Source: Deltaproteobacteria bacterium
Lineage (GTDB): Bacteria > Myxococcota_A > UBA796 > SXON01
Direction: 5' to 3'
NCBI GenBank assembly: GCA_947445035.1
Contig: CANFCK010000009.1
Coordinates: 1 to 64,000, forward strand
Length of the DNA: 64,000 nucleotides
The position numbers were made by a program, and so were the translations under genes. Position 1 is the first letter of the stretch. Each line of letters begins with the position of its first letter. A model generated the notes under the pieces. The model was not told the DNA's origin. It saw only the letters and a list, made by a program, of their open reading frames with translations, and ran no database searches. This document shows positions 1 to 64,000 of this stretch, piece by piece.

Positions 1-111
1 CCCGGTAAAACCTATGGATATCCCACATGTCGCGACCAGTGTCCCGGCGGACGATCAGCAAGATCCGCGCCTCGAAAGCCGATCGGCCTTGACACGAACT
101 GGTAGAATTCG

Positions 112-420
112 GTGGTATTCAACTGGGCAATACTGCCGGGACGGGACAAACTCGGCGCCCTCGACGCCGAGGTCGGCCTGGAGCCGGCGCAGCGCGGAAG
201 CCTCGAGTCCACGCTCACGGCCGAGCGCACGCGGGGCTTCGAGGCGCTGGCCGAGCTGCGCCAGGGCCCGCGCCCGGGTGAGCCACTCCCCGACCGCGCG
301 GCGATCGGCCGGGCCATGGAGTCGTCCAAAGCCACGGCCGAGGCAGAGGCGCGGGCGGTGCTCGACGACGAGGAGTACGCCGCGTGGACGAAGCAGCGGG
401 CGCCGAAGCCGCGACCGTAG
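112..420 (+). CDS. Small hypothetical protein, possibly Spy/CpxP-like
   Basis: A 102-residue reading frame opens with GTG just after an in-frame TAG at 103-105 and ends 69 bp before the export adaptor gene. The product is charged and probably helical (LEPAQRGSLESTL, then DDEEYAAWTKQR). It loosely recalls small Spy/CpxP-like periplasmic proteins often found beside metal or drug efflux genes. No signal peptide is visible with this start, and no ribosome binding site is evident, so it could be the 3' remainder of a longer gene. The position ahead of an efflux operon fits an accessory or sensor role, but that is inference. Function is not recognised with confidence. Confidence 0.45.
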   Translation: MVFNWAILPGRDKLGALDAEVGLEPAQRGSLESTLTAERTRGFEALAELRQGPRPGEPLPDRAAIGRAMESSKATAEAEARAVLDDEEYAAWTKQRAPKPRP

Positions 421-489
421 GCGCTGTCCGATGGCCAACGCGAGACCTTCCCGTAGCTCTCGCCCGCCGGCAGATTAGCAGCGGCGCCG

Positions 490-1719
490 ATGTCTCGCCC
501 TGCCGCCGTCCTCGTCAGCCTGTTGGTCCTCGCCCTCGTGAGCGCCGGTGGCGTCTACGCGTGGCAGGGTGCCGGCACCGACGAGCTGTCCTGGCGTACC
601 GAGGCGGTGACCCGGCGTGATGTTCAGCGCGTGGTCTCGTCCACCGGGACGCTCCAGGCCGATCCCGCGGTGGACGTCGGCACCCAGGTCAGCGGGGTCG
701 TGGCCGAGCTGCTGGTCGACTTCAACGACAAGGTCGAGAAGGGTCAGGTCCTCGCTCGCATCGATCCCACCTTGCTGCAAGCGGATGTCGCCTCGGCGGA
801 AGCGCGGTTGAGCGAGGCCCGTGCCGGTCGGGATCGCCTGGCCTTGGGCTTGCGACGGATGGAAGCGCTCCACGAGCGGGCGGCCGCCACGGATGCCGAG
901 TTGGAGGTGGCCCGGGCCGATGCGGCGGTCGCCGAAGCCCAGGTCACCAGCACCAGCGTCGGCGTGGAGCGGGCGCGCCGAAACCTCGGCTACAGCACGG
1001 TGACCGCGCCAGTGGCCGGCACCATCATCAAGCGCAACGTGAACCTGGGCCAGACCGTCAACGCGGGGTTCTCGGCGCCAATCCTGTTCACCCTGGCGTC
1101 GGACCTCACGCGCATGGTGATCCTGGCCAGCGTTGACGAGTCGGATGTCGCCCAGGTGCAAGCGGGGCAGGCGGTCACCTTCACGGTGCAGGCCTGGCCA
1201 GAGCGGACCTTCAGCGGCACGGTGCGCCAGGTGCGTCTGGACTCCAAGATCGATCAGGGCGTCGTCACCTACAGCACGGTTGTCAATGTAGACAATACCG
1301 ATGGCGCCTTGTTTCCGAGCATGACAGCCACCGTCGAGTTCATCGTAGCCCAGGCCGCGATGGTGCTCTGCGCGCCCAACGCCGCGCTTCGGTACCGCCC
1401 CGAGAGCGATCTCCCGATCGTCGGGGAGGCGCCGAAGAGCGCGGACGCTTCCGGCGCCGAGGGCGGTCGCGGCGGTCGTGGCGGGCGCCAGAAGCGGGCA
1501 GAAGCCACGACGGGCGTATTGTGGACCCTCGACGGCGGCGCCCTGCGCGCGATTCCCGTGACGGTGGGTCTCCGCGGCGCGGAGTGCGCGGAGGTGGCGG
1601 GGGACGGGCTCACGGACGGGGTTCAGGTCGTGCTGGGCGTCGACCGGGGCGCGGAGTCCGGGGCGGGCAACCCCTTCGAGCAGAAGGCAGGGGACGCGCG
1701 GCGTCCCGGCGGCTTCTGA
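490..1719 (+). CDS. MacA/HlyD-like periplasmic adaptor of an export system
   Basis: Membrane-fusion (periplasmic adaptor) subunit, predicted to link an inner-membrane ABC transporter to an outer-membrane channel. The 409-aa product has an N-terminal membrane anchor (about residues 5-22). A lipoyl-like half motif follows around 60-90 (VDVGTQVSGVVAELLVDFND), then an alpha-hairpin rich in Ala/Arg/Glu (about 95-160), the second lipoyl half (APVAGTIIKRNVNLGQTV) and beta-barrel segments. Near residue 326 there is an unusual Gly/Arg run, GGRGGRGGR. The stop overlaps the next ATG as TGATG, and an ATP-binding subunit and a FtsX-type permease follow, as in MacAB-type exporters. No outer-membrane channel gene is adjacent. 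The substrate cannot be told from sequence. Confidence 0.9.
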   Translation: MSRPAAVLVSLLVLALVSAGGVYAWQGAGTDELSWRTEAVTRRDVQRVVSSTGTLQADPAVDVGTQVSGVVAELLVDFNDKVEKGQVLARIDPTLLQADVASAEARLSEARAGRDRLALGLRRMEALHERAAATDAELEVARADAAVAEAQVTSTSVGVERARRNLGYSTVTAPVAGTIIKRNVNLGQTVNAGFSAPILFTLASDLTRMVILASVDESDVAQVQAGQAVTFTVQAWPERTFSGTVRQVRLDSKIDQGVVTYSTVVNVDNTDGALFPSMTATVEFIVAQAAMVLCAPNAALRYRPESDLPIVGEAPKSADASGAEGGRGGRGGRQKRAEATTGVLWTLDGGALRAIPVTVGLRGAECAEVAGDGLTDGVQVVLGVDRGAESGAGNPFEQKAGDARRPGGF

Positions 1720-2462
1720 TGTCCGTGCCGGTGGTGGCTCTGGTCGACGTCGGGCGTCGCTTCGAGGTTGGCGGCGCCGTGGTCAACGCGCTCGCCGGTG
1801 TGGACCTCGTGATCAGCCCCGGTGAGATGGTCGCCATCCTGGGCACTTCCGGCTCGGGGAAGTCGACGTTGCTCAACGTCCTCGGCTGCCTCGATCGTCC
1901 AAGCTCCGGGGAGTACCGCCTCGACGGCGAGGACGTCGCCACGCTCGACGATGACGCCCTTGCGGGGCTGCGCAACGCCCGGCTGGGGTTTGTCTTCCAG
2001 AGCTTCAATCTCCTTCCGCGCACCTCGGCGCTCGACAATGTCGCGCTCCCGCTCTTCTACGGCCGCCACCGACCCGGCTCCGATCCGTTGGTGCAGGCTC
2101 GGATTGCCTTGGAACGCGTGGGGCTCGGCGACCGACTCCATCACCATCCCAACCAGCTTAGCGGGGGCCAGCAGCAGCGGGTTGCCATCGCGCGCGCGCT
2201 CGTCACCGAACCGAGCTTGCTGCTCGCTGACGAGCCGACCGGGAACCTCGACTCGCACACCACGGTCGAGGTGATGGTCCTGTTGCAGTCTCTCCATGCC
2301 GAAGGAAAAACCATCATTTTGGTGACACACGAGCGCGATGTCGCCATGTATTGCCAACGGGCCATCACCCTGGCCGACGGGCGCATCGTGCGCGATGATT
2401 CGGTGAGTCAACGGAGCGCTGAGGTCGATCTTGTGCGGCTCGACGCGGAGCGACTGGCATGA
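1719..2462 (+). CDS. MacB-type ABC transporter ATP-binding protein
   Basis: ATPase subunit (247 aa) of a MacAB/LolD-family exporter. Visible motifs are Walker [10 protein letters not shown] (about residues 40-48), Q-loop [11 protein letters not shown], signature LSGGQQQR, Walker B LLLADEP and the switch histidine in LVTHERD. The ATG at 1719 overlaps the adaptor stop (TGATG). I chose it over upstream in-frame codons because the family sequence begins right there ([15 protein letters not shown]). Its own stop overlaps the permease ATG (ATGA). It should energise export through the following permease. Family assignment is secure; substrate is unknown. Confidence 0.92.
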
Positions 2463-3676
2463 CCATGCTTCGGCTGGTGCAGATGGCGTTGGGGTCGCTT
2501 CGTCGCCATGTCGGGCGTTCGTTGCTCACCATACTGGGCGTGGTGATCGGCGTGGCGTCGGTGGTGGTGATGGTGGCGATCGGCAAGGGTGCCGAGGCGG
2601 CGGTAAACGCCAAGATCGCCGGCCTTGGGACCAATCTGGTGGTGATCACTCCGGGCGCGGCAGCCGGCGCGGGAGTCAGCGGCGGCGCGGGCAGCATGGA
2701 CAGCCTCACCATCGACGACGTCCGGAAGCTCACGCAGGAGTCGGTCGAAGCTCCGCTCATCACGCCGGTCATCCAGACCTTCAGCATGGCGGTCGCCGGG
2801 AAGAACAACTGGCGAACCAGCATCTACGGAGTAGATGTATCATATTTTGAAATACGTAGATGGAATATAAGCTCAGGGCGTGTATTGGATGAGACGGACG
2901 TCCGAAACAGCCGCAAAGTCTGTCTCCTCGGGGCAACCGTCGCTCAGGTGCTTTTCGGTGGGGACGATCCGGTCGGAAAGACCTTGCGTCTGCGCGGCGT
3001 GCCGCTTGAGGTCGTCGGCCTCCTGGAGACGAAGGGCCAGACCGCCGAGGGCAACGACCAGGACGATGTCACCCTCGTTCCCTATACGACGGTGCGTTCG
3101 CGGATGGCGGGCCGGCAGTTCATCGCCCAGATCTTGATGAGCGCCCGGTCCGAGAGCGCCGTCCCGGCGGCAATGCGCGAAGCCCGCGCCATCCTCCGTG
3201 AAGCGCACGGCTTGAGCACCCGCGCTGAGGATGACTTCACCGTGCGAGACCAGGGGCAGATCGCGGCTGCCGCCAAAGGGGCCAGCGAAGTGATGACGAC
3301 GTTGCTATTGGCGGTGGCCAGCGTCTCGCTGGTGGTTGGTGGGATCGGTATCATGAACATCATGCTTGTATCAGTCACCGAGAGAACACGTGAAATCGGT
3401 ATTCGCCGTGCACTTGGTGCAAGACGCAGGGATGTGTTGCTTCAGTTCCTGGTTGAGGCGGTGGTGCTGTCCGGGGTGGGCGGGATCCTCGGCGCCGGTC
3501 TGGGCATGGCGGTCACCGCGCTGGTGGGTCGGCTCACGGGCTGGGCGACGGTCGTGACCGCGGACAGCGTGGTCGTGGCGCTGGCATTTTCGTTTGGCGT
3601 CGGGGTGTTCTTCGGCTGGGCGCCGGCACGCCGGGCAGCGGCGCTGGACCCGATCGAGGCGCTGCGCTCGTCGTAG
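2459..3676 (+). CDS. MacB-like FtsX-type ABC permease
   Basis: Inner-membrane permease (405 aa) with the MacB architecture: N-terminal transmembrane helix (about 17-37), a large periplasmic domain, then three C-terminal helices (FtsX domain, with [20 protein letters not shown] at the first). It starts at an ATGA overlap with the ATPase gene, so translation is probably coupled. In MacB-like systems this protein transmits ATP hydrolysis to the adaptor in the periplasm. Two short stretches (about 2829-2880 and 3361-3430) use A/T-ending codons strikingly unlike the rest of this GC-rich gene. There is no fused ATPase domain, unlike E. coli MacB; the split arrangement is common. Confidence 0.9.
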
Positions 3677-3723
3677 CGGAGGCCATATAGGGATACTACT
3701 CCATCCTGTGGCACACTTCCCCC

Positions 3724-5022
3724 GTGCTCCTTCTGGTTGCCTGCACCGCTCCCGTTCCCGAGACATCCAGCTCTGGCGGGGCCGACTCGGCCGACGTCAC
3801 CGATTCGGGGGCGGGCAGCGAGCTCGCCCCCGGTCAAGGCTGTCCCAACCCCGCCGACCTGTATGCGCCGGCGTGTGTCGTTCGCTACGACGTCGAGGTG
3901 GACGAGGACGATTGGGTCGCGATGCAAAGCGCGTACGACCGGGCGGCCGCCAACTGTGGGGACTCAGCGCAGGTGAGGGACAAGTACCCGGCAACGCTTA
4001 CGTATGGGGTGGAGAGCATCGACGTCGGAATTCGCCTGAAAGGCAACGCCTGCACCTTCCTCGCCGGCGGGAAGATGCAGTTCCGCGTGGATATCGACTG
4101 GGTGGACCCCGAGGCTACCTTCCACGGGGTGACGTCGATCAACCTCGAGGCGGCGAACTACGACCCGACCGGGCAGAAGAACGGACTTGCTTACTCGGTG
4201 TTTCGGGACGTGGGGATTGTGTCGCCCGAGGCGAATTTCGCCACGCTCTATGTAAACGGTGAATTCTACTCCGCTTACGAGAACGTCGAGCAGATCAACG
4301 GGCACTTCCTCGACCGCCACTATGAAGACGACTCCGGCAACCTGTACTTTTTCATCTGGAACGGTCACTACGGGGAGCTGCGCACCAACGAGGACATCGG
4401 CGACGTGTCGCGTTGGACCGAGATGGAGGCGCTGGTGAACGCCACGCCCGATTCCGTGAGTTGGGAAGAATTCGAGGACCGCATTCCCACGCTGATCGAT
4501 GTGGACCAGCTGCTCCTGGCGCTCGCGACCGAAGCCGTCGTGCCCCAGGTAGACGGTGTTTGGGCCGGCTCGGCCAACTGTTACGTCTATGACAACCCCT
4601 TGGGTTGCGGCGGTGCCGGGTGCTTCGAGTACCTGCCCTGGGACATGGACTCCGCGTTTGTCGCCCCGCCGCTCGACCTCTGCCCCGCCTGCGGCTCCTC
4701 GCCCGAGACCGAAACGGCCGACCCGATCACCTTCATCAGCGGCCGTGGACCGGCAAGGAAGTGGCGATTGTTCGACCTGTTGATGGCGCTCCCCGCCCGG
4801 CGGGCTCAGTTCGTCGATGACCTGGCGCTCGTTCTTGACACCGCCTACGATTCGGCAACCCTCGAAGCCCGGCACGCCGCCCGCTTTGCACAGCTCGACC
4901 CATGGGCGACCATCGATCCGAAGGTGGACTACGCCAGATTTGTGGAGAGCAACACCCAGCTATCGCTGTTGTTCTGGGATAGAAGGGCCTTTCTTGAGAC
5001 CTGGATCGCGGCGAATCGATAG
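3724..5022 (+). CDS. CotH-kinase-like lipoprotein
   Basis: Predicted outer-surface lipoprotein (432 aa). The GTG start gives a very short type II signal (MLLLVACTAP, Cys at about 7) followed by a Ser/Gly/Asp-rich linker. The body matches the CotH family: GIRLKGN, then KMQFRVDIDW, then NLEAANYDPTG, a YSAYENVEQING segment and the FEYLPWDMDSAF motif that carries catalytic-type acidic residues. CotH is known as a spore-coat protein kinase in Bacillus; related proteins occur widely as secreted or cell-surface proteins, and the substrate here is unknown. A CACACT hexamer lies 6 nt before the GTG, in keeping with the leaderless pattern seen elsewhere in the window. It converges on the radical SAM gene. 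Confidence 0.8.
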   Translation: MLLLVACTAPVPETSSSGGADSADVTDSGAGSELAPGQGCPNPADLYAPACVVRYDVEVDEDDWVAMQSAYDRAAANCGDSAQVRDKYPATLTYGVESIDVGIRLKGNACTFLAGGKMQFRVDIDWVDPEATFHGVTSINLEAANYDPTGQKNGLAYSVFRDVGIVSPEANFATLYVNGEFYSAYENVEQINGHFLDRHYEDDSGNLYFFIWNGHYGELRTNEDIGDVSRWTEMEALVNATPDSVSWEEFEDRIPTLIDVDQLLLALATEAVVPQVDGVWAGSANCYVYDNPLGCGGAGCFEYLPWDMDSAFVAPPLDLCPACGSSPETETADPITFISGRGPARKWRLFDLLMALPARRAQFVDDLALVLDTAYDSATLEARHAARFAQLDPWATIDPKVDYARFVESNTQLSLLFWDRRAFLETWIAANR

Positions 5023-5031
5023 CCGTGGACG

Positions 5032-6525
5032 CTATTTCGAATACACCACGTTGTGTTGTCCATGATCAGCGCGAATATCGGCGAAGTCGCGAATGTGCCC
5101 CCAAATCGCTGATACGCCGCGACGCATGTAGTCCAGATCGTCGATCGAGCGGAGATTCCGCAGTTGATGCGCCAGGAATTTAGGGTGCATGTACAGCTTG
5201 TAGAACTGGCCGGCCATCCGGACGACCTCGTCCTGGCTCATGTCACTGAGCACACATGCCGGCTCGGTCATGTCGTAGCGGTCGTAGTCTTTGGGGTCGA
5301 AGCGGATCCACCCCATCTCCTGACACAACGTGAAAAGCGGTGTTCCGGGGTACGGCATCACCACCGTGGCCTGAAGGTGGTGGGCGTAGCCCTCGTTCAT
5401 CAGGTACCGGGCCAGCCGCAGCGATTCGTAGGCGTCCTCTTTGGTCTCCCACGGGTAGCCGACCATCAAGGTCAGGTGCGTCTGAAGGCCCGCGGCGGCG
5501 GCCATCTTGCATCCCTCGACGATCTGCTCGCGGGTCAGCGACTTGTCGAGGATGTCGATGGTGCGCTCTGACGCGCTCTCGATGCCGAGGATGAGCTTGC
5601 GGAAGCCCGCCTTCTTCATCAGGTGGACGTTCTTCTCGGTGAAATAGTCAAAGCGGAAGTTGCAGTCGAAGACGATCTTCTCGTTGATCTTCCTGTCGAT
5701 CATCTCGTGGCACAAACGGTTGAGCCAGTTGCCGGTGGGCAGCGCGCCGGTGTCGTCGAAGATGTTCTTCGCGCCGTGTCGGGCGATCAGCATCTCCATC
5801 TCGTCGGCGAGTCGCTCAGGTGGGACCACGCTGAACTTGGGGTAGGTGACCGTCCACGAACAGAATGTGCACCGACCGTACGGACAGTCGCGGCCGGCCA
5901 TCGTCCACATAAACGGCAGGCGATACTTCCACTTTTCGAAGTACAGGTGCGCGTTGGTGAGGTCCCGGTCCCAGAACGGAAGCGACTCCAACGAGTGCTG
6001 GGCTTTGTAGGTGCCGCCATCCTGGATGGAGCCGTCGTCGGCCTTCCACCAGATGCCACTTTCGAGCGCCTTGCCCTCGGTCAAGTACCACACGATACTG
6101 CGCAGCGAGAAGTCGTAGTCACCGCCAGTGATACAAAAATCTGTATCAGAACACTCAAGGGTCTCTGCTGGGTTTCCGGCAATGTGGTCACCGAACATCA
6201 CTACTTTGGTGCCGGGGACCAACACCTTGAGCCGGTCGATGATCTTCCAGTGCATCCGCACGACGGGCGACTTGGTCTCCATCGCGATGAGCTCAGGCTG
6301 GAAATCCTGAACCATCCGATCAAACGCCGCCCAGCCCTTCCGCTCGGCTATGCAATCCACCCACAGCACTTCGTGGCCCATGCTCTGCAACAACGTCGCC
6401 GCCGACGCGGGAATGCACGGATACAGGTAGCTCGGCTCGGTAAACCACTGGAACTGGCGGTTCTGGGTCAGCATGGGGCTGCCTTTGGCCGATTCGATGG
6501 GCGGGTAGGCCACCATCACGCGCAT
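5032..6525 (-). CDS. B12-binding-type radical SAM protein
   Basis: 497-aa product. The N-terminal part (about 1-150; VMVAYPPIE, PASAATLLQSMGHEVLWVDC, VVMFGDH) resembles the cobalamin-binding Rossmann domain of class B radical SAM enzymes. The core (about 205-430) has the cluster motif C214-X4-C219-X2-C222 (CPYGRCTFC), then LILGIESASE and MVGYPWETKEDA. Such proteins perform radical methylations or related chemistry. No DxHxxG-type B12 base motif is clear, so cobalamin use is uncertain. The start ATG at 6525 is preceded by GGGGAG at good spacing. The cluster spacing is one residue longer than the canonical CX3CX2C. A patch near 6124-6165 has low-GC codons. It is divergent from folB. Substrate unknown. 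Confidence 0.82.
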   Translation of the reverse strand: MRVMVAYPPIESAKGSPMLTQNRQFQWFTEPSYLYPCIPASAATLLQSMGHEVLWVDCIAERKGWAAFDRMVQDFQPELIAMETKSPVVRMHWKIIDRLKVLVPGTKVVMFGDHIAGNPAETLECSDTDFCITGGDYDFSLRSIVWYLTEGKALESGIWWKADDGSIQDGGTYKAQHSLESLPFWDRDLTNAHLYFEKWKYRLPFMWTMAGRDCPYGRCTFCSWTVTYPKFSVVPPERLADEMEMLIARHGAKNIFDDTGALPTGNWLNRLCHEMIDRKINEKIVFDCNFRFDYFTEKNVHLMKKAGFRKLILGIESASERTIDILDKSLTREQIVEGCKMAAAAGLQTHLTLMVGYPWETKEDAYESLRLARYLMNEGYAHHLQATVVMPYPGTPLFTLCQEMGWIRFDPKDYDRYDMTEPACVLSDMSQDEVVRMAGQFYKLYMHPKFLAHQLRNLRSIDDLDYMRRGVSAIWGHIRDFADIRADHGQHNVVYSK

Positions 6526-6633
6526 CGAAATCTCCCCAGTGCCGTAAAGGTGCCCCGAACTGGGCGCGACGTCAACGCTGAGCGGCGTAGCCGGCGGCAC
6601 CCGCTACCGATCGGGCGCGGGTTACCCACGCTG

Positions 6634-7005
6634 ATGCTCGACCGCGTTCATGGCACTGGCTTCTCCTACGACGTTCGCATCGGCTTTCACGAGTACGAAC
6701 GACACATCCGCCAGCGTATCGTCATCGATTGGGAAGCCGAGACCAATTGGCGCGCCGCCGCCCAGGCGGATCGGGCGCGCGACATCGTCGACTACTATGA
6801 GGCGAACCTCAAGATTGGCGCGCTCGTCCAGGGGAAGGAGTACCGCTTGATTGAGGCGGTGGCGGAGGAGGTGGCGCGGCTCCTGGTGTGTGAGTTCCCC
6901 ATCGACCGGGTGCGTGTCCGTGTCACCAAGGCGCCGTTTGACATGCCCAACGTCGGCAACGTGGCCGTGGAGTGTTGGCGGGCAAAGGAAGATTTTTCTA
7001 CGTGA
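6634..7005 (+). CDS. folB: Dihydroneopterin aldolase-like protein (FolB family)
   Basis: 123-aa protein with the FolB fold signature: GFHEYERHIRQRIVIDWE near the N terminus, a central YYEANLKIG segment and the C-terminal VRVRVTKAPFDMPNVGNVAVE, which carries the conserved lysine of the active site. FolB cleaves dihydroneopterin to 6-hydroxymethyl-dihydropterin in folate synthesis; some relatives act as epimerases. Length matches the family. TACCCA lies 5 nt before the ATG. The stop overlaps the GTG of the RibD_C gene (GTGA), suggesting a small pterin/flavin-type reductase operon. Confidence 0.85.
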   Translation: MLDRVHGTGFSYDVRIGFHEYERHIRQRIVIDWEAETNWRAAAQADRARDIVDYYEANLKIGALVQGKEYRLIEAVAEEVARLLVCEFPIDRVRVRVTKAPFDMPNVGNVAVECWRAKEDFST

Positions 7006-7676
7006 TACATGTTGTGAGCAATACGGCTGTATCATTGGACGGCCGCATCGCGACTGCTCAGTACGACCACTTCGCGCTGGGAACGCGGCTCGATCGGGCG
7101 TACATGAGCGTGCTGCGCGCCCGGGCCGACGCTGTCCTCGTGGGGGGGCGCACCTTCCGCAATTGGCCGCTACCCTTGGTGCCGGAGGCTTCGGCGCTCG
7201 CCGAGCTGCGCGCCGCCACGTTCTTCGACGTTGACACCCCCGCGCTCGACGGGCGCAGGTGGATCAACGCGATCGTGACCCGTACCGGACAGTTGCCGGA
7301 GAGCCCGCGCTTCTGGTCGGATCCTCGGGTGGAGCCGGTGGTGTACTCGAGCGCGGGCGGGGCCACCGATCCTGCCTCGGTCGCCGCCGACTTGGAGCGT
7401 CGTGGGGTGCGTACGCTGCTTTTGGAGTGCGGCGGTGACTTGCTTTCCCAGTGGCTCGCCGCAGGCCTCGTGGCCGAGGTCTACGTCACGGTGTGCCCGA
7501 TCCTGCTCGGTGGCCGCGGGGCACCGTCGCTTGTCGATGGGGCAGGCTTCAGCCATGAAAATGCGCCGCGGCTGCAGTTGGCGCACGCCCAGAAGGTCGG
7601 AGATGAGGTGTTTTGTCGGTATCGGGTGGTGCGGCCGATGCAGGAAGTGCACGCGCAGGCGAAGCTGAGCCCCTGA
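7002..7676 (+). CDS. RibD C-terminal / dihydrofolate-reductase-like reductase
   Basis: 224-aa single-domain RibD_C (PF01872-type) reductase: SLDGRIA near the N terminus, ADAVLVGGRTF (about 40-52), LLLECGGDLLSQWL near 150 and a final CPILLGGRGAP strand. These proteins reduce NADPH-dependent pteridine or pyrimidine substrates. Coupling to folB hints at a pterin role, possibly as an alternative dihydrofolate reductase or dihydropteridine reductase; that is inference. GTG at 7002 overlaps the folB stop, with AAAGGAAG upstream. The first 13 codons are AT-rich compared with the rest. There is no deaminase domain, so it is not a full RibD. Confidence 0.8.
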   Translation: MIHVVSNTAVSLDGRIATAQYDHFALGTRLDRAYMSVLRARADAVLVGGRTFRNWPLPLVPEASALAELRAATFFDVDTPALDGRRWINAIVTRTGQLPESPRFWSDPRVEPVVYSSAGGATDPASVAADLERRGVRTLLLECGGDLLSQWLAAGLVAEVYVTVCPILLGGRGAPSLVDGAGFSHENAPRLQLAHAQKVGDEVFCRYRVVRPMQEVHAQAKLSP

Positions 7677-7876
7677 CCATCGTCGCCGTGACCGAGGTCA
7701 TTGATGTGGGTGGCGAGACGGTGGTGCGCTCAGAGCAGTGGCTTCCGGATTCGCGGTGGATGCTCGGTGGTCCGGTCAGGGCGACGCGCGGTCGGCCGGC
7801 GTCCAAGACCGCGCCAATGCCACACTCGACGCTCCACGCCGCAAGACCCGCCCGTCGCCGGCACCACGTCGCCCCC

Positions 7877-8785
7877 CTACTCCTCCACCCAAGCCCCCGC
7901 CGCCGACACCGGCTGCCCCACCGACGTCAACGCGGTGGCCAGCGCCTCGAAGCGCGCCGCCTCCAGCTTCCCGACGGTCCCGGTTCCCAATACAAAGGAC
8001 CGCTGCCTCGAAAACACACAATCGACGCGACCGTTCCCCATCTCCGGGTTCTGTTTCACGATTTCCGTGTTGGCAACGGCAGGATCGACCAGGTAGTGCT
8101 CCCAGCCTTTGACGCTCGCCGAAACGAAGGCCTTCACCCACGGTAGGTTCTTGTCAGCCCCCCGCACGACCGCCAGCGACGCGTACGGGTTCCAGCCCGC
8201 GTCCCTGGCGGCGAGGAAGCCCACTGCCAGTCCCTGCGCCTCGGCGAGGCAGGGCTCACTGGTGACGTACGCCTGCTGTGCCAGCAGGGGGTTGGCCGCG
8301 AAAGGGGCAATGGTCCCGGTGGTGGGCAGCAGCTCCACCTTGCCCTCCCACCCGAATTTCGCCCAGATGAACTGCTGGTAGGGCGAGCCAGCCTCGGCCG
8401 CGACGGGGCCCGTGACCTCCTCGTAGCGCGCCGGCCCGGGCACGTGGACCAGGAGCCCCACCGGGGAGTCCTGGAATCCGGCGAAGACCGCAACCGCGTC
8501 GAGCCCTTTGGCGCGGCGAACCAGCAGATCGTCCGCACCCGTCAGCACGACGTCGCTGCGCCGTGCCGCCAAAAGCTCCAGGACCGGGGCGCCGGGACCG
8601 CCGGGAACGATGGTGACGTCCAACCCGGCGTCGCGGTACAGACCCCGGAGCGAGGCGTCGTAGAACCCGCCGAACTCCGGCTCGGGGTACCAGTTCAGCG
8701 CGAGGGAGAGCTTCTGCAACGCAGGCGCCGCCACGCTTTCGGCGGGCTTGGGCGCGTCGGAGCACGCCAGCATCAGCGCCAGCAT
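7877..8785 (-). CDS. NMT1/THI5-like ABC substrate-binding lipoprotein
   Basis: 302-aa lipoprotein with a very short signal (MLALMLACSDAP; Cys at about 8). The family motif LALNWYPEPEFGGFYDA follows, then a classic periplasmic binding fold (GLYRDAGLDVTIVPGG, VLTGADDLLVRRAKG, QQAYVTSEPCLAEAQG). Relatives bind thiamine-precursor pyrimidines, taurine, nitrate or riboflavin for ABC import. No cognate permease or ATPase is adjacent. Instead it is the last gene of a unit with a kinase and a PEGA protein, starting 2 bp after the preceding stop. The true start is inside a much longer open frame; the lipobox identifies it. Confidence 0.82.
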   Translation of the reverse strand: MLALMLACSDAPKPAESVAAPALQKLSLALNWYPEPEFGGFYDASLRGLYRDAGLDVTIVPGGPGAPVLELLAARRSDVVLTGADDLLVRRAKGLDAVAVFAGFQDSPVGLLVHVPGPARYEEVTGPVAAEAGSPYQQFIWAKFGWEGKVELLPTTGTIAPFAANPLLAQQAYVTSEPCLAEAQGLAVGFLAARDAGWNPYASLAVVRGADKNLPWVKAFVSASVKGWEHYLVDPAVANTEIVKQNPEMGNGRVDCVFSRQRSFVLGTGTVGKLEAARFEALATALTSVGQPVSAAGAWVEE

Positions 8786-8787
8786 GG

Positions 8788-10218
8788 TCAGTCGAACCTC
8801 CAGCCCACGCCGCCCCACGCCGCGTAGAGCGGCAGCGGCGTGTAGACGGGCTGACTCGCGTCGCGTGCCACCTCGATGCCGGCGCCGTACACCACATTGC
8901 CCACGACTTCGAGATCGGAGGCGACCGCGACTCGCCCTTTGAGGCCCACACCCAGGTACCACGGCAACATCGGGCCGAGGGTCGCCTGCACCCACGGCAA
9001 ACCAACGCCTACGTGCGGGTAGACGAAGCTGCGCACAGCGCTGTCGCCGGAGGGGAGCTCGTGGAAGTCCCCAACGGAAAACTGCGCCGAGACGCCGGCG
9101 CTGGTGGCGAAAAGACCGCGACGGTAGGCCACGTCTACCGAGACCGCTGGCGCGACGGCGTTGACCGTGGCGGCGTCGTAGGGCGCCCCAGCATCGACGT
9201 TCTGCAGGAAGAAATCGCCCGTCGACACCCATCCCGCGCCCAGTGCGGCGTGCAACGAGATCGGCGGGACTTTGGCTTTTGGTGGCGCGACGAGCTTCAT
9301 CATCTCGGCGGTGCCGCGATCGACCCGAGCCAGCTTCGGTCGGCCCGCACCGGGCAACGCCAGGTACACGGGTTCTTTGGCACCCGAGATCGGCATCATG
9401 GCCGCCTCGGAGACCGCCCAGCCCGCATCGGCGCTCTTCACCAGCGCGATCAACGCGTCCCGCTCCACGGGGCCAAAGGGCGCTTCCGCCCGCAGGGTGG
9501 CGCCCTCGGCCAGCTCGGCGTCGCCGGTCAAAAGCTCGGCACCGCCCGCGCGGACGCTGACGAAGTGTCGGCCTGGAACCATAAGTGTACGTGACCCCGG
9601 GGCCGCGTTCACCTTCTTCCCGTCCAGCCACACCTCGGCACCGCTGGCCAGCTTCCCGATCTCCAACGACGCCGCTGGCATCGCGTTCATCAGCGCGCGA
9701 ACCCCATCGTACGACAGCCGCTGCGGCTTCTCCGGCAGGTCGGCCTCGTCCGGGTTGGCGGTCCCATCGAGCGCAACGGCATCCACCCACGCCGCGACCA
9801 CGAGGGCCGGGCCGAGGGTCCGGGTGTAGGGCAACGACGCCGGGTCCAGGCCGAGGCGGTCGCCGAAGTACCGGTGCACCGCGTTGCCTTCGACCAGGAG
9901 CGCGTGTCGCATCAGTTCGGCGTCTTCGGGCGAGCGCAGGCGGGTGACGTCGGCGGTGCCCTTGCGGAGGCGCGCCATGATCTTGAGCTCGCCGTCGAAC
10001 TCAGCGAGCAGCGGCCTCACCGCGGTCAACTCGGCGCGCAGCGCGTCGATGGCGGCGGATCCGTCACCGGTCGAGGTGCTAACGAGGTCGTCGAGCGGCA
10101 TTGCCTTGACCCCGGGCAACGTCCGTGCGACGGCGTCGGTGTCGGCCGGCACGGGCGGCGCCACCCAGTAGACGCGGTCGGCGTGGGCCGCCGAGATGAG
10201 CAGCAGGACTAACGACAT
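8788..10218 (-). CDS. Exported PEGA-domain protein with probable C-terminal barrel
   Basis: 476-aa exported protein. Signal peptide MSLVLLLISAAHA, then an alpha/beta region of unknown type. A PEGA-like module sits around 190-235 (GAEVWLDGKKVN, PGRHFVSVRAGG). The C-terminal third alternates strands with Gly/aromatic residues and ends in WRFD (LHAALGAGWVST, YPHVGVGLPWVQATLG, AAWGGVGWRFD), suggesting an outer-membrane beta-barrel. PEGA modules are common in myxobacterial envelope proteins beside Ser/Thr kinases. The ATG at 10218 lies 10 bp inside the kinase gene end, so the two are probably coupled. Specific function unknown. Confidence 0.72.
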   Translation of the reverse strand: MSLVLLLISAAHADRVYWVAPPVPADTDAVARTLPGVKAMPLDDLVSTSTGDGSAAIDALRAELTAVRPLLAEFDGELKIMARLRKGTADVTRLRSPEDAELMRHALLVEGNAVHRYFGDRLGLDPASLPYTRTLGPALVVAAWVDAVALDGTANPDEADLPEKPQRLSYDGVRALMNAMPAASLEIGKLASGAEVWLDGKKVNAAPGSRTLMVPGRHFVSVRAGGAELLTGDAELAEGATLRAEAPFGPVERDALIALVKSADAGWAVSEAAMMPISGAKEPVYLALPGAGRPKLARVDRGTAEMMKLVAPPKAKVPPISLHAALGAGWVSTGDFFLQNVDAGAPYDAATVNAVAPAVSVDVAYRRGLFATSAGVSAQFSVGDFHELPSGDSAVRSFVYPHVGVGLPWVQATLGPMLPWYLGVGLKGRVAVASDLEVVGNVVYGAGIEVARDASQPVYTPLPLYAAWGGVGWRFD

Positions 10219-11879
10219 GCGAGTTTGCCCTCGGAGAGCGTGCAGTCGACCTTGCGGGGTTCGACGACGCTGACGGTGGTGGAGTCGCCCCCGGCGCTGA
10301 CGGTGCAGCTGCCGGCGGGAAAAGCTTGCATCAAGACGTTGCCGGCACCTGACGCGCTCTTGTCGCCACACACGACAGACATGCGCTCGGTGCTGTCCAC
10401 AAGCGCGAACTTGGCAGACCGAAGCCTCTCGACCGCAGCCGACTCGACGGGCGGCGGCGGCGCCAAAACGGGGAGCTTGGGGTCGTTCGGGGTGAGCTCG
10501 GGACGGTTGCCGCCCGGCGTAGGCTTGTGGGGAGCAGGGGACGGCACGACCGCCATGGTCGCGTCGGGCACCGGCGGCTCGATGGGCGCGAAGGGCTCCG
10601 GGTCCGGAGCCGCCGGGGTGACGACGGTCGCCACCACCTGGGGCGGGGGGACCGACTTCGGCTCGCCCGGCCGCATCGCGATCCAGCCAACCGCGACAAC
10701 GATGCCGAGGGCAACGACCGCCCCCGCGATCCATGCCATGCGAAGCGGCCCACCCACCCTGGCCGGCTCGTCGTGCGACTCGAGCGTCAGCGTTTCCGAA
10801 GAGCGGGTGACGGTGGCGCGATCGGGGCCCAAGCCCTCGACCGGCAACACCATCGTGGCGGAGTTCACGCTCGGCTGCCCGGTGCCGTCGGACTCAGCGA
10901 GAATCCGCCCGCGGACGCTGGTGTCGTCGGGAACCGCGCCCGCCAAGAGGGGAACGGCGACGGCGCACCAAGCCGCCAGGTCGGGCTCACTCCGCGCACT
11001 GAACAAAGCGCGGGCACGGTCTTCGACCGAGTGGGCGCTCGGACGATCCTCAGGCTCGTAGGCCAACATGTCCCGGAAAAGGGTGGCGGTGTCGAGGCCG
11101 GCGATGGACTCAAGGAGCATCGCCCCCCGGCGCACCTGCTCGGCTTGGGGCTCCGGGGCCAGCTCGGAGCGGCCGTGGGTGGTCCGCGTCAAAATTTCAT
11201 AGAGCACGACGCCGAGCGCGTACACGTCGCCCGTGCTGGTTTCTTCGCCGCCAAGCAGGCGTTCCGGAGACATGTAGCCCAACGACCCGTACCGCACACG
11301 CTCGGTTTTTGCTTCCCGCCCGGCGAAGTCGGCGCGGGCCACGCCGAAATCGAGCACTTTGAGATCGCCGCTCGGGGTGACCCGGATGTTGGTGGGTTTG
11401 ATGTCGCGATGCACCACGGCCAGCGGGCGGTCGTCGCTGCCGGGGGTTTCGGTGGCGGCGCGGAGGGCGCTTGCGACCGCCGCCACCACCTCAAGCGCGG
11501 CGCGCGTCGTCAGCGTCGGAATGTTGGCATCGGGCGGAGGGGCGACCGCAGCTTCCAGATCGACGCCCTCGACGTACTCCATGACCAACGCCCAGCGCCC
11601 GTCCAGCCGCACGAGGTCGTCGACGCGGACGATGTGCTTGTGTTGAAGCCGGCCCAAGAGCCGGGCTTCGTCGCGCAGGCGCGTACTCGCATCGCTGGCC
11701 TGATCCCAGGTGGGATTCAGCAGCTTCAGCGCGACACGACGGCGGAAGCCGCCGGCGCCCTCCATCTCCGCAAGGTAGACGCTCCCGAAGCTGCCGACCC
11801 CGAGCGTGCGGAGCAGCTCGAAACGGCGTCCAGGGGTGGCGGCGCTGCTAGTAGCCGGCAAGTGGGATGCCGAGGTCAC
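10209..11879 (-). CDS. Membrane Ser/Thr protein kinase with extracytoplasmic tail
   Basis: Eukaryote-like (Hanks-type) kinase. Numbered from the GTG at 11879 (556 aa): Gly loop LGVGSFGSV (26-34), catalytic Lys52 (VALKLL), HRD 157-159 (VVHRDIKPTN), DFG 177-179 and the SPERL segment. The kinase domain is followed by a linker, one transmembrane helix (MAWIAGAVVALGIVVAVGWI), a Pro-rich spacer and a Cys-containing PEGA-like tail (CGDKSA, CTVSAGG). All catalytic residues are present. The open frame extends further upstream antisense to a neighbour; GTG 11879 or TTG 11861 fit best. It overlaps both neighbouring genes. It likely senses the envelope and phosphorylates cytoplasmic targets. Confidence 0.88.
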   Translation of the reverse strand: MTSASHLPATSSAATPGRRFELLRTLGVGSFGSVYLAEMEGAGGFRRRVALKLLNPTWDQASDASTRLRDEARLLGRLQHKHIVRVDDLVRLDGRWALVMEYVEGVDLEAAVAPPPDANIPTLTTRAALEVVAAVASALRAATETPGSDDRPLAVVHRDIKPTNIRVTPSGDLKVLDFGVARADFAGREAKTERVRYGSLGYMSPERLLGGEETSTGDVYALGVVLYEILTRTTHGRSELAPEPQAEQVRRGAMLLESIAGLDTATLFRDMLAYEPEDRPSAHSVEDRARALFSARSEPDLAAWCAVAVPLLAGAVPDDTSVRGRILAESDGTGQPSVNSATMVLPVEGLGPDRATVTRSSETLTLESHDEPARVGGPLRMAWIAGAVVALGIVVAVGWIAMRPGEPKSVPPPQVVATVVTPAAPDPEPFAPIEPPVPDATMAVVPSPAPHKPTPGGNRPELTPNDPKLPVLAPPPPVESAAVERLRSAKFALVDSTERMSVVCGDKSASGAGNVLMQAFPAGSCTVSAGGDSTTVSVVEPRKVDCTLSEGKLACR

Positions 11880-12300
11880 ACTCCCCAGGGGTGACGTTGA
11901 GGACCAGCGTGTCCATGATGATCTCGCCTTCCGCGTCAACCAGCTGTTCGTGATCGTTGCCAACCGCGAAGGCCTCCACCTCGTAGAGCCCTTGCGTCGT
12001 TAGCGCGACAAGGCAGTAGGGGGTCACACACGGAGTGTAGAGCCCGTCGTAGACGAGGTGGTAGTGCCCTTGGCCGGGGGCCGGGTCTGGAAACAGGACG
12101 TGGTCCGTCAGGCGCAGGTTCGGCGTGGAGACCACGAACATCGCGCAGCCCGTGGCCGCGGTTTCGGGCCGGGGCCAGTCGATCGACAAGGACACGCCCG
12201 TGTCCACCGGCGCGTCGCCGGTGTCGTCAATGGGGGCGATGTACGGCGGAGGGGCGCAGGCAGTGAGCGAGGCGCCGAGGGCGACGAATAGGGTCCGCAT
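11848..12300 (-). CDS. Small lipoprotein of the kinase unit
   Basis: 150-aa lipoprotein: signal MRTLFVALGASLTAC with lipobox LTAC, then a Pro/Asp/Thr linker and a compact domain with four Cys (TGCAMFV, TPCVTPYCLVALTT, GECDLGI) that could form disulfides. No family recognised. It is the first gene of the minus-strand unit and its 3' end overlaps the kinase start. A TACACT hexamer stands 7 nt before the ATG. It may be a surface partner or ligand for the kinase's extracytoplasmic tail; this is inference from coupling only. Confidence 0.7.
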   Translation of the reverse strand: MRTLFVALGASLTACAPPPYIAPIDDTGDAPVDTGVSLSIDWPRPETAATGCAMFVVSTPNLRLTDHVLFPDPAPGQGHYHLVYDGLYTPCVTPYCLVALTTQGLYEVEAFAVGNDHEQLVDAEGEIIMDTLVLNVTPGECDLGIPLAGY

Positions 12301-12307
12301 GCCTCGA

Positions 12308-12313
12308 AGTGTA
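12308..12313 (-). promoter_or_regulatory. -10-like TACACT for leaderless start at 12300
   Basis: TACACT on the minus strand is followed by 7 nt and then the ATG of the lipoprotein gene. There is no Shine-Dalgarno sequence, consistent with a leaderless transcript. No good -35 is visible. Confidence 0.5.
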
Positions 12314-12355
12314 ACGCACTGCCGCCGCGGGTTATGGTGGTGGTGGGTGGCTGAC

Positions 12356-13831
12356 ATGCTGATCATGGTGCTTTCCGCCTGCCTGCCGCCGATCCTGTCG
12401 GACACTGGGGTGGCGCCGGACGCCGGGGACACGGCGGATACGAGCGACTCTGGGGATCCGATCGACGGGGACGATGACGGCGACGGGTTCGTCGCCGACG
12501 ATTGTGACAACGCCGACCCCGGCAGCCACCCCGGCGCCCAGGAGCTGTTGGACTTCAAGGACCAGGACTGCGACGACATCGGGGTGGAGACGGTCACCGA
12601 TCACGCGGGCGCGGTCTCCCACACCGGCACCGGCTTCATCCTGTCGATTGCGACCTTCGAAGAGATGGGTGCCGGCGGCCCCGAAGTGGCGGCGGGGATC
12701 ATCCGCGACGGCGTCGGTTCGGTGCAGGTGGCGCGCATCGACGACGTGCGCGGGGACCTGACCGGGGGGACCCGGCTCACCCACTCCGACGCGGCCAGCT
12801 TCGGCTTCGACCTCCTTGCCCAGGACCTCGATGCCGACGGCACGATCGACCTCGCGATCGGCGACCCGGCGATGGGGGCGTACATCTTTGTCGATGGTCG
12901 GCTGCTCGGGCCAGCGGGAGCGAGCCTCAGCACCGACGACTTTCCTAGGTTGGACGATCGGGTCGCGGGCGGGGCGGTGGGCTTTGCCTCGGCGCTGATC
13001 GGCGAAACCGTCGCGGCGTCCTACTCGGGGGTCGCCGGCACGTCGGTTTTCCTGTTTGACGCCGAGAGCCTGCTGACGACCGCGCAGTCCAGCCTCTTCG
13101 GCGCCGGCGTGATCGGTAGCACGCCCAGCACGGCGTTCGGCGCCAATCTCGCCGGGGTGCCGGTGGACGACGATGGCGTCGCCGACCTCGTGGTCGGCGC
13201 GCCGGCCGGCGGGGGGCTCAAAGGCCAGGTGTTCATCTTCGACGGTACGGTGGTGTCCAACGGCAGCCCGGTCCTGAGCGAGCCCGATGCGGACTGTACG
13301 CTGACTGGCGAAAAGTTGACGATCCGCCTGGGTGGCGGTGCGTTGGGCGTCGGTGACGCGGACGACGATGGTCACGACGATCTGCTCCTCGCCAGCTACG
13401 CCACCGGGACAGGCGCGGAAGAGCGTACCTGGTACTTTGTGCCGGGCGGCGCGTATTGCGGCACGCGGAGCATCGAGAACGCGGCGGTGTCAACCATCCG
13501 CGGTATCCGGCCGTATGTGCTCGATGGCACGGTCCCGGTGGGCTTCCTTTCCGCCACCAGCGCCAACCTGGACGGCGTGCCCGGAAACGAGCTGATCGTG
13601 GGCTCGCCCAGTGAAACGCCGGGTAAGGTCTATGTCTTCGCGGGGGCCACCTACGGAGCCGCGGGCAGCTACGATCTGAGCCACGCCTCCGCGGGCCTCG
13701 TGGGTCAGTCGGCCGACGACCTCTTCGGCGCCGTGGTCGGCGTTCGTGTCTCGGCGGGGGACGGCGCGCTCCTCGTCAGCGCACCGGGTCAGGAACAGGG
13801 TACCTTCTGGTCAGTCGATCTTGCCTTCTGA
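12356..13831 (+). CDS. FG-GAP-like repeat lipoprotein with MopE-type motif
   Basis: 491-aa predicted surface lipoprotein. Signal MLIMVLSAC (lipobox LSAC), an Asp/Thr-rich linker, one MopE-like calcium/metal motif (DDDGDGFVADDCDNADPG, then DQDCDD), then repeated beta-propeller-like blades with FG-GAP character (ADGTIDLAIGDPAMG, DDDGVADLVVGAPAGG, DADDDGHDDLLLASYA). These repeats bind calcium in integrin-like propellers. The start is ATG 12356 or GTG 12347, only 55 bp from the divergent lipoprotein gene. Two much larger relatives lie at 39.5 and 47.6 kb in this window. A role in adhesion or surface display is inferred. Confidence 0.8.
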   Translation: MLIMVLSACLPPILSDTGVAPDAGDTADTSDSGDPIDGDDDGDGFVADDCDNADPGSHPGAQELLDFKDQDCDDIGVETVTDHAGAVSHTGTGFILSIATFEEMGAGGPEVAAGIIRDGVGSVQVARIDDVRGDLTGGTRLTHSDAASFGFDLLAQDLDADGTIDLAIGDPAMGAYIFVDGRLLGPAGASLSTDDFPRLDDRVAGGAVGFASALIGETVAASYSGVAGTSVFLFDAESLLTTAQSSLFGAGVIGSTPSTAFGANLAGVPVDDDGVADLVVGAPAGGGLKGQVFIFDGTVVSNGSPVLSEPDADCTLTGEKLTIRLGGGALGVGDADDDGHDDLLLASYATGTGAEERTWYFVPGGAYCGTRSIENAAVSTIRGIRPYVLDGTVPVGFLSATSANLDGVPGNELIVGSPSETPGKVYVFAGATYGAAGSYDLSHASAGLVGQSADDLFGAVVGVRVSAGDGALLVSAPGQEQGTFWSVDLAF

Positions 13832-13837
13832 GGGTCC

Positions 13838-14320
13838 ATGTCGTTTTTGAAGTCTCTGCTCCACGGTCGCCCGAACGGGCTTCGCGCCCGGCTCTTCGGC
13901 ATGGGGGACCCCTCCGCCACGTCTACCTCCGCCCCCCGCCCGCCGGAGCCCGCCTTCGAGACTGGCGAAAAGTCGCTCGGGCTCCGAAAAGAAGCCCCCA
14001 AGAACGTCACGCCGCCTGATGGCTTTGAGGTGGTGCTTCACAAGGACGCGCTCCCCGACGGCCAGATCATCGAGGTCATCATGGGTGGGACGTCCGTCGC
14101 GGTGGCGCGGGTCGACGGCGTCCACTACGCCATCTCGAACACCTGCGCGCACGCGGGCGGGCCGTTGGGCGATGGCAAGCTCAGCGGTTCAACCGTGACC
14201 TGTCCGTACCACGGGTGGAAGTACGACGTGACCACGGGCGCGTGCCTCACCGACCCGTCCGTTTCGGTGCGGAGCTACCCCATTCAGATCATCGGCGACG
14301 CGGTGTGCGTGGCGCTTTGA
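13838..14320 (+). CDS. Rieske [2Fe-2S] domain protein
   Basis: 160-aa protein. About 60 N-terminal residues are low-complexity and basic. A Rieske domain follows, with both cluster-binding boxes: CAHAGG (C-x-H) and CPYHGW (C-x2-H), 20 residues apart, then CLTDPSVSVRSYPI. The form resembles ferredoxin-like Rieske proteins (NirD/ArsC-type small ferredoxins) rather than a bc1 subunit, as no transmembrane helix is present. It probably carries electrons for an unidentified oxygenase or reductase. It follows the FG-GAP gene by 6 bp, with GAGGG before the ATG. Confidence 0.85.
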   Translation: MSFLKSLLHGRPNGLRARLFGMGDPSATSTSAPRPPEPAFETGEKSLGLRKEAPKNVTPPDGFEVVLHKDALPDGQIIEVIMGGTSVAVARVDGVHYAISNTCAHAGGPLGDGKLSGSTVTCPYHGWKYDVTTGACLTDPSVSVRSYPIQIIGDAVCVAL

Positions 14321-14327
14321 GCCGAGG

Positions 14328-14558
14328 CTAGTGGGCGGCGAGGCCCTGGTCGCGCAAGAACTGACCCAAGGTCATCTTCCGCAGCGTCCGCAGCACGCGG
14401 GTGGACAGCTTCAACGTGATGAAGCGACTTTCTTCCGCGTACCACACCTTCTTCATCTGAAGGTTTGGAAGCTGGCGCTTCTTCGTCTTCACATTGGAGT
14501 GCGACACGTTGTTCGCGACGTTGGGGCGCTTTCCGGTCAGGTCGCAGCGTCGTGCCAT
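14328..14558 (-). CDS. rpmB: 50S ribosomal protein L28
   Basis: 76-aa L28: begins MARRCDLTGKRPNVANNVSHSN, then KTKKRQLPNLQMKKVW and TLKLSTRVLRTLRK, all typical of the bacterial family. ATG at 14558 is preceded by AGAGGATCTT, a clear ribosome binding site. It is the only ribosomal protein in the window and stands alone between the Rieske gene (convergent) and a membrane protein. There is one N-terminal Cys but no CXXC pair, so this is probably the zinc-independent form. Confidence 0.95.
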   Translation of the reverse strand: MARRCDLTGKRPNVANNVSHSNVKTKKRQLPNLQMKKVWYAEESRFITLKLSTRVLRTLRKMTLGQFLRDQGLAAH

Positions 14559-14654
14559 AAGATCCTCTTGCTTCGAAGCCCCGGCGTCTACCCGGCTAGG
14601 CGTCTGCGCGCAAGGTCTTGATGCCGCGGCCCGCGCGTGTGAAGGCGGAGGAGC

Positions 14655-15350
14655 GTGTCCGTTGCCTCGACCATGTTCCGCTGGACTGCGGCCGCCACCG
14701 GCCTGGGGCTGGTCGCGGGCGGCGCCTGGGCCTGCGCGGAGGTCGTTGTGGTGGGGGTCGAGGCCGCCAACGCGGCGCGGGTGACGATGGGCTTGTTCTT
14801 CTTGATCGTGGGCATTCCGCTCTTGGTGCTGCCGGTGCTCGTCGGCTCGGGGGCGATTGCGGACCCGGCACGCCCGTGGGTCGCGCCGTTGATGCGGCTC
14901 GCGGCGGAGCATGGGCAACAGGTCCAGTCCGATCCCGCGCTGGGCGTGTGGTTTGACATCGTCCACAGTGGCCCGAGATTCAGCGTCTTCATCGACGCGC
15001 GAGCCCAGGTCCTGAGACTCGACAGTCCCAGGGCGGTCCGGCACGGCGTCGTCGTCGTGCGGCGGGGCGACGCCCTCGTGGGGGACGCGGCCGCGTGGTC
15101 CGAGGCGGCCCGTGGCGCGTCGTGGTCGATGCACACGGAGGTGGCGGCGGATGGCGCTCCACTCGCGCAAAGCCGGGATCTGGCACGGGCCCTCGACAAT
15201 TTCTTTGCGTTCCGCGGCGCCCGGCAGGTCGTCCTCGGCGGGAACGGGCTGAGCCTCCAACTTCGGCTGCCGCCGCCAGACGCTGCGCCGGCTGCGATTC
15301 GTTCTGCCCTCGACGTTGCCCGGACGATCTGGCACGCCACCGCGGGATAG
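14655..15350 (+). CDS. Hypothetical membrane protein
   Basis: 231-aa protein with two hydrophobic segments near the N terminus (about 8-30, TAAATGLGLVAGGAWACAEV, and 45-65, GLFFLIVGIPLLVLPVLVGS), then a soluble domain of about 150 residues ending in VARTIWHATAG. No family recognised. GTG 14655 follows GGAGGAGC, a good ribosome binding site. It lies 12 bp before the AstE-like gene and may share its transcript. An antisense frame covers almost the whole gene, but the hydrophobic segments and downstream spacing favour this strand. Confidence 0.65.
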   Translation: MSVASTMFRWTAAATGLGLVAGGAWACAEVVVVGVEAANAARVTMGLFFLIVGIPLLVLPVLVGSGAIADPARPWVAPLMRLAAEHGQQVQSDPALGVWFDIVHSGPRFSVFIDARAQVLRLDSPRAVRHGVVVVRRGDALVGDAAAWSEAARGASWSMHTEVAADGAPLAQSRDLARALDNFFAFRGARQVVLGGNGLSLQLRLPPPDAAPAAIRSALDVARTIWHATAG

Positions 15351-15362
15351 CCCCTTGCCGCG

Positions 15363-16295
15363 ATGGACCCCGTCTACCACCGCCTGCCCGTCGTCGATGC
15401 GGGTGGGATGGAGCTCCACCTCCCCCTCGTGGACCTCGGTCCAGGCCCGCCACGGCTGTGCATCGTAGCCGGCATTCATGGGGACGAGCCGTCGCCCCTG
15501 TTGTTGGTGGACCGGATGGTGCTGGCCCTGCGAGAGCGAGAACTATCAGCCTGCATCCGCATCATAGCGGCAGCGAACATTCCTGCATTACTTCAGCGCA
15601 CCCGGTGGAGCAGCTGGGACGACGAAGACATGAACCGCATCGGGGACGGCGATGGCGGCCCCGCCCTCACCCGCCGGCTGGCAGCGGCGGTGATTGCCGC
15701 GTGCTCCGGGTGCGACGTCGTCGTGAACCTCCACAACTTCGTGATGCGCACTCCGCTTCTGGCGGTGTGGCCGCCGGGCCAGAGCGCGGACCATGCAGCG
15801 CGCCATGAGCTGCTCCTCGCTGCGCTTGACCCTCATGTCGTCTGGGTTTTCGGGGACACGCCCGAAGACCAGCGGCTCTTTTCTGGTAGCTTGGATGCCG
15901 CGATCGAGCGTCGGGGCTCGCACGTCCTGGCGGTGGAGATGTCCGATCTTCCGGAGATGGACGAACCACTTTTAGCCCGCTCGGCGTCCGGGCTTCTGCG
16001 AATCGCCGCGCAAGTCGGGTGTCTGGTCGACACCGAGCGGGCGCCTCGCCGCAACCGGGTTTACGTGCATCGGCGGCTGGTTCGTGCGCCGGGAGCGGGC
16101 ATATTCGAGCCTATCGCCGCCCTCGGTGGGCAGGTGGTCGCTACCGACATCGTGGGCGAGCTCATTCCCTTGGAGCGCCCCGGACATCGGGTGCCCATCC
16201 TGGCTGGCGACTCCGGCTGGTTGATTCAGCGGCTGGGCCGGCGTTTCGTGCGGCCGGGCGACATGATTTTCACCGTCGGGCATCCCGCCCGGTAG
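15363..16295 (+). CDS. Succinylglutamate desuccinylase/aspartoacylase-family hydrolase
   Basis: 310-aa M14-like zinc hydrolase of the AstE/AspA group. The zinc motif is intact: H39 and E42 in AGIHGDEPSP, and H124 in VVVNLHNF. NIPALLQRTRW, EDMNRIGD and the C-terminal beta-barrel segment (FEPIAALGGQVVATDIVGEL) match the family. Members remove acyl or amide groups from small amino-acid derivatives. Two diverged paralogs lie at 18.6 and 19.5 kb, both with altered zinc ligands, so this copy may supply the catalytic activity. An AT-richer stretch near 15540-15600 stands out. Substrate unknown. Confidence 0.85.
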   Translation: MDPVYHRLPVVDAGGMELHLPLVDLGPGPPRLCIVAGIHGDEPSPLLLVDRMVLALRERELSACIRIIAAANIPALLQRTRWSSWDDEDMNRIGDGDGGPALTRRLAAAVIAACSGCDVVVNLHNFVMRTPLLAVWPPGQSADHAARHELLLAALDPHVVWVFGDTPEDQRLFSGSLDAAIERRGSHVLAVEMSDLPEMDEPLLARSASGLLRIAAQVGCLVDTERAPRRNRVYVHRRLVRAPGAGIFEPIAALGGQVVATDIVGELIPLERPGHRVPILAGDSGWLIQRLGRRFVRPGDMIFTVGHPAR

Positions 16296-16310
16296 CCGAG
16301 CGCCCGTTCT

Positions 16311-16484
16311 TCAGATGTTGAAGTCGACGTCGACCACGCCACGCTCGACTCGATCCTCCGTGACCCCGACCGCGTCGGGCCGAGGGGGCATCGGCGCGGG
16401 GACCTCGATGCGCAGCGGCACACGAGCCTGAGTGGGCGCCTCGCGCTCGCGTTGGATTCGGTTGATGATGAACGCGTCAAGCAT
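16311..16484 (-). CDS. 57-residue protein downstream of the DUF2520-like gene
   Basis: A short minus-strand gene: MLDAFIINRIQREREA at the start, a Pro-rich middle (VPAPMPPRPD) and an acidic end (GVVDVDFNI). It starts 8 bp after the stop of the Rossmann-protein gene on the same strand, so it is probably its operon partner. A helix-forming N terminus, Pro-rich middle and hydrophobic/acidic C-terminal strand suggest a small adaptor. I believe similar short proteins occur in related genomes, but this is from memory and unverified. It reads cleanly with GC-rich third positions. Confidence 0.65.
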   Translation of the reverse strand: MLDAFIINRIQREREAPTQARVPLRIEVPAPMPPRPDAVGVTEDRVERGVVDVDFNI

Positions 16485-16492
16485 CTGGTGCC

Positions 16493-17269
16493 TCAGCTCG
16501 CATCGTCAGGCCCGGTCGGGTCACTTCCAATGGGAGTATAGCCACCACTCTTGACACCGGCAGTGTCGAGTGCGGTGTCGGCGCACAGAAAACTGATTCG
16601 TGCCGTCCCGGCGTCGTACGTGGGCAGCAGCGCCTGCGGGAGCGCCGCCCGGTGGGCAAGGATGGTGGCCGTGTCGCCGCGCGCCGCCGGTCCGGTCAAG
16701 GCGGCAGGCCCGGTCGCCAAGACCCGCACGAGGGTTGCCGTCGCGAGCGGGGCCAGCGTTTTTCGTGCGAGCTCGGGAGAGACCCCGGTTGCACTTGAAA
16801 AAAGTCGTGCTGCATCCTCGACGATCGCGCCGAGGTGTCCCGATACCAGGCACGCCGCGGCGTGGTAGCTGGCGCGGTCGCTGACCGGGCCGACCGACGT
16901 CCATCCGAGGCTCGTCGCCAACTCCTCCGCCAGGGCCACAGCGACCGGGTCCCCGTCGATGGTGCAGGGCACCCAGGCGCCCGTCGGGTGGGGAAAGGTC
17001 ATCAGCGGATGAAGGACCGCGCCGGGACGATCGCCGAGCACGTCGGGAGCGAGGCTGCCGGCGCTGTGGAGGGCGATCGCCCCGGCTGGGAGCTTCGCCG
17101 CCGTGGCTGCGACCGCATCGTCGGGCACGGTCAGCCAGTAGGCATCGGCGTTTGGGAGGGGATCGTCGTGATGCGTGAGCGTCGCGGTTCTCCCCGCCGC
17201 CCCCAGCGCCGCGGCCACCGCAGTGCCGAGCCGGCCGGCGCCGACGATGACGAGGCGGGGGGGCTCCAT
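16493..17269 (-). CDS. Rossmann-fold DUF2520-like protein
   Basis: 258-aa protein with an N-terminal NAD(P)-binding motif (LVIVGAGRLGTAVAAAL, residues 6-22), LTVPDDAV at the end of the Rossmann part and the family hallmark LHPLMTFP. A helical C-terminal domain follows (YHAAACLVSGHLGAIVEDA). It resembles ProC/ApbA-like reductases; DUF2520 members are largely uncharacterised. The ATG is preceded at 6 nt by TAGCCT on its strand and is divergent from the biotin-carboxylase-like gene with only 32 bp between start codons. It probably belongs to the same functional neighbourhood as the AstE-like genes. Confidence 0.82.
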   Translation of the reverse strand: MEPPRLVIVGAGRLGTAVAAALGAAGRTATLTHHDDPLPNADAYWLTVPDDAVAATAAKLPAGAIALHSAGSLAPDVLGDRPGAVLHPLMTFPHPTGAWVPCTIDGDPVAVALAEELATSLGWTSVGPVSDRASYHAAACLVSGHLGAIVEDAARLFSSATGVSPELARKTLAPLATATLVRVLATGPAALTGPAARGDTATILAHRAALPQALLPTYDAGTARISFLCADTALDTAGVKSGGYTPIGSDPTGPDDAS

Positions 17270-17275
17270 GGGGCG

Positions 17276-17281
17276 AGGCTA
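17276..17281 (-). promoter_or_regulatory. -10-like TAGCCT, N6 before ATG 17269
   Basis: The minus-strand hexamer TAGCCT followed by 6 nt and ATG fits a leaderless start. It sits back to back with the plus-strand box at 17290-17295, so the two genes share a very compact divergent promoter. Confidence 0.5.
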
Positions 17282-17289
17282 TCTCGCGT

Positions 17290-17295
17290 TAGGCT
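17290..17295 (+). promoter_or_regulatory. -10-like TAGGCT, N6 before ATG 17302
   Basis: TAGGCT, then 6 nt, then the ATG of the biotin-carboxylase-like gene. There is no Shine-Dalgarno sequence. It is the partner of the opposing box at 17276-17281. Confidence 0.5.
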
Positions 17296-17301
17296 CTACC
17301 G

Positions 17302-18591
17302 ATGAGTGATGTGCGGCCGATTCAGCGGGTCCTGGTCGCCGACCGTGGTGAGGTGGGCGTGCGCCTCTTGCGCGTTCTGGAGGCCAACGGGTTGGAAGGC
17401 GTCGCGGTCTTCTCTGACGCCGACGCCGACGCCCCTTGGCTCGATCATGTGGCATTCGCGGTGCGGATTCCGCCGTCGGGCACGCGGGACCCGTACATGG
17501 ACCCCGCAGGGATCGTGAGCGCCGCCTTGGACAGCGGGGCGGATGCGGTCCACCCCGGGCTGCACGGGCTGGCGCGGAGCGCCGAGTTTGCTCGCACCTT
17601 GCACAACGTCGGCCTCACCTGGCTGGGTCCACGGATCGACGATCTCACCTGGACCGTGGACCGGGTCTTGGCTCGCGCCCGCGCCCGAGAAGCGGGCCTC
17701 GAACTCCTACCGTCGAGCCCACTTCTGTTCGATCCTGACGCGGTGGAAGCGTGGTGCGAACGCTTCGGCTTCCCGCTGGTCATGCGTCCGGGGCGCCGGT
17801 TGGCGATGCGGAGCCGGGTCGTCCACGACCGCTCGTCGGCGCGTCGTGCGGTGGCCGAGGCGGGTCAGGTCGGGGTCTTCGCCGAACGGGCGCTGCCCGA
17901 AGCCCGCCACGTGGCGGTCGCGGTCGTTGGGGACGGGTACGGAAACGCGGTACACGTCGGGGAGCATGAGCTCTCGTTGCTCGGTCCGGCGGGGGTCCGC
18001 CTCCGCGAGTGTCCGTCGGCAGGCGTGGACGCTGGGTTGCGGGCACGTATCGGGCAAGGGTCGGCGGATTTTCTGGCCGCGTCGCGGTATTTCGGGGTCG
18101 GGGCCGTCCACTACCTCATCGGTAGCGACGGTCTGGCCTGGTTCCTGGACGTGGAGCCCGGCCTGCCCGAGGGTTTTGCGTTGCACGACAGGGTTTACGG
18201 GGTGGACCTGATCGGCGCGCAAGTGGCGCTCGCTTCGGGCGAAGAGCTGGGTTGGGATCAGGATGACATCGCTCCCGACGGCTGCGCGGCCGAGGTCGCG
18301 ATTGCCCTGACGCGTCGCGGATGCGCAACGCGGCTTGAATTCTCCGATCCTGGGTGCGTGGAGACCGCCGTCAGCGTGGGTCAGCGGGTGGACCCGGCGC
18401 GCTACCCCGTTCTCGCCCGTGTCCGCGTGTCGGCGCCTACCCGGAACGCGGCGTTGGTGCGCCTGCGGGCGAACTTGGAGAGCGCAGTGGTGGAGGGGCT
18501 GGAGTGCGATCTCGCCGCCTGCGTCGACCTGCTGGCAGACCTTGCGGTCTGGGAAGGACGCACGTCACGCCGCATCGCCGACCGGCGGTAG
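17302..18591 (+). CDS. Degenerate biotin-carboxylase-like ATP-grasp protein
   Basis: 429-aa protein that aligns by eye to biotin carboxylase along its length: VLVADRGEVGVRLLRVLEAN (usual IANRGEIA), VFSDADADA, GADAVHPGLHGLARSAEFA, FAERALPEARHVAVAVVGDGYGNAVHVGE and YGVDLIGAQVALASGEEL. Key catalytic elements are missing. The Gly-rich ATP loop (usually GGGGKGM) is replaced by MRPGRRLAMR. The ELNPRLQVEH metal/bicarbonate segment is replaced by DVEPGLPEGFALHD. The C-terminal barrel is present. It is therefore probably a pseudoenzyme or has a changed reaction. It starts an operon with two AstE-like genes (12-bp gap). No biotin carboxyl carrier or transferase gene is nearby. Confidence 0.8.
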   Translation: MSDVRPIQRVLVADRGEVGVRLLRVLEANGLEGVAVFSDADADAPWLDHVAFAVRIPPSGTRDPYMDPAGIVSAALDSGADAVHPGLHGLARSAEFARTLHNVGLTWLGPRIDDLTWTVDRVLARARAREAGLELLPSSPLLFDPDAVEAWCERFGFPLVMRPGRRLAMRSRVVHDRSSARRAVAEAGQVGVFAERALPEARHVAVAVVGDGYGNAVHVGEHELSLLGPAGVRLRECPSAGVDAGLRARIGQGSADFLAASRYFGVGAVHYLIGSDGLAWFLDVEPGLPEGFALHDRVYGVDLIGAQVALASGEELGWDQDDIAPDGCAAEVAIALTRRGCATRLEFSDPGCVETAVSVGQRVDPARYPVLARVRVSAPTRNAALVRLRANLESAVVEGLECDLAACVDLLADLAVWEGRTSRRIADRR

Positions 18592-18597
18592 TAAGAT
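18592..18597 (+). promoter_or_regulatory. -10-like TAAGAT, N6 before GTG 18604
   Basis: TAAGAT spans the end of the preceding gene and lies 6 nt before the GTG. It could give an internal leaderless transcript for the second and third genes of the operon. Confidence 0.4.
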
Positions 18598-18603
18598 CAT
18601 CTC

Positions 18604-19527
18604 GTGCCGCATCTGCTGGAAGTCCTCATCGAGATTGAGTTGCCGACGGGCGACCTGGTCGCGGTCCACCGTCGGCGGTTCTCGGGCGGCGTCGGCCCGC
18701 ATGTGGTGCTGGTTGCAGGAATCCGCGGGGACACGCCGGAGGGGACGCGGGTGCTCCACGCGGTCGGTCGCCACCTGGAGTCGGTGGCCGATCGCTTGAC
18801 CGGGACGATCGACCTGTACCCCTGCCTCAACCCGCTCGCGGCCCACCAGGGGGCGCGAAATTGGCCAGGGCTCGACGTCGACCTGAACCGTCGGTTCCCG
18901 GGTCGCGCCGATGGCCACGCCCCCGATCGGGTGGCCGCGCGGTTCATGGCCGATGTCGCCGGCGTCGACCAGGTCATCGAGCTCCGTGGAGCGCACCCGG
19001 CGTTTCGGCTGGCGCCGCACGCTCGGGTCGGCAAGGACCAGCTCCTGGCGGTGGAGCGGGCCACAACCGCGAACGTACGCGCGCTGTGGACCTCCGCCGC
19101 TCCGGCGGGCGCGGGCTCGTTGGAGGAGGCGATCCCCAGCCTCATCGGGCTCTTGGGTGGCGTCGGCAATCGGCTCACCGATGGTGTTGGGCTCGAGCTG
19201 GCGGACGGCTTGCTCAACCTCATGGCGGTGATGGGCGTGATTCCGGAGGAGGACCTCCCGTTTCATTGGGCCGCGGTGCAGCGACCGGTGGTGGTGGGGG
19301 ACGAGCAGGTCGCTGATATCCGGTCGATGCGAGGCGGCCTTTTCATCCCCGCGGTGGCGGTGTGGGCCGAAGTCGATGCCGGCGATGTCGTCGGCGAGGT
19401 GATCGAGCCCATCAGCGGCGAGGTGCGCGAGGCGCTCGTTGCCCCAGCCGCAGGGCGCGTCCTGGCCTTGCGCGAAGAGCCCGTGATCTATCCGGGAAAC
19501 CTCGTCTGTCGGCTGGTGCTCGGATGA
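18604..19527 (+). CDS. AstE/AspA-family paralog lacking zinc ligands
   Basis: 307-aa member of the AstE/AspA fold: HVVLVAGIRGDTPEGTRVL, CLNPLAAHQGARNW, DVDLNRRFPG and a C-terminal barrel (VDAGDVVGEVIEP, APAAGRVLALREEPVIYPG). All three zinc ligand positions are substituted: the usual His and Glu of HGDE are R41 and T44, and the third His is R128 (VIELRGAHP). The rest of the scaffold is well kept, so this looks like selected loss of catalysis rather than decay. It lies 12 bp after the biotin-carboxylase-like gene and overlaps the next paralog by ATGA. It may act as a binding or regulatory partner. Confidence 0.8.
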   Translation: MPHLLEVLIEIELPTGDLVAVHRRRFSGGVGPHVVLVAGIRGDTPEGTRVLHAVGRHLESVADRLTGTIDLYPCLNPLAAHQGARNWPGLDVDLNRRFPGRADGHAPDRVAARFMADVAGVDQVIELRGAHPAFRLAPHARVGKDQLLAVERATTANVRALWTSAAPAGAGSLEEAIPSLIGLLGGVGNRLTDGVGLELADGLLNLMAVMGVIPEEDLPFHWAAVQRPVVVGDEQVADIRSMRGGLFIPAVAVWAEVDAGDVVGEVIEPISGEVREALVAPAAGRVLALREEPVIYPGNLVCRLVLG

Positions 19528-20411
19528 CGGACACCCCGTTTTTTGAGCTTGAGTCCCCGTACCGCGGGTGGTACCGGCTGCACCGGCTGAGCTTCGGAAG
19601 CGGCGACCCGGTCACCACGCTGGTGGCTGGGATCCATGGCAACGAGGTCAACGGCACCTACGCGCTGAATCTGCTGGCCGGCATGCTCCGGCTGCAAACC
19701 CCGAACGGGACCGTTCATCTGCTGCCTTGTGTCAACCTGTTCGGTGCCGAGGAGAGTCGTAAGCGGTGGCCGTTTGACGATCGCGACCTGAACGAGGTTT
19801 TTCCAGGTGATGCCCAAGGTTCACCGGTGGAGCGTGTCGCCGAGGCGGTGATGAGAGCGTCGGTCGGACAGTTGTGTATCGAGCTGCAGACCGGCTCGGC
19901 GCTGGTGCACGAAGTCCCGCATGTTCGTTCTCCGATGGACCTGGCGTTGGGAGAGGCTGCGGGCCTGCCGCTTTTGTGGCGTCGTCCGGCGGAACAGCTC
20001 GACGAGGGGCTGCTCGGCGCGTGGCGAGCCGCGGGTCGCACCGCGTTGGTGGTGCGCGGGGGGCGGGGCGGTTCGCTGGACGTGGGCGATGCCCGGACGA
20101 TGGCCCGGGGTTTGGTGAGGCTGCTCGCGCACGCAGGTCACCTCCGAGACCCCGAGCCGGCACCGCCGACCATCGTGAGCACGACTATGCTCGACTACCG
20201 CTGCGAGGTAGGCGGGTTCTTCGTTCCGGAGGTGCGTCCAGGGGAGACCGTCGTCGTGGGCCAGCTGCTCGGGACGCTACGGTCCCCGATCGGCGGTGAG
20301 GGGGTCGAGAGCGTTACCGCCACGGCGGCAGGGGTGGTCCTGGCCGTCCGTGTGTACCCGGTGGTGCATGGGCGAGAGCTCGTCGTGCGGGTGGCGCAGT
20401 CAACGACCTGA
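19524..20411 (+). CDS. AstE/AspA-family paralog with one altered zinc ligand
   Basis: 295-aa AstE/AspA-type protein: H38 and E41 in VAGIHGNEVNG are kept, FDDRDLNEVFPGDAQGS is typical, but the third ligand (usually DLHTGS) is CIELQTGS, so His is Gln122. PHVRSP and the C-terminal barrel (VRPGETVVVGQLLGTL, ATAAGVVLAVRVYPVVHG) follow. Gln can bind zinc only weakly, so activity is uncertain. It overlaps the preceding gene (ATGA) and ends the operon; the next gene starts 57 bp later with its own ribosome binding site. A heteromer with the 18.6-kb paralog is possible. Confidence 0.8.
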   Translation: MTDTPFFELESPYRGWYRLHRLSFGSGDPVTTLVAGIHGNEVNGTYALNLLAGMLRLQTPNGTVHLLPCVNLFGAEESRKRWPFDDRDLNEVFPGDAQGSPVERVAEAVMRASVGQLCIELQTGSALVHEVPHVRSPMDLALGEAAGLPLLWRRPAEQLDEGLLGAWRAAGRTALVVRGGRGGSLDVGDARTMARGLVRLLAHAGHLRDPEPAPPTIVSTTMLDYRCEVGGFFVPEVRPGETVVVGQLLGTLRSPIGGEGVESVTATAAGVVLAVRVYPVVHGRELVVRVAQSTT

Positions 20412-20468
20412 CAACTTGGGAACCGATCGGCAGCACTGCGGGTCGGAGTTCTCAGCGAGGAGTGCAGC

Positions 20469-22610
20469 ATGATGGCGGGGATCTTGTGGTGGGTTTGGTC
20501 GGCCTGGGCGCTCGAAGCCACGGTCGAGGTGGGTGAGATCACGGTCGCTACCGACGCCGCCGATACGGTGGTTCAGGCCGAGGCCGCGCTCAAAGGCGGG
20601 CGCTTCGTCGAGGCGGCCGGGTTGTACAAGGCGCTCGCCGAGGCGGGCGGGGGCGCGCAGGCTCGTTTGGCAGAGGCCGTCGCCTGCTACGAACTTGGAG
20701 ACCTGAACGCGGCGAAGCGGGCGATCGACGCGGCGGTTCGCCTGGCGCCCAAAGACGCAGCCGTGCTCAATGTTCAGGGCCTGCTCCTGGTGGATGGGGG
20801 CCAGGTGCTCGCGGGGATCGAAGCCCTGAAGGCATCGAAGGCGGCGGCCAAGAAGGCCGGGCGCAAGGGCAGCGAGGCTCGAGCTGCGGTGAACCTCGCG
20901 CTCGCATACGTGGACCTCGGCGATGCGGCTGCGGCGACGGCGGAGGGGAAGGTCGCGGCGGGCCTGGCCGACGGGGAGGGGGACGCGGCGCTGGCGGCGG
21001 CCGCGCGTGCGGTTGACGGGCTGGTCGCGGCGCTGGCTGGCACCGATTCTGGAGTGGGCACGCTCTTGGGAAAGGGCCAAACCAGCGCCGCCCGAGGCGC
21101 CGCAGAGGCCGCCGTGAGCGCGGCGCGGACGCCAAGGCAGGAGATCACGGCGGCGCTGGAGTTGGCCGCTGTCGAGCGCGCGGAGGGGCGCCTGGAGGAA
21201 GCGGTCTCCCGCCTCGCCGGGGCGGCGAAACGTGCCCGCGAGCAGGGGCTGGTGCGGGAGCACGCGATCGGGCTCATCGACCTCGGCCTGGTCCAGTCGC
21301 TCGGCGGCCGCCTTGCGGTGGCCGAAGACACGTTGCGCGCCGCGGCACGCGCCGCGAATGAAGCCGGCTACCGGGTGGTCGAGGTGGACGCCCGCTGTGA
21401 GCTGGGGCTGGTCCTCGTCGCGGCGGACGACCTCGCCGGGGCAAAGGCGGAGCAGGGCGCCGCGGGGCTGCTCCTCGGCGGCATGCAGTACGCCCAGGGC
21501 GTCGCGCGGCAGGCGGAGCTCGGCGGCGTGCTGGCGGGGCGCAGCGGAGATCTGGTGACGGCCAAGAGCGCGCTCGGCAAGGCCGCCAGCTACTATGCAG
21601 GGCGCGGGCGCAATCTGGACGCGGCGCGCGCTGCGACCGCGCTGGCAGGCGCCTGGCAGCAGGGCGAGCCCGCCGGTGCCGGCGCTCCCGCCGCAACTGC
21701 GGAGGGGTACTTCCGCGCCGCCGGAGACAGGCTCGGGCCCGCGCACGTGCTCCTGGCGCGGGCCCTGGGCGACGCCCGCGCGAAGCGGCTGCCGGAGGCC
21801 CTCGGCGGCTTTGCCAAGGCGGCGGCGGCCGCTGAAGCGGTCGGCGGGGGTCGGGCGACGGCTCTCGCCAAGGTCGCCCGGCAGAATGCGGCGGCGGCCT
21901 TGGTGATGCTCGGCCATGACGCCGACCTGGCCAAGTTGGCCTCCGATGCGGGCCTGGGCGATCTCGTCAAGCGTGAGCAGCAGCTCAGCGGCGCCGCCGC
22001 GCGCTACGACGCGGGATTGACCGCGTATGGGGCGGGCCGCTTTGACGAAGCGAAGGCCGCCTTCGGGGAGGCCCGCACCACCTTCGAGTCCCTCGGCGAG
22101 GCCGAGTACGCCCTGCGCGCCCGCCGCTCAGCCGCGTGGTCTGGCTACAACGCCCTGGTCACCGTCCCCGCGGCGAAGGCGCTGCCGAGCTGGCAGGCCC
22201 TCGTCGTCGAGACCGGCGCCGTCGATGACCCCGAGCTGTATGCGCGGGCGTACGGCGCCGCGGTGATGGCATCGGTGACCCAGAAGGTGCCCGACCTCGG
22301 GGCGCGGCTGACGGAATGCACCCGCGTGGCCGAGAAGGCCGGCCTCGGCGACGTCGGCGCGCGCTGCCACGGTGCCCAGGCTGAGACCGCCGGCGCCGAT
22401 CTGCGCGAACGGGCCTCCCACGCACGTGAGGCCTACCGCCTCGATCCGCGCGGCACGGCCGGCGTGTACGCGCTCTACGTCGTCGCGGTCGACGCCTACA
22501 ATGCCGATGAGGAGGCGCTAGCGACGGAGCTGGCGGCGCTGGCGCGCCCCAACGCGGGCACGCTGGGGCCGGCCTTGGACGAGATGCTCCGGCTGATGCG
22601 GGGGGAGTGA
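20469..22610 (+). CDS. Exported TPR-repeat protein
   Basis: 713-aa protein with a short signal peptide (MMAGILWWVWSAWA) and many degenerate tetratricopeptide repeats rich in Ala/Leu/Glu. Examples are EAALKGGRFVEAAGLYKALA, AVACYELGDLNAAKRAIDAA, NLALAYVDLGDAAAA and YDAGLTAYGAGRFDEAKAAF. TPRs form superhelical scaffolds for protein binding; here they would lie in the periplasm or at the outer membrane. No enzymatic domain is seen. GGAG stands 7 nt before the ATG. A small 3' gap leads to the DUF2325 gene. Function beyond scaffolding is unknown. Confidence 0.8.
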   Translation: MMAGILWWVWSAWALEATVEVGEITVATDAADTVVQAEAALKGGRFVEAAGLYKALAEAGGGAQARLAEAVACYELGDLNAAKRAIDAAVRLAPKDAAVLNVQGLLLVDGGQVLAGIEALKASKAAAKKAGRKGSEARAAVNLALAYVDLGDAAAATAEGKVAAGLADGEGDAALAAAARAVDGLVAALAGTDSGVGTLLGKGQTSAARGAAEAAVSAARTPRQEITAALELAAVERAEGRLEEAVSRLAGAAKRAREQGLVREHAIGLIDLGLVQSLGGRLAVAEDTLRAAARAANEAGYRVVEVDARCELGLVLVAADDLAGAKAEQGAAGLLLGGMQYAQGVARQAELGGVLAGRSGDLVTAKSALGKAASYYAGRGRNLDAARAATALAGAWQQGEPAGAGAPAATAEGYFRAAGDRLGPAHVLLARALGDARAKRLPEALGGFAKAAAAAEAVGGGRATALAKVARQNAAAALVMLGHDADLAKLASDAGLGDLVKREQQLSGAAARYDAGLTAYGAGRFDEAKAAFGEARTTFESLGEAEYALRARRSAAWSGYNALVTVPAAKALPSWQALVVETGAVDDPELYARAYGAAVMASVTQKVPDLGARLTECTRVAEKAGLGDVGARCHGAQAETAGADLRERASHAREAYRLDPRGTAGVYALYVVAVDAYNADEEALATELAALARPNAGTLGPALDEMLRLMRGE

Positions 22611-22627
22611 ACGGGGTAGAACCCGCC

Positions 22628-23749
22628 ATGCCGACCAAACAGTCAGACCTCGACGCGCTCGCCGACGCCTTCGCCGGGGTTCGACCCCTGGGACAGCCCA
22701 GCGCAGGCGTGCCCCGCGGGGGCGTGCCCGGCGGAGGCGGGTCCCCACCGCGGGGGGCCCCCACGGCTGCGCAAAGCGCCCGAGCGTCCCACGCGGCCCC
22801 GTCTCCATCGCCGTCGCGACCCGGATCGCCCCCCCCGCCGGCACCGACGCCGAGCGAAGACGACGCGGCCGCCTTGCGCGAGGCCCTGCGCGGCGTGCGC
22901 CGACTCGACCCTCCGCCAGCGGGCCCCACCCGCCCGCTGGTCGCTCCCGTCCCTTCGTCGCTGACCCCGCCTTCCAGCGAGCTCCTGCGCCATCTGGAGC
23001 GGGAAAACGAGGTGCTCACGGCGCGGGTCACGGGGCTCCTGCTTGAGCGCGAGGCCGCCCGAATCAGCGCGCTGGGAGCGGTGGCGGAGGCGACGGCGGC
23101 CACCGCCCGCGTCGAAGAAATTTCCTCCCGACTTCGGGAGCTCGAAGCCGAGGGTCGCACCCTCCGCGACCGCGCCAGCGAGCGCTCCACCGGCGAATTC
23201 CGCACCCTCCTCGTCGAGCGCGGGCTGCGCAGCGAGGCCGAGATGGCCGCGGCGCTCACCGCACTGCTCGACGGCGGTCGGTTCTTGCCCCTCCTCTGCG
23301 GAATGGTCGTGGCACGGCGCGCCGAGCTGCTGGCGTTCTTGGAGGAGCGGCTGATCTTGCTCGCGGAGGGCGAGGAGGCGCCGGCCGGCCGCGCGGTCGT
23401 GCGGGTGCCGAGCGAGCGCAGTGAGGCGCGCGAGGACAGCGCCCTGCGCGCGGCCCTCGCGCAGTTTTCCAGCGCGTGCCTGGTCGGGGGAAAGCGCCGC
23501 GTGGTCTTCGTCGGCGGCTCGCCGGCCTACCGGAAGCAGCTCCGGGAGGGCCTCGATCGCCGCCTCGACCTACGCTTCGTCGAGGGCAACCAGGTCCGCA
23601 TCCCGAAGATCGACGCCGATCTGGTCATCGTCTGGGGGGCCACCGAGCTCGATCACAGCGTCAGCAACCACTTCCCAGGCGCGATGCTCGTCCCCCACCG
23701 AGGGATCGTGGGCATGCTTCAGATGGCGTCGCAGCGGCTGGGCGCCTAA
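22628..23749 (+). CDS. DUF2325-like protein with Smr-linker-like repeats
   Basis: 373-aa protein with three parts. Residues 1-95 are Pro/Ala-rich and contain two related elements, LADAFAGVRPLGQPS and LREALRGVRRLDPPP, that recall the linker preceding Smr domains. Residues 115-170 are a coiled coil (LRHLERENEVLTARVTGLLLERE). The C terminus (from about 285) resembles DUF2325: RRVVFVGGSPAYRKQL, then a DADLVIVWGATELDHSVSN region. No Smr nuclease domain is present. TAGAAC-N5-ATG precedes the start. GTG 22607 is a possible longer start. It is convergent with the phosphatase gene, overlapping by 4 bp. Confidence 0.7.
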   Translation: MPTKQSDLDALADAFAGVRPLGQPSAGVPRGGVPGGGGSPPRGAPTAAQSARASHAAPSPSPSRPGSPPPPAPTPSEDDAAALREALRGVRRLDPPPAGPTRPLVAPVPSSLTPPSSELLRHLERENEVLTARVTGLLLEREAARISALGAVAEATAATARVEEISSRLRELEAEGRTLRDRASERSTGEFRTLLVERGLRSEAEMAAALTALLDGGRFLPLLCGMVVARRAELLAFLEERLILLAEGEEAPAGRAVVRVPSERSEAREDSALRAALAQFSSACLVGGKRRVVFVGGSPAYRKQLREGLDRRLDLRFVEGNQVRIPKIDADLVIVWGATELDHSVSNHFPGAMLVPHRGIVGMLQMASQRLGA

Positions 23750-24366
23750 GCGCCCAAGCACTCCACCACCGCGCCCGACTCCGCCAAAAGCACCCGCGTT
23801 TCGGTCGCGTACCCCGGCGCAAAACGGAGGGCTTCACCCGGCGGCAACCCCAACCAGGCACACAAAAGCGCTCGGATCGGCCCGATGTGGGTGGTCACGA
23901 CGACGCGGCCGGTCTCCACCCCTATTGCGAACCAAGCCGCCCGGACCCGCGCTGCGGCTTCGACCCAGGCTTCGCCGCCGGTGGGTCGGGCGTTCACGTA
24001 GTCGGCCCAGTAGGCCGTCACCGCGGCGCCATCGGCCTCGGTCAGCGCCTCCCAGGTACGTCCCTCCCACGCGCCCATGTTCTGCTCGCGGAGACCCGGC
24101 GCCAGTTCGATCGGCGCGCCGAAGTGGGCAGCGAAGTCCTGGCAGCGTCGCAGGTCGGAGCTGATCACCCGATCGGGGCGGCCGTGCTTGGCCAAAAAAC
24201 GCGCCGCGGCCGTTTCGGACTGTGCCCGCCCCCGAGGGCTGAGCGGCACGTCGAGGTGCCCGCGGCACACCCGGGCGCTTCCCGTCTCGACCTCCCCATG
24301 ACGAAACAGGTGAACGGTCGCGACCACCGAGGAGGGGATGATGCGCTGGGTGGCGTCGTCGAACAC
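23746..24366 (-). CDS. Histidine phosphatase (phosphoglycerate-mutase superfamily)
   Basis: 206-aa protein with the catalytic RHG motif (LFRHGEVETG, about residues 20-29), a SSDLRRCQDFA segment, the acidic EQNMGAWEGRTWEAL stretch and a second catalytic His in VVTTHIGPIR. This layout matches CobC/alpha-ribazole phosphatase and related broad phosphatases; substrate cannot be fixed. GTG 24366 is the first start; a shorter start near the VVATVHLF segment is possible. TACGAA lies 6 nt before the GTG. It is divergent from coaX. Confidence 0.85.
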   Translation of the reverse strand: MFDDATQRIIPSSVVATVHLFRHGEVETGSARVCRGHLDVPLSPRGRAQSETAAARFLAKHGRPDRVISSDLRRCQDFAAHFGAPIELAPGLREQNMGAWEGRTWEALTEADGAAVTAYWADYVNARPTGGEAWVEAAARVRAAWFAIGVETGRVVVTTHIGPIRALLCAWLGLPPGEALRFAPGYATETRVLLAESGAVVECLGA

Positions 24367-24466
24367 GGTGGGTTCGTATCCCGGGCCCTACAAGGGCGCT
24401 GAGCCCCCCTGATCGGTCGATGCCGCAGTCGCCATGGCGAAGTGAAGGGCGTACCCGTGACCCGGC

Positions 24467-24472
24467 TACACT
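24467..24472 (+). promoter_or_regulatory. -10-like TACACT, N7 before coaX ATG
   Basis: TACACT followed by 7 nt and ATG 24480, with no Shine-Dalgarno sequence. It is the same arrangement as upstream of 12300 (minus) and 46744. Confidence 0.5.
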
Positions 24473-24479
24473 GCGCGCG

Positions 24480-25220
24480 ATGCTCCTCACCGTGGACGTA
24501 GGCAACACCAAAACCGAGCTTGGGCTGTGGCGGGGCGACCTGCTGGTATCGACCATGCAGGCGCCGACTCACGACGAGCGGGAGTGGGGAGCGTGGGTGG
24601 CCCATGCGTTGGAGGGCGCGGGTCCGGTCATGGGGCTGGCGCTCGGCGCGGTGGTCCCGGCGGCAATTCCGCGCTGGGCGGCGGTCGCCTCGACGTTAGG
24701 CGTACCCTTCCACAACATCGATGGGAACAACATTCCAGGGCTCCCGGTCCGACTGCGGGATCGCGGGGCGATCGGCCCCGATCGGGTGATCAACGCGCTC
24801 GGTGCGCTCAGCCTGGGGCCGGCGCCGTGCATCGTCGTGGACCTCGGCACTGCGACCACCTTCGACGTGGTCGATGCAACCGGGGCGTTCTGTGGAGGCG
24901 CCATCGCGCCGGGCGCGGGGACGGCGCTGGATGCGTTGGTGGCGATGACGGCGCGCCTGCCGAGGGTGCCGCTTCACGCGCCGCTCGCGGCGATCGGGAC
25001 CGACACCACATCCGCGATGCAGTCGGGCGCGGTTTTCGGGTACGCCGGGCTCATCGAGGGTCTGCTCACCCGCATCAAAGGCGAGCTGGGCGCGCCCGCG
25101 TGGGTGGTGGCAACCGGTGGCCTTGCGCCGCTTTTCGCGCCGCTGTGTCCTGGGGTCGATAGAGTGGAGCCCGCGTTGACTTTGCGTGGCCTCCGCCGCG
25201 CGTGGGAGTTGTGTGCATGA
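24480..25220 (+). CDS. coaX: Type III pantothenate kinase
   Basis: 246-aa CoaX. ATP motif DVGNTKTELGLW at 5-16, GPDRVINALGAL in the middle, VVDLGTATTFDVV carrying the catalytic region, and GGAIAPG and VVATGGLAP further on. It catalyses the first step of CoA synthesis, ATP-dependent phosphorylation of pantothenate, in the cytoplasm. Length is typical. The stop overlaps the ATG of the next gene (ATGA). Confidence 0.93.
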   Translation: MLLTVDVGNTKTELGLWRGDLLVSTMQAPTHDEREWGAWVAHALEGAGPVMGLALGAVVPAAIPRWAAVASTLGVPFHNIDGNNIPGLPVRLRDRGAIGPDRVINALGALSLGPAPCIVVDLGTATTFDVVDATGAFCGGAIAPGAGTALDALVAMTARLPRVPLHAPLAAIGTDTTSAMQSGAVFGYAGLIEGLLTRIKGELGAPAWVVATGGLAPLFAPLCPGVDRVEPALTLRGLRRAWELCA

Positions 25221-26446
25221 CGGATATTCCGTGGGACAAGTTGGGTATTCCTCCGAACCTGCGTGCGCTGGTCGGTCCTGACGCGGCGATGGTCACCCGG
25301 ATGGCCGGCGCGCAGGGGGTCTTGCCCGCGGGCTGGGACATCCAGCTCGCCATCCTCTACGTGAGTGCGGCGATCGGGGACGAGGCGATTCGCGACACCG
25401 CCGTGGCCACGCTCCGTGCGTTGCCGGACGTCGCCGCGGGCATCAACTTCCGGACGCACACCAAGGTCTTGGAGTTCATCGTCGAATTTCGTCCCGATGC
25501 CGAGCTGGACGGGCTCCTCGCCCACCATCGGAATCTCAACGACCGCACCGCGGTGTTGTTGGCGGCGCGCGCCGGCCGGATCCTCGCCGAGGCCATGTGT
25601 GACGACCACGAGCGGCTGCTCATCACCCCCGACGTGCTCGTCGCGCTGCACGGGAACCCCAATACCGGGATTGCGCCGCTGGAGCGGGCGACATCGTTCT
25701 TGCGGATGGAGCGAGTCCTGCCGGAACTGCCGCCCGTGCGGGGGCAGAGGATGCCGCCCGTGGGCGCCACAGCGCCGGAGCCGCCGCCCCCCCCCGCCGC
25801 CTTCGACCTGGACGCTGAGATCGAGGCCGCTCTGGCCGGAAAGCCGTCGCCCGTGCTCAGCGCCCGGCAGACGCTCCGCGCGTTCAACGTCGCGGCGCCG
25901 TCCGGCCCCCGCACGGGACAGGTCTTTCAGTTCAACTTCGCCAGTGACGACGACTTCGGCATGGACTTGCTCGACGAGGGCTCGTCCGATGCGCCCCCCG
26001 AGATGCGCGTGAGCATCGAAAAGAAAATCTCGATGATGCCGCCCGGCAAGAAGATCAAGTTGGCCTACCTCGGTAACAAAGAGACGCGCGGCATCCTGAT
26101 CCGCGACCGGAACAAACAGGTTGCGCTCGCGGTGGTCAAATCGGGCCGGCTCACCGAGAACGAAGCGCTCCACGCCGCGGGCAATCGCAATCTGGCCATG
26201 GACGTGCTCCGCGAGATCTCCGCCAACCGCGAGTTCATGCGGAAATATCCGGTGAAGGTGGCGCTGGTTAACAACCCACGTACGCCGCCGAGCATCGCGG
26301 TGCCCCTCGTCTCGCAGCTCCAGAAGCGTGACCTCGAAAGCCTCGCCCGCAACCGCAACGTCTCGAGTGTGCTCTTCAGCATGGCCGACAAGCTGGTCCG
26401 CCAGAAAGCGCACAATAAAGGTGGGGAAGGCGGCGGCGAGAAGTAG
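25217..26446 (+). CDS. Hypothetical protein coupled to coaX
   Basis: 409-aa cytoplasmic protein with no signal peptide. An N-terminal helical region is followed by a Pro-rich linker near 180-200 (PEPPPPPAAFDLD). The C-terminal half is basic and helical (MRVSIEKKISMMPPGKKIKL, LAYLGNKETRGILIRDRNKQ, ISANREFMRKYPVKVALVNN), with a look of irregular HEAT/leucine-rich-variant repeats. I do not recognise a named family. It starts by ATGA overlap with coaX. A C9 run near 25793 encodes the proline stretch. Confidence 0.7.
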   Translation: MTDIPWDKLGIPPNLRALVGPDAAMVTRMAGAQGVLPAGWDIQLAILYVSAAIGDEAIRDTAVATLRALPDVAAGINFRTHTKVLEFIVEFRPDAELDGLLAHHRNLNDRTAVLLAARAGRILAEAMCDDHERLLITPDVLVALHGNPNTGIAPLERATSFLRMERVLPELPPVRGQRMPPVGATAPEPPPPPAAFDLDAEIEAALAGKPSPVLSARQTLRAFNVAAPSGPRTGQVFQFNFASDDDFGMDLLDEGSSDAPPEMRVSIEKKISMMPPGKKIKLAYLGNKETRGILIRDRNKQVALAVVKSGRLTENEALHAAGNRNLAMDVLREISANREFMRKYPVKVALVNNPRTPPSIAVPLVSQLQKRDLESLARNRNVSSVLFSMADKLVRQKAHNKGGEGGGEK

Positions 26447-26457
26447 GGGGCTGGGTC

Positions 26458-26473
26458 CGCGTCATTCGACGCG
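26458..26473. terminator. Possible hairpin between convergent genes
   Basis: A perfect 6-bp stem CGCGTC/GACGCG with a 4-nt loop sits between two convergent genes (ends at 26446 and 26475). There is no T run, so terminator function is uncertain. Confidence 0.3.
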
Positions 26474-26474
26474 A

Positions 26475-27413
26475 CTAGCCAGCCGCCGCCAAGATGAACG
26501 GGAGCGCCGCCTGCGACAGCGCCAGGCTGGCGGTGCGTGGCACCCCACCGGCGAAGTTGGGTACCCCGATGTGGACGATGCCGTCCACCAGCACCGCGGG
26601 TGCCCCAAGCGTGGTGATCGGCGTGCTTTCGAAGGCGCCGCCGTCGGTGATCGAGAGGTCGACGATCACGGCGCCAGGCTGCATCAGGCACAGGTGGGCG
26701 CGGGTGGCCAGGCGCGGGGCGTTTCCGGCTTCGTCGCGGACCGCGGCGATGACGACGTCGGCGTGGACCAACGCCCGCTCGACGTGGTGGGCGGTGGCCC
26801 AAAGCGTGCGCACGCCGAGGCCGCGGAGCCGCTCCACGTCGGTGTCGAGGACCTCGACGTCGGCGCCCACCACAGCGGCCAGCCGCGCCGCCGCCCGCCC
26901 AGCGACGCCCGCGCCGAGCACCACGACGCGCGCCGGGGCCACGCCCGCGACGCCGCCAAGCAGGATGCCGCGCCCCCCGCTCGGCGCTGCGAGCGCGACC
27001 GTAGCCGCGTCAACGGCGAGGCGACCGGCAATCTCGGACATCGCCGCCAGCACCGGAGCATGGCCGCTGCCGGTGCGCATGCGTTCCAGGGCGAGGGGCG
27101 AGTAGCCCTCAGGGGGAGCGCCGGCGTGGAACGAAGCCGCCACCCGCTGGTCGGCGCGCAGGAGCCTCGTTTCGTGCACGGAGGGACGCAGCACCTTCCA
27201 GATGAGCTGGGCGCGGTCGAACACCTCCTCGGCGGTCGGTGCGATCTGCGCGCCGGCGCGGATGTACTCGTCATCCGAGAACCCACTCGCGGCGCCCGCA
27301 CCTTGTTCGATCCAGACCTCGTGCCCGGCCTGTACCAGCGCCCGCACTGCGGAAGGCGAGGCGGCAACGCGGCCTTCACCGACCAAGGTCTCGCGGGGGA
27401 TGGCGATGCGCAT
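26475..27413 (-). CDS. Alanine dehydrogenase / transhydrogenase-alpha-like protein
   Basis: 312-aa NAD(P)-dependent oxidoreductase of the AlaDH/PNT family: MRIAIPRETLVGEGRVAASP, SGFSDDEYIRAGAQI, LAAMSEIAGRLAVDA, GGRGILLGGVAGV, nucleotide motif VVLGAGVAGRAAARLA and a C-terminal VDGIVHIGVPNFAGGVPRTA. It is about 50-60 residues shorter than usual alanine dehydrogenases, mainly in the N-terminal domain after ASFHAGAPP and at the C terminus. No transhydrogenase membrane subunit is nearby, so a soluble dehydrogenase is more likely. Activity on alanine is not assured. TAGGCA-N5 precedes the ATG. Confidence 0.8.
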   Translation of the reverse strand: MRIAIPRETLVGEGRVAASPSAVRALVQAGHEVWIEQGAGAASGFSDDEYIRAGAQIAPTAEEVFDRAQLIWKVLRPSVHETRLLRADQRVAASFHAGAPPEGYSPLALERMRTGSGHAPVLAAMSEIAGRLAVDAATVALAAPSGGRGILLGGVAGVAPARVVVLGAGVAGRAAARLAAVVGADVEVLDTDVERLRGLGVRTLWATAHHVERALVHADVVIAAVRDEAGNAPRLATRAHLCLMQPGAVIVDLSITDGGAFESTPITTLGAPAVLVDGIVHIGVPNFAGGVPRTASLALSQAALPFILAAAG

Positions 27414-27544
27414 GGGCGTGCCTAACCTCGGCGACTCCAGGGCGACTCCAAACACGGTCTGGTGGGGCGTTGCGCTCTGCCTGACGGTGCCTATGCTCAC
27501 GCCCGCCCGGCCGTTTCTTGATATCGGCCGCGGTCGGAGACAGC

Positions 27545-28543
27545 TTGGACCCCGAAATTGCGCCGGAGATCAGCCGGCAGATCGAGCTCGCGGATGCCGA
27601 CGCCGCGCGTGAGCTGGTGGGCGAGCTGGGGCGGCACCTCGGCATCATCGCGCGTGGCACCGGTGCCAGGCTCTCTCAGCGCGGAAGCACCTTGCGAATT
27701 GTGGGTACACCCCCGTGTGTGGCTCACGCCGAATCCGTCGTGATCCAACTTTATGCGGTGGCGGGTACGGGCTCGCGTGTCGCGCCCGTCGATGTGGAGC
27801 AGGCGTGCCGGCTCTTGCTGGCCGAGCCAGCCGGGCGGCTGTTGGAGTACCACGCCGAGGTGGTCCTCACCGGCACCAAGAAGAAGGCTATCTTCCCGCG
27901 TACTCCCACTCAGCGCGCGTATCTGCATGCGTTCGCCAAACACGACATGGTCTTTGGCTTGGGGCCCGCGGGCACGGGTAAGACCTATTTGGCGATGGCG
28001 GTGGGGGTCTCGCTGCTCCTGAAGGACCGCGTCAAAAAGATCGTGCTCTGCCGTCCTGCGGTAGAAGCAGGGGAAAAACTAGGTTTTCTCCCAGGAGATT
28101 TGGCCGAGAAGGTGAATCCATACCTGCGCCCGCTTTACGACGCGCTCCATGACATGGTGGACGAAGAGCGCGTTGAGCGGCTCATCGAACGGGGCGTCAT
28201 CGAGGTCGCGCCGCTGGCGTTCATGCGCGGGCGCACGCTCAACGACGCGTTCATCATCCTTGATGAAGCCCAGAACGCGACCGAAGAGCAGATGAAGATG
28301 TTCCTCACGCGGATGGGCAATGACTCGCGGGTGGCCGTCACCGGCGACCTCACCCAGATCGACCTTCCCCGGGGCACGCGCTCGGGACTGGCCCAGGCGG
28401 CGCGCATCCTGGACGGGGTAGAAGGGATTGCGATGGTGCGCTTCAACGACCAGGACATCGTGCGGCATCGCCTGGTGGGCGAGATTGTTCGGGCCTACGA
28501 TCGGGATGGCGCCTTGCGCGGCGGGCGTGATGACCGTGCGTGA
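27545..28543 (+). CDS. phoH: PhoH-family ATPase
   Basis: About 332-aa PhoH-like protein. N-terminal KH-like region, then PTQRAYLHAFAKHDMVFGLG, Walker A GPAGTGKT, the family stretch RPAVEAGEKLGFLPGD, Walker B IILDEAQN and VTGDLTQIDLPRG. The TTG at 27545 is chosen because GGAG lies 5 nt upstream; TTG 27518 is an in-frame alternative. PhoH, a 7TM-HD protein and YbeY are encoded together in many bacteria and are linked to RNA metabolism. The gene overlaps the next start by 14 bp. A low-GC codon patch covers about 28062-28110. Confidence 0.9.
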   Translation: MDPEIAPEISRQIELADADAARELVGELGRHLGIIARGTGARLSQRGSTLRIVGTPPCVAHAESVVIQLYAVAGTGSRVAPVDVEQACRLLLAEPAGRLLEYHAEVVLTGTKKKAIFPRTPTQRAYLHAFAKHDMVFGLGPAGTGKTYLAMAVGVSLLLKDRVKKIVLCRPAVEAGEKLGFLPGDLAEKVNPYLRPLYDALHDMVDEERVERLIERGVIEVAPLAFMRGRTLNDAFIILDEAQNATEEQMKMFLTRMGNDSRVAVTGDLTQIDLPRGTRSGLAQAARILDGVEGIAMVRFNDQDIVRHRLVGEIVRAYDRDGALRGGRDDRA

Positions 28544-30956
28544 ATGGTTCGCCGCGCGGCTGGGCGTCGAGACGCGGGCGCGCCGGGTTTTGGGGATGGT
28601 CATCTTCTGTCTGGCCGCTGCCGGCCTGCTGACCGAACTTCGCGCTGACCTCGGCGAGTCCTACACCGAAGGCTCCGTCGCGCCCGACGACCTGCTCGCC
28701 CCGTTCGCGTTCCCGTTCATCGATGAGACCGCCACGGAAGAACGTCGGTTCGCGGCGGCTGCCGCGGTGCCCCCGCTCTTCGATGCCGACGCCGACCTGC
28801 TCCGTCGGTTGCAGAGCCGCGTCGTCCAGGCCTTCGACATGGCGCGTCGCCGGGTCGAGTCCGGGCGGCAGGGCGGCCGTTCCGAGCTCGCTGCGGCCGA
28901 CCGCAAGGCGCTGGTCGCCGACTTCGACGCCGCGCTCGACGTGTCGCTCCCGGACGACGCGATGGCGGCCCTGGTGGCCGACGGGTTCTCACCCCGCGCC
29001 GAGGTCATCGTCACCGAGCTCGTCGCGGTGGGCATGCGCCGCTATGTCCTGCGCGACCTGTCCGAACTCCCCCCGGCGGGCACCCCGATCACCGTCGTCG
29101 CCGGGACCGAGGGTCGTCGCGACGAGAGTGTGCTCCGGGACGTCACCACCGTTCAGTCGCAGGAGGACGCGCGGCAGCGCATCTCGCTACACGTGCTGGA
29201 GCAGTACGGCTCCACCGACAATCCGGGGCTCGTCCAGGCGTGCGCCACACTCGCGCGCGGGCTGGTGCGGCCGAACATCTCGCTCAACACGATCCTGACG
29301 GAGGAGCGGCGGCAGGCGGCCATCCGCACCGTCGACCCTGTTCGGGTCGAAGTCCGTCGGGGGGCCCGCGTCGTTCGGCAGGGCGACGTGATCGATCGTC
29401 GGCAGGCGAGCATGCTGACAACCCTGGGTCAGGCCGACCGTCAGACAAGCGCGGCGTGGCGGTACGTACTGTGGTTGGGTTTTGTGTCCGTGGTGACCAT
29501 CGCGACCTTCACCTTCGCGCGCGGCACCGTTCGCAAGTTCGCCCGCAAGCAGGTTGAGCTTGAGGTGATGGGGCTCGTCGGACTCTTCGTGCTCGCGATG
29601 GCCCGCCTCGCCGTCAGCTCGTCCCAAGCAGGCTGGATGTCGGGACATAGCGACACCAGTGTGCTCGGTCTTTTGGTGCCCGTGGCCGGCGGCGCGATGT
29701 TGGTGCGGATCCTGGTCAACAGCGAAAGCGCCCTGGTCTTTGCGCTGGTGGCGTCGCTCCTGTGCGGCGCGATGATGGACCAGTCGTCGCTTTTTTCGGC
29801 CTGGTACATGGTGACGGCCCTGGTCGGTGCGGGCGCGGTGGGTCAAGCCCGAGAACGGCTCAACGTCCTTCGGGCTGGCCTTTTGTCGGGGCTGGTCGGG
29901 GCCGGGATGGTGCTGATCGTGAACCTCGTCGGTCGGCAGGGCGGGGAAGCGGGCCTGGCGGCGCTCGGGTGGGAAAGCGCGCTTAGCCAGGTGGTGGCGG
30001 CGTTGGCGGCGGGCTTGCTCAGCGCCATGATCACCCTGGGCCTGGTGCCGCTGATGGAGCTTTTCGGCTTCCTCACTGACTACAAGCTCTCGGAGTTGGC
30101 CAACCTCAACCACCCGCTCTTGCGACGGCTGATGTTGCAGGCGCCGGGTACCTACCACCACAGCGTCATCGTCGGTTCGTTGAGCGAGGCGGCGTGCGAA
30201 GCGGTGGGCGCCAACGCACTTCTGGCGCGGGTCGCCTGCTACTTCCACGACATCGGCAAAGGGGTCAAACCTCAGTATTTCGTGGAAAACCAGCGCGATG
30301 GCCAGAACAGGCATGATCGTCTGTCACCGGAACAGTCCGCGCAGCTCATCATCAATCACGTGCGCGACGGCGGCGTCTTGGCCCGTCAGCACAACCTGCC
30401 GCCGCCGATCTACGACAACATCTTCATGCACCACGGCACGGGAATCATCCCGTATTTCTACAATCGCGCCAAAGAACAGGCCGGTGGTCAGCCGGTGGAC
30501 GAGGCCCTTTTTCGGTATCCAGGGCCGAAGCCCAATACTCGCGAGGCGGGCATCATCATGCTGGCCGACAAGGTGGAGGCGGCGTGCCGGACGATCAAGG
30601 AGCCGTCGGAAGAGCGGATGCGCGCGATGATCCAGGCGATCATCAATCAGGTGATGGCCGACGGTCAGCTGGAGGAGTGCCCGCTCACGGTCAGGGAGCT
30701 CTACCAGATCGCCAACTCCTTCGTCGCAGTGCTCCTCGGCATCTACCACCACCGCATCGAATACCCCGACACCCGCGCGATCTCCTCCGGTGGCAAGTTC
30801 GCGCCGGTGCCTCGCCAGGGGACCATCACCCTGGAGATCCACAACCCGCTCCTGCCCCCGCGTGTGGGTGGGCGCGATCCTGATCCCTCCGAAGACTACG
30901 AGGCCGTCGACGTGCCGCCGCCCGCCCGCGATCTGCCCGACACTGACGACGCGTAG
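28530..30956 (+). CDS. 7TM-HD phosphohydrolase (PgpH-like)
   Basis: 808-aa membrane protein. N-terminal helix (about 18-36), a large extracytoplasmic 7TMR-HDED-like domain (to about 310; RRGARVVRQGDVIDRRQ), a block of seven transmembrane helices (about 320-515), then a cytoplasmic HD domain with HHSVIVGSLSEAA, CYFHDIGKGVKPQYF and MHHGTGII. PgpH-type members hydrolyse cyclic di-AMP; that activity is known from Listeria and is inferred here. ATG 28530 lies inside the phoH 3' end. The next gene, ybeY, starts directly after the stop. Confidence 0.9.
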   Translation: MTVREWFAARLGVETRARRVLGMVIFCLAAAGLLTELRADLGESYTEGSVAPDDLLAPFAFPFIDETATEERRFAAAAAVPPLFDADADLLRRLQSRVVQAFDMARRRVESGRQGGRSELAAADRKALVADFDAALDVSLPDDAMAALVADGFSPRAEVIVTELVAVGMRRYVLRDLSELPPAGTPITVVAGTEGRRDESVLRDVTTVQSQEDARQRISLHVLEQYGSTDNPGLVQACATLARGLVRPNISLNTILTEERRQAAIRTVDPVRVEVRRGARVVRQGDVIDRRQASMLTTLGQADRQTSAAWRYVLWLGFVSVVTIATFTFARGTVRKFARKQVELEVMGLVGLFVLAMARLAVSSSQAGWMSGHSDTSVLGLLVPVAGGAMLVRILVNSESALVFALVASLLCGAMMDQSSLFSAWYMVTALVGAGAVGQARERLNVLRAGLLSGLVGAGMVLIVNLVGRQGGEAGLAALGWESALSQVVAALAAGLLSAMITLGLVPLMELFGFLTDYKLSELANLNHPLLRRLMLQAPGTYHHSVIVGSLSEAACEAVGANALLARVACYFHDIGKGVKPQYFVENQRDGQNRHDRLSPEQSAQLIINHVRDGGVLARQHNLPPPIYDNIFMHHGTGIIPYFYNRAKEQAGGQPVDEALFRYPGPKPNTREAGIIMLADKVEAACRTIKEPSEERMRAMIQAIINQVMADGQLEECPLTVRELYQIANSFVAVLLGIYHHRIEYPDTRAISSGGKFAPVPRQGTITLEIHNPLLPPRVGGRDPDPSEDYEAVDVPPPARDLPDTDDA

Positions 30957-31397
30957 ATGGCCGTCGCCGTCCGCTGTCAGGGCGTTCGCTACGCCAGTCG
31001 CACTCTCCGGAGCGATGCCGTCGTGCTGCTCATGGCGATCGGGCGCCCGCGCGCCGAGCTGAGCGTGCTCTTGTGCGACGACGAGTTCATCTGTGGGCTC
31101 AACGCCCAATGGCGCCAGAAAGACGTCCCCACCGACGTCCTGAGCTTCTCGATGGGGGGAGGGGACCTGCTCGGCGACGTGGTGATCAGCCTGGACACCG
31201 CCAAGCGGCAGGCCGTGGAGCGAGGGCACGACCTGCACACGGAGCTCCGGGTGCTTTTGGTGCACGGGCTGTTGCACTTGTGCGGACACGATCACGAAGA
31301 AGCGGTGGACAACGCGGCGATGGCCGCCGAGGAGAATCGCCTGTTGGCCACGCTCGGGGTGGCGGGGGTGGGGTTGGTGGCGAGGGTTGGGGGGTGA
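30957..31397 (+). CDS. ybeY: Endoribonuclease YbeY
   Basis: 146-aa YbeY with PTDVLSFSM, GDVVISLDTA and the zinc motif HGLLHLCGHDH (three His). YbeY is a metal-dependent RNase needed for 16S rRNA 3' maturation and rRNA quality control. ATG immediately follows the TAG of the 7TM-HD gene. The phoH-HD-ybeY order is a conserved cluster. Length and motif are normal. Confidence 0.93.
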   Translation: MAVAVRCQGVRYASRTLRSDAVVLLMAIGRPRAELSVLLCDDEFICGLNAQWRQKDVPTDVLSFSMGGGDLLGDVVISLDTAKRQAVERGHDLHTELRVLLVHGLLHLCGHDHEEAVDNAAMAAEENRLLATLGVAGVGLVARVGG

Positions 31398-31480
31398 GGG
31401 GGTCACCTCCCGGTGGCGGTGGGGCGTCGCGAGCCAGGGCCGGTCTGTAGAGCGGCGCGGAGAGGCGCGCGGTGAGCGGT

Positions 31481-31486
31481 TAGTCT
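31481..31486 (+). promoter_or_regulatory. -10-like TAGTCT, N6 before GTG 31493
   Basis: TAGTCT, six nucleotides, then the GTG of the esterase lipoprotein gene. No ribosome binding site is visible, consistent with a leaderless start. Confidence 0.5.
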
Positions 31487-31492
31487 CCCGCC

Positions 31493-32329
31493 GTGCTCCC
31501 CCTCCTCCTCGCCTGCGCCCCGCCAATCGCCGAAGACACCGCACCGGTCTATGACCCCGATCCCAGCGTGGTGATCGGGGGTGAGCGCCCCGCAGGCGTA
31601 CAGCTCCCCGAGGGCTACACCGTCGATCGCGACTGGCCGCTGGTGGTGCTGCTGCACGGGTACGGCGCCACCTCCACGTTGCAGGAGGCCATCTTCGCCT
31701 TGAACCAGCGGGTCGATGCCCTGGGGTTCATCCTGGTGAAGCCCGAGGGAACGGTCGACAGCGGCGGCTCCCAGTTCTGGAACGCCACCGAAGAGTGCTG
31801 CGACTTCGACGGGGCCGGGGTGGACGACGTGGCCTACCTCTCGGCGGTCCTGGACGAGGCGAGGTCGCTGTATCCGGTGTCGACGGTCGCCTTGGTCGGC
31901 CACAGCAACGGGGGGTACATGTCCTACCGTCTGGCGTGCGAGACCCCCGATCGCATCGACCGCATCGTGGTCCTGGCCGGGGCCACCTACAAGGACGAGG
32001 CCGACTGCCTCGGGACGGAGCCGGTCTCCGTCTGGCATGTCCACGGCACCCTCGACGACGCGGTCGCCTACCCCTCCGACGACGCCCACGCCGGTGCCGA
32101 AGAGAGCGTGGGTCGCTGGGTCACCAAGGCTGGCTGCGATCCCGTGGCCGCGGTCCAGGAGCCCAGGGACTACCTCCGCGGTGACGACGGCGCCGAGTCG
32201 ACTGGCCAGCAGTGGTCCGGCTGCGGAGACGTCGACCTCCAGTTGTGGACGGCGCAGGGTGGCGACCACTACTTTCTCTCGAATACCGACGCCTTCAAAG
32301 ACGACGTCGCGCGCTGGGTCTCCGAATGA
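31493..32329 (+). CDS. PHB-depolymerase/feruloyl-esterase-like lipoprotein
   Basis: 278-aa alpha/beta hydrolase exported as a lipoprotein (MLPLLLACAPP; lipobox LLAC). WPLVVLLHGYGATS gives the oxyanion region, GHSNGGYMSYRLACE the nucleophile elbow (Ser in G-x-S-x-G), and GGDHYF the likely catalytic His. This is the LpqC/polyhydroxybutyrate-depolymerase type of esterase acting outside the cytoplasm on polyesters or feruloyl esters; the substrate is unknown. Its stop overlaps a possible ATG of the pilin-like gene. Confidence 0.85.
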   Translation: MLPLLLACAPPIAEDTAPVYDPDPSVVIGGERPAGVQLPEGYTVDRDWPLVVLLHGYGATSTLQEAIFALNQRVDALGFILVKPEGTVDSGGSQFWNATEECCDFDGAGVDDVAYLSAVLDEARSLYPVSTVALVGHSNGGYMSYRLACETPDRIDRIVVLAGATYKDEADCLGTEPVSVWHVHGTLDDAVAYPSDDAHAGAEESVGRWVTKAGCDPVAAVQEPRDYLRGDDGAESTGQQWSGCGDVDLQLWTAQGGDHYFLSNTDAFKDDVARWVSE

Positions 32330-32343
32330 GGTACCATCCACGC

Positions 32344-32808
32344 ATGCGTCGCTCCGCGTTCACCCTGGTCGAGCTCGTCGTCGTCGTCGCCATCATCGGC
32401 ATCCTGTCGGCGATCGCCGTTCCGGCCTGGACCGTCGCGCAGCTGCGGGCCAAGCGGGCGGAGGTGCCTCCGAACGTCGAGGGCATGAAGATTGCCGAGC
32501 TGGCCTATTTTGCGGCGAACGACACCTTCGCCGATGAGGTCAGTTGGTACCCGGCGGCCCTGACCGGGTCGAGCGCGGACAAGTCCCCGCGGGCGTGGCC
32601 CGCGTTGAGCGCCGCGGGCGGGTTCACGGAGATTGGGTGGGGACCCAACGGGGAGGTACGTGGAAGCTACGCAATCCCGTACGGCGATGCCACCGGCTTC
32701 GAGGTCCAGGGCACCTGCGATCTTGATGCAGACGGGGACACCCCGCTGTACTGGTGCAGCGAGTCGGCGGCGTGCGGGTGGGACGCAGGGGACGAGACGG
32801 TCTACTAG
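32344..32808 (+). CDS. Type IV pilin/pseudopilin-like protein
   Basis: 154-aa protein with a type III (prepilin) signal MRRSAFTLVELVVVVAIIGI, cleaved before Phe, with the Glu at +5, then a long hydrophobic helix and a short globular domain with two Cys near the end (CSESAACGWD). It resembles PilA/GspG-type subunits. GAGGT precedes ATG 32344; ATG 32326 is an alternative overlapping the esterase stop. No pilus assembly genes are adjacent, so it is probably an orphan minor pilin. Confidence 0.85.
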   Translation: MRRSAFTLVELVVVVAIIGILSAIAVPAWTVAQLRAKRAEVPPNVEGMKIAELAYFAANDTFADEVSWYPAALTGSSADKSPRAWPALSAAGGFTEIGWGPNGEVRGSYAIPYGDATGFEVQGTCDLDADGDTPLYWCSESAACGWDAGDETVY

Positions 32809-32816
32809 CCGCAGGT

Positions 32817-32822
32817 TAGCCG
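32817..32822 (+). promoter_or_regulatory. -10-like TAGCCG, N6 before prfB ATG
   Basis: TAGCCG followed by six nucleotides and ATG 32829, matching the leaderless layout seen at other first genes. Confidence 0.4.
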
Positions 32823-32828
32823 CGCCCC

Positions 32829-33960
32829 ATGGCCTCAGACCTCTCCGAACTGGTGCAGTCGCTCAGGGTGCGTGTCAACGCGCTCCGGGGGCATCTTTGA
32901 CGTCGAGTCCAAACAGAATCGCGTAGACGACCTCGAGCGGCAGGCGGGGATCCCAGAGTTCTGGAACGACGCCCCGCGTGCCCGCGGCATACTCCGCGAA
33001 AAGACCACGCTCGAGAAGGTGATCCATCGTTTTGACAGTCTGGATCGCCAGGTGTCCGACGCCCAGACCCTGTTGGAGCTGGCGGAGGAACTGGGCGACC
33101 GCGCGTCCGAAAAAGAGGCTGCCGCGATGATGGCCGAAATCGACGCGCCTGTTCGCGCGCTCGAAGTGCAGCGCCTTCTCGGCGACGAAGCCGACGATGC
33201 CAGCGCGGTTCTGGAGATCAACTCCGGCGCCGGCGGCACCGACGCCGCCGACTGGGCCGACATGCTCAAGCGGATGTACCTCCGCTGGTGCGACCGCAAG
33301 GGCTTCAAAGCGACCATCGTGGACGAGCAGCCCAACGATGACGCCGGCATCAAGTCCTGCACGATGGAGATCGAGGGCGACTACGCCTACGGCTACCTCA
33401 AGAGCGAAATCGGCGTGCATCGCCTGGTACGCATCAGCCCTTTCGATGCCAACGCCCGCCGCCAGACCGCCTTCGCCTCGGTGGGCGCCTACCCCGACAT
33501 CGACGACACCATCGAGATCAAGATCGACGACAAGGACCTCGAGATCCAGACGATGCGCTCCGGTGGTGCCGGGGGGCAACACGTCAATATGACCGATTCG
33601 GCGGTTCGAATCATCCACGCTCCTTCGGGAATCGTCGTCAAGTGCCAGCAGGAGCGCAGCCAGCTCAAGAACAAGGCGAAGGCGATGAAGATGTTGCGCG
33701 CCAAGCTCTACCAACAGGAGCTCGAACGGCGGCAGGCCATCACCGACGTCGCCAACTCCCAGAAGAAGAAGATCGAGTGGGGAAGCCAGATCCGCAGCTA
33801 CGTCCTGAATCCGTACCGCATGGTCAAGGACGCCCGCACCCGCGTCGAAACCGGCGACACCGACCGCGTCCTCGACGGCGACATCCAGGAGTTCATGGAC
33901 GCGTACCTGGCCGCCCGGGCCAACGGGACGCTGGGCAGTGGCGAGGCGGGGGGGGAGTAG
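32829..33960 (+). CDS. prfB: Peptide chain release factor 2 with programmed +1 frameshift
   Basis: RF2, which terminates translation at UGA and UAA. Translation begins at ATG 32829 (MASDLSELVQSLRVRV...) and reaches an in-frame TGA at 32898-32900 as codon 24. The site CGG-GGG-CAT-CTT-TGA-C at 32886-32901 matches the classic autoregulatory shift site, with an internal Shine-Dalgarno-like CGGGGG and slippery CTT. A +1 slip gives a 376-aa product. The main body has SPFDANARRQT (tripeptide region for UGA) and the catalytic GGAGGQHVN. Both are intact. Low RF2 allows the shift and restores RF2. Confidence 0.95.
32886..32901 (+). promoter_or_regulatory. prfB: RF2 programmed frameshift site
   Basis: An in-frame CTT TGA C preceded at the conserved spacing by CGGGGG. 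Frame 0 ends at TGA 32898-32900; the +1 frame continues from GAC 32899 to the end of prfB. Confidence 0.92.
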
Positions 33961-33966
33961 CCCGGG

Positions 33967-34118
33967 TGTGGCCGCTCACCGAATCGCCATGCCCCTGCTC
34001 ACGGAAACGTGGCCACCCCGAATCCGCGTGCGAGGTGCGCGGCATCGAGATCAGCACAGGAAGGCGGGTGGCCCACTCTTCGTGAGCACTACCCTGGCGA
34101 TTTCGGTGAGCGGCGACA
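33967..34118. mobile_element. 152-bp IS21-type MITE, copy A
   Basis: A short nonautonomous element with imperfect terminal inverted repeats of about 24 bp starting TGTGG / TGTCG and sharing GCTCACCGAAATCGCCA. A second inner repeat follows at each end (GCTCACGGAAACGTGGCCA and GCTCACGAAGAGTGGGCCA). Multiple inner repeats of this kind are typical of IS21-family ends. There is no transposase inside. It lies 6 bp after the prfB stop. It is identical to copy B (37372-37524, opposite orientation) except for one missing A in the left repeat. No target duplication is visible at its flanks. Confidence 0.7.
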
Positions 34119-34272
34119 CGTCAAGCCGCTGGCAGTTGCCGCCCCGTGGGCGGACACCGCCGTCGCCGCCCGCTTTCGGCTATTCGTCCGCCCCGGCAGC
34201 GCTTGCTTCCCGGCAGACTGCCGCCGGTGGACGGTGAGGTCAGATAAGACTACTATGGTCATCGAGGTCCAC

Positions 34273-34533
34273 ATGAGCACGATGATGAATCTTTCCGACG
34301 CGAAAGCCCGGCTCTCCGAGCTGGTCCGGGGTGTGCGCACCCGCGGGGAGGAGGCTGTGATCACGGTCGACGGGGAGCCTGCCGTGCGGCTCGTGCCGGT
34401 CCACACCGGCCCACGCTCACTGACCCCCGCGGAGTCGGCTGGCTACCGTGCCCTCATGGCGAGCTTGGGCCGGATCCCGCGGCCCACGTCGGAGTTCGAC
34501 GCGGTGGAACTCGTAGGCGAGGGTAGGAGGTGA
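34273..34533 (+). CDS. Phd/YefM-type antitoxin
   Basis: 86-aa antitoxin: STMMNLSDAKARLSELVRGV matches the DNA-binding N terminus of Phd/YefM proteins, EAVITVDGEPAVRLVPV follows, and the C terminus (SLGRIPRPTSEFDAVELV) is the toxin-binding tail. ATG 34273 has GAGGTCC upstream; the earlier ATG 34255 falls within a likely -10 (TACTAT, 34251-34256, with TGGACG 17 bp upstream), so the later start is preferred. The stop overlaps the PIN toxin GTG. It probably represses its own operon and neutralises the toxin. Confidence 0.88.
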   Translation: MSTMMNLSDAKARLSELVRGVRTRGEEAVITVDGEPAVRLVPVHTGPRSLTPAESAGYRALMASLGRIPRPTSEFDAVELVGEGRR

Positions 34534-34943
34534 GCCCGGTCCTGGACGCATCTGTATTCATCGCGGCAATCTCTCCCACCGAGCGCCACCACCCCCGTGC
34601 CAGGCGGCTCTTCGAGAGCCACCCCGACACTGAGCAGTTCCTCGTACCCGAACTGTTCCGTGTCGAGGTGATCGCAGGGCTCTCCCGGCGGGGAGAGCCG
34701 GCGGACCTTCTGGAGACGGTGGATGCCCTGATCCGTGGGCCGCGGTTCCACGCCCGTCCGCTCGACGGCGAGCTGCTCGAGCGGGCCGTGCACGTCGCCC
34801 GGATAGCGCGTCTACGTGCCTACGACGCCGTCTATGTGGCGCTGGCCCTGATCTGGAAGGAACCCATCCTGACGCTCGACGCCGAGGTCGTCGAACGTAC
34901 CCACGCCACCTTCGCGGACCTGCGGGTGTTCGGGTCCAGCTGA
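34530..34943 (+). CDS. vapC: VapC-type PIN-domain toxin
   Basis: 137-aa PIN-domain ribonuclease with acidic active-site residues: Asp in VLDASVFI (about 6), Glu in ELFRVEVIAG, Asp in RAYDAVYVALAL and Asp in LTLDAEVVE. PIN toxins cut tRNA or rRNA when the antitoxin is lost. GTG 34530 overlaps the antitoxin stop and directly follows AGGAGG, an unusually short spacing that may limit toxin translation. The order antitoxin-toxin is normal. Confidence 0.88.
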   Translation: MSPVLDASVFIAAISPTERHHPRARRLFESHPDTEQFLVPELFRVEVIAGLSRRGEPADLLETVDALIRGPRFHARPLDGELLERAVHVARIARLRAYDAVYVALALIWKEPILTLDAEVVERTHATFADLRVFGSS

Positions 34944-35102
34944 GCCCGAGGGGCTCAGTCACTGATGCGCTGGTGATTCAGCGGGTGCAACGCACGCTTT
35001 CCTACCAGTCCCCTCAGGCCCGCCGTGGGGTTCATGGGGACAATGGAGCGAAGCGATCGAAACCGCCGAGATACGGGCCCCACGAAGCCGAGCTTGAAGC
35101 CG

Positions 35103-35339
35103 TCAGATCGTGTCGTCCGATTCGGGCGCACGGTCCTCCACACGGTTCAGTGCCGCCTCGAACTTGCCCCGGTCGCCACGGCGAGCCCGTGCGGCAAGGT
35201 ACTCCTCGGTCGCCCATGCGGCGAGCTTCTCGCCCGCGGCGCTCGCGATGAACTGGTTGATGGAGATGCCTTCCCGACGGGCGGCCTCGCGGATGCCATC
35301 GTGGAGGGACTCGGGAAGGCGGATGCTGATGGTGCTCAT
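35103..35339 (-). CDS. Ribbon-helix-helix antitoxin
   Basis: 78-aa protein: STISIRLPESLHDGIREAAR and EGISINQFIASAAGEKLAAW form a ribbon-helix-helix of the Arc/CopG/HicB-like class, followed by an acidic tail (NRVEDRAPESDD) likely to bind the toxin. ATG 35339 overlaps the stop of the PIN toxin gene (ATGA). The antitoxin is thus translated after the toxin, the reverse of the usual order. Confidence 0.88.
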   Translation of the reverse strand: MSTISIRLPESLHDGIREAARREGISINQFIASAAGEKLAAWATEEYLAARARRGDRGKFEAALNRVEDRAPESDDTI

Positions 35340-35755
35340 GGGATTTCTCCGATCTCCTGAAGGTACTCACGAGGCGTGAGAGTGCGGATTCCGAAGCGAT
35401 CGACCCCGACGAAGTCGCGGGTGTTGAACGTCACGATGATGGGAGCGCCGGCATCGACGGCGAGCTCCAGCACCATGTCGTCCTTTGGGTCGGGGAGTGT
35501 CGGCCGCCAGAGGAAGAAGACGGGGCGGTGGATGGCCACCGCGCAGAGGTAGTCGAGGATGTCCGAGAGGTCGCCGGCCGAAACCGCGAGGTCGGCGAGC
35601 ATCCGGTCGGCGACGCCCTGGTATTCGAGCACCAGCGGCACCGAGAGCGCGATGTCGAAGCGGCCGGTGCCGACGAGCGAGAGCAGCCGGAACGATGCGC
35701 CTCGCCGTGAGCGGAGGGCCGAGATGAGGACGTTCGTATCGAGGACGATCACCAC
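35336..35755 (-). CDS. PIN-family toxin (COG1569-like), first in its operon
   Basis: 139-aa protein starting at tandem GTG codons (35755, 35752): VVIVLDTNVLISAL with the first catalytic Asp, SVPLVLEYQGVADRML, LPDPKDDMVLELAVDAGAP and FNTRDFVGVDRFGIRTLTP. It matches PIN toxins usually paired with ribbon-helix-helix antitoxins. A strong promoter (TTGACC-N17-TATGAT) places +1 at about the first GTG, so the message is probably leaderless. A perfect palindrome covers the -10. RNase activity is inferred. Confidence 0.87.
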   Translation of the reverse strand: MVIVLDTNVLISALRSRRGASFRLLSLVGTGRFDIALSVPLVLEYQGVADRMLADLAVSAGDLSDILDYLCAVAIHRPVFFLWRPTLPDPKDDMVLELAVDAGAPIIVTFNTRDFVGVDRFGIRTLTPREYLQEIGEIP

Positions 35756-35758
35756 TCT

Positions 35759-35790
35759 GGTATCATAGGCGATACCGAGTCGTCGGTCAA
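35759..35790 (-). promoter_or_regulatory. Sigma70-like promoter and palindromic operator of PIN/RHH operon
   Basis: On the minus strand TTGACC (35790-35785) and TATGAT (35767-35762) are 17 bp apart. The 18-bp perfect inverted repeat GGTATC-N6-GATACC (35759-35776) covers the -10, a natural operator for the ribbon-helix-helix protein. The -10 is 6 nt from the GTG. Confidence 0.75.
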
Positions 35791-36034
35791 GGCCTGAATG
35801 ATGCGGTCGGGGAGTCTCCGGCCGAGCGCCTCCGCCGCAGCGTGGGCGGTCCTTGTGGCCATTGCCGCGGTTGAGGAGCAGAGGTGCCATGGTGGGCCTG
35901 ACGTTCGGATCGCCTGGGAGAAGCGTGAGGTTCAACAGGCACAGGCAGCGCCGCGAGGCGCCGGCGCATGGTGTGAACGCTTACACGAACCGCAGCATGC
36001 GGGTTCCGCCGAGACGATCTCTAATCCAGCTCAT

Positions 36035-36040
36035 TAGTAT
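36035..36040 (+). promoter_or_regulatory. -10-like TAGTAT, N5 before GTG 36046
   Basis: TAGTAT followed by five nucleotides and the GTG of the small lipoprotein gene, in a locally AT-rich stretch. It suits a leaderless transcript. Confidence 0.45.
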
Positions 36041-36045
36041 CCCTG

Positions 36046-36294
36046 GTGATTGTAGTAATCATACTTGCTTGCGCCGTGGAGGTCGTGCAGACCCCTGCAT
36101 GTGCCGCGTTCGTCACCTGCACTCAGGCGCGGGATGCCCAATTGGGTATTGAAACCGACGTTGCGCGCTTCGACGCTGCAGGCGATTGTTGGGGCAGTCC
36201 GGCAGGCCAGCAACTCTGCAGCGAGGCCTGCGACAACGGACTTACTTTCCTTCGAGAGCGCTACACCGCGCTGCCGGTCGAGTGTGCCGAATGA
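36046..36294 (+). CDS. Small Cys-rich lipoprotein
   Basis: 82-aa protein with a very short lipoprotein signal (MIVVIILAC, lipobox ILAC) and a Cys-rich domain: ACAAFVTCTQARDAQLG, GDCWGSPAGQQLCSEACDNG, PVECAE. The even Cys spacing suggests disulfides. Similar Cys-patterned small lipoproteins are, to my memory, frequent in myxobacterial genomes, but no function is known. The stop overlaps the next ATG (ATGA). It is the first gene of a three-gene envelope set inside the island. Confidence 0.65.
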   Translation: MIVVIILACAVEVVQTPACAAFVTCTQARDAQLGIETDVARFDAAGDCWGSPAGQQLCSEACDNGLTFLRERYTALPVECAE

Positions 36295-36848
36295 GGTGGG
36301 CCGCATTCTTGCTCGTCATGCACCCCTTCGCGCAGGCGCATCAGCCCACGAACAGTGGGGAAGGCAAGTTGGTGATCGCCGACCCGTACATCTCCTATGC
36401 GTACAACGCCACGTTCAAGACCGGCGAGGAGTTGTTCAGGATCGGGCTCACCTACGACCGCGGCTTTTCGCTTCCGTTCGAGCTTCTGGTGGAGGACCGT
36501 CCGGAGAACGAAGCGTTCCGCCCCGTTTACGCGGTCGTGGGACCGGGGCTGCCCGAGGCGAGCGCCGACGAACTGGCACTCCTTCCGGACTCGCTGCCCG
36601 AGGGCGCGGGCGTGTATGTAGACCTCAACGACGACGCGGCGCGCGGCTCGATATTCGAAAGCGTGATGCGCAGGGTGTACCTGACCACCGGCCCGGTCGC
36701 GCTGATCCTTCAGCCCGGTGAGTACGAAGTTTGGATCTGGTCGCCCGATGGCGACCTCGGTGATGTGGTCCTCGGCTTCGGTGTCGAGGAGGACTTCTCT
36801 GGTGGGTTCGGCGGCTTGTTCGCCGACTGGTCGACCTATGCCTATTGA
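36291..36848 (+). CDS. Exported hypothetical protein
   Basis: 185-aa protein with signal peptide MRWAAFLLVMHPFAQAHQ, then a beta-rich domain (LVIADPYISYAYNATFKTG, EAFRPVYAVVGPGLPE, PVALILQPGEYEVWIWSPDG) ending in a Gly/aromatic tail. PGEYEVWIW recalls the end of an immunoglobulin- or pre-peptidase-like fold. It has no recognised family. Start overlaps the preceding stop; the end overlaps the next start by 11 bp. Probably periplasmic or surface-bound. Confidence 0.65.
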   Translation: MRWAAFLLVMHPFAQAHQPTNSGEGKLVIADPYISYAYNATFKTGEELFRIGLTYDRGFSLPFELLVEDRPENEAFRPVYAVVGPGLPEASADELALLPDSLPEGAGVYVDLNDDAARGSIFESVMRRVYLTTGPVALILQPGEYEVWIWSPDGDLGDVVLGFGVEEDFSGGFGGLFADWSTYAY

Positions 36849-37278
36849 TGCCTTCGCCGCAGATCACTTCTCCATCGGGCTGCCGGCCGAGGTGAACCTC
36901 GTGGGGCTGGCCGTGGGCGTGCGCCCCGAGCTCCTCTGGCAACCGTTCGACGCGGAAGGTGCGGTGCAGCTTCGCTTTGCGGCCGGCTTCGCAGCGGGGC
37001 CGGAGCTGCTCTTCGTTCCGGTCGACCTCGGCGGGCGCGTGCGGTGGTTCCCGAAACATGCCGTGCACCTGCTCACTGGCGCCGGCTGGGAGCTTCAGAC
37101 CATCCACGCCCCACACGTCGACTCCGTGGTGCGGTCCGCGCTGTACATGGAGATCGGCGTGGAGGTGGAGGTGGCCCAGGCGTGGTCGGTGGGCCTCATG
37201 GCCGAGGTGAACTTTGCGCCCCCCCCCCTCTTTGGCTTCGGCGCGGTGGCTCGGCTGGGCGCGACGCGGGACTTCTGA
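36838..37278 (+). CDS. Probable outer-membrane barrel fragment or protein
   Basis: 146-aa protein with alternating strands (LPAEVNLVGLAVGVRPELLW, VQLRFAAGFAAGPELLFVPV, YMEIGVEVEVAQAWSVGLMA) and a terminal Phe (GATRDF), typical of a small outer-membrane barrel. No signal peptide is visible at this start, so export is unclear. It may be the C-terminal portion of a broken gene, since it overlaps the preceding frame. A C10 tract (37219-37228) encodes a Pro run near the end and is a likely slippage point. Confidence 0.55.
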   Translation: MPIDAFAADHFSIGLPAEVNLVGLAVGVRPELLWQPFDAEGAVQLRFAAGFAAGPELLFVPVDLGGRVRWFPKHAVHLLTGAGWELQTIHAPHVDSVVRSALYMEIGVEVEVAQAWSVGLMAEVNFAPPPLFGFGAVARLGATRDF

Positions 37279-37371
37279 CGCTCGCCCCGCGTGCAAGCGC
37301 GCTCAACGGTGAGCACCCCTCGCCGCGCCGCGAGGGCAGGCAGCCAGCGCCCTCCCCGAATTGGGGCAGAC

Positions 37372-37524
37372 TGTCGCCGCTCACCGAAATCGCCAGGGTA
37401 GTGCTCACGAAGAGTGGGCCACCCGCCTTCCTGTGCTGATCTCGATGCCGCGCACCTCGCACGCGGATTCGGGGTGGCCACGTTTCCGTGAGCAGGGGCA
37501 TGGCGATTTCGGTGAGCGGCCACA
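37372..37524. mobile_element. 153-bp IS21-type MITE, copy B (inverted)
   Basis: Reverse-oriented twin of the element at 33967-34118: ends TGTCGCC and GGCCACA with about 24-bp inverted repeats and the same inner repeats. Identity is complete apart from one extra base here. The two copies face each other across about 3.4 kb. Flanking bases show no duplication. The sequence immediately to the right is a piece of the dehydratase gene. Confidence 0.7.
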
Positions 37525-37622
37525 GGTTGACCCGATCCTCGATGAAGTGGATGAGCTTGCCGACTTCCATGTGGCCTTCACCGCCGCGAACGCTGTTGTC
37601 GTAGTGGGCCTTGGCGTCTTCG
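37525..37622 (-). pseudogene. 98-bp fragment of the 2-hydroxyacyl-CoA dehydratase gene
   Basis: Positions 37525-37622 match 41784-41881 with only two differences in 98 bases. They correspond to codons about 377-409 of the dehydratase-like gene (minus strand). The match begins exactly at the end of the right-hand MITE and stops abruptly. It is a partial duplicate, not expressed as a protein. Confidence 0.85.
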
Positions 37623-37923
37623 ATGGTAGTTTCCGTCGCCTTCGACCGCGAGCGCGAGTTCGGCGCCCAGGCGGCGGCGGGGAAAGGAAGCTGACCCCAC
37701 GTTTGTCACGAATTGTCACCCGCCGGAACTGCTGCCGGGGACTCGTCGCGACACGGCTAACGGACCCGTGCCGCAGGAGGATGGCAGGGAGAAGCCAGGA
37801 AGGCGATTTGGGGCTGTGAAACCACCACAAATGAGATTCAACATGCACTTTTGCCTCCCCCCCTCATCGTTCGTAACTGCCTATGCTACGCTCGTCGCGG
37901 GTTCTCAACCTCGCCGGGCGCGG
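37623..37923. other. Noncoding spacer before arylsulfotransferase gene
   Basis: About 300 bp with no convincing gene. It contains two direct copies of TTGTCAC (near 37710-37725) and an AT-richer stretch around 37820-37890 that could hold the promoter of the next gene (TATGCT near 37882). Nothing else recognised. Confidence 0.4.
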
Positions 37924-39537
37924 ATGTTCGGCTCGGCTACGGGCTTCGCGACCAGAAGCCAGGGCGCTCGTTCTAAATCCCTGCACCTGCTCCGGCTGCT
38001 GGGGCTCGCCGCGATCCTGTTCGCGCCGGGCGCGGCGTGGGCAGTCAACATCAACAACGTCACCTGTGCACCGGGGAGCAATGCCCTCCGGCTGGTGTGC
38101 ACGGTCGAGACCAACGTGCCCGCGTTCTCGGTGAAGGTCCGCACCTGCGACGCCACCGTGAACGGCACGGGCTGTACCAAGGACTTTGACAGCCCCGCCG
38201 ACTTTACCGGCAACTATCGATCGTCCGGCTGTGCCGTCGGCACGACCTGTTTCGATTACGACCTGACGACGTGGAACCACATCACGGGCAACACCATCGA
38301 GTACGACGCGGTCGCCACCGGTTCGCCGGGCGCGACTTCCGCGACCGCGAACACCGCCGCGGGGGCGCTTCCGGCCGGCCTGGCCGCCGTCGATGTAGCC
38401 GTGTCGGGCACCAGCGATTCGGACTACTTCGGGTTCAACTATGGGTGTTCGGCATCGGCCGCGACATTTGGCGACTACGCCATCGTGACCAACGCCGCCG
38501 GCGAGGTCGTCTGGTATGAAGATCCGCGCGGGGTGAGCGGTGGTAGTAGGAACACCATCACCGGGATCAAGTTCCTGGCCCACGAGGTGCTCACGATCAT
38601 CGATCACGAGTGGGTGGCCAACTTTCACTGGAACGGCACGGTGATAGGGCAGCTTTCGCGGGCGGCGGGCGACTTCGAGGACGCCGATATGATTGACCGG
38701 TACGTCCATCACGACCTTACCCGGGACGGCTCCGGCAACATGTACGTGGTCACTGCGAGAGACCACACCCTGGACGACACCCTCGCCGACTGCGATGGCA
38801 ACGCTGGCACGACCACGCTCGACTACGTGCTCGACGGGGTGATGAAGTTCGACAGCAGTTGGGCGCTGGTTGACGAGTGGTCGCTCGCCGATATTTACGA
38901 CCCCACGACGTGCGAGCTCGGCTACAGCGCGCCCAGCTCGTACTGGTCGGGCGAGCTGGGCGGAAGTGACTGGGCGCATATGAACTCGATTCAACTCGAT
39001 GGCGGCGGCGACTGGCTGCTGTCACTGAAGGAACCGGGATGGGTCATCTACGTCGACAGCTCCACCGGCGCGCTGGATTGGGAATTGTATGGGGACAACA
39101 CCTCCTCCGGCCTCGGCGACTGGAACATCGTCGCCAGCCCCACCGTCGCCGTCGATGACTTCAACGGCCAACATCACGCGCGGTGGACCAACACCGGCAC
39201 CATCATGCTCTTCGACAACCACAACGATGATTCCATCAACACCTCGTACTCGCGTGGCATCGAAATCGAGCTGGACGCGGGCACCGGCGAGTTCGACATC
39301 ATCGCCGAGTACAACACCGGCGAGGACTGCCCGGTGACCGGGAGCGCGGTCGAAGTGAGCGCAGGTGGCAACGTCGTGACGACGTGCTCCGACAACGGGG
39401 CGCTGGGCTACGATCTCATCCAGGAATTTGCGGGTTCGGGGACCACCCCGGTGTACGACATGCAACTGTCCTGTACCGCGGGCATGAACTATGGAAGGCT
39501 CTACCGGGCCCGCCCACTGACGAGCCTGAGCCCCTGA
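37924..39537 (+). CDS. Arylsulfotransferase (ASST)-like secreted protein
   Basis: 537-aa exported protein: a long signal region ending LLGLAAILFAPGAAWA, then a beta-sandwich of about 100 residues with Cys pairs, then a six-bladed ASST-like propeller with HEWVANFHWNG, DRYVHHDLTRDGSG, WAHMNSIQLDGGG, DDFNGQHHARWTN and a C-terminal GMNYGRLYRARPL. ASST enzymes move sulfate between phenols in the periplasm using a catalytic His; His residues at suitable positions are present. Substrate unknown. An upstream ATG (37894 region) is possible. The next gene begins 1 bp after the stop. Confidence 0.8.
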   Translation: MFGSATGFATRSQGARSKSLHLLRLLGLAAILFAPGAAWAVNINNVTCAPGSNALRLVCTVETNVPAFSVKVRTCDATVNGTGCTKDFDSPADFTGNYRSSGCAVGTTCFDYDLTTWNHITGNTIEYDAVATGSPGATSATANTAAGALPAGLAAVDVAVSGTSDSDYFGFNYGCSASAATFGDYAIVTNAAGEVVWYEDPRGVSGGSRNTITGIKFLAHEVLTIIDHEWVANFHWNGTVIGQLSRAAGDFEDADMIDRYVHHDLTRDGSGNMYVVTARDHTLDDTLADCDGNAGTTTLDYVLDGVMKFDSSWALVDEWSLADIYDPTTCELGYSAPSSYWSGELGGSDWAHMNSIQLDGGGDWLLSLKEPGWVIYVDSSTGALDWELYGDNTSSGLGDWNIVASPTVAVDDFNGQHHARWTNTGTIMLFDNHNDDSINTSYSRGIEIELDAGTGEFDIIAEYNTGEDCPVTGSAVEVSAGGNVVTTCSDNGALGYDLIQEFAGSGTTPVYDMQLSCTAGMNYGRLYRARPLTSLSP

Positions 39538-39538
39538 A

Positions 39539-41344
39539 ATGCCCCCGATCTTCCTTCTGGTCCTCGGTGGATGCACGAGCCCGGCCCCCGAACCGATCCC
39601 CGTCGTCGCCGACCCGATCGACGAGGACACCGCGGTTGACACCGCAACCGTGCCGCCAGTCGACGAGGATGGCGACGGGCACCCGGAGGACGCCGATTGC
39701 GACGACGGCGAACCCACCGTCCATCCGGGCGCAATCGAGGTGTGTAACGGCAAAGACGACGACTGCGACGCGCTGACCGACGACGAGGACGACGGCCTCG
39801 ACCCGACCACTGCGGCGCTCTGGCACCCCGACGCGGACCTCGACTTGTTCGGGGCCGTCGACTCCTCCACGCTGGCGTGTGTACCGCCGATCGGCTGGCT
39901 GGCCGACGGCACCGACTGCGACGACGCCCTGGCCACGGTCTACCCGGGCGCGACCGAAAGCTGCGACACCCTCGATGAAGACTGCGACGGGCAGATCGAC
40001 GAAACCTGTAGGCCGGCGCCCACCGGCGCCCACCGCGTGACCGAGTACCCGCTGAGGATCGTCGGGGAGGGGCCCTGCTTCGGCGGGTACCTGACGGGTT
40101 TGGGGGACGTGGATGCGGACGGCGCAGACGATCTGCTCATCGCGTCCTTAGCCGAAGGTGGGGGTGAATCGGGCGCTGGGGCTGCGTGGCTGCTGCGCGG
40201 CCCCGTCACGGCCGCCACCGACCTGAGCGCCGTCGATCCGATGTTCCGCGGAGACTCGAAGCACCAGCGCACGGGCAATGACTCGATCGCTATCGGCGAT
40301 GTCAACGGCGATGGGGTCAACGACTTCCTGCTCGGAACCTACCTGACGCAGTGGGCGAGGCTCTACCTGGGCCCCGCGACCGATCCCACCGGCGAAGCCG
40401 ACGCGATGATCACCGACGCCGGCTCGTTGTACAAGGGTGACCGGGCGCTTTCCGGCCTCGGGGACGTGGACGGGGACGGCTTCACCGACATCGTCGTCGG
40501 TGACCATTGGGCGTCGCCGGACTTCGATCACTACGCCGCGGGCGCCGCCTACGTCTACAACGGACCCTTGACGGGCTCGCTCGGCGCCGCGGATGCCGAC
40601 GCCACGCTGCTCGGCACCGGGGAGTTGCAGCAGTTCGGGTTCTCGGTCGCGGGCATCGGTGATGTCGACGGGGACGGGGTCCCCGACCTGGCGGCAACGT
40701 GGAAGTCCATGTTTGGAAACTCGTACTCGGTCGGCGTTTACTTCGGCCCGTTCAGCGGTGTGCGCGACGGGGCGGCCGACGCCGACCTGGTCATCGGGCC
40801 CTCCGAGGTCGACGATACCACCGCCTATCGGGCTGCCGCCTGGTCGCCAGTCCTCAGCGCCGCGGCCATGGACGGCGACGGCGACGGGCGCCCCGATCTG
40901 CTGCTGAGCGGGGAGCGCGAGGGCAGCGGCGGGTCCGCGTTCCTGTTCACGTCCTTGACAGGCGCGTCCGTCCCTGACGACGCCAACATCATCATCACCG
41001 GCGACTCCGGCCGAAGTGGGGCAGCGGAGCCCACCTGGACCGGCGATCTGAACCAGGATGGCAACGCTGATCTGGCCCTGTCGGACGTCACCGAAAGCGA
41101 CCGGGTGCTGGATGGCGGGGCGATCTACGTCTTCTACGGGCCGCACGCGCCGGGCCTCGACCTCACCAGCAGCGCCGATGCAATCCTGTACGGAGAGGAG
41201 CCGGGCTCGTTTGCCGGCTACACCGTCGCCCCCGGCGGTGAACTCACCGGCGACGCCTACCCGGACCTCCTGTTCTCAGCGCCCGTCGAGACCCTGGCGG
41301 GCACCGCGGATGGCGTGGCCTGGGTGCTCCCCGGCGGGCCGTGA
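39539..41344 (+). CDS. MopE/FG-GAP repeat surface lipoprotein
   Basis: 601-aa lipoprotein (MPPIFLLVLGGCTS, lipobox LGGC). Two MopE-like metal motifs come first (DEDGDGHPEDADCDDGEPTV, EVCNGKDDDCD and a second with ESCDTLDEDCDG). At least six FG-GAP-like blades follow (GDVDADGADDLLIASLAEG, GDVNGDGVNDFLLGTYL, GDVDGDGFTDIVVGDHWA). Asp-rich loops would bind calcium. It starts 1 bp after the ASST-like gene and probably shares its transcript. Relatives in the window are at 12.4 and 47.6 kb. Confidence 0.85.
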   Translation: MPPIFLLVLGGCTSPAPEPIPVVADPIDEDTAVDTATVPPVDEDGDGHPEDADCDDGEPTVHPGAIEVCNGKDDDCDALTDDEDDGLDPTTAALWHPDADLDLFGAVDSSTLACVPPIGWLADGTDCDDALATVYPGATESCDTLDEDCDGQIDETCRPAPTGAHRVTEYPLRIVGEGPCFGGYLTGLGDVDADGADDLLIASLAEGGGESGAGAAWLLRGPVTAATDLSAVDPMFRGDSKHQRTGNDSIAIGDVNGDGVNDFLLGTYLTQWARLYLGPATDPTGEADAMITDAGSLYKGDRALSGLGDVDGDGFTDIVVGDHWASPDFDHYAAGAAYVYNGPLTGSLGAADADATLLGTGELQQFGFSVAGIGDVDGDGVPDLAATWKSMFGNSYSVGVYFGPFSGVRDGAADADLVIGPSEVDDTTAYRAAAWSPVLSAAAMDGDGDGRPDLLLSGEREGSGGSAFLFTSLTGASVPDDANIIITGDSGRSGAAEPTWTGDLNQDGNADLALSDVTESDRVLDGGAIYVFYGPHAPGLDLTSSADAILYGEEPGSFAGYTVAPGGELTGDAYPDLLFSAPVETLAGTADGVAWVLPGGP

Positions 41345-41442
41345 CGGCCCCCACCGCCCCAACCCCGGGGCTACGGGAGTAGCCGGCAACCGCGGTGAAC
41401 GCGGCGCCAGCTGCTTTTCAGAACCAAACGCTCGTCGGGAGC

Positions 41443-43011
<1,569 letters not shown>

Positions 43012-43045
43012 GGGTTCACTCGGGGAGGTGGGGGAGAGGGAAAAA

Positions 43046-46501
<3,456 letters not shown>

Positions 46502-46731
46502 GTGGAGGCTCCGTGACTGGGCAATGCCTGAACTGACACGCCAGTCTAGTGCGTGTGTGCACTATGCCGAGCCCACTGGCGGGCAAGTAAATTGTGGGGA
46601 TTTTGTGTGGGCCATGCTGGGGCGCTGGCGGCGTGGCCGCGGGGGCGGGCTCGACCGCACCGCACTCCGATTGGCGACGGCTGTTTCGGCGGCGGGTTGA
46701 GGCGGTGTCGGCTTGGCCGGCGGGCGCGCAT

Positions 46732-46737
46732 TACACT
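46732..46737 (+). promoter_or_regulatory. -10-like TACACT, N6 before GTG 46744
   Basis: TACACT, six nucleotides, then GTG of the nucleotidyltransferase gene. No Shine-Dalgarno sequence is present. Confidence 0.5.
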
Positions 46738-46743
46738 CGTGGC

Positions 46744-47211
46744 GTGGATGCGGATGTCGTCTTCGCCGTGCTCGGAGCGCTGCAACGCGAGGGCGTGCAC
46801 TACAAGGTGATCGGGGGCGTCGCAATGAACCTTGTCGGCCTTCCGCGCGCCACCCAGGACCTCGACATCGTCGTCGCCGCCGACGACGCGAACGTCGCTC
46901 GTCTGCGGGTTGCCCTCGACAGCGTCTTCCACGATCCCGAGATTGCGGGAATCGTGACGTCGGACCTCACCGGCGACTACCCCGCGATCCAGTATGTTCC
47001 GCCGACCGGCACCTTCCACGTCGACATCCTCAACCGGCTCGGGGAGGCCTGGTCCTACGAAGACATCGAGACGGACGTCGTCACCGTGGAAGGCATCCGC
47101 GTACCGGTCGCGACGCCGAGGATGCTGGTGCGCATGAAGGAAAACACCGTTCGCCTTCAGGATCGCGCCGATGCCCAACGGCTGCGGGCGCGATTCGGCC
47201 TGGAGGACTGA
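46744..47211 (+). CDS. Nucleotidyltransferase-like protein (DUF6036/AbiEii-like)
   Basis: 155-aa protein of the DNA polymerase beta superfamily: YKVIGGVAMNLVGLPRATQD with the GG and the DLDIVVAADD acidic motif (DxD), then FHVDILNRLG supplying a third Asp, and ATPRMLVRMKENTVRLQDRAD. This organisation matches DUF6036/AbiEii-like transferases found in toxin-antitoxin modules. The stop overlaps the ATG of a 77-aa gene (TGATG). Likely a modifying toxin with its partner; this is inference. Confidence 0.82.
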   Translation: MDADVVFAVLGALQREGVHYKVIGGVAMNLVGLPRATQDLDIVVAADDANVARLRVALDSVFHDPEIAGIVTSDLTGDYPAIQYVPPTGTFHVDILNRLGEAWSYEDIETDVVTVEGIRVPVATPRMLVRMKENTVRLQDRADAQRLRARFGLED

Positions 47212-47444
47212 TGCCGGTGCGTCGCCTGAAATCACTCGCCGAAGCCGAAGAATCAGTATGGATGGCTCGCGACGACGAGCGCCTCATCGCGACGATCCGC
47301 GAGGTCTGGCGCCTCGCCGACCGGATGTGCCCGCCCCGGTTTCCTCCGGGCGTGTACCGCCATCGCTCCATCGAAGCCGCCAATGCCCAGACCGCTGCGT
47401 GGGCGCGCGCCATCGAAGACGCAGGATCGTCGGCGTCCCGGTAG
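47211..47444 (+). CDS. Small partner of the nucleotidyltransferase
   Basis: 77-aa basic, helical protein: VRRLKSLAEAEESVWMARDD, then LIATIREVWRLADRMCPPRF and PPGVYRHRSIEAANAQTAAW. I do not recognise a family with certainty; the PPGVYRHRSIE pattern is, from memory, seen in small proteins next to nucleotidyltransferases. It starts by overlap with the transferase gene, so it is likely coupled. Possible antitoxin or accessory. Confidence 0.65.
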   Translation: MPVRRLKSLAEAEESVWMARDDERLIATIREVWRLADRMCPPRFPPGVYRHRSIEAANAQTAAWARAIEDAGSSASR

Positions 47445-47634
47445 ATCGACTGACCTCGGCGGGCCGTGCGCGTCGAAGCCCGGCCGTGGCGCCGTTGCGG
47501 GAGTCGATCAGTTCACAGGGGATTCCCTTCGAGGGGTGCTGCCGCGTGCGCCGACCATGGCTCTGCGGTCGCGAGCAGAGCGAGCGCGGCGTCGGCACCG
47601 CAGGCCAGCGTGGTGGCGGGTGCGTTGGCGTGAT

Positions 47635-50337
<2,703 letters not shown>

Positions 50338-50349
50338 GGCCGTTGCCTC

Positions 50350-51445
50350 TTACAGCGTGCAGGGGCGGCCATATGGCCACCCCGCTTCGCAGTTCACGAC
50401 CGCCGCCGAGCTCGGATACCCCTCGCACGCGTCACCGGTGGTGTCGGCCCCCCCGTCCTCGGCCTCGAACATGCCGGTCGCGCCGTACAAGGTATCGTTC
50501 GACGCCTCGTCGAAGAGCAGGTCCTGCTCGCTGTCGCCGCAGAGCTTGTCGTCGTCGGCTCCGCCGTGGATCTCGTCCGCGTCCGGACCGCCCGCAAGAT
50601 CATCCTGCCCGACCCCGCCATGGATGTAGTCCAAGCCCGGACCGCCGGACACGATGTCGTTCCCGCCGCTGCCGGTGATGATGTCGTTGCCCCCCTCGCC
50701 GAGGATGGTGTCGTTGCCCGACTCGCCGTCGATGGTGTCGTTGTCGGCGCCGCCGTAGATCAGGTCTGGTTCCGTGCCTCCGGAGATGGTGTCGTTGCCG
50801 CTGTCGCCGAAACAGGTGCCCCCCCCCATCGTCGCCGTACAGGGTGTCGACCCCGGACCCGCCGTGCAGCTCGTCGTCGCCGTCGCCGCCATAGAGCGTG
50901 TCTCCGTCGCCCTCCCCGTACAACACGTCGTGACCCTCGTCGCCGTCCAGGGTGTCGCCGCCATCGCCACCCCAGAAGAGCTCGGTATAGTCGTTGGCGC
51001 CGTAGGTCGAGCCGAGAATATCGTCCAATCCGGCGTACCCGAACGCCCGGACGGTCAGGTTGACGGCGCCCGTCGCCTCCATCCGGAGCGCGGTCACTAC
51101 GTCCCAGAAGCGGATCCAGTCGTTGAAGCTGCCGCCGAGCATGTCGAGGCCGGTAACGGGGCCGGTGCTGATGTTGTGCTCAAAGCAGAACGCGGCGCCC
51201 GTGTCCCCGTCCGTGCCCCAGACGCAGTACTCCTGAGCGCATGCCACATTGGTGGGGTCGTACACGGCGGTGACGGTCGAGGCGATGTTGTCACCCGTCG
51301 CCGTTAGCGTGCAGGTGATCACATCATTGGTGGCGTTGTAGCTGCAGATGGTCGTGCTGGGCGGCTGGCCGTTCGGGCAATCGGCGAAAGCCGGGGCCGC
51401 GGTCAGCGCGGCAAGTCCGAAGAGGAGACCGAGCCTGAGCGCCAC
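50350..51445 (-). pseudogene. RTX-repeat secreted protein interrupted at a C9 tract
   Basis: Read in one piece this is a 364-aa protein: signal MALRLGLLFGLAALTAAPAFA (GTG start), an about 150-residue domain with Cys pairs, then RTX-type calcium-binding nonapeptides (GGDGGDTLDGDEGHD, YGGDGDDELHGGSG, FGDSGNDTISGGTEPD, YGGADNDTIDGESGND) and a C-terminal Cys region. A single-base frame change occurs at the C9 run 50819-50827; removing one base restores the frame. The uninterrupted first frame would end at 50600 in nonsense sequence. A G9 run directly precedes the start codon (51446-51454). It could be phase-variable, a true pseudogene or a sequencing error. Confidence 0.75.
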
Positions 51446-51769
51446 GGGGGGGGGCGGGCGGTGAAAAGCGCATTACGAACCTAGACTATTTTGAGTTTAG
51501 TGGGCCCTTCTGGCACCCTTGGCGATCCTCCTGCGGCATCGGATCGCTAAGCGACTCGCGACACCGGGGCGTCGATCACTCCGGGCCGTGACATTTCGTG
51601 ACAGCGGCGGATTCGCCGGTCTGCGGCGGCACCTGCCCGTGCCGCAAGGGACATGGTGAGCGCGACGATGCACCGCTCGGATCGTCCGTCGGACCCGGGC
51701 CGCTGGGGCCGCCAGCGTTCGGCGCGGTCCGCCCTGGCCCACGTGCATATTGAATGATAATCATTCCAA
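51446..51769. other. Divergent intergenic region with Fur-like site
   Basis: About 324 bp with no convincing gene. It holds a G9 homopolymer next to the RTX start (51446-51454), an AT-rich stretch near 51470-51500 that may be a promoter for the minus-strand gene, and a Fur-box-like palindrome at the right end. Open antisense frames here lack coding character. Confidence 0.5.
51750..51768 (+). promoter_or_regulatory. Fur-box-like palindrome before the AAA ATPase gene
   Basis: ttgaatgataatcattcca has the perfect core GAATGATAATCATTC (51752-51766) and matches the 19-bp Fur consensus GATAATGATAATCATTATC at 13 positions, all in the centre. GATAAT within it lies 8 nt before the ATG and may be the -10. 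Confidence 0.6.
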
Positions 51770-52951
51770 ATGCACGGTCTCATCGATCGCGGCCTCTCCC
51801 GCCAGCTTGAGGAGGACCTCACGCAGTTCCCGGCGGTAGCGCTACTTGGACCGCGCCAGTGTGGGAAGAGCACGCTCGCTCGCCGGACCGTCGAGCGCCA
51901 CATCCAAAGCGGGGGCAGCGCCATCCTTCTGGACTTGGAGCGACCGTCCGACCGCGCCAAGCTCGCCGACCCGGAAACGTTCCTCCTCCGGCACGCCGAC
52001 GCGCTGGTCTGCCTCGATGAAGTCCAGCATGTCCCGGAGTTGTTTCCCGTCCTGCGGGCGCTCGTCGACCAGGACCGCCGGCCGGGACGCTTTTTGTTGT
52101 TGGGATCGGCCTCGCCCGCGCTGTTGCGCCAAGGGAACGAGACGTTGGCCGGCCGGTTGTCGGTGATCGAGTTGACCCCTTTTCTTCATGGCGAGGTGGT
52201 CACGACCGCTCGGGCCTCCGAGGCCGAACTGTGGCTCCGAGGCGGCTTTCCCGACAGCCTGCTTGCCAGGAGCGACGCCGCCAGTTTTCGCTGGCGCGAA
52301 CAATTCGTGCGTACCTTTCTCGAGCGAGACATTCCGCAGCTTGGCTTCCGCGTACCGGCCATGACGCTGTCCCGCTTCTGGCAGATGTGCGCGCACCTGC
52401 AGGGGCAGGTGGTCAACCTCTCGGCGCTGGGACGCGCGCTTGGCGAGAGTCACACCGCGGCGCGACACCACCTCGACATCCTGGAGGCGACCTATGTACT
52501 GCGCACGGTTCCAGCCCTCGAGGCCAATCTCGGAAAGCGTCTGGTCAAGGCGCCGAAGCTGTATCTCCGTGACAGCGGCCTGCTGCACGCGCTCCTCGGG
52601 CTCCACGACATGGACGCGCTGGCCGGGCACCCGGTCTACGGCGCCTCATGGGAGGGCTTCGTGGTGGAGCAGGTGCTCGCGCGAGCGCACGGCTGGTCCG
52701 CCTCGTACTATCGGACCGCCAAAGGCGACGAGCTCGACCTTGTCCTGTCCAAGCGCGGACGCGAGGTGGGCATCGAGGTGAGGGCCAACAGCGCCCCAAC
52801 GGTCAACCGCGGCTTCTGGACCGCGGTCGCCGACCTTGGCCTGCGCGAGGTGTATGTCGTGGCACCCGTGCGCCACGCCTTCCCGCTCGGTCAGGGTGTG
52901 GAGGCGATCTCGCTGGGCGGGCTGCTCGACCGGCTCGACAGCTCCGGGTAA
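51770..52951 (+). CDS. AAA ATPase with DUF4143-like C terminus
   Basis: 393-aa protein. Walker A ALLGPRQCGKST (about 25-36), an acidic VCLDEVQHVPELFPVLR Walker B, sensor-like LLLGSASPALL, a winged-helix-like region (SFRWREQFVRTFLERDIPQL) and the DUF4143-type nuclease-like tail (AKGDELDLVLSKRGREVGIEVRAN with D/E-x-K character). Many such ATPases are orphan genes of unknown function, often in accessory DNA. The Fur-like site directly ahead suggests iron control. It overlaps the end of the GST-like gene by 61 bp (convergent). Confidence 0.85.
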   Translation: MHGLIDRGLSRQLEEDLTQFPAVALLGPRQCGKSTLARRTVERHIQSGGSAILLDLERPSDRAKLADPETFLLRHADALVCLDEVQHVPELFPVLRALVDQDRRPGRFLLLGSASPALLRQGNETLAGRLSVIELTPFLHGEVVTTARASEAELWLRGGFPDSLLARSDAASFRWREQFVRTFLERDIPQLGFRVPAMTLSRFWQMCAHLQGQVVNLSALGRALGESHTAARHHLDILEATYVLRTVPALEANLGKRLVKAPKLYLRDSGLLHALLGLHDMDALAGHPVYGASWEGFVVEQVLARAHGWSASYYRTAKGDELDLVLSKRGREVGIEVRANSAPTVNRGFWTAVADLGLREVYVVAPVRHAFPLGQGVEAISLGGLLDRLDSSG

Positions 52952-53664
52952 TACCGCCGTCGCATCCCATCCACATACGAGAGCAGCTTCTGATCCGATG
53001 CCGCCTGCTTCTGAGGCGTGTCCACCGGGTAGTCCTGGAGCTGCCAGAGGAAGCTCGACACCGTCGCGTCGAACGAGCTGGGCTCCTCCCCGAAAAGATA
53101 GGGACCGACGAGCAGGTCACGCACGGCGGCGACGTCCGCGATGACCTGGGCGGAGGCGGTCCCGCGATCGTGCCGGCCTGACCCCTGGAGCCAGTTGGCC
53201 TTGCGCAGCTGCGAACGGATCCGCCGGAGGAGCAGCGGCCCGACCAGCGGCGGCATGTGGGGCGAGAACGCCGCGACCTGCGCTGGCCAGCCGTCTTCCT
53301 CCAGCCAGCGGAAGCGCACGGAGTGGAAGTAGGTGGCCTCCTCCATCATCCGGCGCAGGGCGTGTCCGGTTGCACGTTTTTCAGGCGTCAGGTGGTCATC
53401 GAGCCGGATGTCGTGGCGCGCGGAGAGGGCCTCGATGATGAGCTGGGAATCGCCCATTTTACGGCCGTCGAGCTCGATGTACGGAACTTTCCCCTTTGGC
53501 GCGCGGAAGGGATTTCCCCCCCGATATTCGTGGGGAAGGCCGGCCATCCGGAGCCAGGTCAACAGCTTCAAGACGAAGGGGCTCACGGTCGGCATGCCCC
53601 ACGCGCCGAAGGTGCCGTAGACGACGAGGGGAGGCGAGGCAGCGACGGCGGTGGGGTCGGACAT
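52891..53664 (-). CDS. Glutathione S-transferase-like (metaxin/Faxc-type) protein
   Basis: 257-aa protein with a thioredoxin-like GST_N domain (VVYGTFGAWGMPTVSPFVLK, then KVPYIELDGRKMGDSQLIIEAL, with the cis-Pro) and a helical C-terminal domain (ASAQVIADVAAVRDLLVGPY, FGEEPSSFDATVSSFLW). It looks most like the metaxin/Faxc branch rather than classic GSTs. Glutathione binding is likely; substrate unknown. It starts 9 bp after the DoxX stop (53674) and forms an operon with it. Confidence 0.82.
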   Translation of the reverse strand: MSDPTAVAASPPLVVYGTFGAWGMPTVSPFVLKLLTWLRMAGLPHEYRGGNPFRAPKGKVPYIELDGRKMGDSQLIIEALSARHDIRLDDHLTPEKRATGHALRRMMEEATYFHSVRFRWLEEDGWPAQVAAFSPHMPPLVGPLLLRRIRSQLRKANWLQGSGRHDRGTASAQVIADVAAVRDLLVGPYLFGEEPSSFDATVSSFLWQLQDYPVDTPQKQAASDQKLLSYVDGMRRRYYPELSSRSSSPPSEIASTP

Positions 53665-53673
53665 CGACGAGGG

Positions 53674-54039
53674 CTATCCCAGCCGGCGCGTCGTCCACCA
53701 CACCCAGGTGATCAGGACGAGTTGTAGCGGAAGACGTAGGTACAGACCCCACAAAGGCACACTGGGGAAGCGTTCCGGGTGGAGCGCCATGTTCAGGTTC
53801 GCAGGGAAGACCGCCACCAGCAGGGCGATGAGCCCAAGTCCAGTGTAGTACCTCGTGAAAGGGACGAGAATACCCACGCCGCCGAGCACCTCGAAGACCC
53901 CGCTCGCGTTGACCAGGAGCAGGTGCGCCGGCAGGTAGTCCGGCATCATCGACAGGTAGAACTTCGGATTCACGAAGTGGTTCACGCCGCCGGCGATGAA
54001 GAAGAGCGCGAGGACGCCGAGGGAGAGGAGCAGGAGCAT
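53674..54039 (-). CDS. DoxX-family membrane protein
   Basis: 121-aa protein with four hydrophobic helices (LLLLSLGVLALFFIAGGVNH, VFEVLGGVGILVPF, GLIALLVAVFPANLNM, LPLQLVLITWVWW) and NHFVNPKFYLSMMPDYLPAH between helices 1 and 2, typical of DoxX-like membrane proteins. In other bacteria DoxX proteins relate to redox or thiol stress. TAGCCC-N6 precedes the ATG, back to back with the asparaginase promoter. Confidence 0.85.
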   Translation of the reverse strand: MLLLLSLGVLALFFIAGGVNHFVNPKFYLSMMPDYLPAHLLLVNASGVFEVLGGVGILVPFTRYYTGLGLIALLVAVFPANLNMALHPERFPSVPLWGLYLRLPLQLVLITWVWWTTRRLG

Positions 54040-54045
54040 GGGCGT

Positions 54046-54051
54046 GGGCTA
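54046..54051 (-). promoter_or_regulatory. -10-like TAGCCC, N6 before doxX ATG
   Basis: TAGCCC followed by six nucleotides and the ATG at 54039. It overlaps by 2 bp the plus-strand TAACGT (54050-54055) in front of the asparaginase gene, so the promoters are interlocked. Confidence 0.4.
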
Positions 54052-54059
54052 ACGTTACA

Positions 54060-55064
54060 TTGCCGCCGTCGAACCCCTCCGTGAAGCCCCGCATCCACAT
54101 CCTCTCGACCGGCGGCACGCTGGGCATGCTCCGGGGTGATCCCGGTCCGCTGGCTCCTTCTGAGGTGGCGGGGGATGTGCTGCGCTACGTCGCGGGGCTC
54201 GAATCCGAGGTGGACCTGACCGCCGAGGCGCTCTGGAACCTCGACAGCTCGGACATGGGTCCGGAGCACTGGTCGCGACTGGCGGTTACGATAGCCTCAC
54301 GGCTCCGTGATGTTGATGGCGTCGTGGTGCTGCATGGTACCGACACGATGGCGTGGACGGCGGCGGCGCTTTCGTTTGCGTTGAGCGGGCTGCCAAACCC
54401 GGTCGTCCTCACCGGGGCTCAGCGTCCAATCGCGTGGGTGCGCACCGACGCCCGTCAGAACGTGGTCCACAGCGTGCTGTGCGCGGCCATGCCGATTCCC
54501 GAGGTGTGCGTGTACTTCGGGCGCTGGCTGTTCCGCGGCAACCGCGTCAGCAAGACCAGCATCGAGAGCTACGAAGCCTTCGAGTCCCCAGATTGCCCGC
54601 CGCTCATCGAGATGGGTGTCGAGGTTCGGCACATCGAGCCGGCGCGGCCTGCCGGCGGCGCTCTCCGGGTGGATGCGCGCTTCGACAGCGCTGTGGCCAT
54701 CGTTCCCGTGATCCCTGGGTCGGACGGGCGAAGTTTGGATGCAGCGGTTGCGCAGGGGCTGCGCGGGGTCGTGGTCCAAGCTTTTGGGTCGGGGAATGTC
54801 CCCCAGGCAGGTTGGCCGGCCGCGATTCGCCGCGCCGTGGATGCTGGCCTCCAGGTGGTGGTGCACAGCCAGTGTCTTCGCGGCCACGTCCAGTTGGACG
54901 CCTACCAAGGTGGGCGCGCGGCGCTCGATGCGGGAGCGTTCGGCTCGGGGGCGATGACCTTGGAGTGCGCGACGGTGAAGCTGATGCACGGTCTGGGAAT
55001 CGGACTCCGGGGCGCCGCACTTCGCGCCTGGTACGCCACCGACCTCGCTGGGGAGGGGGCCTGA
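54060..55064 (+). CDS. L-asparaginase-like amidohydrolase (type I)
   Basis: 334-aa asparaginase: HILSTGGTLGML with the nucleophile Thr in TGGT, VVVLHGTDTMAWTAAALSFA with the second catalytic Thr-Asp pair, VVLTGAQRP, and C-terminal CATVKLMHGLG. Converts asparagine (or glutamine/related amides) to the acid. The start is TTG 54060 (TAACGT 4 nt ahead) or GTG 54081. Its stop overlaps the TetR gene (TGATG). It resembles cytoplasmic type I enzymes; no signal peptide is seen. Confidence 0.88.
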   Translation: MPPSNPSVKPRIHILSTGGTLGMLRGDPGPLAPSEVAGDVLRYVAGLESEVDLTAEALWNLDSSDMGPEHWSRLAVTIASRLRDVDGVVVLHGTDTMAWTAAALSFALSGLPNPVVLTGAQRPIAWVRTDARQNVVHSVLCAAMPIPEVCVYFGRWLFRGNRVSKTSIESYEAFESPDCPPLIEMGVEVRHIEPARPAGGALRVDARFDSAVAIVPVIPGSDGRSLDAAVAQGLRGVVVQAFGSGNVPQAGWPAAIRRAVDAGLQVVVHSQCLRGHVQLDAYQGGRAALDAGAFGSGAMTLECATVKLMHGLGIGLRGAALRAWYATDLAGEGA

Positions 55065-55666
55065 TGGCACGCGCGCAGTCCCTCGCGCCGGCGGAGCGCC
55101 GTGCCAGCCTCCTCGCCGCCGCCCGACAAGTTTTCGCGGCCCGCGGGTACCACGGCGCCAGCGTGTCCGATCTCATCGAGGCCGCCGGGGTGGCGCGGGG
55201 CACCTTTTACAACCACTTCGAGTCAAAACGCGACGTTTTCGCGGCGGTGCTGGTCGAGCTGATGTTGGAGGTGACCGCTTCGGTCGCTCCGATTCACGTC
55301 GAGCGGCCGATCCCCCCGCAAGTGCTCGCCAATCTCCGCTCGATCACCTGCGGTCTGGCTCGCGACGGCGACGCCGCGCGCATCTTGTTCACCGACGCGC
55401 TGTCGGTGGATGCCGAAGGCGAAGAAGCGCTGGCGGCGTTCTATGGCCATGCCGTCGATCGCATCGAGCGCGCCTTGCAGATGGGGCAGTCGCTCGGCAT
55501 CGTGCGGCATGGGGAAACCCGGCAGACGGCGCGTTGCCTGCTCGGCCTTTTGAAGGAGCCGGTGGTCCAGGCGCGGCTGGCGCGTGAGCCGCTCGACGCG
55601 AACGCGGTCGCTGACGCCATCTTCGGGCTACTCTCGTGGGGACTGCTGGTGCGCGGAGCGGCCTGA
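55064..55666 (+). CDS. TetR-family transcriptional regulator
   Basis: 200-aa regulator: LLAAARQVFAARGYHGASVS and DLIEAAGVARGTFYNHFESK form the N-terminal helix-turn-helix (about 15-60), and a ligand-binding alpha domain follows. The ATG overlaps the asparaginase stop, so the operon likely includes both; the regulator may control it or the nearby envelope genes. Ligand unknown. Confidence 0.9.
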   Translation: MARAQSLAPAERRASLLAAARQVFAARGYHGASVSDLIEAAGVARGTFYNHFESKRDVFAAVLVELMLEVTASVAPIHVERPIPPQVLANLRSITCGLARDGDAARILFTDALSVDAEGEEALAAFYGHAVDRIERALQMGQSLGIVRHGETRQTARCLLGLLKEPVVQARLAREPLDANAVADAIFGLLSWGLLVRGAA

Positions 55667-55682
55667 TGCGCGGGGGCGGATC

Positions 55683-55835
55683 ATGGCTGTCGGCTCCATC
55701 GCGCTGGACGCCATCCGCGCGCTGAACCAGGAGCACGACGCGTACACCGGCCACGGTCGCGCCCAGGGCGCCCGCTACTGGACCGCGCCGGAGTGGGGCG
55801 CCGAGGTTGAGGAGGCGGCGGGCTGGGCGCCGTGA
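55683..55835 (+). CDS. Short hypothetical protein
   Basis: A 50-residue frame (AVGSIALDAIRALNQEHDAY..., ending EEAAGWAP) lies between the TetR gene and lysS. Codon use is GC-rich, but there is no homology that I recognise and no strong ribosome binding site. It might be a spurious frame. Confidence 0.3.
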   Translation: MAVGSIALDAIRALNQEHDAYTGHGRAQGARYWTAPEWGAEVEEAAGWAP

Positions 55836-55837
55836 GT

Positions 55838-55843
55838 TAGCCG
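55838..55843 (+). promoter_or_regulatory. -10-like TAGCCG, N7 before lysS ATG
   Basis: TAGCCG followed by seven nucleotides and the ATG of lysS at 55851. Same pattern as upstream of prfB. Confidence 0.4.
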
Positions 55844-55850
55844 CCGCCCT

Positions 55851-57311
55851 ATGTACACCTTCGACCCCGAGCGCCTCGCCAAGCTCGAAGCCCTCCGCGC
55901 CGAGGGCATCAACCCCTATCCGACCGGGCGCGCCCCCAATCTATCGGCCACCGAAGCGCATAAGCTCGGAGAGGGCCGCGAGACGACGGAGGCGCTCGCC
56001 GAGCTTGGCGCCGACTTCCGGGTGGCGGGGCGGTTGATGTTCAAGAACGACATGGGCAAGGCTGGTTTTGGGCGGGTGCTCGACCGGAGCGGTCGGCTGC
56101 AGGTCTACGTGAAGAAGGACCTTGTCGGCGAATGCGACTTCGCGGTGTGGAAGAAGCTCGATCTGGGCGACCACGTCGAGGTGGAAGGGTCGTTGATGCG
56201 CACCCGGACCGGCGAGCTTTCCCTCCAGGCTCGGTCGCTCCGGCTCGGCGCCAAGTGCATCCGTTCGTTGCCCGACAAGTGGCACGGAATCGAGGATCCC
56301 GAGGTACGCCGCCGCCAGCGCTACCTGGATCTCTTCGTCAACGAGGAGGCGCGTGACACCTTCGTCAAGCGCAGCCGCATCGTCAGGTACATCCGCGAGT
56401 TCTTCGAGGCGCGCCAGTTTCTCGAAGTCGAGACGCCGATGATGCACGCCATCCCGGGCGGCGCCACCGCTCGGCCGTTTGTCACCCACCACAACGCGCT
56501 GGACATGGAGCTGTTTCTCCGCGTCGCGCCCGAGCTGTACCTGAAGCGGCTCATCGTCGGCGGCCTGGACCGGGTCTTCGAGATCAACCGCAACTTCCGC
56601 AACGAGGGCATCGACGCGACCCACAACCCTGAGTTCACGATGCTCGAGTTCTACCAGGCGTACGCCACCTGGGAAGACCTCGTCGAGCTGACCGAGGAGC
56701 TCATCGCTGGCCTCGTCCAGGAGCTACACCACAGCGACTCCCTGACCTATCAGGGTCGTGAGATCTCATTCGCTCGACCCTTCCGTCGCAGCGGCTACGA
56801 CGAGCTGGTAGCGGATGCGCTGGGCGTCTCGACCGACGCCGTCCACGACCTGGCCCAGCTCCGCGCTGCGATCGGTCCGACAGCCCCTGCCACGCTTGGC
56901 GCGTGCTGGGAGCGGGTCTTCGACGAAAAGGTCGAGGCCACGCTCGTCAACCCCACCTTCGTCACGCGCTTTCCAGTGGAAATCTCTCCGTTGGCCCGCC
57001 GAAACGAACTCGAACCCGAGATCGCCGACCGCTTTGAGTTGTTCATCGCGGGTCGTGAGATTGCCAACGCGTTCAACGAGCTCAACGATCCGGTGGACCA
57101 GGCCGAGCGCTTCCTGCACCAGGTCCGCGCCAAGGACGCCGGCAATCACGAGGCGATGCACTTCGACGCGGACTACATCGACGCGCTGTGTTTCGGCATG
57201 CCGCCGACGGCGGGTGAGGGGCTCGGCATCGACCGGCTGGTGATGTTGTTGACCGACACCGCCAGCATCCGCGATGTGATTCTGTTTCCGACGCTCCGGG
57301 GGCGGGGATAG
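55851..57311 (+). CDS. lysS: Lysyl-tRNA synthetase (class II)
   Basis: 486-aa LysS: N-terminal OB-fold anticodon domain ([37 protein letters not shown]), then the class II core with motif 2 [20 protein letters not shown], an ELTEELI region and motif 3 [13 protein letters not shown]. It charges tRNA-Lys. The core is shorter in its insertion than in E. coli, still normal for bacteria. It heads an operon-like run into the lipoprotein and outer-membrane genes. Confidence 0.95.
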
Positions 57312-57387
57312 GCGGGTTGGCAGGCTGTCGCGGATCGTCAGGGTTCTGACCGGGCTGGGGCCGATGGGTTACCCGCCGACCCGCCGG

Positions 57388-58692
57388 ATGGACTTCGAAC
57401 TCCTCATCGCCCTGAGCCATTTGCGCTCGCGCCGTCAGGACGCGGGGGTCTCGCTCATCGCAGTTCTCTCGGTCTTCGGCGTCACCCTCGGGGTGGGCGT
57501 GCTGATCGTCGTGCTCTCGGTGATGGAGGGTTTCGAGATCGATCTGCGGAAGAAGATACTCGGCAACCAGGCGCACCTTTTGGTTCTGGCCTACGGTGGG
57601 CCCCTCGAAGAACCCTCGGCGATCGCCCACAAAGTGGCCGCCCTCGAAGATGTGCAGGCGGTAACGCCGTTTTCTTATGCCGAGGTCATGGTGCGCAGCA
57701 CCTACGGGGTGTCCGGCGCCATCCTCAAGGGCATCGACCCCGATCGTGCGCTCGCCGTCAACGACGTCGCCCATGACATCGAGGTCGGCCCGCGGGGTGA
57801 ACCGGCCAACGATGACGAGCGCGCGGCCATCGTGCGCACGTTGCACACGCCCCTGCCGGCGCTGGCGCAAGACATCGGCGACGACGAGGTGATCCCTGGG
57901 ATCATCCTCGGCTCTGGCCTTGCTGAAGTGCTGCGCGTCTACCCCGGCGACAAGGTCCACGTCATCAACCCCATCGGCACGCAGACCGGACCGATGGGAA
58001 TTCCGATCCCCACCACGCGCACCTTCCGCGTCACCGCGCTGGTGCACTCGGGCATGTACGAGTACGACACCAAGTGGAGCTACATCACCCTTGGCGACGC
58101 GCAGGAGTTCATGTCGCTCGGCACCTCCGCCACCGGTCTCGAAGTTCGGGTGCATGAAGGGCGCATCTGGGACGTGATGGACGCGTCGGAGGCGGTCGAG
58201 ATGACCTTGGGGCCGAAGTATTACACGCGGAACTGGCTCACGATGAATGAGGCCCTATTTCAGGCGTTGGCACTTGAAAAATGGGTGATGGGTATCATCC
58301 TGGCGCAGATTGTGTCGGTGGCGGCCCTGGGCATCGTGACCAACCTCATCGTGATGGTCGTGACGCGCGGTCGGGAAATCTCGATCCTCCGGGCGATGGG
58401 GGCCACGTCATCGATGTTGCGGAAGATCTTTGTCATCGAGGGGCTCACGGTTGGGCTGGTCGGCACCAGCCTGGGCGTGGCGCTCGGGTTAGCGAGCTGC
58501 GCCGTCCTGTCCCGCTACAAATACCCGCTCGATACCAACGTGTACTACATCGACTCACTCCCAGTCGTCGTCGTCCCCGCCACGGTGGCCCTCGTCGCCG
58601 TCGGGGCGGTCGTCGTCTGCTTTTTGGCGACGTTGTACCCGTCTTCCCGGGCGGCCTCGCTCCATCCTGTCGACGGGCTGCGGTACGAGTGA
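57388..58692 (+). CDS. lolC: Lipoprotein-releasing ABC permease LolC/LolE
   Basis: 434-aa permease with the LolC/E start MDFELLIALSHLRSRRQDA, a first helix (VSLIAVLSVFGVTLGVGVLI), a large periplasmic domain, and three C-terminal helices (MGIILAQIVSVAALGIVTNL, then TREISIL-like segment GREISILRAMGATSS). ATG 57364 would add eight residues. Single LolCE-type permeases form a homodimer with LolD to extract lipoproteins from the inner membrane. AT-rich codons at 58246-58290 stand out. It overlaps lolD by TGATG. Confidence 0.9.
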   Translation: MDFELLIALSHLRSRRQDAGVSLIAVLSVFGVTLGVGVLIVVLSVMEGFEIDLRKKILGNQAHLLVLAYGGPLEEPSAIAHKVAALEDVQAVTPFSYAEVMVRSTYGVSGAILKGIDPDRALAVNDVAHDIEVGPRGEPANDDERAAIVRTLHTPLPALAQDIGDDEVIPGIILGSGLAEVLRVYPGDKVHVINPIGTQTGPMGIPIPTTRTFRVTALVHSGMYEYDTKWSYITLGDAQEFMSLGTSATGLEVRVHEGRIWDVMDASEAVEMTLGPKYYTRNWLTMNEALFQALALEKWVMGIILAQIVSVAALGIVTNLIVMVVTRGREISILRAMGATSSMLRKIFVIEGLTVGLVGTSLGVALGLASCAVLSRYKYPLDTNVYYIDSLPVVVVPATVALVAVGAVVVCFLATLYPSSRAASLHPVDGLRYE

Positions 58693-59372
58693 TGGGGGTA
58701 GCCGTCGATGTCCAGTGCGTCTCACGCCACTTCGTGAAGGGTGGGCAGCGCATCGACGTCTTGCGCGACCTGAACGTCACGCTCGCCGCGGGGGATTGCC
58801 TGGCCGTCGTCGGCCAGTCCGGCTCGGGAAAGTCGACCTTCCTCCACCTCTTGGGCGGGCTCGAGCCTCCGAGCACGGGGGAAATCACCGTGGACGGCAG
58901 CTCGCTCTACCGGCGCTCCGCGCTGGAGGTCGACCGGTTTCGCAACCAGATGGTGGGTTTCGTCTTCCAGTTCCACCACCTGCTCCCGGACCACGACGCG
59001 CTGGACAATGCGGCGATTCCGGCGCTCATCGCGCGGGTGCCCAAGGCCGAAGCGCGCGAACGGGCGCGGGCGGCGTTGGCAAAGGTGGGGCTGTCGCACC
59101 GGTTGGGTCACAAGCCGGGCGAGCTGTCCGGTGGCGAACAGCAGCGCGTGGCGATTGCCCGAGCGCTCTTGATGGGACCGGGGTTGGTGCTCGCCGACGA
59201 GCCCACCGGCAACCTCGATCCGAACACCGCGAACGACGTGATGGCGCTTTTGTTGGACCTCAACCGTGAGGGCGGCGCCACCTTGGTCGTCGTGACCCAC
59301 TCGTTGGAGCTGGCGCGGCGTTTTCCGCGGGCGCTGCGCGTCGTCGACGGCCGCTTCGACGTGGCGGCGTGA
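58692..59372 (+). CDS. lolD: Lipoprotein-releasing ABC ATPase LolD
   Basis: 226-aa ATPase: Walker A VVGQSGSGKST, Q-loop FVFQFHHLLPD, signature LSGGEQQR, Walker B LVLADEP and the TGNLDPNTA D-loop. With LolC/E it powers release of lipoproteins to the LolA carrier. Start overlaps the lolC stop; the TGA overlaps the bamA ATG. Given the many lipoproteins in the window this transporter is central. Confidence 0.93.
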   Translation: MGVAVDVQCVSRHFVKGGQRIDVLRDLNVTLAAGDCLAVVGQSGSGKSTFLHLLGGLEPPSTGEITVDGSSLYRRSALEVDRFRNQMVGFVFQFHHLLPDHDALDNAAIPALIARVPKAEARERARAALAKVGLSHRLGHKPGELSGGEQQRVAIARALLMGPGLVLADEPTGNLDPNTANDVMALLLDLNREGGATLVVVTHSLELARRFPRALRVVDGRFDVAA

Positions 59373-61978
59373 TGCAGTGGAGCTTGCTTCTGGGGTTGCT
59401 GGCGGCCGGCGTTGCCGCTGCGCAGGAAGCGCCCGGTCTTCCGCCGCTGCCGGCCGACGCGGCTCGCGTAGCCCCCGGCACCGAGCCCGAGGTTGTCCTA
59501 CCGCCCGGTGGGGGCGCTCCGGTCTACGCCACAGGGGTGGTCGCGCGCGTCCAGGTCTTCGGCCTGCGCCGGGTGGAAGAGGCGGCGATCCTCGACGCGG
59601 TGAGCCTGCGCGCCGGCGACACCCTCGCCCCATGGAAGCTTCAGCGCGACATTCGCGGCATCTGGAAGACGGGGTACGTCCAGGACGTCGTGGTGCGGGT
59701 CACGCCCAGCGCTACCGGCCAGATCGTCAGCTTCATCGTGACCGAAAAGCCGTCCGTGCGAGAGGTTCGGTTCTCCGGCAACAAGAAGATCAAGGACGAG
59801 GACCTCAAAGAAGCGGTGGACATCGTGCCGCTCGGCCCACCGCCCTCGGACCAGCGCTTGGCCCAGAATGCCAGGACGATTCGGGACAAGTATCTGGAAA
59901 AGGGCTTCTACCTTGCCACGGTCGAACCGGTGCTCACCCCGGTCGGCGACGACCTGGTCGACGTCGAGTATCGCATCGTGGAAAACCGCAAGGTCATCGT
60001 CCAGAGCATCGACATCACCGGCAACGAAGGCGTTCCCGACGCGAAGATCAAGCGCTTCATGCAGACCAAAGAGGGCGGCATCGTCCCCTGGTTGACCAGC
60101 TCGGGCAACTTCATCGAGAGCAACCTGGAGAACGACACCTACGTGGTGCGCTCGGTCCTGCTCGAAGAGGGCTACGTCGAGGCGCAGGTGGACTCCCCGA
60201 AGGTGTTCTTGTCTCCGGACAAACGCCACATCTTCATCACCATCCACGTCACCGAAGGCCCCCGGTACAAGATTGGGAAGCTCAGCTTCCAGGGGGACTT
60301 CGAAGCGAACGAAGGGCTCACCCAGGGTGCGGTGCGAGCGCTGGCAGAAGGCAAGAACCTGCGTGACGTGCAGGAAGCGTGGGAGCGTGACAAGGCCGCT
60401 GGGATCGTGGTCGGCGACGATTGGAGCCCGCGCGTCGAGCGGCGGATCCTCGACTTCTCCGGGCAGAGCACGCCGCTCAACGTCGGCGACTGGTTCAAGC
60501 TCACCACGATGCAGACGGTCACCCAGCGGGTGTCCGACCTGTACGGCGACCGCGGCTACGCCTTTGCCAACATCGTTCCGCTCCCGGCGCCCGATGCCGA
60601 ATCGGGTGTGGTCGATCTGGTCTTCGACATCCAGAAGGGCGAGAAGATGCGCATCGGCCGCATCAACATCACCGGGAACAACCCCACCTTCGACAAGGTG
60701 GTGCGCCGGGAGATCCCGATCAACGAAGGCGAGCAGTACCAAGGCAGTCGCATCCGCGAGGCGCGGGAACGTTTGGAGAGGCTTGGCTTCTTCGAGACGG
60801 TCGAGATCAGCACGCCGCGGGCGACGGAAGAACGCACCCTCGACATGAACGTCGACGTCACCGAGCGGCCGACTGGAAGTTTCACGGTCGGCGCTGGGTT
60901 CTCGTCGGTGGACAGCTTCTTGTTGACCGCCAACATCCAGAAGTCGAACTTCTTCGGCCTCGGCTGGGTGGTCAGCATCGCTGGCAACATCTCGCGGCCC
61001 ACGCAGACCGCCAACATCGACTTTTACGATCCCTACTTCCTGGACTCCCGCTGGACGCTCCGGGTCAGCGGCTTCTACAACCAACGGAACTACATCGAGA
61101 ACGAGTATCAACGCGGTGGCATCTTGCAGATCGGCCGCTACCTCGACTCTCGCGACGACATCCGCTTGGCGCTGGACTACACCATCGAGGACAACGGCCT
61201 CCTCAGCCTCGACGAGTACAAAGAGCGGCTCTTCGGCGGCCAACTCTACCGCAACGGCGTCACCTCCTCCGCCGGCATCACCTTCGAGGTCGACAAGCGG
61301 AACAACCGCATCACGGCCACCCGCGGCGTCCGGTTCACCCTGTCGACCGAGCTGGCCGGTGGCTTCCGCGCCAACGACAAGGAGGTCATCTCTTTGTTCG
61401 GCGGGGACTTCAACTACTGGGAAAGCAAGGCCAACTTCCGCTTCTACCAGCCGCTCGTCAAAGACGATTGGTTGGTGTTCAAGTACAACCTGTCGGCTGG
61501 CCACATCATGACCACGGACGGCAGCATCGTCCCGTACATCCACCGGTATCGCGCGGGTGGCATCCTCAGCATCCGCGGCTTCGAACCCTACGCGCTGGGT
61601 CCGTCGATCCGCGCCACGGGCTACCGCGACTACTCGCAGGAGCGCACCTCCTTCGTTGGGACCGACGACCCGCAGGCCGCCGACGATCGTCTCGTGATCG
61701 GCGGCACCGAGACCCTGATCAACCAGTTCGAGATCGAGTCGCCGATCATCAAGTCCGCCGGCATCTCCCTCGTCGCCTTCTTCGACGCCGGCAACACCTT
61801 CGGCGACGTCCAGGGTGCCGGCGTCATCGACCTCGGCGATCTCCGCACCTCCGTCGGCTTCGGCGTGCGTTGGTTCAGCCCCATCGGCCCCCTCCGCTTC
61901 GAGTGGGGCTTTCCGCTGGCACCGCTCCCGGACGAGCGGACTGCGGTCTTCGACTTCACCATCGGCAGCGCCTTCTAG
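59372..61978 (+). CDS. bamA: Outer-membrane assembly factor BamA
   Basis: 868-aa BamA. Signal peptide WSLLLGLLAAGVAAAQ, then POTRA domains (about 45-470; for example RVQVFGLRRVEEAAI, REVRFSGNKKIKDEDLKEAV, YKIGKLSFQGDFEAN, MRIGRINITGNNPTF) and a C-terminal 16-strand barrel (SFTVGAGFSSVDSFLLTANI, YRAGGILSIRGFEPYALG). The last residue is Phe. It inserts barrel proteins into the outer membrane. GTG 59369 is an adjacent alternative start. Followed by skp and lpxD as usual. Confidence 0.95.
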   Translation: MQWSLLLGLLAAGVAAAQEAPGLPPLPADAARVAPGTEPEVVLPPGGGAPVYATGVVARVQVFGLRRVEEAAILDAVSLRAGDTLAPWKLQRDIRGIWKTGYVQDVVVRVTPSATGQIVSFIVTEKPSVREVRFSGNKKIKDEDLKEAVDIVPLGPPPSDQRLAQNARTIRDKYLEKGFYLATVEPVLTPVGDDLVDVEYRIVENRKVIVQSIDITGNEGVPDAKIKRFMQTKEGGIVPWLTSSGNFIESNLENDTYVVRSVLLEEGYVEAQVDSPKVFLSPDKRHIFITIHVTEGPRYKIGKLSFQGDFEANEGLTQGAVRALAEGKNLRDVQEAWERDKAAGIVVGDDWSPRVERRILDFSGQSTPLNVGDWFKLTTMQTVTQRVSDLYGDRGYAFANIVPLPAPDAESGVVDLVFDIQKGEKMRIGRINITGNNPTFDKVVRREIPINEGEQYQGSRIREARERLERLGFFETVEISTPRATEERTLDMNVDVTERPTGSFTVGAGFSSVDSFLLTANIQKSNFFGLGWVVSIAGNISRPTQTANIDFYDPYFLDSRWTLRVSGFYNQRNYIENEYQRGGILQIGRYLDSRDDIRLALDYTIEDNGLLSLDEYKERLFGGQLYRNGVTSSAGITFEVDKRNNRITATRGVRFTLSTELAGGFRANDKEVISLFGGDFNYWESKANFRFYQPLVKDDWLVFKYNLSAGHIMTTDGSIVPYIHRYRAGGILSIRGFEPYALGPSIRATGYRDYSQERTSFVGTDDPQAADDRLVIGGTETLINQFEIESPIIKSAGISLVAFFDAGNTFGDVQGAGVIDLGDLRTSVGFGVRWFSPIGPLRFEWGFPLAPLPDERTAVFDFTIGSAF

Positions 61979-61995
61979 GCGTCCGGGAATCCTTC

Positions 61996-62529
61996 ATGAT
62001 CAAGAAACTCCTCCTCGTCTTCGCGGTCTCCTTCTGTCTGGTGGGTGACGCGCTCGCCGCCGAACTCAAGGTCGCGGTGGTCGACTTCCAGCGCGCGCTC
62101 AACGATGTCAACGAGGCCGCTGGCGTGCGGAAGAAGCTCGAAGGCATGTACGGCGAGCGGAAGGTCACGATCGAGAAATTGCAGAAGTCGCTCGAGGCCA
62201 AGAAGGCCGACCTCGAAGCGCAGTCCGTGGTCCTCTCCGACTCGGCGCGCCGTGTAAAAGAAGAAGAATTCATGAAGTCGCAGGCGGAGTTCCAGCAGAC
62301 CTACGCCCGCTACGAAAGTGAGATGCAGCAGGCGTACTACGCGGCGATGCAGGACTTCATCGAGAAGATGAAGAAGATCGCCGTCGCGATTGGGCAAGAG
62401 CGCGGGTACACCGTGGTCCTGGAAGCGACCGAGGGCGGCGTGGTGTACTGGTCGGACAGCATCGACATCACCGAAGAGCTCATCAAGCGCTACAACGCGG
62501 CGAATCCGGCCTCGACGCCGAAGAAGTAG
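61996..62529 (+). CDS. skp: OmpH/Skp-family periplasmic chaperone
   Basis: 177-aa chaperone: signal MIKKLLLVFAVSFCLVGDALA, then LKVAVVDFQRALNDVNEAAG and two long coiled helices (KVTIEKLQKSLEAKKADLEA, QQTYARYESEMQQAYYAAMQ). Skp holds unfolded outer-membrane proteins in the periplasm for BamA. Basic, as in the family. The gene sits between bamA and lpxD. Confidence 0.92.
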   Translation: MIKKLLLVFAVSFCLVGDALAAELKVAVVDFQRALNDVNEAAGVRKKLEGMYGERKVTIEKLQKSLEAKKADLEAQSVVLSDSARRVKEEEFMKSQAEFQQTYARYESEMQQAYYAAMQDFIEKMKKIAVAIGQERGYTVVLEATEGGVVYWSDSIDITEELIKRYNAANPASTPKK

Positions 62530-62532
62530 TCG

Positions 62533-63540
62533 GTGCGGCTCGACGAGCTCGCGGCGGCCGTTGGGGGGGGGGTCGAGGGCGACGGGGCGCTCCAGATTCT
62601 GGGCGTGGCCGGCTTGGAAGAGGCGGGGCCTTCCCATCTCTCGTTTCTGGCCAATCGTCGGTACGCCTCGCTCTTCCGGAAGAGCGGCGCGGGCGCGGTC
62701 CTGGTGAGCATGAGTGAAAACGCCTTCGGACGAACTGTCGTTCGTTGTCGCGACCCATACCTGGCCTTCGCCAAGGCGCTCGCCCTGTTCTACCCGGTCG
62801 CAAAGCCTCCTGCGGGCGTGCACCCGCTAGCGGTCGTGGAGGGGTCGTGCGAAGGCGCCACGATCCTGCCTTTTGCCTATGTCGGTCGCGGCGCGCTGGT
62901 GGGGGAGGGGACGATTGTTCAGCCCCACGTCTACGTCGGCGGCGGTGCGGTTATCGGTCGCGACTGTCTCCTGATGGCGGGGAGCGCCGTCATGGACGGC
63001 TGTGTTGTTGGGGACCGGGTCGTGCTCAATCCCGGCGCGGTCGTTGGGGGGGAGGGGTTCGGATTTGTGCCCACGCCCGCGGGGCTGGTGAAGATCCCCC
63101 AGACGGGTCGCGCCGTCGTCGGTGACGACGTCGAGATCGGCGCCAACAGCTGCATCGATCGTGCCGCGATGGGCGATACCACCGTCGCAACCGGAAGCAA
63201 GCTCGATAACCTCGTTCAGATCGGTCATGGCGCCGAGATCGGGGCTCACAACGTGCTGGTGGCCTACAGCGCGGTGGCGGGAAGCACCCGCACCGGCACC
63301 GGTGTCACCATGGCCGCGCGCACCCTCCTCCTCGGCCACCTCGACATCGGCGACGGCGCCACGGTCGGCGCGATGAGCATGGTCACGGCCGACATCCCCG
63401 CCGGCGGCAAGCGCACCGGCTCCCCGGCGATGGAGCATCGGGAGTGGCTTCGGTTGGTCACCGCCGCGAGGGAGCTGCCGGCGCTGTTGAAGCGGGTGGC
63501 TGCCCTGGAGAAGAAGGGCGGCGACGGGGGAGCAGGATAG
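62533..63540 (+). CDS. lpxD: UDP-3-O-acyl-glucosamine N-acyltransferase LpxD
   Basis: 335-aa LpxD: N-terminal uridine-binding domain (LDELAAAVGGGVEGDG, SHLSFLANRRYASLF), left-handed beta helix of hexapeptide repeats (GRGALVGEGTIVQPHVYVGG), the catalytic His region IGHGAEIGAHNVLVAYSAVA and a C-terminal helix. It adds the second 3-hydroxyacyl chain in lipid A synthesis. GTG start 62533, 3 bp after skp. A G10 tract (62563-62572) encodes part of the N terminus. Confidence 0.94.
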   Translation: MRLDELAAAVGGGVEGDGALQILGVAGLEEAGPSHLSFLANRRYASLFRKSGAGAVLVSMSENAFGRTVVRCRDPYLAFAKALALFYPVAKPPAGVHPLAVVEGSCEGATILPFAYVGRGALVGEGTIVQPHVYVGGGAVIGRDCLLMAGSAVMDGCVVGDRVVLNPGAVVGGEGFGFVPTPAGLVKIPQTGRAVVGDDVEIGANSCIDRAAMGDTTVATGSKLDNLVQIGHGAEIGAHNVLVAYSAVAGSTRTGTGVTMAARTLLLGHLDIGDGATVGAMSMVTADIPAGGKRTGSPAMEHREWLRLVTAARELPALLKRVAALEKKGGDGGAG

Positions 63541-63553
63541 AACGGGTCTGCCT

Positions 63554-64000
63554 ATGGACATTTCCGAAATCATGGCGATGCTGCCGCATCGTTACCCCTT
63601 CCTGATGATCGACCGGGTGCTCGAACTCGACCCGGGCAAGCGCATCGTCGCGCTCAAGAACGTGACGATCAACGAGCCGCACTTCACGGGGCACTTCCCC
63701 AGCCAGCCGGTGATGCCGGGCGTATTGATGGTCGAGGCCATCGCCCAAGCGTGCGGCATCATGGCGATGAGCGCCAACCCGACGTTCAAGGAGCGCCCCC
63801 TGTACCTTCTGGGGCTCGACGGTATCCGCTTTCGCAGCCCCGTGCGCCCCGGAGATCAGCTTCGCATCGAGGTGCTCAAGCGCGCCGAGAAGCGCGGGAT
63901 CTGGTTTTTTACCGCCAAAGTGAGCGTAGAGGACAAGGTCGTTGTCGAAGGGGAGGTGATGGCCACCGTACTGGTCGACAAACCCGGAGAGTCCCCATGA
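63554..64000 (+). CDS. fabZ: 3-hydroxyacyl-ACP dehydratase FabZ
   Basis: 148-aa FabZ with catalytic His in HFTGHFPSQPVMPG and Glu in MVEAIAQACG, and the HRYPFLMIDRVLEL start. It dehydrates 3-hydroxyacyl-ACP in fatty-acid and lipid A chemistry. TAGAAC-N10 precedes the ATG. The stop ends exactly at the window edge; lpxA would be expected next. Confidence 0.95.
   Translation: MDISEIMAMLPHRYPFLMIDRVLELDPGKRIVALKNVTINEPHFTGHFPSQPVMPGVLMVEAIAQACGIMAMSANPTFKERPLYLLGLDGIRFRSPVRPGDQLRIEVLKRAEKRGIWFFTAKVSVEDKVVVEGEVMATVLVDKPGESP

Follow-up and report, generated by a model that had tools for sequence, protein, structure and literature searches.

We found that three neighbouring genes, BCL, AstA and AstB, at positions 17302–20411 of the window (the whole 64,000-nucleotide stretch of DNA analysed here), form a conserved operon that may encode a complex without catalytic activity, in which a dead biotin carboxylase and two subunits of the AstE/AspA type would bind a ligand or serve in regulation. 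We hold this reading tentatively, on the basis of gene order and residue tallies compared across six bacterial families (f1–f6, of which f1 is the window's own) and of structure models. That selection has kept all three genes suggests that old enzymes have been reused as binding or regulatory parts.

Table 1. Genes at and directly downstream of the cluster in the window.
Feature	Positions	Strand	Description
AstE1	15363..16295	+	AstE/AspA-family protein; ORF and Pfam
p57	16311..16484	-	small conserved protein, same strand as the DUF2520 gene and 3' of it
DUF2520 protein (Rossmann-like)	16493..17269	-	PF10728, 2.6e-24
BCL (biotin-carboxylase-like)	17302..18591	+	Biotin_carb_N and CPSase_L_D2
AstA	18604..19527	+	AstE/AspA-like subunit; GTG start
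AstB	19524..20411	+	AstE/AspA-like subunit; ATGA overlap with AstA
TPR protein	20469..22610	+	neighbour 3' of AstB, outside the operon count
380-aa protein	22607..23749	+	no Pfam family; repeated downstream neighbour of AstAB

The gene inventory that the original prediction gave for positions 15363–20411 was borne out by open reading frames and Pfam matches (Table 1). The AstE_AspA_cat family was matched by AstE1 (3.8e-14), AstA (1.2e-10) and AstB (3.7e-15), placing the two presumed paralogs in one family by profile search, and BCL matched Biotin_carb_N (1.9e-23) and CPSase_L_D2 (5.8e-19), with Biotin_carb_C under the cut-off. The Pfam search returned no family for p57, and the Rfam scan of the window returned none at or above the gathering score. 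Spacing within the cluster is tight: p57 and the DUF2520 gene are separated by 8 nt, the divergent DUF2520 and BCL genes have start codons 32 nt apart, BCL and AstA are separated by 12 nt, and AstA and AstB overlap by 4 nt. An impression that the 380-aa protein has a DUF2325-like C-terminus was unsupported by Pfam and was set aside. A scan of the genome contigs yielded three loci only.

To score BCL, catalytic columns were set on an intact homolog from the window genome, using the E. coli catalytic positions (K116, K159, K238, E276, E288, N290, R292, E296 and R338). The window BCL has none of the nine residues, in agreement with its predicted degeneracy, and each of the 41 BCL copies examined has between zero and three (0–3 in 22 copies outside f1; 0–1 in 17 from f1). 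By comparison, all nine were found in 18 of the 20 control carboxylase homologs fetched from the class, four of which are the window genome's own and complete; the two exceptions, with 0 and 1 catalytic residues, both come from f4 genomes. A single branch of the tree (SH-aLRT 100) parts 33 BCLs from 18 intact homologs, which is consistent with one origin, and judged by these residues and the tree BCL is a distinct pseudo-biotin-carboxylase family. Two outgroup carboxylases (G066 and G069), which scored higher against the BCL profile than other intact homologs, were rejected as BCLs, having 9/9 residues. The biotin carboxylase fold is present in the BCL model (AF2 pLDDT 91.5; Foldseek TM 0.90 to the E. 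coli enzyme 3rv4), and no biotinyl domain was found in the protein. We doubt the suggested role as an ATP-grasp-like sensor, since BCL has lost its ATP-site residues and four f1 members lack the ATP-grasp lid.

The AstE_AspA catalytic domain family was matched in 35/35 AstA and 32/32 AstB members, and the AstA model (AF2 pLDDT 93.1; Foldseek TM up to 0.83 to 6twm) has a DoeB-like deacylase fold. The altered zinc ligands claimed for both paralogs were found, but they are altered differently: the window AstA has R, T and R at the three zinc positions and also misses the catalytic Glu, whereas the window AstB still has the first His and the Glu among its ligands, has Q in place of the second His, and misses both the Arg and the catalytic Glu. 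No complete zinc triad occurs among the 35 AstA members, where R stands at both zinc-His positions in 28 (row tally) and T or A replaces the zinc Glu in all, while the Arg is present in 31 and the catalytic Glu in 27. In AstB the H/E/H triad is complete in 20/32 (16/16 outside f1 and 4/16 within it), with the Arg in 4/32 and the catalytic Glu in 3/32. The apparent decay is thus largely complementary, AstA having lost the zinc site and AstB the Arg and Glu; it is not absolute, since three f4 AstB have Glu at the catalytic column and 8/35 AstA are without it. Against the nearest relative (G007), dN/dS was 0.05 for BCL, 0.08 for AstA and 0.10 for AstB, values that argue against pseudogenes; ratios were higher against more distant members of the genus, up to 0.34 (AstA versus L052). 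By these ratios all three genes are under purifying selection.

Complementary retention of residues is also what would be seen if AstA-AstB had retained enzymatic activity across most of the order, either as a heterodimer combining AstB zinc with AstA Arg and Glu or through AstB with another base, with activity lost only in part of f1 and taken over there by AstE1. This fits the zinc triad in 16/16 non-f1 AstB, the restriction of AstE1 to f1, where 12/16 AstB rows have lost the triad, and the Pcp (pyroglutamyl-peptidase family) gene that lies directly 3' of AstB in 13/14 f4–f6 genomes with the pair. In the AstE/AspA family, however, zinc, Arg and Glu all sit within one subunit, so that a shared site would need rebuilding, and four f1 genomes (L047, L048, L051 and L053) retain the AstB triad despite having AstE1; we consider retained catalysis unlikely. 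Pcp is located elsewhere in f1, and on these positions we abandoned the idea of a BCL–Pcp link like that of 5-oxoproline loci.

AstE1 itself is an AstE/AspA-family member whose zinc site, as predicted, is intact (H39, E42 and H124, plus R92 and E192), and the HxxE...H site, Arg and catalytic Glu are all retained in 11/11 aligned members (dN/dS 0.04 against G007). It occurs in 19/22 f1 genomes and in none of the non-f1 genomes among 377 phylum genomes (E <= 1e-20). AstE1 and AstA share one fetched locus in 11 of these 19 genomes; four of the other eight (G011, G012, G018 and G020) have AstE1 away from AstA, with BCL, AstA and AstB not found in the ~6 kb flanks on either side, and contig ends prevent a linkage call in the remaining four, so AstE1 is unlinked in at least four genomes. 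Because AstE1 is f1-specific and unlinked in these genomes, the proposed partnership of an active enzyme with inactive scaffold paralogs is weakly supported.

The DUF2520 and p57 genes have yet another distribution. p57 was found in 62/71 class genomes and 160/377 phylum genomes (E <= 1e-4), and outside f1 BCL adjoins DUF2520/p57, so far as gene order tells an old neighbourhood, with no BCL at the p57 locus in f2 and two f6 genomes. AstE1, DUF2520-p57-BCL and AstA-AstB are thus three separate neighbourhoods, each distributed differently, and the five genes that the original prediction treated as one co-occurring unit are not one; by gene order the window cluster has been put together from older units. 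It exceeds chance, given the AstA-AstB and BCL-AstA adjacency repeated in relatives and the low dN/dS.

What persists is the predicted operon of BCL and two AstE-like paralogs, conserved within f1. Five families, all from one order, carry AstA and AstB in tandem, with gaps of -8 to +10 nt in 33/34 loci. BCL and AstA lie on the same strand in all 18 other f1 loci with both, 15 of them with a gap of <=72 nt; the gap in the other three is 835–876 nt and contains an opposite-strand alpha/beta-hydrolase gene. Among the families examined, BCL and AstAB stand together at one locus in f1 only: f3 has BCL, with AstAB not found, f2 and one of the two f6 genomes lacking BCL at the p57 locus have AstAB, and 12 f4–f6 genomes have both at separate loci. 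A TPR protein gene also stands 3' of AstB in many genomes of f1 and in three of f5.

This distribution could also result from co-transcription of functionally unrelated genes: a long-standing pseudo-carboxylase and an equally separate AstE-like pair, also old, brought side by side when the genome of the f1 ancestor was rearranged and left there by inertia. We regard this as about as likely as the complex, possible though short of probable. Either half occurs alone in other families, and AstE1, DUF2520/p57 and the TPR gene each change position on their own. Since f1 is a single family, BCL and AstAB may have come together only once, and the three f1 genomes with a foreign gene between BCL and AstA count against a complex. 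Inertia sits less easily with the BCL-AstA order and strand, which persist throughout the six genera of f1 although other adjoining genes have been rearranged or have disappeared, and with the further loss of catalytic residues in both BCL and AstAB within f1.

The C-terminal domains of the AstE-like subunits were compared with seven biotinyl domains. For AstB the hhalign probability was 88% (0.3–0.7% for three control stretches), and it has no Lys at the AMKM-like motif; the AstA C-terminus alone gave 41%, over 14 columns, and the AstE1 C-terminus 5%. A biotinyl-like domain is expected throughout the AstE/AspA family, and its presence is therefore no specific reason for the pair to meet a carboxylase.

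BCL might instead belong to a genuine acetyl- or acyl-CoA carboxylase of the cell, as a subunit that inhibits it in dominant-negative fashion or helps to assemble it, with AstAB separate. The full fold of its model, the four complete carboxylase homologs in the genome and the enoyl-CoA hydratase gene beside BCL in 15/21 fetched non-f1 loci speak for this, and a precedent is plant BADC, described as non-biotinylated paralogs of an acetyl-CoA carboxylase part that act in assembly or inhibition (PMC11926652). Such a role, BADC-like but on the carboxylase side, is very unlikely in our judgement, given the lid deletion in four f1 BCLs and the f1 linkage of BCL to AstAB, which it leaves unexplained.

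Under the favoured reading of a non-catalytic complex, AstA and AstB would form an obligate heterodimer, in which AstA would bind an anionic ligand by the arginines replacing two zinc histidines and by the retained substrate Arg. The ancestral pair, with a metal-holding AstB, perhaps cleaved N-capped amino acids or peptides alongside the adjacent pyroglutamyl-peptidase-family enzyme of f4–f6. In f1 the pair would have become linked with BCL. Much as a carboxylase docks its carrier protein, BCL may bind the lysine-free biotinyl-like C-termini of AstA/AstB, and the resulting assembly would be a ligand sensor or regulator instead of an enzyme. The strongest form of this idea, a ghost carboxylase complex of a dead carboxylase and dead or half-dead AstE/AspA subunits that keeps the docking geometry and replaces the chemistry by ligand sensing via an anion pocket, with arginines for zinc ligands, seems to us rather improbable. 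Our literature search of open-licence papers brought up no report of such a system.

The pseudo-biotin-carboxylase family and the complementarily decayed AstE-like tandem pair offer a natural series of conversion from enzyme to non-enzyme, in which BCL and AstAB were joined in f1 and then decayed further, with the ATP-grasp lid lost in four members. This series makes pseudoenzyme function directly testable. Judging from the family matches, automatic annotation may mislabel BCL and AstAB as acetyl-CoA carboxylase and succinylglutamate desuccinylase.

Compared with biotin carboxylase (AccC, or the acyl-CoA carboxylase alpha subunit), BCL shares the full fold of the E. coli structure and matches to three Pfam domains, the C-terminal one under the cut-off, but differs in having none of the nine catalytic residues in the window copy and in its missing biotinyl domain, and in four f1 relatives in the deleted lid. 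AstA and AstB profiles match DoeB-type structures, as for DoeB/EutE and other AstE/AspA deacylases, whereas their zinc ligands, Arg and Glu are split or lost across two tandem paralogs. Pyroglutamyl peptidase I (peptidase C15) has a family gene next to AstB in f4–f6 but not at the f1 AstAB locus, and lies outside the window cluster. Plant BADC resembles the biotin carrier, while BCL resembles the carboxylase.

The original prediction's gene observation at 15363-20411 was borne out, with six genes whose gaps and Pfam assignments were confirmed. AstE1, AstA and AstB match AstE_AspA_cat and the Rossmann gene matches DUF2520, the biotin-carboxylase-like protein (BCL) matches the biotin carboxylase N and ATP-grasp domains with the C domain below the cut-off, and the Pfam search returned no family for p57. 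Within this 5.27 Mb genome, DUF2520 and p57 lie 8 nt apart, the start codons of the divergent DUF2520 and BCL genes 32 nt apart and BCL and AstA 12 nt apart, and AstA and AstB overlap by 4 nt. The cluster is real; it is stronger than predicted in holding a pseudo-carboxylase family and a complementary AstA/AstB pair, and weaker in being neither a five-gene system nor one with a dependable active partner, and its mechanism is what we infer. After AstB come a TPR protein and a 380-residue protein that has no Pfam family, both possible members of the unit of the tandem AstA-AstB pair (AstAB); the TPR protein lies 3' of AstB in many genomes of the window's family (f1) and in three of family f5, with no match in genus g2.

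Coordinates of the window's genes and of genes named at relatives' loci
Feature	Sequence	Positions	Strand
AstE1	window	15363-16295	+
p57	window	16311-16484	-
DUF2520 protein	window	16493-17269	-
BCL	window	17302-18591	+
AstA	window	18604-19527	+
AstB	window	19524-20411	+
TPR and 380-residue proteins	window	20469-23749	
Alpha/beta-hydrolase between BCL and AstA, window's genus	L044	1645-2619	opposite
Alpha/beta-hydrolase between BCL and AstA, window's genus	L045	3504-4478	opposite
Alpha/beta-hydrolase between BCL and AstA, window's genus	L046	10601-11527	opposite
C15 pyroglutamyl-peptidase after AstB	L060	10001-10534	
C15 pyroglutamyl-peptidase after AstB	L062	7529-8086	

The window's BCL has the fold of a complete biotin carboxylase (AF2 pLDDT 91.5; TM 0.90 to 3rv4) and none of the nine catalytic residues, with columns defined on one of the genome's four other carboxylase homologs, all of which keep 9/9. 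Across the 41 BCLs examined, 22 outside f1 retained 0-3 and 17 in f1 retained 0-1 of the nine. K116 is replaced by R in 22/22 BCLs outside f1 and in the 13/13 f1 BCLs having the position, K159 is retained in 19/22 outside f1 versus 0/13 in f1, and R338 in 20/22 versus 0/17. Four f1 BCLs of 333-342 residues (L071, L072, L074, L053) lack approximately residues 142-198, comprising the ATP-grasp lid, K159 and the glycine loop, and retain the N-terminal domain. Among 20 fetched control homologs, including the window genome's four, 18 kept 9/9, and the two others, both from f4, are themselves BCLs by their residues (G045 0/9, G033 1/9). In a quick unrooted tree of 51 rows, restricted to carboxylases of this class and with long inner branches, a single branch (SH-aLRT 100) splits 33 BCLs from 18 intact homologs, which is consistent with one origin of the family; 12 rows (four refetched duplicates, four short f1 BCLs and four close relatives of retained rows) had been removed beforehand.

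The AstA profile (1e-20) matched 37/71 genomes of the class: 21/22 in f1, 2/2 in f2, 0/21 in f3, 8/10 in f4, 3/4 in f5 and 3/4 in f6, with 0/8 outside the order. The f1 exceptions were G021, with AstB only, and G017, with neither gene. In the phylum draw (1e-25, six candidates scored per genome) the profile matched 49/377 genomes, the 12 outside the order being single matches (best 4.9e-33). AstA and AstB are separated by -8 to +10 nt in 33/34 loci with both genes (L043, L076, L077 and L078 have no second gene and are omitted), the exception being L041, where automatic start choice extended upstream. Locus L039 (CAMBIK010000172.1), a metagenome record titled Klebsiella pneumoniae, carries the cluster from AstE1 to AstA with an AstA 67% identical, and the organism name looks wrong. 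At all 18 f1 loci other than the window's that carry both genes, from six genera, BCL precedes AstA on the same strand, within 72 nt in 15 and at 835-876 nt in three, where the alpha/beta-hydrolase gene intervenes. Twelve f4-f6 genomes hold BCL and AstAB at separate loci. From the loci compared, BCL and AstAB came together in f1, and outside it neither requires the other.

AstE1, proposed as the active partner of the altered paralogs, was not supported in that role. It occurs in 19/22 f1 genomes and, at the threshold used, in no other of the 377; AstE1 and AstA lie on one fetched locus in 11 of the 19, and in G011, G012, G018 and G020 AstE1 is near ribosomal protein L28, apart from BCL and AstAB, so it is not a dependable partner. 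The window's AstE1 is also near L28 (Pfam 6.4e-24), and in G004, G009, G010 and G013 its loci stop at contig ends. p57 is more widespread, in 62/71 class genomes (1e-3) and 160/377 phylum genomes (1e-4). Outside f1, we viewed p57 loci in 42 of 43 genomes (G069 omitted), namely L099 and L100 (G036, G055) and 40 more (L148-L187). All 40 have DUF2520 within 421 nt of p57, an uncharacterised conserved pair, and none has AstA, AstB or AstE1, so the genes do not co-occur as one five-gene system. BCL is present at 21 of them (one cut by a contig end), followed by rbfA and truB in 18 and preceded by an enoyl-CoA hydratase gene in 15, neighbour names checked with Pfam on L099. Of the 19 without BCL, three end at contig ends (L179, L180, L182); among the others are both f2 genomes, all six fetched other-order genomes, two f6 genomes and several from f3.

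Active sites were compared in one alignment of 35 AstA, 32 AstB and 11 AstE1 sequences plus the window genome's other AstE-like protein, with zinc, Arg and Glu roles that we take to be those of the AstE/AspA family. All six residues are present in 11/11 AstE1. AstA carries R (30), H (4) or G (1) at the first zinc His, T or A at the zinc Glu in 35/35 and R at the second His in 29/35 (R at both in 28/35), and retains the substrate Arg in 31/35 and the catalytic Glu in 27/35 (14/15 outside f1 versus 13/20 in f1; L in the window). AstB keeps the first His in 27/32, the zinc Glu in 32/32 and the second His in 20/32, with Q in 11/32 including the window's copy, and retains Arg in 4/32 and the catalytic Glu in 3/32; its full zinc triad is found in 16/16 rows outside f1 versus 4/16 in f1. 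By these counts, the two sites have decayed in largely complementary ways, furthest in f1. In HMMER alignments the AstA Glu falls on a Glu of both 2qj8 and 3cdx, and AstB has an Arg-aligned column against 3cdx. Between the window and G007 (dS 0.6-1.0), dN/dS was 0.04 for AstE1, 0.05 for BCL, 0.08 for AstA, 0.10 for AstB, 0.16 for p57 and 0.23 for DUF2520; against three more distant genus members (dS often >1) it was 0.11-0.15 for BCL, 0.16-0.21 for AstB and 0.20-0.34 for AstA. By dN/dS, no gene of the cluster looks like a pseudogene.

Among the 14 f4-f6 genomes carrying AstAB, 13 have a pyroglutamyl-peptidase-family gene (Pcp) directly 3' of AstB (none found in G033), which suggests an ancestral AstAB role with N-capped amino acids or peptides. 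In f1 and f2 Pcp is at other loci, away from AstB, and it was not found in G018. The C-terminal domains of AstA and AstB match each other with 99% probability, and Pfam's RnfC barrel-sandwich domain gave weak matches to 5/35 AstA and 8/32 AstB. Against seven biotinyl domains taken from intact homologs, the AstA C-terminus (first 31 of 35 rows) reached 41% over 14 columns, AstE1 5% and control stretches 0.3, 0.3 and 0.7%. The AstB domain (32 rows), which has no biotin lysine, matched them with 88% probability over 56 columns, making it at most conceivable that BCL docks with the AstA/AstB domains much as a carboxylase does with its carrier.
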